IMG/VR virus record: IMGVR_UViG_3300025168_000523
Span: 1 to 27,333 of that record
Length of the DNA stretch: 27,333 nt
From: a virus
Direction: 5' to 3' (one strand)
Part shown: positions 1-27,333 of the stretch, in pieces
How the letters are laid out: each line of letters begins with the position of its first letter
Numbering within the stretch: position 1 is the first letter of the stretch
Notes under the pieces: generated by a model
Told to the model about the DNA's origin: nothing
What the model saw: only the letters and a program-made list of their open reading frames with translations
Database searches by the model: none
Position numbers and translations under genes: made by a program

Positions 1-2762
1 ATAAAGTTATTGAGCACAATAAAACAGCAACTCCTAATCTTGATAGAGGTGCTATTCCTGCAGAGTTACTTGATGCTATTAAGGATGTAGAAAATAGAAA
101 AGCTGGTATTGATAATTGGAATTTTAACGAAGTAAGAAAAAGAGCTTCTAAAGACAACAATAACATATATATAGGTCCTATTAAAAAACCTAAAAAAGTT
201 ATTACGCCTGACACTTCTTATAGTGGTGATTATTTAGGAGGTGATGCTCAAGAGATGTCTTTTCTAAAATGGGTTGCTGATAAAGGAATAGATTTATCTA
301 AGATAGATAGAAACTCAGATACATTTACTGCTTTATCTGAAAATTATATTAAGTATAAGAATCATTTAAATAATGTTAGGCAATTTGAAAGAAGTTTAGA
401 GAAGAAACCTTTAAGCGAATATAATATAAGAAGCTTATATGATATAGCAAAAGAATTTAGAAAGATGGATAATTCTGCTACTAAAGGTATAGCATATACA
501 ATAGAAAAAGAAATAGGACAAAGAGCATTTAAAAAGCAAGCTGCATTTTTAAGACAAAAAGGAAAAGAGCAGGGTTATGATTATAAAATACCTGGAGTAG
601 ATGGTGTAGCTCAAGATGATTTAACTGGCTTTCAGGCTTGGCTAGGTTCTAATAACATGACATCTAAAAGACCTGAGATACAATATTTAATTAATGAAGC
701 TCAGACACAATATAGAAAATATATAAGAAGCTTTAAAGAGCACAAGAATTTAATAGAAGAAAAAAATAGAGCTTTAGTCAGATCAAAAATGAAAGGTCTT
801 AGTATACTAGAAAGAGTTAGACAAGGTTTTGATACTAATTTCCGCTATCAATATATATATGGTAATATAGCTACTGTAGAAAATGGTAATGTTAGACTAT
901 TTACTGAGGAAGAAATAATAGAGAATGGCGTAGAACTAACAAGACAAGAAGAAGAATACTATATTAGATATAAAGCTGTTGCTGAGATATTAATAGGCTC
1001 TCAAGGTGGCAGAACAATAGTTAATGGATTACCAATGGCAAGTCTAGAAAACTTATCTAGAAGTGGTTTATTTGGCCTTTACAGCTCTATGATAGACTCT
1101 AGTGATTATAATAAGGTTAAGGTCTACGGAACAGATATAGATGGTGAGAGAGCATTAAAAACATTTTATGAGTGGAAGTATGATGTATACAAAGGTAGGA
1201 CTGGCAAGTTAAAACTAAAGTCTGGTAAAGAAATACTTGAGTTAGATAAACTAAGAAGAAAAGCTAAAGAATTAAAAGCTAAAAATAAAAACGAAGATGG
1301 TAGTGATATTATTTTAACTGACATGGAGTATGATTCTTTAGTTAATGATAATGAAATGATGAAAAGATTAATTGGCTCTAATAGTAATAACAGTTTAGAC
1401 GCTGAACTAATAGAAGAATATGAGAGACGTAGAGGGGTTAGGGCTCAAAATATATCTTATGATATTAATAGTACTCTTTTAGAGTTTGCTAGATCCAGTA
1501 TATTTAAAAATGGAGAAGGTCAGTATAAAATGGAAGATGGCGCTATAGTAGAAAGAGAAGATCGTTTTGCTGGTATGGGTGACTTAGCAATACTTACAGA
1601 TTCTATTATAGCTTTTAACAAAAACTTAGACAATAAAAATGCTACAAGATATATAACTGAGTGGTGGAAAGAAGGATTCTTAGAAAAGAAACAACAGATA
1701 AGTCCATTAGGAGCTAGAGCAGATAAAGTTATAGATGCTTTTGTAAGGCTAACATCTTTACGATTATTAGGATTTAATGTTACTGTTGGTATAGGTAATC
1801 TATTAGCTGGTAAATATCAAGAACTACGTAAAAGAGGTGGTAATCAATTTGTAAAAGGAGAGTCTAGATACTGGAAAGATTTTAAAAAGTCTCAAGATAT
1901 ATTAAGAGAGAATAGAATAGTAGAATATAGTTTTGATGAGTTTGTGCATTTATCAGAACAAAAAGGATTTGCAGGAAAAGTAGAAAGATGGGCTTATTTA
2001 TTTATGGATAAAACAGAAGGGTATATTCAGGGGGCTGCTTTTTTAGGAATGCTTACAAATCAAGAGTTTAATAACCCTGAGACAATAACAGACGAAAGAG
2101 TTATGCAAATTAATCATAAAATCTCTACACTACACGGAGAAGGATATACTGCGTTAGATGCTAGTTTGCTTTCTATGTATTCTTATGGTAGAGCATTATT
2201 GCAATTTAAAAAATGGTTTATCACTTTATTTCAAGATAGATTTAAAGCTGAAGATATAGATAGATTTGGAGATGTAAACATTGGAAGCTATAGAGCAAGC
2301 TCTGAATTTATTACAGATTTATTTAGAAACTACTTTGCAGGCAATATAACTAAGAAAGAAATAATAGATATATATAACAAGTCTAGTGAAGAGAGAAAGA
2401 AGGGCATGAGAGCTCATATAGCTGGCTTGGGAATAGGAGTTACTTTATTGTCTTTAATTGCTATGATGGAGGATGATGACGAGCCAGATACTAAAACACT
2501 TAGAACATTAAAGAAGTTTTCTCACGATGTATTTGTTACTACAGACTTAAGGAGATTTGTAAATTATACTATAGTTCCTGCTTCTACTGGTACATTGCAA
2601 AATGCTGTAAAAGCTATAGGACAGGCGGTTTCAGGAGATAAAGTACAACGTAAAAGCGCTTATGCAGATAAAGGATCGTCTTTAGCTAAGAAAACATTAC
2701 TTACTGAAGTAGTTCCTTACGCAGAGGCTAGAAAGAAATACTTAAACAGTATATATAATTAA
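1..2762 (+). CDS. Very large probable virion/ejection protein, C-terminal part (5' end outside window)
   Basis: The frame is open from the first base to the stop at 2760-2762, so the ATG at 255 is an internal methionine and about 919 residues of a longer protein are visible. The product is mostly charged and helical, with coiled-coil-like stretches (for example around the ELDKLRRKAKELKAKNK segment). Near the C-terminus is one hydrophobic helix (AHIAGLGIGVTLLSLIAMM) followed by an acidic patch and a basic tail. I do not recognise a catalytic motif. Very long helical proteins next to tail or fibre genes in phages are often internal-virion, DNA-ejection or 'large polyvalent' proteins, and that is the inferred role. 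A promoter-like motif follows directly, so this gene probably ends a transcription unit that began upstream. The reading frame is certain; the function is not. Confidence 0.75.
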   Translation, partial: KVIEHNKTATPNLDRGAIPAELLDAIKDVENRKAGIDNWNFNEVRKRASKDNNNIYIGPIKKPKKVITPDTSYSGDYLGGDAQEMSFLKWVADKGIDLSKIDRNSDTFTALSENYIKYKNHLNNVRQFERSLEKKPLSEYNIRSLYDIAKEFRKMDNSATKGIAYTIEKEIGQRAFKKQAAFLRQKGKEQGYDYKIPGVDGVAQDDLTGFQAWLGSNNMTSKRPEIQYLINEAQTQYRKYIRSFKEHKNLIEEKNRALVRSKMKGLSILERVRQGFDTNFRYQYIYGNIATVENGNVRLFTEEEIIENGVELTRQEEEYYIRYKAVAEILIGSQGGRTIVNGLPMASLENLSRSGLFGLYSSMIDSSDYNKVKVYGTDIDGERALKTFYEWKYDVYKGRTGKLKLKSGKEILELDKLRRKAKELKAKNKNEDGSDIILTDMEYDSLVNDNEMMKRLIGSNSNNSLDAELIEEYERRRGVRAQNISYDINSTLLEFARSSIFKNGEGQYKMEDGAIVEREDRFAGMGDLAILTDSIIAFNKNLDNKNATRYITEWWKEGFLEKKQQISPLGARADKVIDAFVRLTSLRLLGFNVTVGIGNLLAGKYQELRKRGGNQFVKGESRYWKDFKKSQDILRENRIVEYSFDEFVHLSEQKGFAGKVERWAYLFMDKTEGYIQGAAFLGMLTNQEFNNPETITDERVMQINHKISTLHGEGYTALDASLLSMYSYGRALLQFKKWFITLFQDRFKAEDIDRFGDVNIGSYRASSEFITDLFRNYFAGNITKKEIIDIYNKSSEERKKGMRAHIAGLGIGVTLLSLIAMMEDDDEPDTKTLRTLKKFSHDVFVTTDLRRFVNYTIVPASTGTLQNAVKAIGQAVSGDKVQRKSAYADKGSSLAKKTLLTEVVPYAEARKKYLNSIYN

Positions 2763-2777
2763 ATAATATAAATTGAT

Positions 2778-2785
2778 TATATTTG
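2778..2785 (+). promoter_or_regulatory. Bacteroidetes-type -7 promoter element (TATATTTG)
   Basis: TATATTTG matches the Bacteroidetes sigma-A -7 consensus TAnnTTTG. It lies in the gap after the large virion gene, 14 nt before the ATG at 2800. No clear TTTG -33 element is present at 17-23 nt upstream. It probably starts transcription of the small virion proteins and the genes that follow. Confidence 0.55.
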
Positions 2786-2799
2786 TAAAAATTTAAAAT

Positions 2800-3180
2800 A
2801 TGAACGTAAACGACTTATTTAAAGCTTCATTCGGACAGTATGGTTCTGTATATTTAACAGGTGATGGAGCTCTATTAGATTTGAATAGTAGTACAGCTAA
2901 TAGATTTATTATAGCTATTCAATTTATGGAAGATACTACATTTGAAAAAGTTGAAACTTTAGATGGAGTTGTAAGTTCTATTTCAGACGGAGCTACAGCT
3001 TCGGAATTAGATGTTGGTGGAGAATTTGGTGCTGTAACTAGCGAGTCTGATACATCAAACATGGATGCTCTTACTACATCTCATACATTCCCTAAAGGTA
3101 TAACAATATATGGGAAGTGGGATCTTATAGAATTAAACGGAGGCTCTTGTGTATGTTACTTAGCCCCAGTAGGATATTAA
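2800..3180 (+). CDS. Small virion-type protein, paralogue of the next gene
   Basis: 126 residues, with no signal peptide or membrane segment. It opens with a GQYGSVYLTGDGALLDL segment and ends with an FPKGITIYGKWD / GGSCVCYLAP segment. The next protein has the same landmarks at the same spacing (GQHGSCFITGDGQKVDL, FPVGFWLYGKWD, GSVICYLAP), so the two are tandem paralogues. From memory, short beta-rich proteins with this 'pG..iYGkw..i.l..G.v..Y.a' ending are common in marine phages, but their role is unassigned. A virion surface, decoration or adaptor role is inferred from position only. It follows a TATATTTG promoter motif and has an A-rich leader, not a Shine-Dalgarno sequence. Confidence 0.8.
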   Translation: MNVNDLFKASFGQYGSVYLTGDGALLDLNSSTANRFIIAIQFMEDTTFEKVETLDGVVSSISDGATASELDVGGEFGAVTSESDTSNMDALTTSHTFPKGITIYGKWDLIELNGGSCVCYLAPVGY

Positions 3181-3202
3181 TATAAAATAAAAATAAAAAA
3201 TT

Positions 3203-3571
3203 ATGGCAAAAATAGATGACATAGGAGAAGCAGCAATAGGACAACACGGATCTTGTTTTATAACAGGTGATGGTCAAAAAGTAGATTTAGATGGAGGCAA
3301 TGCGTCTATGTATGTTTGTGCAATATGCGTTATAACTGCTACTAAATTTCAAGTGCTTTCTAATCTTAATGGAGATGTAAGAAGTATAAGTACAATAACT
3401 GCTGAAAGTGAAAGGATAAATAAGTTTGGCGCAGCATCAGAATCTACTAATATTGTCGCAGGTGGTAGTGGTACAGAGTTTCCTGTTGGATTTTGGCTTT
3501 ATGGAAAATGGGACAATGTAGAATTACACGCAGGATCTGTAATATGTTACTTAGCACCAAGAGGAATATAG
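3203..3571 (+). CDS. Small virion-type protein, tandem paralogue of preceding gene
   Basis: 122 residues, 22 nt after its paralogue, with an A-rich leader (aaaataaaaaatt) before the ATG. The N-terminal GQHGSCFITGDG block and the C-terminal FPVGFWLYGKWD and VICYLAPRG blocks align with the previous protein. The middle is diverged, as expected from an old duplication. Two cysteines near the start of the middle region (VCAICV) are not shared. The product is probably beta-rich and soluble. A virion role is inferred from its neighbours; no enzymatic motif is visible. Confidence 0.78.
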   Translation: MAKIDDIGEAAIGQHGSCFITGDGQKVDLDGGNASMYVCAICVITATKFQVLSNLNGDVRSISTITAESERINKFGAASESTNIVAGGSGTEFPVGFWLYGKWDNVELHAGSVICYLAPRGI

Positions 3572-3572
3572 C

Positions 3573-3728
3573 ATGGGATTTGTCCAAAAGCTAGCTAAAC
3601 GTAGCGAGAGAGTTAAGGATGTAGTTAAACCAAAGTACTCTAAAGATTGTGAGTGTGAATATTACTATAAAGTAAGAATACCTAAGCTTACTTGGAAATA
3701 TGTTTTAACTTTAAAAAACTGGAAATAA
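3573..3728 (+). CDS. Short basic hypothetical protein (51 aa)
   Basis: A 51-codon frame starting at an ATG 2 nt after the previous stop and ending at the TAA at 3726-3728, which shares its last A with the next ATG (TAATG). It fills what would otherwise be an unexplained gap. The product is strongly basic (MGFVQKLAKRSERVKD start) with a CEC motif and an aromatic-rich end (LTWKYVLTLKNWK). No family is recognised. The tight spacing on both sides is the main reason to accept it as a gene. Confidence 0.6.
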   Translation: MGFVQKLAKRSERVKDVVKPKYSKDCECEYYYKVRIPKLTWKYVLTLKNWK

Positions 3729-3979
3729 TGTCTCAATTTCCAAATAGAGAGTATGTCATATTAGAATCATCTGAAATTGATAATGTTAATTTTAATGAAG
3801 TTATAGAAACATCTGTTAATTTTTTAAGATATAGTAAAGAAAGAGATTATTTTTTATTAAAATTTGAAGACGAAACTCCTTCATTTTTAGAAAGCAAAAC
3901 AAAATACACTTATCACGAAATAAAAGAAATAGTAAATGATACTGATGGTATTTGGTATATAGAACCAGAAGAAGATTAA
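3728..3979 (+). CDS. Hypothetical acidic protein (83 aa)
   Basis: The same frame can start at 3692, but the ATG at 3728 overlaps the preceding stop by one base and is preferred. The product begins MSQFPNREYVILESSEID and is acidic, ending in EPEED. Conserved-looking phrases such as 'FLRYSKERDYFLLKFE' and 'YTYHEIKEIV...GIWYI' suggest a small alpha/beta fold. No signal peptide, membrane segment or known motif is seen. It lies 1 nt upstream of the LamG-type protein, so the two are probably co-translated. Function unknown; it could be a chaperone or adaptor for the neighbouring adhesin, but that is speculative. Confidence 0.7.
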   Translation: MSQFPNREYVILESSEIDNVNFNEVIETSVNFLRYSKERDYFLLKFEDETPSFLESKTKYTYHEIKEIVNDTDGIWYIEPEED

Positions 3980-3980
3980 T

Positions 3981-4946
3981 ATGGCATTAGCAATAGGATT
4001 AAGCTCAACTAAAGTAGATTTTATAGATCATGCTTATGTCATGCAAAAATCTATATTGTTTGACGGTGTTGATGATTTTGGACGTTTTAATTTAGAGTCT
4101 GTTTCTCCTGCAAACGGAACTATGAAACCAGTAGAAAATGGCTTAACACTTGCTGCTTGGGTTAAACTAACTGATGATGAAAGTGATGGAGCTGGTATAT
4201 ATAATAGTACAGCGACACAAGGTTTGTTTGGGTGTCGTAAAAATGGTGGATTTTCTATATTTTATAGTAATAAGCGTTTTTGTGGCGCTATATCGTTGCA
4301 AGACGGAGATGGAAATACTAAAACTCTTTTACCTCTGTCTACTTTTTCTCATGCTAGATTATTTGCCTCTAATCAACTTGATAAACCTTTATACAAGTCA
4401 GATGGATGGCATTTTGTTGTAATGACATGGGACGGAAACAGAGTAGCTAATCTTTATGTTGATGGTGGTAGAGATTTAGCTGGTACATCAGGCAGTGCAA
4501 TGGGCTCTATGCCTGAAACTACTGACAGTAAAAAAACCGCAGCAGTACCAGGCGGTAATAATCCTACTGGTGACAATAAATGGTTTATTAAATATGGTAA
4601 TGATTCTATTGATGAGATAATAGGCGCTTTAGTATCTTTTAATGCTGCTCTCTCTCCAATTACATTTCCTGATGGGAGCTATTTAGGAGGCTATGCTGGT
4701 GATTTTGCACAGTGGAACAGATGTTTAACATCTGCAGAAGTAACAACACTATACAATAAACACAAACCAATTGACATGACTACTATGCATCCTGACGATA
4801 TAACTGGATATTATAAAACAACTAATACTAGCGGTACAAATATAGAAGCTGTTATTGGTACAGATATAACTTTGGGTCAGGTTTTAGTACCAGTAACAGA
4901 AATTCCTACATTAGATGTAACAACTTTAGGAGGTGGATATGCATAA
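3981..4946 (+). CDS. LamG/concanavalin A-like lectin-fold phage adhesin
   Basis: 321 residues with the landmarks of a Laminin_G_3 (ConA-like jelly-roll) domain over about residues 20-250. These are an early SILFDGVDDF strand, LTLAAWVKL, a central DGWHFVVMTWDG...LYVDGG core and a terminal AGDFAQWNRCLTSAEV segment. Domains of this type bind carbohydrate or act as structural modules in phage fibres and head appendages. There is no signal peptide, which fits a virion protein assembled in the cytoplasm. The C-terminus (VTTLGGGYA) is short and Gly-rich, and its last codons overlap the next gene by 8 nt. A receptor-binding or capsid-surface adhesin is the best inference; the carbohydrate ligand cannot be read from sequence. 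Confidence 0.8.
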   Translation: MALAIGLSSTKVDFIDHAYVMQKSILFDGVDDFGRFNLESVSPANGTMKPVENGLTLAAWVKLTDDESDGAGIYNSTATQGLFGCRKNGGFSIFYSNKRFCGAISLQDGDGNTKTLLPLSTFSHARLFASNQLDKPLYKSDGWHFVVMTWDGNRVANLYVDGGRDLAGTSGSAMGSMPETTDSKKTAAVPGGNNPTGDNKWFIKYGNDSIDEIIGALVSFNAALSPITFPDGSYLGGYAGDFAQWNRCLTSAEVTTLYNKHKPIDMTTMHPDDITGYYKTTNTSGTNIEAVIGTDITLGQVLVPVTEIPTLDVTTLGGGYA

Positions 4947-6078
4947 AATAAATAAAACAAAAATGAAATATAATTTAATTTTAACAATATTTATGTGCTT
5001 ATCTTTTTTTTTAAAAGCACAGGTAAACTATGGAGAATATATAAAGGATATTGATTTAAGAAAAAATCTAAAAAAACATTTAAAATTTTCTACTATTTAC
5101 GGGGCAGTAAATGGGGGCACATCTATATCTGATAATAAAGTTTTTTCTATTACATCAGGTAGTTTAGAAGAAAGAACAATAAAGACACCCTATGATTATT
5201 CTGTCACTATAGGTATTAGAAAAATAGCTAGATTTGGATATGAAAATAAAGCAAAAACATTTTATGATGGGACTGAATCTAATTATACAGATGCGGCTAC
5301 AGTAGGTAAAATAAAAGGCTTTGAATATTTATTTGAAATAGATTATACAAGACAGCAAGGAGTAGATTATATAGATCAACATCATTTTATTAGATATAGT
5401 TCAGATGATGATTGTAACGGACCTTTTTGTATAGATCATTTTGCTGCTAAAGTAGAATATTTAAAAGATGGATTTGCTGATGTAGAATACTTTGAACTAT
5501 CAGAAAGATATAGAATGAAAAAGAATAATAACCTAGCATTTAGCATAGGAGCTGCTCATAGATTAGCAGAACCTTATGGTTATAATCCACTAGAAAAATG
5601 GATCTTGGATAATGGAAATTTACATTACACTTACTTAGCAATACAAGAAGGGTATACTATTGATGTTGCAAATAGTGAGTATAAAGATCCTAGTGGAACT
5701 ATAGTAGCAACTAGTCCAGAAGTTTGGAAAGAGGTAGTAATACCGCAAGTGATTGCAGATTACACAGAAAAGAAAAGACTTGAGCTAAAAAAACAAATAC
5801 AACATTCAATTATAATTGGATTTGATTATTATAAATATAATAAAAATAAATGGCTTCATGCCTGGGGAAATTTATTGCCCTATCATTATGATGACGGTAG
5901 TAAATTTTCATATCATAAATATAATAACGGAGAACAATGGTATGATTATTCAGGAGGAATTATTTATGGAATAAAAATAAACAAACAACTAGGATACTTT
6001 TTAGAAGCGAAGTACAGTAGGTACTGGAATAGAGAGTGGTATGATTTTAAATTTGGCGTAAATTACGTCATATTTTAG
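4939..6078 (+). CDS. Secreted outer-membrane beta-barrel-like protein
   Basis: About 379 residues from the ATG at 4939, which overlaps the LamG gene by 8 nt and has AGGAGG 5 nt upstream. That purine run is also part of Gly codons, so its role is uncertain, and an ATG at 4963 after an A-rich leader is an equally good start. Either start gives a Sec signal peptide: a basic n-region, a hydrophobic core (LILTIFMCLSFFL) and cleavage near KA|Q. The mature part has alternating aromatic strands and ends FKFGVNYVIF, typical of a beta-barrel C-terminal strand with terminal Phe. A CNGPFC pair could form a disulfide. A virion part would not need a Sec signal, so this is probably inserted in the host outer membrane during infection. 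Confidence 0.78.
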   Translation: MHKINKTKMKYNLILTIFMCLSFFLKAQVNYGEYIKDIDLRKNLKKHLKFSTIYGAVNGGTSISDNKVFSITSGSLEERTIKTPYDYSVTIGIRKIARFGYENKAKTFYDGTESNYTDAATVGKIKGFEYLFEIDYTRQQGVDYIDQHHFIRYSSDDDCNGPFCIDHFAAKVEYLKDGFADVEYFELSERYRMKKNNNLAFSIGAAHRLAEPYGYNPLEKWILDNGNLHYTYLAIQEGYTIDVANSEYKDPSGTIVATSPEVWKEVVIPQVIADYTEKKRLELKKQIQHSIIIGFDYYKYNKNKWLHAWGNLLPYHYDDGSKFSYHKYNNGEQWYDYSGGIIYGIKINKQLGYFLEAKYSRYWNREWYDFKFGVNYVIF

Positions 6079-6101
6079 TATTAATTTAAAAATTTTAAAA
6101 A

Positions 6102-6512
6102 ATGAAAAAAATAGTTTTAACAACAATTACAGCTTGCGCATGTTTATTTGCATCAGCACAATTTTCAATAATGTCTTCTGTAAATATACCTGAAGACGGA
6201 GAAGAGTGGAACATGAGCAGTGTAACAGATAATATGGGTGCTGGTTATCAAATAAATGACAACATGATGGCTGGTGTAATGAAAAATGGAGAAAATTATG
6301 ATCTATTTGGAAGATATTATTTTGAAAATATATATGTATCTTTACAGGGACCAACTGAAGAGATGTCCGAAAATATGAAATTAGGAGCTGGATATTCTTA
6401 TAATGTATGGGATAAACTATATATAGAACCAAATTATTCTATGCCAATGAAAGAAAATGAAAATGGCGAAAGAGAAGGAAAATTTGTTTTAGGTGTAGCT
6501 TATAAACTTTAA
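6102..6512 (+). CDS. Small secreted outer-membrane beta-barrel protein
   Basis: 136 residues with a textbook signal peptide (MKKIVLTTITACACLFASAQ, predicted cleavage before or at Gln). The mature domain is about 116 residues, rich in Met, Gly and aromatic residues, with short alternating strands (ENYDLFGRYYF, IYVSLQG, LGAGYSYNVW, KLYIEPNYS). It ends in FVLGVAYKL, an amphipathic closing strand. Size and pattern fit an 8-stranded OmpX/OmpA-like barrel. It is the second consecutive Sec-signal barrel candidate in this late operon, with an A-rich leader (aattttaaaaa) before the ATG. Possible roles are receptor masking, superinfection exclusion or envelope weakening before lysis; none is shown by sequence. 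Confidence 0.78.
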   Translation: MKKIVLTTITACACLFASAQFSIMSSVNIPEDGEEWNMSSVTDNMGAGYQINDNMMAGVMKNGENYDLFGRYYFENIYVSLQGPTEEMSENMKLGAGYSYNVWDKLYIEPNYSMPMKENENGEREGKFVLGVAYKL

Positions 6513-6537
6513 TTATTAATTTAAAAAATAAAATAGA

Positions 6538-6777
6538 ATGGAAAATATATTTAATTTAGTTAGTGGATTTTTTGGTAAAATGACATCATTATTTATAAGT
6601 CTTTTATCTTTTGGTATTATAGCTGAGATTTTATTTGGAGGCCCTGTATTAGGGATGTCAGTTATTGGAAATGTTATGGATATTATTAATGTGTTAGGAA
6701 ATAATGGAGTAGTTGGCTTAATAGCTTTGGTTGTTTTATATGGAATGTTTACTAATGAATGTTGTTCAAAAAAATAA
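6538..6777 (+). CDS. Small two-TM membrane protein, holin candidate
   Basis: 79 residues with two hydrophobic segments, about residues 13-38 (MTSLFISLLSFGIIAEILFG) and 55-70 (GVVGLIALVVLYGMF), ending in a short CCSKK tail. Length and topology fit class II holins or holin-like proteins. From memory, similar small proteins sit near lysis genes in marine phages. It lies between the barrel-type secreted proteins and a hairpin at 6790, and precedes further membrane proteins. The better holin match in this window is the GTA-type protein at 10038, so this one may be an accessory or antiholin. Confidence 0.7.
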   Translation: MENIFNLVSGFFGKMTSLFISLLSFGIIAEILFGGPVLGMSVIGNVMDIINVLGNNGVVGLIALVVLYGMFTNECCSKK

Positions 6778-6789
6778 TAAATACAGATG

Positions 6790-6820
6790 AGATTCTTAGG
6801 GGCTAATACCCCTGAGATCT
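6790..6820 (+). terminator. Strong hairpin between late genes (possible attenuator/terminator)
   Basis: TCTTAGGGG (6794-6802) pairs with CCCCTGAGA (6809-6817) around a 6-nt loop. The stem extends by AGA/TCT across a single bulged T. No good U-run follows (acatctttaa), so it is a weak intrinsic terminator at best. It could be a processing site, mRNA-stability element or partial attenuator between 6538-6777 and the gene at 6843. Confidence 0.5.
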
Positions 6821-6842
6821 ACATCTTTAAACTTAAAGTACA

Positions 6843-7049
6843 ATGAACATGACAAACCAACAACTACATACAGAACTCATAGAGTTAAAGCAAGATGTTA
6901 GAGAAATTAAAAAACGTCTACTTGATCCTGACGATGGGGTTATTGCTCGTATTAATCTTAATACAGGCTTTAGAAAGACAGCAAGAATTTGGTTAGGTAT
7001 ATTTTTTACATCAATAACAGCTATAATTACTAAAATGTTATTTAGATAA
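6843..7049 (+). CDS. Small membrane-anchored coiled-coil protein (lysis-associated candidate)
   Basis: 68 residues. The N-terminal half is a heptad-like helix (TELIELKQDVREIKKRLLD) and the C-terminus is one membrane helix (IWLGIFFTSITAIITKMLF) with a final Arg. This order resembles XhlA-like haemolysin or holin-accessory proteins of phages. The start could also be the ATG at 6849, two codons in. The stop overlaps the next start by one base (TAATG). The location between holin-like genes suggests a lysis-regulating or envelope-docking role, but there is no specific family evidence. Confidence 0.68.
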   Translation: MNMTNQQLHTELIELKQDVREIKKRLLDPDDGVIARINLNTGFRKTARIWLGIFFTSITAIITKMLFR

Positions 7050-7330
7050 TGACTAAAGAATTAAATGAAGATACGGGATTTAAAATAAGTATTAAAACAC
7101 TTATAGGTATTGGTGCTGCTATGGCAACAGTTATTAGTATGTGGTTTATGCTGCAATCTGACATAGCTGAAGCTAGAGAATTACCAGAACCTCCGCCTCA
7201 AGATGTAACTAGAATGGAGTTTGATATGAAAGATCAGATGATTAGAAATACAATTTTAACTACACAAAAAGATGTAGAAGAAATGAAGAAAACTCTTGAA
7301 AAAATTGAGGATAAACTTTATAATAGATGA
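7049..7330 (+). CDS. Single-TM coiled-coil envelope protein
   Basis: 93 residues. A short basic/acidic N-terminus leads into one membrane helix at about residues 14-36 (LIGIGAAMATVISMWFML). A Pro-rich linker (ELPEPPPQD) and a C-terminal coiled coil (QKDVEEMKKTLEKIEDKL) follow. N-in anchoring with a periplasmic coiled coil is the topology of inner-membrane spanin subunits, although no partner lipoprotein was found and the Pro-rich linker is unusual for them. It overlaps both neighbours (1 nt upstream, 4 nt downstream), so it is translated with the thioredoxin-like protein. An i-spanin-like or holin-accessory role is inferred. Confidence 0.7.
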   Translation: MTKELNEDTGFKISIKTLIGIGAAMATVISMWFMLQSDIAEARELPEPPPQDVTRMEFDMKDQMIRNTILTTQKDVEEMKKTLEKIEDKLYNR

Positions 7331-7689
7331 AAGAGCAAGATTCTACTTGGAGAATTTTTGCTATATATTTAGGTATATTAGCATTGATGTTTCTCGCTGG
7401 AGTGGCCATGGGACAAGTTCAGATAGCAGTATTTAATGCAGGATGGAATGAAGCAAATAATGTAAATTGGGTTGACAAACTAAACGATGTTAATACACTT
7501 TCTTATGTAGATATAAGTAAAGATACAGAGTTGCAAAAAAAACATAAAATAGCAGTAATACCTACTATTATTATATTTAAAGACGGAAATGAAGTTGCTA
7601 GATTTCAAGCTGATCTTAGTTTTAAAATGGTAGCTACAAAAGAAGATGTACAAGAAGAAATAGACAACCAATTAATGAGCGACTTTTAA
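7327..7689 (+). CDS. Membrane-anchored thioredoxin-fold protein lacking the CXXC active site
   Basis: 120 residues. One N-terminal membrane helix at about residues 9-28 (IFAIYLGILALMFLAGVAMG) is followed by a thioredoxin-like domain. The first core strand and turn read VFNAGW (35-40), where redox-active family members have F.A.WC..C; here the cysteines are replaced and the whole protein has none. The cis-proline strand is intact (VIPTIIIFKDG, Pro79). The fold therefore seems retained without redox chemistry, as in thioredoxin-like binding domains. With the N-terminus inside, the domain would face the periplasm. It overlaps the preceding spanin-like gene by 4 nt and is followed after 1 nt by the secreted repeat protein, so it could chaperone or hold that Cys-rich protein. 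That last step is inference. Confidence 0.68.
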   Translation: MKEQDSTWRIFAIYLGILALMFLAGVAMGQVQIAVFNAGWNEANNVNWVDKLNDVNTLSYVDISKDTELQKKHKIAVIPTIIIFKDGNEVARFQADLSFKMVATKEDVQEEIDNQLMSDF

Positions 7690-7690
7690 A

Positions 7691-9559
7691 ATGAAAAAAA
7701 TATTACTATTATTATTATTATTACCAACTATATTGATAGGGCAAAATTGTGTGCCTACAACTATTATTATAAACTTAGATCAATATCAAAATGAAACTTC
7801 TTGGGATGTTAAAGATGCTAATGATAGTGTAGTAGCTAATGGAGATAGTTACTGGACTTATCCTGATTATGCTAATGTTGTAGAAACAAGATGTCTACCT
7901 ACTGGACCTTTAATTTTTACTATATACGATTCTTATGGAGATGGGTTAAATGGAGCACTTTGGGGTGGTTTAGATGGATCTTATTATTTAATACAGTGTA
8001 ATGATACTTTAATTTATGGAACAGACGCTGCTTTTGGTAATGATTCAATACATGTTTTTGTATCTGATGGTTGCCCTCCCGTCTTTGGGTGTATGGATCC
8101 AGCATACGTTCAGTTTAATCCTTTAGCTGATACAGATGATGGCTCATGCATTGATTTAAAAATATTTGGATGTGTAGACTCTACAATGTATAACTACAAT
8201 CCTAACGCTAATACAATGGCTTTAATACCTAACTGCGACTATATACTTACCTTAACAGATTTAGTAGGTGATGGTTGGGTTGGTTCTTCTTTAGAAGTAA
8301 AGCAAGATACTAATGTTTGGTACTTTTCATTAGACACTGCTTTATTTTCAAACGATTATATTATAAATTTACAATCACCTAAGCCAGTTTCATTTAAGTT
8401 TTCAGTTACAAGTCAAGCATCACAAACAGCTGCTCATTGTGGATTTAAATTAACCAATCCTTTAGGTCAAGTTATGATAGAAATTTTACCGCCTTTTATA
8501 AGTCCTTTGTTTAAGCATATAGCACCAACTTATTGTGGTAACTTATGTATTGAAAAAACATTTGGATGTATGGATTCGTTGGCAATTAACTACATAGATA
8601 CTGTAAACACAGATGATGGTAGTTGTTATTACATTCCAGGTTGTACTAACTCATCTTACTTAGAATATTATACGCAAGGATTTATTGCTGACTATAATAA
8701 TGGCTCTTGTCAAACTTCAGCTGTATGGGGATGTACTGACTCAATATCGTTTAACTATGATACTTTAGCTAATATAGATAACGGTGGTTGTATACCTGTT
8801 ATTTTAGGCTGTATGGAGTCTTTAGCTTTTAATTATAATCCACTTGCAAATACACCTGGTGCTTGTATACCTTTAATATATGGATGTACAGATCCAACAA
8901 TGTTTAATTTTGATCAACTAGCAAATACTGAAGATGGTGGTTGTGAGCCTTATGTTTTTGGTTGTACTGACTCAATAATGTTTAATTTTAATCCTTTAGC
9001 AAATGTTGATAATAATTCTTGTATTTCTTATATTTATGGCTGTACTGATCCCTCTATGCTTAATTACAACCCCACAGCCAATACAGAAGATTTTACTTGT
9101 ATTTCTTATGTTTATGGTTGCATGGACAGCACTGCTTACAATTATGATTCGCTGGCTAATACTGACAATGGTTCGTGTGTTATTGTGGTTCAGGGATGTA
9201 TGGACCCAGATGCGTACAATTATAATTCTAGCGCTAATGTTAATGATGAGCACTGTCATTATGACGCAGGCTGTATAACTGGACCAGGTAATCCATATTG
9301 GTTAAACGATCCTTGCTATGCTTGGGTTATATCAGTGGATGATTATTGTTGTGAAAATGAATGGGACACTATATGTCAAGCTACATACAACTATTGTGAA
9401 GGAACTTGGTTTGGTCCTTTATTAAGCAGAACAACAGATAAAAAGAAATTATTAATGACTACAGACTTATTAGGAAGACCTACAAAAGAAAGTAATAATA
9501 AATTGCTTTTTTATATTTATGATAATGGGACTACAGATAAAAAAATAATTATAAAATAA
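7691..9559 (+). CDS. Secreted Cys-rich repeat protein with T9SS-type C-terminal sorting signal
   Basis: 622 residues. Order: a Sec signal peptide (MKKILLLLLLLPTILIGQ, 1-18); a domain at about 25-125 with an IYDSYGDGLNG motif; two Cys-loop units (133-182); a second GDG domain at about 183-285 (LTDLVGDGWVG); and nine more units (292-522). The units follow the pattern GC-[MT]-[DE]...NYxPLANxDxGSC. Then come a Cys-cluster (DYCCENEWDTIC, 551-562) and a tail with DLLGR (592-596), LFYIYDNGT and the terminal KKIIIK. The DxxGR...KK-V/I-x-K ending is the T9SS type-A sorting pattern of Bacteroidetes surface proteins. This predicts Sec export to the periplasm, then T9SS passage and surface attachment or release. 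It overlaps the next gene by one base. Domain logic is strong; the biological purpose is unknown. Confidence 0.88.
   Translation: MKKILLLLLLLPTILIGQNCVPTTIIINLDQYQNETSWDVKDANDSVVANGDSYWTYPDYANVVETRCLPTGPLIFTIYDSYGDGLNGALWGGLDGSYYLIQCNDTLIYGTDAAFGNDSIHVFVSDGCPPVFGCMDPAYVQFNPLADTDDGSCIDLKIFGCVDSTMYNYNPNANTMALIPNCDYILTLTDLVGDGWVGSSLEVKQDTNVWYFSLDTALFSNDYIINLQSPKPVSFKFSVTSQASQTAAHCGFKLTNPLGQVMIEILPPFISPLFKHIAPTYCGNLCIEKTFGCMDSLAINYIDTVNTDDGSCYYIPGCTNSSYLEYYTQGFIADYNNGSCQTSAVWGCTDSISFNYDTLANIDNGGCIPVILGCMESLAFNYNPLANTPGACIPLIYGCTDPTMFNFDQLANTEDGGCEPYVFGCTDSIMFNFNPLANVDNNSCISYIYGCTDPSMLNYNPTANTEDFTCISYVYGCMDSTAYNYDSLANTDNGSCVIVVQGCMDPDAYNYNSSANVNDEHCHYDAGCITGPGNPYWLNDPCYAWVISVDDYCCENEWDTICQATYNYCEGTWFGPLLSRTTDKKKLLMTTDLLGRPTKESNNKLLFYIYDNGTTDKKIIIK
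8087..9256 (+). repeat. Coding repeat array, 11 Cys-loop units (26-aa period in the 3' half)
   Basis: Units begin at residues 133, 160, 292, 317, 347, 373, 398, 424, 450, 476 and 502 of the secreted protein. Consensus start GC[MT]D and end D-x-GSC. The last five are spaced exactly 26 residues (78 nt) apart; earlier ones vary, and a separate GDG domain interrupts after the second. Each unit has one Cys at each end, suited to a disulfide-closed loop. Asp, Asn and Gly in the second half of each unit could bind Ca2+. Confidence 0.85.
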
Positions 9560-9771
9560 TGAAAATATTTAAAGACAATAATAATTATAATGAAAAATCA
9601 ATTATTGGAGCATTAGCTTTTGTAATAATGTGTTTAGTAATGGTATTAGATCTTTTAACAGGATGGTTAGGAAGAGATTTAGCTATTAATGAATTTGTAT
9701 ATGATTCATTTGTATTCGTAGTATTAGGATGCTTTGGTATAGCTGGTTTAGAAAAATTTGCAAAAAAATAA
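9559..9771 (+). CDS. Small two-TM membrane protein, holin-like
   Basis: 70 residues, starting inside the stop codon of the T9SS-type gene (TAATG). Two hydrophobic segments lie at about residues 15-33 (IIGALAFVIMCLVMVLDLL) and 46-63 (YDSFVFVVLGCFGIAGL), ending in a basic EKFAKK tail. Short two-helix proteins with a charged tail are typical of phage holins and of small phage membrane proteins of unknown role. It is one of five small membrane proteins in this region, so which one permeabilises the membrane cannot be decided from sequence alone. Confidence 0.7.
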   Translation: MKIFKDNNNYNEKSIIGALAFVIMCLVMVLDLLTGWLGRDLAINEFVYDSFVFVVLGCFGIAGLEKFAKK

Positions 9772-9772
9772 T

Positions 9773-10027
9773 ATGTCTATATTAACTACAATAGTCGGTA
9801 TTCCTTTATATTCTACACAAGCAGAAGCATTAGCTTGGGCTTCATCAAGAGGACTATCGGGATTTCATACTCATATGTTTGCAGGTCAAACTGGATATAT
9901 GGGTGGGATAGATCATAATCAAGCTATGATTAATAATTCTAATATAATAACAGAACAAAACACACCAGAAGAAACTATTAACACAAGTACACTTCCCTCT
10001 ACTTCAACAGGAGGGGGTGGCTATTAA
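9773..10027 (+). CDS. Short conserved-looking virion or host-interaction protein (84 aa)
   Basis: The frame is open from a TTG at 9758, but the ATG at 9773 lies 1 nt after the previous stop and is preferred. The product is soluble, with a distinctive RGLSGFHTHMFAGQTGYMGG core and a disordered Thr/Ser tail ending STGGGGY. From memory, a 'GLSGFHTH...Q..YM.G..H' core recurs in short proteins of marine phages with unassigned function. The His-rich core could bind a metal. The ending resembles the Gly-rich tail of the LamG protein, hinting at a shared virion attachment, but that is weak. Confidence 0.7.
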   Translation: MSILTTIVGIPLYSTQAEALAWASSRGLSGFHTHMFAGQTGYMGGIDHNQAMINNSNIITEQNTPEETINTSTLPSTSTGGGGY

Positions 10028-10037
10028 AATAAAAGAA

Positions 10038-10430
10038 ATGAGTATATTAACAAACATATTTTCTAGTGGAGCCGCAGAACTTGTTAAAGGTGTTGGTGGA
10101 GTTATAGATAATTTACACACATCAGGTGAGGAAAAATTAGAAGCAGAAAGAAAAATAAAAGAATTAGTTGCTAACTATGAAATAGAGATGGAAAAAAATA
10201 TTACATCTCGTTGGGAAGCAGATTTAAAATCAGATTCATGGCTTAGTAAAAACGTTAGACCATTAGTTTTAATATTTTTAATAGTATGCACCATGTTATT
10301 AATATTTATAGATGCAGGCGCATTAAGTTTTGAAGTTAAGTCTACTTGGGTGGATTTATTACAATTAGTATTAATAACTGTAATTGGAGCTTATTTTGGA
10401 GGGAGATCTTTAGAAAAAGTTAAAAAGTGA
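10038..10430 (+). CDS. Holin, GTA/3TM family (PF11351-like)
   Basis: 130 residues from the ATG at 10038 (a GTG at 10017 in the same frame would run into the previous gene). An N-terminal amphipathic/charged half (EEKLEAERKIKELVANYEIE) leads to the signature DSWLSKNVRPLVLIFLIV. Membrane helices lie at about 76-95 and 104-122, with a basic C-terminus (GGRSLEKVKK). The 'W..k..RP......' turn before the first helix is the hallmark of the 'holin of 3TMs, for gene-transfer release' family. It would form membrane lesions that release the endolysin at the end of infection. It is the strongest lysis assignment in the window. Confidence 0.82.
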   Translation: MSILTNIFSSGAAELVKGVGGVIDNLHTSGEEKLEAERKIKELVANYEIEMEKNITSRWEADLKSDSWLSKNVRPLVLIFLIVCTMLLIFIDAGALSFEVKSTWVDLLQLVLITVIGAYFGGRSLEKVKK

Positions 10431-10438
10431 TAAAATAT

Positions 10439-10705
10439 ATGAATGAATTAGAAGAAGATAGTGAAGAAATATTATACGAATCAATGGTAAATTCCTATAT
10501 GATAATAACAGATCAACTATCATTTGATGAATTATTAGAGTATAATGGTTGCTCACTTCCTTTTAATCCTAAAAAAAATATTGATAATAAGGTAATTGAC
10601 AAAATAATTGATTATTTTTGCATATTAGAAGAATATGAAAAGTGTGGAGAGCTTAAAAAGTTAAAAGAATCTAAAAAATATAAGAAAAATTTCATAAATT
10701 TGTAA
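10439..10705 (+). CDS. Hypothetical acidic protein (88 aa)
   Basis: The frame is open from a GTG at 10427 overlapping the holin stop; the ATG at 10439 (MNELEEDSEE) is preferred. The product is helical, acidic at the N-terminus and basic at the C-terminus (LKKLKESKKYKKNF), with a NGCSLPFNP turn in the middle. No membrane helix or catalytic motif is seen. Its distal codons overlap the TAAATTTG promoter motif of the next unit. Small acidic proteins next to holins can act as lysis regulators, but nothing specific supports that here. Confidence 0.65.
   Translation: MNELEEDSEEILYESMVNSYMIITDQLSFDELLEYNGCSLPFNPKKNIDNKVIDKIIDYFCILEEYEKCGELKKLKESKKYKKNFINL
10695..10702 (+). promoter_or_regulatory. 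Bacteroidetes-type -7 promoter element (TAAATTTG)
   Basis: TAAATTTG fits TAnnTTTG and lies 17 nt before the ATG at 10720, inside the last codons of the preceding gene. No convincing -33 TTTG is seen. It has the same arrangement as the motif at 2778, again directly in front of a pair of small paralogous virion-type proteins. Confidence 0.5.
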
Positions 10706-10719
10706 AAAATTAAAATAAA

Positions 10720-11109
10720 ATGGCAAAAAATTATACATTAAATGTAGCCTTAAACATGTCAGCTACAACTTCTACAGGTTATTCACAATCACAATCTGGG
10801 TCTTTTTCAATGAATATAACTGGAGTTGATCAAATTGCAACAGGTAGACTTGACTGCGCTACAGATGGTGATGGTACAATTATGGCTGCACCAGGATATG
10901 GTAAAGCAATTTACATAAGAAATTTAGATAACGCAAATGTCTTAGAGGTTTATGGTGGAGCATCTTCTGCTAATGATTTACTTGGTGTACTAAAAGCAGG
11001 TGAATTTATGTTTACTATTTTACGTGATACAGATACAGTTACAGCTCGTGGATTAGGCGGTACAGTTACAGCTGAATATTTTGCTGTAGAAATAGACGCA
11101 GCAGCTTAA
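10720..11109 (+). CDS. Small virion-type protein, paralogous in layout to next gene
   Basis: 129 residues, Ser/Thr/Gly/Ala-rich and beta-rich, with no signal peptide. After an N-terminal repeat-like stretch (SQSQSGSFSMNITG) it has KAIYIRNLDNANVLEVYGG, then LKAGEFMFTILRD and a closing strand EYFAVEID. The next protein repeats this layout (DLVYTFVKNVDTDYPVAVQA, LKPGECFFAPVHID). 'I+N.d....v.v......L.pGEf.f' layouts are common in small phage structural proteins. A virion role (decoration or tail component) is inferred. A promoter motif and an A-rich leader (taaaataaa) precede it. Confidence 0.75.
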   Translation: MAKNYTLNVALNMSATTSTGYSQSQSGSFSMNITGVDQIATGRLDCATDGDGTIMAAPGYGKAIYIRNLDNANVLEVYGGASSANDLLGVLKAGEFMFTILRDTDTVTARGLGGTVTAEYFAVEIDAAA

Positions 11110-11134
11110 TAAATAATATAAAAAATATAAAAAC

Positions 11135-11563
11135 ATGGCAACACAATCATTATCAGTAACAGCATCAGGAAGCTTTTCATTAATAGACGAAAATGGAGTT
11201 ACAGTATTTTCATTTTCTCCATCATTTACAACTGCTGCAACAGTAACAGATTCAAATCATATGCACACAGGAGAAATGTTAACTAATGGTACTGCGGCTA
11301 CTGTTATAAATAGTTTACAAAATAATAAAGATTTAGTTTATACATTTGTAAAAAATGTAGATACTGATTATCCCGTAGCAGTTCAAGCAGATGGAGATGA
11401 TATTGCTGATTTAAAACCAGGAGAGTGTTTCTTTGCTCCTGTACATATAGATGGTGCTGGAGATGCTTCTAACGATTTAGGTTTAGTTGCAACAACAGCT
11501 GCACAAAAAGTACAATACTTAATTTGTGATGGAGAAGATACTGGTATTAATACAGACGACTAG
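11135..11563 (+). CDS. Small virion-type protein, probable paralogue of preceding gene
   Basis: 142 residues, 25 nt downstream of its apparent paralogue. The start SLSVTASGSFSLID is Ser-rich, the middle holds FVKNVDTDYPVAVQADG, the LKPGECFFAPVHIDG strand aligns with the GEF strand of the neighbour, and the end is acidic (GEDTGINTDD). No signal peptide or catalytic motif is seen. It is likely another small beta-rich virion component. With 2800-3571, this is the second tandem pair of its kind in the late arm. Confidence 0.73.
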   Translation: MATQSLSVTASGSFSLIDENGVTVFSFSPSFTTAATVTDSNHMHTGEMLTNGTAATVINSLQNNKDLVYTFVKNVDTDYPVAVQADGDDIADLKPGECFFAPVHIDGAGDASNDLGLVATTAAQKVQYLICDGEDTGINTDD

Positions 11564-11582
11564 TAATTAAAATATGTAATAC

Positions 11583-12059
11583 ATGAAACTTAAAGTATTA
11601 AGATTTAGTAGCCAGGAGGATAGTACTTCTGGCTTACTTTTTTTAGAGAGTAATCTAGGACTAGAATTTCTATGTTATACACTAGAAGATGAGAAAAGAT
11701 CTTTAAAGGTTAGAGGAGAAACTAGAGTTCCTTCTGGTACTTATAAAATTGAATTAAGAACTGAAGGTGGATTTCATAATAAATACAAAAAGAAACATGG
11801 TGGATTTCATAAAGGAATGCTACACATTACTAATGTCCCGAATTTTGAATATATCCTTATACATACTGGCAACACTGATGAGCATTCTGCTGGATGTTTA
11901 CTTGTGGGTGATTCGCAGGAGAATAACATTATCATCAAAGACGGCTTCATTGGCAAGTCAACTAATGCGTACAAGAGAATATATCCAGATATTGCTAAAG
12001 AAATAATAAAGGGAAAAAATGTAACTATTCAATACATAGATTTAGATAAAAATGATTAA
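11583..12059 (+). CDS. DUF5675-family protein with YkuD-like His/Cys signature
   Basis: 158 residues matching the layout of DUF5675 phage proteins: a two-strand start (LKVLRFSSQEDSTSGLLF), a LEDEKR turn, a VPSGTYKIELR strand and the signature ILIHTGNTDEHSAGC. His94 and Cys105, in an IHxGN...SxGC arrangement, resemble the catalytic His/Cys of YkuD L,D-transpeptidases. A cysteine peptidase or transpeptidase acting on peptidoglycan is therefore plausible. No other endolysin is visible in the window, and a holin gene lies about 1.1 kb upstream, so this could be the cell-wall enzyme of the lysis system. The family assignment is fairly confident; the activity is inferred. Confidence 0.7.
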   Translation: MKLKVLRFSSQEDSTSGLLFLESNLGLEFLCYTLEDEKRSLKVRGETRVPSGTYKIELRTEGGFHNKYKKKHGGFHKGMLHITNVPNFEYILIHTGNTDEHSAGCLLVGDSQENNIIIKDGFIGKSTNAYKRIYPDIAKEIIKGKNVTIQYIDLDKND

Positions 12060-13851
12060 ATGGATAGGGAAAAAATTAGAGTATTTTAAAACAATATTTA
12101 AAAAAGGTATTCGTGTAGAAAGCATATTAGAAATAGGAGATATACAACAAGCTGAACAAAGAACAATAAAAGGGACTGATAACCCTGATGGGGGTGGAGT
12201 TAATTTAAATATAACAGCAAGTGGAGCTTCTGGGACTAATCAAATAGGAGGAGGTCTTGTTTTCTTTCCTGGAGAGTCAACAGGTAATGCTGTAGCTAGA
12301 GATATCGTATTTGCTTATTCAAATCCTGTTGCTTCTGGATCTGCCAGTCAAAGCACTAGCAGTTCTCTTATAATAAATGGGAATACAGGTTTATGTAAGT
12401 TTTTTGAAGGAATAGATATAAATGTTACTAGTAGTGGTGTAGGTTTAGGAATGCCAACATATCCACAATCTGACAGTGATACAGCAAGTACTGTAATACA
12501 AAACATACAAGTGGGAGGGGCAACATTTAATGATAATGATACTTCATTAATGACAGCTGCTGCCATACTTGATAAATTTTCTATTATAGGTGGGAGCTCA
12601 AGCATTGTTACTATTGGAACAATTACAGCTGGTGTTTGGAATGGTACAGTTATTGCATCAGCATATTTAGATGCTGATACAGCTCATTTAACTACTGCGC
12701 AAACCTTTACAGGTTCTAAAACAATGGGAACTAATGTAAAGCTTAATTTTAGAGATGCTAATTCATATATAAATTCTCCAACAGCTAATGACTTAGAAGT
12801 TGTAGCTACAGATATAGTTTTAGACGCTGCTGGCAGTATATTTATGGAAGCTTCAGATGTTACTATGTATGATCCTGTTAACGATGGTAATCCAACTATA
12901 AGTTTAGGATCTTCCGCTACAAACAGATTTGAAATAAAAACCGCGTATAATAGTGGAGCTCAAACTATAGATGAAGTTTATTTTAATACATATACAAGCT
13001 CAGGTGCTGCTAATGACGGTAGGTATATTTGGCAGGTTGATGAAGTAGAATTAGCTAAATTACTTGATGACGGCTTAAACGTTACTGGATACGTTAGCAC
13101 TAATGATGCGGGGGCTTTTTTTCAAACAGTAAATACAACCGCTAGTAGCGCTACAGAAGGAGGTAAACTTAAGCTTGTTTGTGATGATGGAGCTGCCATG
13201 GCAGATAATCATAGATTAGGTACAGTAGAGTTTTTTGGAGCTGAAGATGCTAGTGCAAATCGTGTATTAGGAGCTTCTATAGAAGCGTTTTGTGAAGCTG
13301 GTTGGTCTGCTAGTGAAAATGGAGCTAGAATGGTATTCAGCACTACGGATGGTAATGCAAGTACCTCTACTGTATTAACTCTTGATAGCAATAAGCTAGC
13401 AACTTTTACAGGCCCTATTGCTTGCACAACTAGAACTTTAGCTACAACTACAGCTGTTGACGGTAACGCAAATGGAGATGTAGCTTATTTTGGTGGTACA
13501 ACATCTATGACTGTAGGTAAAATATATCATTATAAATCTGATGGTACTTGGGAAATAGCAAATGCAGACGCTGTTTCTACGTCTGATGGTTTGTTAGGAG
13601 TGGCGTTAGGCGCTGCATCAGATACTAATGGAATGTTACTAAGAGGTTTTGTAACTTTAGATCACGATCCAGGAGCAATTGGAGATGTTTTATATGTTCA
13701 ATCTGATAACGCTGGAGTACCAGGCAACGCGTCAGCTACAGCGCCATCTGTAAGTGGTGATTGTGTTCGTATTATAGGTTATCAAGTATTACATGCTTCT
13801 AATGGTAATATCTGGTTTAATCCAGATAACACATTTGTTGAAGTAGCGTAA
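12052..13851 (+). CDS. Phage tail/head fibre protein
   Basis: 599 residues, overlapping the previous gene by 8 nt. A short basic N-terminal helix (about 1-22), which may dock on the virion, is followed by a long Gly/Ser/Thr/Asn-rich beta region. It includes fibre-type phrases: IGTITAGVWNGTVIASAYLD (about 195-215), AQTFTGSKTM, repeated 'TLDSNKLATFTGP' blade-like units and a compact C-terminal domain (LLGVALGAASDTNGMLLRGF to the end). The 'G.I..GvWnGT.I...yl' phrase is frequent in phage fibre proteins. There is no chaperone-type autoprotease motif. It probably trimerises as a fibre or spike; the binding target is unknown. Confidence 0.8.
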   Translation: MIKWIGKKLEYFKTIFKKGIRVESILEIGDIQQAEQRTIKGTDNPDGGGVNLNITASGASGTNQIGGGLVFFPGESTGNAVARDIVFAYSNPVASGSASQSTSSSLIINGNTGLCKFFEGIDINVTSSGVGLGMPTYPQSDSDTASTVIQNIQVGGATFNDNDTSLMTAAAILDKFSIIGGSSSIVTIGTITAGVWNGTVIASAYLDADTAHLTTAQTFTGSKTMGTNVKLNFRDANSYINSPTANDLEVVATDIVLDAAGSIFMEASDVTMYDPVNDGNPTISLGSSATNRFEIKTAYNSGAQTIDEVYFNTYTSSGAANDGRYIWQVDEVELAKLLDDGLNVTGYVSTNDAGAFFQTVNTTASSATEGGKLKLVCDDGAAMADNHRLGTVEFFGAEDASANRVLGASIEAFCEAGWSASENGARMVFSTTDGNASTSTVLTLDSNKLATFTGPIACTTRTLATTTAVDGNANGDVAYFGGTTSMTVGKIYHYKSDGTWEIANADAVSTSDGLLGVALGAASDTNGMLLRGFVTLDHDPGAIGDVLYVQSDNAGVPGNASATAPSVSGDCVRIIGYQVLHASNGNIWFNPDNTFVEVA

Positions 13852-14414
13852 TGGCATATAAAGACGAAACATTAACATTTTCATCTAGCAAGATTTATTA
13901 TATAGATGAATCTGAAACAGAGTTTCAAGTAATGATGGATTGGGAAGACAATATTATGAAAGCTTCAGCAGATTATATTTGCGAAGGAAGTGGAGATATA
14001 TTAGAAATAGGATTTGGAATGGGAATAGCTGCTGATTATATTCAAGCAAACTCTATAACATCACACACAATAATAGAAAATCACCCACAAATAATAGAAA
14101 AGGCAAAAGCCTGGGCTGTTGGAAAATCTAACGTTACTATAGTAGAAGGAGATTGGTATGTTATAAAAGATTCTTTATCTACATATGATGGAATATTTTA
14201 TGATACTTGGGCAGATGATAATGTAGATCGTTTTACTAGTGTTTTACCAACTTTAGCAAAATCTGGAGCTAAAACTACTTGGTGGAATAATCACACTAAT
14301 TTAGATGATGTGTTTTTTATAAACGGAACAACATATGAATCTATATCTGTTAACCCACCCAGCAATATATATTTTAATTCTAACACTTATTATTTACCTA
14401 AAAAAGAATTTTAA
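13851..14414 (+). CDS. SAM-dependent methyltransferase, guanidinoacetate/arginine-methyltransferase-like
   Basis: 187 residues. A pre-core segment (EFQVMMDWEDNIMKASADYI) is followed by motif I LEIGFGMG (51-58). Next are the acidic ribose-binding end of strand 2 in HTIIENHP (Glu76), EGDW (99-102) and the strand-4 FYDTWADD (117-123). The VMM-WE block plus LEIGFGMG and HTIIE-HP is the GAMT/RMT2 signature, enzymes that methylate guanidino groups. It starts on the stop of the fibre gene (shared base) and ends on the start of the next structural gene, so it is expressed with virion proteins. Inferred substrate: an arginine side chain or guanidino compound, perhaps on a fibre protein or on host polysaccharide. 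Confidence 0.82.
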   Translation: MAYKDETLTFSSSKIYYIDESETEFQVMMDWEDNIMKASADYICEGSGDILEIGFGMGIAADYIQANSITSHTIIENHPQIIEKAKAWAVGKSNVTIVEGDWYVIKDSLSTYDGIFYDTWADDNVDRFTSVLPTLAKSGAKTTWWNNHTNLDDVFFINGTTYESISVNPPSNIYFNSNTYYLPKKEF

Positions 14415-15151
14415 TGCCTTTATTGTATGGAACTACAGATGATGGTCGTGTTGGAAGTGGCACCACAACTTGGGCAGGGGCTAGAGACGTTGACACTGGA
14501 ACTACAATAAATCTAACTGAAGCTGCAGATAGTAATTTTACAGCAGTACATAAATTTTCAGGAAGAGGTGGTGGTGCTACTTTTAGAGTAGAAAGATCGT
14601 TTATATATTTTGATACATCAGGTGTAACAGGAACTGTGGGTTCAGCTCAGTTTGAATTAGTTGGATCATCTGGGGATGATGGTAGTATTATTGCTGTAAA
14701 AAGTAATGCGTTTGGGGGTGACGGGGGCACAGCGTTAGCAAAATCAGATTTTGATGCTATGCCTGGCTGGGCAGATGGTGAATCACAAGAAGGTAACGTT
14801 ACTGCTTATAGTGCAGCTGCAGCATTTGAAAGCTCAGGAACATGGAGTACAAATAGCGCAAATGTTTTAGCAAGTACTAGTGATCTTTTAGATGACATAA
14901 AAAATAATGATGTTGTTATAGTTTGTTTTATAAATTATACTTATGATTATTTAAATGTTACAATACCAAGTGCTGGTACAGTTAATTTAGGGGCTCGTTA
15001 TACGGAAGCTTCAAGTGCAGGTCAGCGTCCTCGTATTAACTATACCTTAGCAACAGGATATGGAAATGATGTAAATAGTGTAGAATCTGCCAATATAAGT
15101 AAAGTTAATGCAGTCGCAACTGCTAATATAGAAAAAGTAATCGGAGTTTAA
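14414..15151 (+). CDS. Virion structural protein with carbohydrate-binding-like domain
   Basis: 245 residues, Gly/Ser/Thr/Asp-rich and beta-rich, with no signal peptide. The core phrase RSFIYFDTSGVTGTVGSAQF resembles DNRLRE-type domains ('R.fl.Fd.s.ip..v..A.l'), which are jelly-roll modules of extracellular and phage proteins. The C-terminus (SVESANISKVNAVATANIEK) contains two copies of a SANI-xKVN-like unit, a short repeat ending I have seen in marine phage structural proteins. It follows the methyltransferase by a shared base. A fibre or baseplate appendage is likely. Expression probably ends here, because a new promoter motif follows. Confidence 0.72.
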   Translation: MPLLYGTTDDGRVGSGTTTWAGARDVDTGTTINLTEAADSNFTAVHKFSGRGGGATFRVERSFIYFDTSGVTGTVGSAQFELVGSSGDDGSIIAVKSNAFGGDGGTALAKSDFDAMPGWADGESQEGNVTAYSAAAAFESSGTWSTNSANVLASTSDLLDDIKNNDVVIVCFINYTYDYLNVTIPSAGTVNLGARYTEASSAGQRPRINYTLATGYGNDVNSVESANISKVNAVATANIEKVIGV

Positions 15152-15169
15152 TAAAATAAAAAAAATTAC

Positions 15170-15177
15170 TACCTTTG
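15170..15177 (+). promoter_or_regulatory. Bacteroidetes-type -7 promoter element (TACCTTTG), near-leaderless
   Basis: TACCTTTG fits TAnnTTTG and stands only 4 nt before the ATG at 15182. The transcription start expected from the usual spacing would fall at or very near the A of ATG, so the mRNA would be leaderless or almost so. The same 4-nt geometry occurs on the other strand at 21917. Confidence 0.55.
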
Positions 15178-15181
15178 TAAT

Positions 15182-15751
15182 ATGCCAATAATTAAAGACA
15201 AGTATGGAGCTAAAGGATCTAATATTAGGTCTAAATTTCAAACAAGAAAAATAAATACAGCTATAATTAATCCTGTTCCATCATCAGAATCAGGAATAGA
15301 AACACAGCAAATTCAAGAATCTTTTAATAAAGAATATAGAAGCTCTGTTATATCTAAAGAAGCATCTAGTAAATTATCTATTATCAGTAGTCATACTTTT
15401 TCTACAACATCTTCTGCTGAATTAATATTTACATTAAGTCAGGGAGAAAGTTTAAACGATATTGTAATACATAATTATAATGCAATTTCATCTGATTATA
15501 TCAACATAACAATATCTTGGAGTGTCGGTGATCAAAAAGATGCTTCTTTTACTATATCTTCAGGAATTATAACTGCAGTTACAGGAATATCTATCACTCG
15601 TTTATTTGGCGCTGAATTTCCTTATTTAGGTACAGTAAGTTTAGCAGATATTGTAAAAAATATTTTTACTAATGTTAGTAATAAAATATATTTTTATGGT
15701 TCAAGCTCTATTTTAGGTCCTAGTATTACTTTTAGCAAAACTAGTGGATAA
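15182..15751 (+). CDS. Hypothetical virion-region protein (189 aa)
   Basis: The first ~60 residues are polar and probably disordered (KDKYGAKGSNIRSKFQTRK, then Ser/Glu-rich). The rest is a beta-rich domain with Ser, Thr and Ile strands (SSHTFSTTSSAELIFTL, YINITISWSVGD). No signal peptide or known motif is present. A distinct domain ends in SSSILGPSITFSKTSG. Its place between structural genes suggests a tail or appendage protein. It has its own promoter motif and possibly a leaderless start. Confidence 0.7.
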   Translation: MPIIKDKYGAKGSNIRSKFQTRKINTAIINPVPSSESGIETQQIQESFNKEYRSSVISKEASSKLSIISSHTFSTTSSAELIFTLSQGESLNDIVIHNYNAISSDYINITISWSVGDQKDASFTISSGIITAVTGISITRLFGAEFPYLGTVSLADIVKNIFTNVSNKIYFYGSSSILGPSITFSKTSG

Positions 15752-15995
15752 ACCAACATCAAGATACAATATTCCAATATGGTTATCTAATTGGACATTT
15801 AAAGACTCAAAAAACAAAATATACACATTGGATAACCATATAGTAAAAGGTTATAATAAAGGAACTATATTTACCAATAAAATCATTGTTAACAAAGCGG
15901 TTAATAAATTAGTCGGAACTCGTTCAAAGAAAAAGCTTGTTCCTGTAAATTTAACACTATTAAGTCAGCATGGCTATGGTGTTGATGATAACTAA
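15744..15995 (+). CDS. Hypothetical protein (83 aa), GTG start
   Basis: The frame has no ATG near its 5' end. The GTG at 15744 overlaps the previous stop by 8 nt, the same overlap length seen at 4939 and 12052, so GTG is the likely start. The product is basic, with IPIWLSNWTFKDSKNKIYTL and a basic middle (VGTRSKKKLVPVNLTLLSQ). No membrane helix or known fold is recognised. The N-terminal Trp-rich strand and basic patch could suit a virion linker, but the function is unknown. Confidence 0.65.
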   Translation: MDKPTSRYNIPIWLSNWTFKDSKNKIYTLDNHIVKGYNKGTIFTNKIIVNKAVNKLVGTRSKKKLVPVNLTLLSQHGYGVDDN

Positions 15996-16005
15996 AAAAA
16001 TAACA

Positions 16006-17289
16006 ATGTCTTTAAATGATAAAATCAGAGAGTATCTATTAAACAATCCTCACTTAATGCGTAGTAAATACGCAGATACAGCCAAGAAATTTGGTACTAA
16101 TTACGAACAAATTAGAACTCTTGCACGCGGATTAAGAAAAAAAAATCCAGATACAGAACCAAAAGAAAAAGAGATAGTTAGTTTCCAAGAAAACAAAACA
16201 GAGGCTATACTAATTGCAGAAAATTGTACAAGAGTTAAATCTTTAGATGATTTATTAGCAGCTTGTAATGTTAATCTAGATTCTTGGGAAGTAGAAAAAT
16301 ATGATATAGGTACATATGAGGTAACTGGATTTGATAACGATAGAAATCCTATTACTGTTACTATGTTTAGAACAAAAGCTTTTCTTAAAAAAATAAAAGA
16401 AGAGTTTAATATAGAGAAGGTAAGAGAAGAACTCATGGAGGATTTACGAGATCTATCTGTAAAAGTTTCAAAAATTAAAAGAGAAAGACCTGAAGACAGA
16501 AAAGATTTACATCTTTTAGAAATATCAGCTTTTGATCTTCATTTAGGTAAGATAGGTATTAAAGATGATAAGTATAGTATGGACATAGCTGAAGACCGTC
16601 TTTTAAGCGCTATAGATCATTTATTATATAGATCTCAAGGTTATCATATAGATAAGATACTTTTTATAGTAGGGCACGATTTATTAAATTCTGATAAAGA
16701 TTGGCCAATACCAGCTACAACAAGAGGTACTCCACAATTTAACTCAGAGTATCATATAGATATGTATAGATGCGCTAGAAAGCTTATGATTAAAGCTATC
16801 AACATATTATCTGAAATAGCTAATGTTCATGTAATGGTTATTCCAGGTAATCATGATAGAGAATCTGTTATGCATTTAGGTGATACTTTAGAATTATACT
16901 ATGAAGAAAATGAAAATGTAAAAGTAGATAATAGCGACTGCCTAATGAAAGCCATACCTTATGGTAATAATCTTATTATATCTGATCATGGTGATGGGCC
17001 TAAGACCGCTAACCTTCCAGGTATTATAGCTCAGAGATTTAAAAATCTATGGAGTAATACTGTATATGTAGAAGTACATAGAGGACACTTCCATACTAAC
17101 AAAGCAATGAAGCTACAAGCTATAGAAGAGCTTAACGGAATAACTGTTAGAAACTTATCATCTATGTCTGCCACTGATTACTGGCATGATAGTAAAGGTT
17201 TTATTGGTAATATAAAGAAAGCACAAGCTTTTATATATAGTAGAGAAAACGGATTACAAGGAATATTAAACTATAATGTTACTGTCTAA
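16006..17289 (+). CDS. Calcineurin-like metallophosphoesterase with N-terminal helix-turn-helix-like region
   Basis: An upstream in-frame ATG exists at 15970, inside the previous gene; the ATG at 16006, 10 nt after that stop, gives 427 residues and is preferred. Residues about 4-45 look like a small helix-turn-helix (ADTAKKFGTNYEQIRTLARG). The metal-site motifs of calcineurin-like phosphoesterases follow in order: DLH (177-179), GHD (223-225), GNHD (281-284), DHGD (328-331) and GHFH (360-363). Members cleave phosphodiesters or phosphomonoesters, including nucleic acid ends. It is the last late gene and overlaps the convergent minus-strand gene by 11 nt. A DNA nuclease or repair-like role is inferred. 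Confidence 0.85.
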   Translation: MSLNDKIREYLLNNPHLMRSKYADTAKKFGTNYEQIRTLARGLRKKNPDTEPKEKEIVSFQENKTEAILIAENCTRVKSLDDLLAACNVNLDSWEVEKYDIGTYEVTGFDNDRNPITVTMFRTKAFLKKIKEEFNIEKVREELMEDLRDLSVKVSKIKRERPEDRKDLHLLEISAFDLHLGKIGIKDDKYSMDIAEDRLLSAIDHLLYRSQGYHIDKILFIVGHDLLNSDKDWPIPATTRGTPQFNSEYHIDMYRCARKLMIKAINILSEIANVHVMVIPGNHDRESVMHLGDTLELYYEENENVKVDNSDCLMKAIPYGNNLIISDHGDGPKTANLPGIIAQRFKNLWSNTVYVEVHRGHFHTNKAMKLQAIEELNGITVRNLSSMSATDYWHDSKGFIGNIKKAQAFIYSRENGLQGILNYNVTV

Positions 17290-17497
17290 ATTCTTTATCT
17301 TCTTCTAGTATCTTAATTAAAACATTTTTATTATGTAAAGGTCTAGCATTTTTACCTTTATGCAAATTAAAAGAATAGTACTCAGATGGTTTATAAATCT
17401 GTTTTACTTCTCTAACAAGATTTTTTTTGTTATACTTAACAATCCATCTTGTATCTTCTTCATGTTCAGTTTTCTTTAAGTGTGTTAAAAAGCTCAT
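17279..17497 (-). CDS. Hypothetical basic protein (72 aa)
   Basis: The last gene of the minus arm, whose stop lies inside the 3' end of the convergent phosphoesterase gene. The product is basic and helical with a tyrosine-rich middle (KPSEYYSFNLHKG) and ends EEDKEFRQ. No family is recognised. It starts 1 nt after the GroES-like gene and is presumably co-transcribed with it. It could be a small substrate-binding or host-interaction protein, but nothing in the sequence specifies this. Confidence 0.62.
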   Translation of the reverse strand: MSFLTHLKKTEHEEDTRWIVKYNKKNLVREVKQIYKPSEYYSFNLHKGKNARPLHNKNVLIKILEEDKEFRQ

Positions 17498-17498
17498 A

Positions 17499-17759
17499 CT
17501 ATTTATTTATTTTAGCAATTATACTTGATTCAGGAAACATAAGATATTCTTCATTTTTATACTCCATACGCATTGCGTGTCTTGGCTCGTATATAACATA
17601 ATCTCCCTCTATTAATTCTTGTACTTTACTACCAGTAGAAATTACAATACCCTTAGTAGGTATTTCTGCTTCTGCTTTAGAAATTATTATTCCTGAATCT
17701 GTAGTTTCTTTAATTTTATCAGGCTCTATTAAAACCTTGTTCCCTATCATTTGCATCAT
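17499..17759 (-). CDS. GroES-like co-chaperonin
   Basis: Up to 86 residues, starting at one of three close methionines (MMQM). The GroES layout is clear: GNKVLIEPDKIKETTDSGII with a mobile loop containing GIII (E. coli GIVL), then GIVIST, then GDYVIYEPRHAMRMEYKNEE and the closing SSIIAKI strand. Compared with E. coli GroES, the roof beta-hairpin between 'AVG' and 'VGD' is missing: only SKVQELIE separates them. Lack of the roof hairpin is also described for T4 Gp31, which enlarges the cage for the capsid protein. The product would cap host GroEL and help fold virion proteins. It overlaps the upstream gene by 4 nt. Confidence 0.85.
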   Translation of the reverse strand: MMQMIGNKVLIEPDKIKETTDSGIIISKAEAEIPTKGIVISTGSKVQELIEGDYVIYEPRHAMRMEYKNEEYLMFPESSIIAKINK

Positions 17760-17887
17760 AATTCAAATTTTTTATGGGTGTTACCCGTTATTAAACATAA
17801 ATAGTCTTGTTTTGTAGTATAGACTCTTCTTCTACATTTTTTATTATGAAAGCCTAGTCTGTGTAGTATATATCTAATATGCTTCAT
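17756..17887 (-). CDS. Short basic hypothetical protein (43 aa)
   Basis: The frame is open further upstream (to 17944), but the ATG at 17887 overlaps the previous gene by only 14 nt and is the likely start (MKHIRYILHRLGFHNKKC). The product is strongly basic with two cysteines and ends HKKFEL. It overlaps the GroES-like gene by ATGA, which suggests translational coupling. It is too short for family recognition, and it could be a spurious frame between two real genes. Confidence 0.45.
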   Translation of the reverse strand: MKHIRYILHRLGFHNKKCRRRVYTTKQDYLCLITGNTHKKFEL

Positions 17888-18092
17888 AATCATTTTGATC
17901 ATATTTACTTTTCCATTTATCCATTTCTTCAAAATATAAATCATTTACTCTATCTAATTCTTTTTTTAAAGATTTATTTTCTTTTGAAGTTTTTATTATA
18001 CAAGCAACAGTTCCTATTACAAATCCAATAATTAGAATAATAGCAATCATACCTAAATATACAAATTCATCATCATTCATACCAAACTGCAT
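17874..18092 (-). CDS. Single-TM protein with cytoplasmic coiled coil (72 aa)
   Basis: A short acidic N-terminus (MQFGMNDDEF) is followed by one membrane helix at about residues 13-32 (LGMIAIILIIGFVIGTVACI). A charged coiled-coil tail (KENKSLKKELDRVNDLYFEE) comes next, ending DYEAY. Alternative starts exist at Met1 and Met5. Small inner-membrane proteins in early phage operons often modify host envelope functions or exclude other phages. No family is recognised. Confidence 0.6.
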   Translation of the reverse strand: MQFGMNDDEFVYLGMIAIILIIGFVIGTVACIIKTSKENKSLKKELDRVNDLYFEEMDKWKSKYDQNDYEAY

Positions 18093-18109
18093 AAATTTTT
18101 ATTCCTTTA

Positions 18110-18316
18110 TTAGTTGTACAACTGTGCACTTTTTTCTTTATTATTTGTTTGTTTAAAAGATTTTTGTCTAAATACTTTGGATTTTTGCTGTTTAATTTCC
18201 TCTTTTTTGGCATACTTTTCTAGGTTTTGTATTATTTTATTTTCTCTTTTAAATTTATCCATATAAAGATATGTAAAAAAACAAATTATTGCAAGTATAA
18301 TTGTTGTTATTATCAT
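18110..18316 (-). CDS. Small membrane-anchored protein (68 aa)
   Basis: An N-terminal membrane helix (TTIILAIICFFTYLYM) is followed by a highly basic tail (KFKRENKIIQNLEKYAKKEE to the end), so the bulk would stay in the cytoplasm. It starts 2 nt after the SPL-like gene. No known motif. The composition is low in complexity, but the start, the spacing and a second small membrane gene following directly make a real gene likely. Confidence 0.6.
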   Translation of the reverse strand: MIITTIILAIICFFTYLYMDKFKRENKIIQNLEKYAKKEEIKQQKSKVFRQKSFKQTNNKEKSAQLYN

Positions 18317-18318
18317 AA

Positions 18319-19176
18319 TTAAAATATGTATCTAATTTTATTCCAGGGTATTACCTTATTGTGTAATTCTTTAAATTGATTTATATAATCACGTTTTAGC
18401 TTGTAATTATACCTAATATTTTCACAACCGTATTGTGATATTTTAGTTTCTTGTATGTTAGGAATCCATAAATCTATTTCTGTTTTTGGATTGTTTTTAA
18501 GGTTTAAAGTATGTCTTTCTATATTGTGTGTAAGAAATATGCATTCTGACAAAACATTTTCTTTAATTTCTATATATTTATCCATTAATCTAAACAATTC
18601 AAAATAATCATTTAGCCATCCATCGTATACTATTATAGGACTAAAGTTTACGTGTACATCATAACCAGCAAATGTAAAAGCGTCAATAGCTAATATTCTA
18701 TCTATAATTTTAGATGTTCCTGGCTCATGTAAATCAGCCTTACTCTGTGGCATCAAACTAAATCTAATACGTATTTTACCTTCAGGATTAAATTCTAACA
18801 AGTTTTTGTTTACATATTTTGTAGCAAAACTTCCCATAATATCTGGGTGATCTTTAAAGAATCTAAATATTTTTTTCCATTCATGATGTTTAGCGTGTAA
18901 TGCAAAATCTTCATTGCAGCTTATATCATATGTAATATATTTTTCATGCGTTTGATTGGGCTTATCTACTTGAGCAAAAGCAGCATGACTATTTATTTCA
19001 GTAAGTATATCTTCTGTATTTGTTGCAACAGATAGACCGTAAGGCATATGGCGTTTCATATAACAGTAAGAACAGCTATACAAACAACCATAGCCAAAGC
19101 TTGGAGATATAAAATCTGTAGATCTACCAGATGGTCTAATTTTAAATGTTTTTCTTTTTATTTTCTTTACTTTCAT
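18319..19176 (-). CDS. Radical SAM protein, spore photoproduct lyase (SplB)-like
   Basis: 285 residues. The radical SAM cluster motif is GCLYSCSYCYMKRH, with CxxxCxxC cysteines at 31, 35 and 38. The surrounding pattern (SPSFGYGC..., LSVATNTEDIL, YDISCNEDFALH) is that of the spore-photoproduct-lyase branch. The enzyme would use a [4Fe-4S] cluster and SAM to make a 5'-deoxyadenosyl radical. Family members reverse the thymine dimer 5-thyminyl-5,6-dihydrothymine in spore DNA, but Bacteroidetes do not sporulate, so the phage version may repair UV damage or have another substrate. It overlaps the DUF3310 gene upstream by 35 nt. Confidence 0.8.
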   Translation of the reverse strand: MKVKKIKRKTFKIRPSGRSTDFISPSFGYGCLYSCSYCYMKRHMPYGLSVATNTEDILTEINSHAAFAQVDKPNQTHEKYITYDISCNEDFALHAKHHEWKKIFRFFKDHPDIMGSFATKYVNKNLLEFNPEGKIRIRFSLMPQSKADLHEPGTSKIIDRILAIDAFTFAGYDVHVNFSPIIVYDGWLNDYFELFRLMDKYIEIKENVLSECIFLTHNIERHTLNLKNNPKTEIDLWIPNIQETKISQYGCENIRYNYKLKRDYINQFKELHNKVIPWNKIRYIF

Positions 19177-19441
19177 GTTTTAATCTTTCTAATTCAAACT
19201 CTAAATGAGCTATGGCTTTTGTAATGCAATCTATTGGTGATTTATGCTTCCGTTTTGCACGTAAAAGATATGTGACAGCGGTACCGCAATTATAAGAAAG
19301 ATCAAAATCTTCTACAACTTTACGCGCTTCGTATTTATGATACTTTCCTATGTAATAAGACGGTATTCTTTTATCTCCAGTAGAGCTAGACACATATCCA
19401 TTCCTACCTACTTCATAATAGCACTCATCATGTTTACTCAT
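19142..19441 (-). CDS. DUF3310 family protein
   Basis: 99 residues. The core IPSYYIGKYHKYEARKVVED, then YNCGTAVTYLLRAKRK and CITKAIAHLEFELERL, follow the DUF3310 pattern ('HY......a.....f..GnaiKYl.R...K....dl.KA..yl'). This is a short helical domain found in many phages, sometimes called nucleotide-kinase-like by annotation only. The exact role is unknown; a place beside nucleotide and DNA-metabolism genes is usual. Its basic 3' end overlaps the radical SAM gene by 35 nt. Confidence 0.75.
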   Translation of the reverse strand: MSKHDECYYEVGRNGYVSSSTGDKRIPSYYIGKYHKYEARKVVEDFDLSYNCGTAVTYLLRAKRKHKSPIDCITKAIAHLEFELERLKHESKENKKKNI

Positions 19442-19639
19442 TTATTTAATTTTTATTCTTGAATTTGTTTTACTATTTTTTAATAATTCTAATCTTTGTG
19501 CTCCATATTCTTTAGTTCTTTTATCTTTATAAGAATATTTTTTTTTCTCTGGATATTTACTTCTACTACACATATTAATTCCAAAAAACATAGCAAAAGA
19601 ACTTACCTCACTAGCATTATATAATTTTTCTTTTTTCAT
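19442..19639 (-). CDS. Hypothetical basic protein (65 aa)
   Basis: A lysine- and serine-rich product with a hydrophobic patch near residue 15 (SSFAMFFGINMCS) and a highly basic end (KTNSRIKIK). It shares a base with the end of the upstream gene and abuts the DUF3310 gene. No family is recognised. The high positive charge could mean nucleic-acid contact, but there is no motif. Confidence 0.55.
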   Translation of the reverse strand: MKKEKLYNASEVSSFAMFFGINMCSRSKYPEKKKYSYKDKRTKEYGAQRLELLKNSKTNSRIKIK

Positions 19640-20031
19640 TAATCTAATTTAGTTTTAAAGTGATCAATAATTTTATTCATTTGTCTTTTGTAGAATAAAT
19701 CAAACTCTACATATTCCATTTCACCTGAATCTCCATTCAAGGTTTTAGGTTGTGTTTTTTCCCAGAGCTTATACATAACTCCTCTCATTCTTTGGCTGGG
19801 TGTCTTTTCACTAAACTCTGCGTTAGTTGTTGCTTTCTCAACTGCATCTATCTGATCTTGATTGATAGTGTTTGTTGATATTAATATATAGCCAGGCTTT
19901 TTAATTAATCCAAATAGATTAACCATAGTTTCGTTTGAAAGTTCAGGTGTACCTAAATACACCCTTAAACTTCCATCTGCTAAGGTACTAACTTTATCAA
20001 TACCTCCTTCAAATACTACTGAATTTTTCAT
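19639..20031 (-). CDS. Phage-type hypothetical protein in the recombination operon (130 aa)
   Basis: It begins MKNSVVFEGGIDKVSTLADG and continues RVYLGTPELS and LFGLIKKPGYILIST, with a PSQRMRGVMYKLWE segment in the second half. From memory, this combination (a beta-rich N-terminal half, then a 'PSQRlR.vly.lWe' helix) recurs in phage genomes beside RecE-like nucleases, with function unassigned. The gene overlaps the RecE-like gene by 4 nt (ATGA), so the products are made together. It may be an accessory of recombination or replication; no catalytic motif is visible. Confidence 0.7.
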   Translation of the reverse strand: MKNSVVFEGGIDKVSTLADGSLRVYLGTPELSNETMVNLFGLIKKPGYILISTNTINQDQIDAVEKATTNAEFSEKTPSQRMRGVMYKLWEKTQPKTLNGDSGEMEYVEFDLFYKRQMNKIIDHFKTKLD

Positions 20032-20837
20032 AATATATCTTCATTCATTATATGTATACTTCTTTCTGATTTCTTGTCAAGATAATCAAATCCTTGGCTA
20101 GGCCAATAATCATTATCATTACAATATTTATATATTTCTAGATCTCTATTATATAGCTCTCTACCCTTATCAAGCAGATCATCACCTATCTGTATAATAT
20201 TTATACTAAATGGCGGACTTTTCTCTATAGCTACAATATAGAACTCCTGAGCCCTTACAGCGTCCATGTAGAATGCAGCTTGCTTATAGTACTTAAACTT
20301 CTTTACAGAGCTTGCAAATCCATAATAAGAACTATCTTGTGTTGTTTTAAGATCTACTATAATATTAGCATCTTTATTATATACATCAAGCATACCTCTG
20401 CATTTTACTTCGTGCTCTTCATTTTCCCAAGCTATAATATGTTCTTTAAGCCCATTACTTAACATTAGTTTAGCATCAGAATCTCTCATTATTTTTTCTG
20501 TCATTTGTTCTATGAGATGATAGTCTTGTTCTGATACAACAGTTTTTAACATATTAGAGTTAACAAATTCTGCATAATCTGCTTTACCTTGCTTAGTTCT
20601 TTTGTCAAATTTAGGTGCTACAGCATATACATTATTAAACTCTTCTGGCTGTAATACATTCATATGTAATGCTGATCCAAATTTCATTGCAGGTGTAGAT
20701 AGTTGTGGATTATCTACTGCAAACCTAAAGTATTCTGGTGATTTACCAGTAAGATTATTCAACATACTATTAGATACATATTCTGTATCTTGATAATAGT
20801 TGTGATGTGTTAGGTTGTGATTTTCTATTAATTTCAT
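20028..20837 (-). CDS. RecE/DUF3799-like PD-(D/E)XK nuclease
   Basis: 269 residues. A conserved GSALH motif (54-58) follows an STPAMKF lead. The catalytic core is CRGMLDVY (Asp151), then IVDLKTT (Asp162, Lys164), with the later helix YKQAAFYMDA (Gln186) as in RecB/Exo VIII-type nucleases. This is the DUF3799 (RecE-type exonuclease C-terminal) family: a 5'-3' double-strand exonuclease that makes 3' overhangs for a partner annealing protein. The Rad52-like gene about 1.8 kb upstream in the same arm is the expected partner. A hairpin precedes its ATG, in a 130-nt noncoding gap. Confidence 0.82.
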   Translation of the reverse strand: MKLIENHNLTHHNYYQDTEYVSNSMLNNLTGKSPEYFRFAVDNPQLSTPAMKFGSALHMNVLQPEEFNNVYAVAPKFDKRTKQGKADYAEFVNSNMLKTVVSEQDYHLIEQMTEKIMRDSDAKLMLSNGLKEHIIAWENEEHEVKCRGMLDVYNKDANIIVDLKTTQDSSYYGFASSVKKFKYYKQAAFYMDAVRAQEFYIVAIEKSPPFSINIIQIGDDLLDKGRELYNRDLEIYKYCNDNDYWPSQGFDYLDKKSERSIHIMNEDIL

Positions 20838-20859
20838 TGTTTGATTTTAATACACTAAA

Positions 20860-20877
20860 GCCCTCCCGAAAGAGGGC
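20860..20877 (-). terminator. GC-rich hairpin, likely terminator after 20968-21291
   Basis: GCCCTC (20860-20865) pairs with GAGGGC (20872-20877) around a 6-nt loop. Read on the minus strand, it is followed by TTTAG and an AT-rich stretch, a weak U-tract. It stands between the stop at 20968 and the RecE-like start at 20837, so it can end or attenuate the upstream unit. Confidence 0.55.
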
Positions 20878-20898
20878 CTCAATGCAATCAAAACAAAA

Positions 20899-20914
20899 AC
20901 CATGTAAGCATGGT
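20899..20914 (-). other. Second perfect hairpin in the 130-nt intergenic gap
   Basis: ACCATG/CATGGT with a 4-nt loop forms a 6-bp perfect stem 21 bp from the GC-rich hairpin. A third small one, CTAC/GTAG, lies at about 20925-20936, and an AAGGAAAG/CTTTCCTT pair could enclose part of the region (20915-20922 with 20961-20968). The purpose is unknown; it may be an mRNA processing site or protein-binding element. Confidence 0.4.
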
Positions 20915-20967
20915 AAGGAAAGTTCTACAAAAGTAGTAAATTAATCTTTTGCTCCCTAAGCTTTCCT

Positions 20968-21291
20968 TTATTTGTTTTGTTCTTTATTTTCCTTTTCTTT
21001 ATTTTCTTCTTCTGCTTGATCATCTAATTCTTCCATTCTTTTAAGAATATTTTCTGCTTCTGGTATTTGCATGCAATAGTCTTTTAAACTATCTCTGAAT
21101 CCTTTTATTTCATCTTTTTCAAATTTGTCATCACCAGTATAATCTTTATGTAGCCATGTTAACAGAGCAACTTCATGAGACCTTAGAGCTTCTGACATTG
21201 CTTTTAGTGTATCAGATATAGGCTTCTCTACTTTATACTTATTACCCATAATATTAATCTTTTCTTTTTTTTGTTTAGTTTTTAGTGTCAT
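20968..21291 (-). CDS. Charged hypothetical protein (107 aa, start uncertain)
   Basis: The ATG at 21291 gives a Lys-rich, leader-like N-terminus; the ATG at 21249 (MGNKYKVEKPISDTLK) may be the true start, preceded by an A-rich leader. The helical core (KAMSEALRSHEVALLTWLHK) is followed by a very acidic/basic repeat tail (EENKEKENKEQNK). No family is recognised. The charged tail and a place next to a helix-turn-helix gene and the recombination genes suggest a DNA-metabolism accessory, but this is weak. Confidence 0.65.
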   Translation of the reverse strand: MTLKTKQKKEKINIMGNKYKVEKPISDTLKAMSEALRSHEVALLTWLHKDYTGDDKFEKDEIKGFRDSLKDYCMQIPEAENILKRMEELDDQAEEENKEKENKEQNK

Positions 21292-21298
21292 GTAATTT

Positions 21299-21550
21299 TT
21301 ATTTAAATTTATTTTCTATCCAGTATTCTTTAAAGTATTTCTTCCTAGGTGTTGATATTGATTCTTCTATTTTAGTTCTTTTGCCAAATCTTTCTGCAAA
21401 TATTTTATTAATAGTTTCACTAGTTACATTAAAATCTAAAGCAGCAGCTCTTATAGATACTTCTTTCTCTCTAATATATTGTAATATATTATCTTTTTTA
21501 TCTTCACTTAAGTTAAGAAAAGAAATTAGATTTTTTCTAATTTTTCTCAT
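21299..21550 (-). CDS. Small helix-turn-helix protein (83 aa)
   Basis: The central segment EVSIRAAALDFNVTSETINK (about 30-49) has the spacing of a helix-turn-helix with AAALDFNV as the turn, flanked by basic residues (RFGKRTK). It starts 4 nt inside the end of the RusA-like gene (ATGA overlap). It may bind DNA as a regulator or as a replication/recombination cofactor. Size and composition fit small phage HTH proteins; no closer family is recognised. Confidence 0.62.
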   Translation of the reverse strand: MRKIRKNLISFLNLSEDKKDNILQYIREKEVSIRAAALDFNVTSETINKIFAERFGKRTKIEESISTPRKKYFKEYWIENKFK

Positions 21551-21912
21551 AATACTTTTATTTTTACTCCTGATCCTTCTTTATTATATTCATATCTCCC
21601 AAAACTAGGGATAATACAATCACAATTATCATCTTGAATATAGTCATATTTTACCATTAAATCTTGAACTGTTTGACAAGGATTTATATAATCAAATTTT
21701 CTTCTACTATTTCTTAAAAATGTAAATTCTATTTTGTATGGCACTTCCTTGTTTTTTATTAGTTTTTCAAATTCTTTTTGATTGCTAACCCAATCCTCCT
21801 TTGAGTTTTTTATGTAATTCATAACTGTTTTAGAATGAATTAAATATTTACCTGTCCATCGTTTTCCGTTCTTACTAGATGGGACATTTCCTGCTATAAA
21901 AATCTCTGCCAT
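21547..21912 (-). CDS. RusA-like Holliday junction resolvase
   Basis: 121 residues. It begins IFIAGNVPSSKNGKRW, the 'p.s.N..r' entry of RusA-type nucleases. Later it has RRKFDYINPCQTVQDLMVKY and IQDDN, giving acidic residues Asp74, Asp84 and Asp94/95 in the D..N.....D.L......DD layout of the RusA active site. RusA cuts Holliday junctions symmetrically with Mg2+ as a dimer, resolving replication and recombination intermediates before packaging. Its TATCTTTG promoter motif lies 4 nt before the ATG. Weak points are the diverged D-x-D-N motif and the short length. Confidence 0.68.
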   Translation of the reverse strand: MAEIFIAGNVPSSKNGKRWTGKYLIHSKTVMNYIKNSKEDWVSNQKEFEKLIKNKEVPYKIEFTFLRNSRRKFDYINPCQTVQDLMVKYDYIQDDNCDCIIPSFGRYEYNKEGSGVKIKVL

Positions 21913-21916
21913 ATTG

Positions 21917-21924
21917 CAAAGATA
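21917..21924 (-). promoter_or_regulatory. Bacteroidetes-type -7 promoter element on minus strand (TATCTTTG), near-leaderless
   Basis: On the minus strand TATCTTTG is followed by CAAT and then the ATG of the RusA-like gene, leaving 4 nt. The expected transcription start falls on or next to the start codon. It sits at the downstream end of a 134-nt noncoding gap. Confidence 0.55.
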
Positions 21925-22046
21925 ATAATAAATTTGAGAGTTTCATCCATTAGGAATTTGGCGCACTTAAATCTTAAAAGTTTAACCTGTCTAGCAGGAC
22001 ACTTACCTGATCCTAGGAATCTGTTATCTCTCTCATTTATATATGT
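21925..22046 (-). other. Noncoding interval with paired ends and internal hairpins
   Basis: No frame on either strand explains these 122 bases. TGAGAG (21935-21940) can pair with CTCTCA (22030-22035). Inside are a CCTG/CAGG hairpin (21986-21998), a CCTAGG palindrome and A/T-rich stretches. The region lies between the SSB-like stop and the RusA-like promoter. It could be a terminator plus leader, a small structured RNA or a protein-binding site; I could not fold it into a tRNA. Confidence 0.35.
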
Positions 22047-22625
22047 TTAGAAGGGCATGTCTTCATCATTTGAGTTTGCTGCTACGGAACTGTTAGCCTT
22101 ACTCCATGCAGCGTGTTTTTCACTAAACTCCGACATTTGCTCATCAGTTAGAGTTTGGTTCATGTCGTGATTATATGTGCATTTTCCTCCTGATTTAGCA
22201 GACCATCTGTATTTAGTAGCAGTTCTAATAACAGGTTCTTGATTATCTCTATTTACACTAATGTATTCTTCTGATATAAATGTAATCATTAAACTATTAC
22301 CTATAGCGTCATTCATAGCTTTACTGTCATCATTAAAGTCTTTTATTCCAGCATTTACTAGAAAGTCTTTAATTTGTTTAGACTTCCATTCTTGTGTAGA
22401 TGGCTTGTCAGTTTCTTTAACAACCCAAAATCTACATCTACCCACCTTACCATTACTTGTTACAGCATATTGTATAAATGGAGATCCTTTATAGTCTTCT
22501 AATTGTTCTGATGTAGATAAACTTGTAATTTTACATTCATAAGCTCCAGTTGTAATGTATTCTACTTTTTCACCCTTAGCTCTTCCTGTTGTTGTTGTGT
22601 TTAAATTAAACGGTAATGCACTCAT
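22047..22625 (-). CDS. Single-stranded DNA-binding protein candidate with acidic C-terminal tip
   Basis: 192 residues. The N-terminal part (ALPFNLNTTTTGRAKGEKVE, then TTGAYECKITSLST) and the beta-rich middle (FIQYAVTSNGKVGRCRFWVV) suggest an OB-like or DUF669-type fold. The C-terminus is disordered and ends DEDMPF, matching the acidic D-D-x-P-F tip of bacterial and phage SSBs that recruits partner proteins. A role coating ssDNA at replication forks and at RecE-made overhangs fits the genes on both sides. It shares a base with the Rad52-like gene upstream, so both are probably co-translated. It lacks a recognisable canonical SSB strand pattern, hence moderate confidence. Confidence 0.7.
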   Translation of the reverse strand: MSALPFNLNTTTTGRAKGEKVEYITTGAYECKITSLSTSEQLEDYKGSPFIQYAVTSNGKVGRCRFWVVKETDKPSTQEWKSKQIKDFLVNAGIKDFNDDSKAMNDAIGNSLMITFISEEYISVNRDNQEPVIRTATKYRWSAKSGGKCTYNHDMNQTLTDEQMSEFSEKHAAWSKANSSVAANSNDEDMPF

Positions 22626-23116
22626 TATTTATTGTTTTTGATTTTCCAGTTAATATATTTAGTTAATGTATCTCCATCAAAGATTATTTTATCTTTCTCA
22701 GGAGCATATGGATATTCTTTGCCTTTCCATTGTTTTGTAGTTAAAGTTTGTATTTTTAATCTATATAAGAATCTACCTATACCCCACGATACACATGCAC
22801 GTTTAAATGCATCTGATACATGACCTTTATCTTTTTCTACTTTTGATTCTGAACCTGTGTCTGATTTCCATACCCAGCTTGCAATATCTCCTGTTTCTTC
22901 ACATAGCTCTGGCTTACAAAATATTCCTACTTTGCAAAATAATAATCCATTTTCTTCATAGAACATGCTTTGCCAGTTTTCTGGACCTACTACTTCATCT
23001 AGTAAGTCTTGACAGTCTCTAGCGTCTATGTATGCTACACAAGTTGTTTTTCCAAACTTAGTGGATTGTACGCGCCACTTGAATGGTAGTTCTTTACTTA
23101 AATTTTTTAAACTCAT
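22625..23116 (-). CDS. Rad52/Rad22-family single-strand annealing protein
   Basis: 163 residues. The family hallmarks are clear: AYIDARDCQDLLDEVVGPENW (21-residue region at about 28-48), a GLLFCKVGI strand, DTGSESKVEKDKGH and the helix SDAFKRACVSWGIGRFLY (101-118). This is the Rad52_Rad22 group of phage recombinases, which form rings on ssDNA and anneal complementary strands. With the RecE-like nuclease, the SSB-like protein and the resolvase it makes a full recombination set. It overlaps the HU-like gene by 4 nt and shares a base with the SSB-like gene. Confidence 0.86.
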   Translation of the reverse strand: MSLKNLSKELPFKWRVQSTKFGKTTCVAYIDARDCQDLLDEVVGPENWQSMFYEENGLLFCKVGIFCKPELCEETGDIASWVWKSDTGSESKVEKDKGHVSDAFKRACVSWGIGRFLYRLKIQTLTTKQWKGKEYPYAPEKDKIIFDGDTLTKYINWKIKNNK

Positions 23117-23352
23117 TTTACTTTTTCTTTTTGTTTTGTTTTGTTTGCTTTTTTAATTGCAGCTGCTGCTACAACAAACTTTACAAATCTTCTTATCATA
23201 ACAGGTTTACCTTTTAGTATTAGAGTAATTGCAATTTCTCTAAATGTATAAATTAATACCTGTTTTACAAGTTTTTTGTTAATTCCTAAATCATGTGCAA
23301 TTTCTGCAATAATTGATTTAGCTTTAGACTTTTCTTTTATTTTTTGCTCCAT
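23113..23352 (-). CDS. Short HU/IHF-like DNA-binding protein candidate (79 aa)
   Basis: The segment IIAEIAHDLGINKKLVKQVL (14-33) followed by FREIAITLILKGKPVMIRRF and VKFVV resembles the HU/IHF N-terminal helices ('iae..gls...v..vl......i...l..G..v.i.gfg.F'). After that it lacks the DNA-wrapping beta-arm and the C-terminal helices, ending instead in a Lys-rich tail. It could be a minimal or decayed HU-like protein, or an unrelated small helical protein. A complete promoter (TTTG-19-TATATTTG) lies just upstream, and it is the first gene of the recombination unit. Confidence 0.55.
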   Translation of the reverse strand: MEQKIKEKSKAKSIIAEIAHDLGINKKLVKQVLIYTFREIAITLILKGKPVMIRRFVKFVVAAAAIKKANKTKQKEKVK

Positions 23353-23360
23353 TTACAGAA

Positions 23361-23391
23361 CAAATATACATAATTATTGTTTATCACCAAA
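23361..23391 (-). promoter_or_regulatory. Complete Bacteroidetes-type promoter (TTTG -33, TAnnTTTG -7)
   Basis: On the minus strand, TTTG at 23391-23388 is separated by 19 nt from TATATTTG at 23368-23361, fitting the Bacteroides/Flavobacterium consensus. The ATG of the HU-like gene follows after 8 nt. The -33 part lies within the last codons of the 53-aa membrane protein. It should drive the HU-like, Rad52-like and SSB-like genes. Confidence 0.7.
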
Positions 23392-23535
23392 TATTTGAAC
23401 AGCTAAATACATAGGTAGTACTATAATTCCAGCAATAATTAATGCAAAAATAACTGGCCCTATCAGAAAAACTAATGCAGCAATAAACACCATTGAAATT
23501 ATTGGATATTTTCCAATTAAATTATACTTCTTCAT
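23374..23535 (-). CDS. Small two-TM membrane protein (53 aa) overlapping dnaB
   Basis: The ATG at 23535 overlaps the helicase stop by 14 nt (ATGAAGAAGTATAA) and the frame runs to TAA at 23374-23376. The product starts MKKYNLIGKYPIISM and then has two hydrophobic segments (VFIAALVFLIGPVIFALII and AGIIVLPMYLAVQIF), ending GDKQ. The amino acid bias (Ile, Leu, Val, Ala with no charge for over 30 residues) and the tight overlap argue for a real gene, not a chance frame. Function unknown. Small phage membrane proteins of this kind may affect the host envelope or anchor replication complexes. Confidence 0.65.
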   Translation of the reverse strand: MKKYNLIGKYPIISMVFIAALVFLIGPVIFALIIAGIIVLPMYLAVQIFGDKQ

Positions 23536-24811
23536 AATCTATAAATTTTGTTATTTCACTTTTAAAGCTTAGAGTTACTTCACCGACACCTATATTCCTC
23601 CCTTTAGCAAATATAATATTGGCTGTTCCTTTACTTTCTTTTCCACTATCATTAAATTCTATTCCATAATATTCAGGACGATATATAAGCATTACTACAT
23701 CTGCAGCTTGTTCTATCTCACCTGATTCTCTAAGATCTGATAATGTTGGTTTACTATTATTACGGTTCCCTACACCTCTGTTGAGCTGACTTAATGCTAT
23801 AATAGTGATATTTAATTCTTTAGCAAGATTTTTTAATGATCTAGCTACCTGACTAACTTCTTGTTCTCTACTGCCTCCTTTAGATTTTGCGCTAACTAAT
23901 TGTAAGTAATCTACCATAATAAGTTTAGCTGCTTTATTTTTTACATATTCTTTAATTCTATGTACTAAATAACCTAAAGAAGTAATATTACCCTCATCTA
24001 TAGATAATGGTAAAGATTCAATTTCAGTAATTGTATTATGAATTTTAGCAAGCTCTGTATCATCTAATGTGCCATTTGTAATATATCTATTACTAATACC
24101 TGATTCCATAGACGCTAATCTTCTTAATAATTGTATTGCACTCATTTCATAAGAAAAGATTACAGTAGGCGTGTTAGTATACTTAGCAGCATTATAAGCA
24201 AGCGCAAGCGCAAAGCTTGTTTTACCCATAGATGATGCACCACCTACTATGATTAGATCTGTAGGCTGCCATCCACCTGTAAATTTGTCAATAGCATGAA
24301 ACCCAGAAGCTATACCTAATAGCCCATCTGTGTTCATTCTAACTTCTATATCTTTTATAAATGCACTTAACTGAGTGTTTAAATCAGCTAATTCTTCAGG
24401 CTGACCTATAGATAGTTTAGATAATTCTGCATTTAAACCTCCTATTATAAGCTCAAGCTCATCATGATTAGATAATTTATTACCAACATCTTGAACTATG
24501 CCAGTTAATGTACGTTTTTGAAACTCTTCTGTTAGAATACCTATACATGTAATAATTTCTGTAAAATCAAAAGCTTTTTCAGTCATTTGAGATAAATTCA
24601 ATATAATATCTTCACCTTTAATAAGTTTTGATACTGTTAATATATCTATAACTCTATCTTTGCTTTTTAGTTCTTCTATAGCATGATATGTAGACTTATT
24701 AAAAGGAAATTCAAATAAATCTTCATGTAATAACTGAGTGTATTTATCTATTAACTCAGGCTTTACAATTAATTTACCAAGTAATGTTTGTTCTATATCG
24801 TATGAATCCAT
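23522..24811 (-). CDS. dnaB: Replicative DNA helicase, DnaB-type
   Basis: 429 residues. The DnaB N-terminal helical domain spans about 1-135 (EQTLLGKLIVKPELIDKY start) and the RecA-like helicase domain begins near 160. Visible motifs are Walker A GGASSMGKT (190-198), the catalytic Glu in FSYEMS (222), Walker B KLIMVDYLQL (296-305), ALSQLNR (339-345), SDLRESGEIEQAADVV (358-373) and KGRNIGVG (403-410). It would be a hexameric 5'-3' helicase opening the phage replication fork. It is slightly shorter than bacterial DnaB (about 470). A TATATTTG element 19 nt upstream probably starts transcription. No primase or loader is seen nearby. Confidence 0.93.
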   Translation of the reverse strand: MDSYDIEQTLLGKLIVKPELIDKYTQLLHEDLFEFPFNKSTYHAIEELKSKDRVIDILTVSKLIKGEDIILNLSQMTEKAFDFTEIITCIGILTEEFQKRTLTGIVQDVGNKLSNHDELELIIGGLNAELSKLSIGQPEELADLNTQLSAFIKDIEVRMNTDGLLGIASGFHAIDKFTGGWQPTDLIIVGGASSMGKTSFALALAYNAAKYTNTPTVIFSYEMSAIQLLRRLASMESGISNRYITNGTLDDTELAKIHNTITEIESLPLSIDEGNITSLGYLVHRIKEYVKNKAAKLIMVDYLQLVSAKSKGGSREQEVSQVARSLKNLAKELNITIIALSQLNRGVGNRNNSKPTLSDLRESGEIEQAADVVMLIYRPEYYGIEFNDSGKESKGTANIIFAKGRNIGVGEVTLSFKSEITKFIDYEEV

Positions 24812-24830
24812 AGTTTTTTATTTAAGCTAA

Positions 24831-24838
24831 CAAATATA
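24831..24838 (-). promoter_or_regulatory. Bacteroidetes-type -7 promoter element (TATATTTG) before dnaB
   Basis: TATATTTG on the minus strand, 19 nt before the helicase ATG at 24811, in the short gap after the zinc-ribbon gene. There is no obvious TTTG -33 partner. The spacing leaves room for a short A-rich leader (taaataaaaaact). Confidence 0.6.
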
Positions 24839-24841
24839 TAA

Positions 24842-25093
24842 TTATTCTCCATACTTTCGTCTAGCGTCTGCCATTTCTTCATAATGATTTTCTTTCTTTC
24901 TAGCATTATATTCAGACAGTTCTTCTAAATTTTCATTCCAGTTTCCACATTCATTACAGATATAACCTGTAGCTTCTGTGTGCTCCTTACAAGCTGGGCA
25001 TACATCTGAGTCAGCATGCATTTCTACCGTACAACAATCTGATATCCAACTATCTTCATAACTAGATCCACAGCAAGTAGTAACCTCGCTCAT
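24842..25093 (-). CDS. Small zinc-ribbon protein (83 aa)
   Basis: Eight cysteines occur in paired fashion: CC (7-8), CC (20-21), CPAC (32-35) and CNEC (46-49). A charged helical tail (EELSEYNARKKENHYEEM) follows. CPAC/CNEC is a zinc-ribbon pair and the first half may add a second metal site. There is no signal or membrane segment. Small zinc-ribbon proteins next to phage helicases may bind DNA, RNA polymerase or replication partners. Its start overlaps the end of the upstream gene by 4 nt (ATGA). Confidence 0.75.
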   Translation of the reverse strand: MSEVTTCCGSSYEDSWISDCCTVEMHADSDVCPACKEHTEATGYICNECGNWNENLEELSEYNARKKENHYEEMADARRKYGE

Positions 25094-25287
25094 GATTGAT
25101 TGTCTTTAAGCCATTTTAAAGCATCTAAGACAGCATTGTCTTTACCAGTCACATTATCTCTGTGATTACTACTAACTTGTGTTAGAAGCCTTAATATTAC
25201 TTTTCTAGCTTCTTTTATTTCACTAGCATTTATTTTATTCATTTGAATTTGATGTAAATCTTCAAAAAACATTTTGTTTATATCCAT
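25090..25287 (-). CDS. Hypothetical protein (65 aa)
   Basis: A helical, soluble product starting MDINKMFFEDLHQIQ and ending ALKWLKDNQS. No recognised motif. It begins about 30 nt after a strong terminator and overlaps the zinc-ribbon gene by 4 nt (ATGA), so it may be the first gene of the helicase operon. Conserved family membership cannot be claimed. Confidence 0.65.
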   Translation of the reverse strand: MDINKMFFEDLHQIQMNKINASEIKEARKVILRLLTQVSSNHRDNVTGKDNAVLDALKWLKDNQS

Positions 25288-25316
25288 GATTATAATTTTT
25301 ATTTATTAATAAGTAG

Positions 25317-25338
25317 AAAAAGGGGGCCTTAGCCCCCT
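25317..25338 (-). terminator. Intrinsic terminator after the DUF932 gene
   Basis: AGGGGGC (25321-25327) pairs with GCCCCCT (25332-25338) with a 4-nt loop. Read on the minus strand the stem is followed by a run of five T (25321-25317). It is 9 nt after the stop of 25347-26204, so it closes that unit. It is the best intrinsic terminator in the window. Confidence 0.85.
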
Positions 25339-25346
25339 CGTCTCTG

Positions 25347-26204
25347 TTAGTATGCTTTCAAAAAGTTAAAAGCCTTTTCATTCATTTTTCCACAAGATCC
25401 TGTTAATATAGATTCTTGCTGTCCATACTCTCTGTTAGGAGATGACTTCTCATGTGTAGTATATTTAGTTACACCATTAAATACGCCCCATTTAGTTTGT
25501 GATATTCTATTAGTTTCTATATATATACACGCGCTGAGATCACGCACCATATTTGCTCTTCTAGTAGATATTGGTAGTTTATCTGTATTAGCTAGATAAT
25601 CTACTAAATCATTTATTAGGGATGATGTAGCGGATTCATTACTAAACATCTGTAAATCAGCAACTTTATCATATTGATCTGTAAAGTTAATTATTTTTGG
25701 CAATTCTTTTACTTTATCTTGTATAGATTTTGTATGCCTATAACCAGAAAATGCATTTCCTGATAGCCAGCCAAATTGATTTTGACAGAATATAACTTTA
25801 TTCATAAAGCCAAACTTTAGCGATGAGCTACCATCATGCCCATTAATAGCATATACATATTGCTCTGTAGATTCCCCACCTATATCTATGATGTTATCAG
25901 GTCTTTTCATTTGTACTACAATTTTTCTACCATTATGTAATGGTAAGGCCTTTACAATTTCTAGCTCATTTTCACCTGCAATTTGTTGCATAGTTTCTAT
26001 AATTGTATGATTTTGTGTAGGCTCATAACCTTCTGATACTGTAGTAAATACTTCACCTGTATCTTCTCTTACTATACCATAGTATGGAGTGTGGTGTAAT
26101 CCGTTATTAGCTTCAGGGGTACACTCACCTGCATATATTAATGGTTTCTTAATTACATTCCAATTAAGTCCATTTTGTTCTAAGATTTGTTCTGTATTAA
26201 GCAT
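25347..26204 (-). CDS. DUF932 family protein
   Basis: 285 residues. The YYGIVREDTGEVFTTVSEGY / EPTQNHT segment is the 'lG.V...Y..vqN' hallmark of DUF932 (phage/plasmid-like TIGR03299 group). Later landmarks are YVYAINGHDGSSSLKFGF, the turn CQNQFGW and a mostly helical C-terminal half, ending LTGSCGKMNEKAFNFLKAY. Members occur in phages and plasmids; a role in DNA maintenance or inhibition of host defence has been guessed but not shown. It overlaps the upstream gene by 8 nt and is closed by an intrinsic terminator. Confidence 0.85.
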   Translation of the reverse strand: MLNTEQILEQNGLNWNVIKKPLIYAGECTPEANNGLHHTPYYGIVREDTGEVFTTVSEGYEPTQNHTIIETMQQIAGENELEIVKALPLHNGRKIVVQMKRPDNIIDIGGESTEQYVYAINGHDGSSSLKFGFMNKVIFCQNQFGWLSGNAFSGYRHTKSIQDKVKELPKIINFTDQYDKVADLQMFSNESATSSLINDLVDYLANTDKLPISTRRANMVRDLSACIYIETNRISQTKWGVFNGVTKYTTHEKSSPNREYGQQESILTGSCGKMNEKAFNFLKAY

Positions 26205-26664
26205 ATTCTTTTTTTATTTTAGTTAATAATTCTTCTGGTGTTCCATGAAATACCTCTTCAGCACCACCTTTATAATCAGTTTCATATACTGTAAGTAATA
26301 TTCCATTATCTTCTTTTGATATCTCATATAGATATTCCTCCCAGCAATCTGAAGCATCAGGATGCATACAATATATATTTCCTGGAGAAGATACTGGAGT
26401 ACCGTCATCTTTACAGCCATTTGCTTTAAAATGTACATACATTTGAGCTGCAAGACAATCCATGCCATTAAACATTGGCTCAGATTTATCTAAAGGTATA
26501 CCATTTACAATAGTATAGCCAGATAGCCATTCGGCTAAATCTTGTCCGTGTCCTTCTAAGTACCCATCCATTTGACGATACATACATGTAATTGGTTTTC
26601 TTTGTTTTTTACCTGATTCATCTTCCCAGGTTTGTATTACTTTAGTTAGCGATCTTGTTCCCAT
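26197..26664 (-). CDS. Phage-type conserved hypothetical protein (155 aa)
   Basis: It begins MGTRSLTKVIQTW, continues ITCMYRQMDGYLEGHGQDLA and NGMDCLAAQMYVHFK, and ends with a beta-strand pair before EELLTKIKKEYA. 'MGTRS.t......(y)mYrq.DGYp.ghG..la...' is a pattern I know from many phage and bacterial proteins of unassigned function. An alpha/beta cytoplasmic domain is likely. It lies directly between the 64-aa protein and DUF932 and is probably part of the same early operon. There is no recognised catalytic triad. Confidence 0.78.
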   Translation of the reverse strand: MGTRSLTKVIQTWEDESGKKQRKPITCMYRQMDGYLEGHGQDLAEWLSGYTIVNGIPLDKSEPMFNGMDCLAAQMYVHFKANGCKDDGTPVSSPGNIYCMHPDASDCWEEYLYEISKEDNGILLTVYETDYKGGAEEVFHGTPEELLTKIKKEYA

Positions 26665-26666
26665 AG

Positions 26667-26861
26667 TTATTTATTTTTTTCTACTGATTCAATTATTTCA
26701 TTTTCTAATTCTACTATATGTTTAGCGTATTCTAGTAAGCGTCTTAAAGCGTAAGCCTCTTCAGTACTCAAATCATTTATAGCTCCATTATCTATTGCTT
26801 CTAAGCAATCCTCTACATCTCGTGCAGTATTTTCAAATCTGCAATAACTCATATTTCCCAT
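26667..26861 (-). CDS. Phage-type conserved hypothetical protein (64 aa)
   Basis: The start MGNMSYCRFENTARDVEDCL is characteristic of a small phage family of unknown role (the SYCRFENT core is familiar from phage annotation). A helical LSTEEAYALRRLLEYAKHIV segment follows, ending in EIIESVEKNK. It lies 2 nt before the start of the next gene downstream and probably belongs to the same operon. It could be an early host-takeover protein, as many such small genes are, but this is inference. Confidence 0.75.
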   Translation of the reverse strand: MGNMSYCRFENTARDVEDCLEAIDNGAINDLSTEEAYALRRLLEYAKHIVELENEIIESVEKNK

Positions 26862-26867
26862 AATTAA

Positions 26868-27116
26868 TTAATTTCGTGGTCCTGTATCGTTAGATAAAGC
26901 ACCTGTTATTGTAGTATTTATTTCTTCTATTTCCCATTGATCATTAGTAACATCCATTTGTTCTAATTCTTTTTCAGCTATCAGATCCCATATACCTTCG
27001 TCTCCTTCTGATATATTTTTATCAATTATAGCTTTATGATCTCTATTATCATCTGGAAATCTTAATGTTATAGTCGTATTATATGTTCTTTGTATATCTA
27101 CTTTATATTCTTTCAT
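26868..27116 (-). CDS. Hypothetical protein (82 aa)
   Basis: The start MKEYKVDIQRTYNTTITLRF looks like a short antiparallel beta-sheet protein. An acidic helical middle (EGIWDLIAEKELEQMDVTND) follows and the end is SNDTGPRN. No signal peptide, membrane helix or catalytic motif. Small phage proteins with 'y.v.i.r.y...i.v.a.....' starts are common and unassigned. It is 6 nt upstream of the 64-aa gene. Confidence 0.68.
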   Translation of the reverse strand: MKEYKVDIQRTYNTTITLRFPDDNRDHKAIIDKNISEGDEGIWDLIAEKELEQMDVTNDQWEIEEINTTITGALSNDTGPRN

Positions 27117-27142
27117 AATATTAATTTTATTTGATTTTTAAT

Positions 27143-27333
27143 TTATATTACCCAACAGCCTTCGTCAGTTTCTTTTAATATATAATAATCTTCTGAATCT
27201 TTTTTGTCTAAAAATTGAATGCCATTTACCACTAAATCATCAATATTTAATTCATTTAAATCTACATCTATATCAGTAAGATAATCGTATAGCTCGTCAT
27301 AATATTCTGTGTCTATCGTTACACAGCAACTAT
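27143..27333 (-). CDS. Acidic hypothetical protein, C-terminal 62 residues (5' end outside window)
   Basis: The frame is open from the window edge (in phase at 27331) to the TAA at 27143-27145. The visible part is very acidic (DTEYYDELYDYLTDIDVDLN, then LKETDEGCWVI) with paired Cys near the cut end (SCCV). The extreme acidity could mimic nucleic acid or bind cations, as in some anti-restriction proteins, but the sequence is partial and no family is recognised. It heads the small-gene operon of the early arm as seen here. Confidence 0.65.
   Translation of the reverse strand, partial: SCCVTIDTEYYDELYDYLTDIDVDLNELNIDDLVVNGIQFLDKKDSEDYYILKETDEGCWVI

Follow-up and report, generated by a model that had tools for sequence, protein, structure and literature searches.

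Why should a phage encode a protein that enters the Sec pathway at one end and, at the other, resembles a cargo of the Bacteroidota-specific type IX secretion system (T9SS), and is such a protein exported by the host? The question is raised by a gene at 7691-9559 of the window, which is an entire IMG/VR record of 27,333 bases and probably a fragment of a genome. An initial annotation of this DNA had proposed that the gene encodes a cargo with a type-A sorting domain, placed on the cell surface by the T9SS of the host. The open reading frame is uninterrupted, begins with ATG and encodes 622 aa. It starts 1 nt past the preceding gene and shares 1 nt with the one that follows, as in a tight operon, which by its gene position would be a late one. 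The cargo gene and its parts are as follows:

7691..9559, plus strand: T9SS-cargo-like gene, 622 aa, with signal peptide, two GDG beta-sandwich domains, 11 Cys loops, Cys cap and short sorting tail (sequence, alignment, model)
7691..7744, plus strand: Sec signal peptide, residues 1-18 (sequence, hydropathy rule)
7748..8074, plus strand: first GDG domain, residues 20-128, predicted beta-sandwich (alignment, model)
8087..9256, plus strand: 11 Cys-loop repeats, residues 133-522, split by the second GDG domain (sequence, alignment)
8231..8536, plus strand: second GDG domain, residues 181-282 (alignment)
9272..9397, plus strand: Cys cap, residues 528-569, with an invariant CC...W...C core (sequence, family alignment)
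9440..9556, plus strand: short T9SS-type sorting tail, residues 584-622, with three predicted strands (host-tail model, AlphaFold model)

The architecture that had been read from this gene is all present in the open reading frame: two GDG domains, 11 Cys loops, a cysteine cluster, and an end with DLLGR and KKIIIK. The Sec signal is likewise borne out, both by its sequence and by the hydropathy rule used to call signal peptides throughout; MKKILLLLLLLPTILIGQ has KK in its n-region, the core LLLLLLLPTILI, and a cleavage site before Q, as is usual in Bacteroidota. Residues 83-85 and 193-195 form the GDG motifs; in the family alignment the first is invariant, and the second is flanked by an invariant D190 and W196. 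The first GDG domain gives weak, C2/PLAT-like fold matches (best Z 7.0), and a PDB fold search with the cargo model returned weak beta-sandwich matches and nothing stronger. The Cys loops are 11 units of GC(M/T/V)(D/E/N)...C; a regular expression gives a count of 12, the extra one being the beginning of the Cys cap. The protein ends in KKLLMTTDLLGRPTKESNNKLLFYIYDNGTTDKKIIIK, with the pattern DLLGR...KKIIIK. Searches of the full cargo protein against Pfam, NCBIfam (E up to 10), PHROGs and PDB sequences, and an Rfam scan of the window, gave no match. The gene is under purifying selection in its relatives, with dN/dS of 0.05-0.15 in six of seven pairs and 0.35 in the seventh. A cyanophage protein that carries the annotation virion structural has the Cys-loop repeat too, with neither signal nor tail; the repeats alone therefore say nothing about export, and on this case they were rejected as proof of it.

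Direct tests of the tail with the standard sorting-domain models, as proposed in the initial annotation, were negative. The NCBIfam search gave no match to TIGR04131 (type B), neither TIGR04183 nor PF18962 matched the cargo protein over its curated cut-off, and TIGR04183 had no match elsewhere on the window record. The type-A claim thus stands in part: the tail is of T9SS type, but at about 39 aa it is short and lacks the full type-A form of about 72 aa. The case for the T9SS rests instead on relatives of the cargo and on host proteins. A profile built from 42 phage short tails was searched against 148 genomes from the order of a Flavobacteriales metagenome-assembled genome (MAG), and found the short tail in 57 of them, in up to 50 proteins per genome. 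SprA is encoded by 56 of these 57 genomes, versus 124 of the 148 overall, and a signal peptide precedes the tail in 10 of the 12 host proteins whose N-terminus is visible. Among 142 genomes from the class of a Maricaulis MAG (Alphaproteobacteria), none has the short tail. A second model was then made of 20 host tails with no phage rows, and against it the window tail scores 62.5 bits (E 3.9e-18, E-values of these profile searches being relative to small databases), with the match reaching the C-terminus. The best of 1000 shuffles reaches 10.6 bits, so the resemblance is not due to chance. Because the host tails were found with a phage profile, the phage and host sets are not wholly independent, though the window match itself needs no phage rows. 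In the AlphaFold model of the cargo, the tail has strands at residues 587-591, 605-610 and 615-619.

The short tail is common in small-genome Flavobacteriales (host loci L178-L197; genomes G028-G174). One such host tail, on contig C74 of G028, is missing from the TIGR04183 matches of the same genome. The T9SS secretomes of these bacteria may therefore be undercounted, since the usual model misses the short tail in the cases checked.

A scan of IMG/VR viral contigs found at least 75 loci with relatives of the cargo, at 32-77% identity. In 60 distinct full-length cargos, the window included, the tail is short in 41 and of the full type-A kind in 19, and both kinds come after the same Cys cap. 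All but one of the 60 have a signal peptide by the hydropathy rule; the exception is L073, whose predicted start may be wrong. TIGR04183 is passed by all six full-tail relatives scanned with it (L016, L054, L052, L066, L074 and L056; 29-47 bits, cut-off 23), and PF18962 by five of seven, with L073 and L074 below the cut-off. On a quick tree of the linked barrels described below, tail type changes 10 times, and at least 6 times when starred branches alone are counted. Repeated switching of this sort within one family would be difficult to account for if the two tails had different functions, and the short and full tails look interchangeable. The N-terminal part of the cargo is variable and in some relatives includes a MAM domain.

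The cargo is part of a conserved module of four genes, not a single gene; its partner genes did not figure in the initial annotation. These partners, and one small gene lying among them, are as follows:

4939..6078, plus strand: first partner, a signal peptide and a predicted outer-membrane beta-barrel of about 12 strands, ending in ...FKFGVNYVIF (alignment, AF2 model, fold search)
6102..6512, plus strand: small signal-peptide protein, probable outer-membrane barrel, found in 24 of the 75 loci
7049..7330, plus strand: second partner, 93 aa, one N-terminal transmembrane (TM) segment followed by a coiled coil (by eye)
7327..7689, plus strand: third partner, 120 aa, N-terminal TM segment or signal, thioredoxin fold without CXXC (WNEAN), conserved tail QADLSFKMVATKEDVQEEIDNQLMSDF (PF00085, alignment)

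All four module genes occur together at 59 of the 75 loci. Of the 16 incomplete modules, 14 are truncated by a contig end less than 2 kb from the cargo. The barrel of L004 was placed in L142, on the same contig, and at L059 the partners are absent from 3.1 kb of upstream sequence. When the barrel was used as the query instead, at least 595 relatives were found, of which 80 viral loci were kept; the cargo is present at every one of these with full flanks, and its complete copies carry the tail in all but L171. That gene (L171:1802-3829), which stops inside the Cys cap, is alone among the cargo genes that look complete in having no tail. Most counterparts of the small gene at 6102-6512 are encoded on the other strand and well away from the module; in related phages this gene and one for a small membrane protein (6538-6777 in the window) are found together on that strand, at a distance of several kb from the module genes.

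The product of 4939-6078 has the signal peptide, barrel fold and C-terminal F of outer-membrane barrels, and its AF2 model (pLDDT 75) matches the autotransporter, Tsx and NanC outer-membrane barrels with Z of 13-15. It is the most conserved piece of the module, with a mean column identity of 67% versus 33% for the cargo. The identities of barrel and cargo do not run parallel between phages: L006 and L035 share 94% in the barrel and 65% in the cargo, while L012 and L013 share 80% and 91%, respectively. This points to exchange of the exposed part. A conserved barrel joined to a variable, exchanged outer part is as would be expected of an exposed module. The third partner matches PF00085 just over the cut-off, with the WCGPC site changed to WNEAN, and none of the 34 aligned relatives has the active-site cysteines; a redox-active thioredoxin was rejected because the CXXC site is absent. 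The C-terminal tail of this protein is very conserved, and its gene always accompanies the cargo.

The arrangement resembles the SprB/SprF-type operons, in which a barrel encoded beside the cargo is needed for cargo secretion (PMC12618676). Like SprF/PorP with a type B cargo and PorE, the phage module sets a cargo gene beside a dedicated barrel gene and a periplasm-side protein (PMC12618676). It differs in that its tail is not type B and its barrel has no detectable homology to SprF/PorP (no match to TIGR03519 in NCBIfam; hhalign probability of 5% to host PorP proteins), and assignment of the barrel to PorP/SprF was rejected on this ground. The phage genes may thus function in the manner of such a pair although they do not form one. 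The PDB fold matches listed for the barrel contain no T9SS shuttle, which excludes nothing.

Complete related records have terminase, portal and head genes. The lack of a PHROG 2 terminase in 28 records suggested a non-tailed virus, which was ruled out by a phrog_6681 terminase and a phrog_6547 portal. The terminase has relatives at 33-46% in phages of Flavobacterium, Cellulophaga, Maribacter and Tenacibaculum, and one at 63% in a podovirus genome from Manatee Spring. One relative is located in a Flavobacteriales MAG with 42 type-A C-terminal domains (CTDs). The other three of the four genome matches fall in alphaproteobacterial or archaeal bins (L091 and L092 in a Maricaulis MAG, L090 in a Nitrosopelagicus MAG), so the MAG link could itself reflect mis-binning; L090, L091 and L092 are pieces of the phage group in unrelated public MAGs, probably mis-binned. 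From these data we infer a podovirus-like phage of marine Flavobacteriales. No barrel match was found in any phage record searched for cultured relatives; the tail, barrel and thioredoxin-fold models had no match in 42-50 kb of each related cultured-phage genome, and TIGR04183 had none in six related phage records examined whole. As the cultured relatives are without the module genes, the module belongs to the uncultured side of the phage group.

A Sec signal, a T9SS-type tail and a probable host lineage with the T9SS together make surface export by the host T9SS the best reading of this phage-encoded protein. The earlier proposal of such export is supported by these features, and what weighs against it is the negative outcome with the standard models. 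On the evidence of sequence we put the probability that the cargo would be exported by the host T9SS at roughly 0.8. Upon synthesis, the cargo would pass through Sec and then be oxidized in the periplasm. The SprA/PorV machinery of the host would recognize the tail and move the cargo through the outer membrane, where the host attachment system, the phage barrel, or both could keep it on the surface. The barrel would be an anchor or a shuttle for the cargo, and the two small partner proteins could connect it to the periplasm and inner membrane. Since the cargo and its three envelope partners are kept in many related phages, these phages probably re-dress the infected cell by way of the host export machine.

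An exported protein need not serve infection. The cargo could be a moron, that is, a captured host secreted protein that leaves by the T9SS and benefits the host through adhesion or particle attachment. Flavobacteriales hosts are indeed rich in Cys-loop proteins, which occur in 63 of the 148 genomes, and have the same short tail. In this genome sample, however, the Cys cap occurs only on a phage contig, and no close full-length bacterial homologue was found outside phage contigs. A moron would also hardly be conserved with three partners in nearly every phage of so large a group, and the late-operon position, with no integrase recognized in the window, is ill-suited to a lysogenic trait. We consider this origin unlikely.

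T9SS export could also be set beside lysis, in that the barrel, coiled coil and thioredoxin-fold protein might act as an outer-membrane spanin-like set, with the cargo binding the surface. Two genes near the module give some reason to consider this:

10017..10430, plus strand: 3-TM holin-like protein (weak PF11351 match, below cut-off)
11583..12059, plus strand: DUF5675 (PF18925)

The 93-aa partner is moreover laid out like an inner-membrane spanin, with an N-terminal TM segment and a periplasmic coiled coil (by eye). However, no spanin family matches, it is hard to see what the large variable exposed half of the cargo would do in a fusion device, and no lysis protein is known to need T9SS export. 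A role in lysis is therefore doubtful, if still to be reckoned with.

The C-terminus might instead be some other outer-membrane sorting tag, common to small marine Flavobacteriales and distinct from a T9SS signal. The standard models miss the tail, and when short and full tails are compared profile to profile, the link is very weak (probability 2%). On the other hand, within the same protein the tail has changed places several times with genuine TIGR04183 domains, it tracks SprA genomes, and its length and predicted fold match the proven short CTD of Prevotella intermedia. In that species, CTDs of 40-55 residues are predicted to form one three-stranded sheet, and are cleaved and glycosylated like the long ones (PMC11969387). 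As in the window tail of about 39 aa, which fits the short CTD as described in the text of that report, there are a glycine loop (here DLLGR), three predicted strands, two of them C-terminal, and a basic end, on proteins exported by Sec (PMC11969387). The P. intermedia examples are bacterial proteins, and the authors name that species as the only one reported with both kinds of CTD; here the short tail extends to many Flavobacteriales and their phages (PMC11969387). For GFP to be secreted in P. gingivalis, the final 22 residues are enough (PMC5445135). A different tag is thus improbable. Least probable of all is a virion fibre or decoration protein whose N-terminal hydrophobic stretch is no signal peptide: the gene does lie among virion genes and shares its Cys-loop repeats with the cyanophage protein annotated as virion structural, but signal and sorting tail occur in all complete relatives, the tail being of two kinds in one position, and the disulfide-rich make-up is unsuited to the cytoplasm.

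If the cargo is exported by the host T9SS, its purpose might be to re-dress the cell and thereby stop phage from binding to the receptors of that cell, leading to superinfection exclusion or to protection of released virions. We offer this purpose tentatively, by analogy to T5 Llp, a phage-encoded protein that masks a receptor. Each would be a phage protein located in the outer membrane of an infected cell or on its surface; maskers of the Llp type differ from a T9SS cargo in being small lipoproteins or porins. The initial annotation likewise named a block on superinfection as a possible purpose, next to clumping of infected cells or the passing of released virions to a surface adhesin. A fuller scheme, in which a lineage-wide module rebuilds the surface, the phage barrel receiving or anchoring a T9SS-exported protein with the aid of periplasmic helpers for receptor masking or superinfection exclusion, is conceivable but on the whole unlikely.

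T9SS cargos are already known in phages from two earlier reports. Cryophage, from cryoconite, has three T9SS type-A cargo genes (endoglucanase, GH39 and PA14) in variable islands (PMC7468147). Its authors propose cargo secretion, with superinfection exclusion or strain competition, and call the occurrence unique (PMC7468147). Cryophage thus shares with the present phages genes with T9SS sorting domains, of type A in its case; conserved partner genes are not mentioned in the passages on these cargos, unlike the four-gene module described here (PMC7468147). A gut crAss-like phage cluster likewise encodes T9SS sorting-domain proteins, near head genes and BACON-linked, whose function or module was not examined there (PMC6949934). 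The four-gene envelope module is new here; no report of a conserved phage T9SS-cargo module was found in the open-access literature, subscription journals and preprints being outside the scope of the search. If the export reading is true, a large marine phage group relies on the T9SS, or takes advantage of it, to put a protein onto the cell that it infects, and does so through a near-constant four-gene module instead of an occasional accessory gene. It would also provide a testable link among phage infection, the T9SS and cell-surface identity in marine bacteria.

Several further genes of the phage group were observed. L077:1746-11396 encodes a giant phage protein of 3216 aa adjoining the module, and the window gene at 255-2762 looks like its counterpart by position. 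The window encodes a phage GroES (Cpn10) at 17499-17759; related cultured phages also have GroES, and some GroEL as well. The product of 18319-19176 resembles spore photoproduct lyase (PF20903, radical SAM, E 2e-26).
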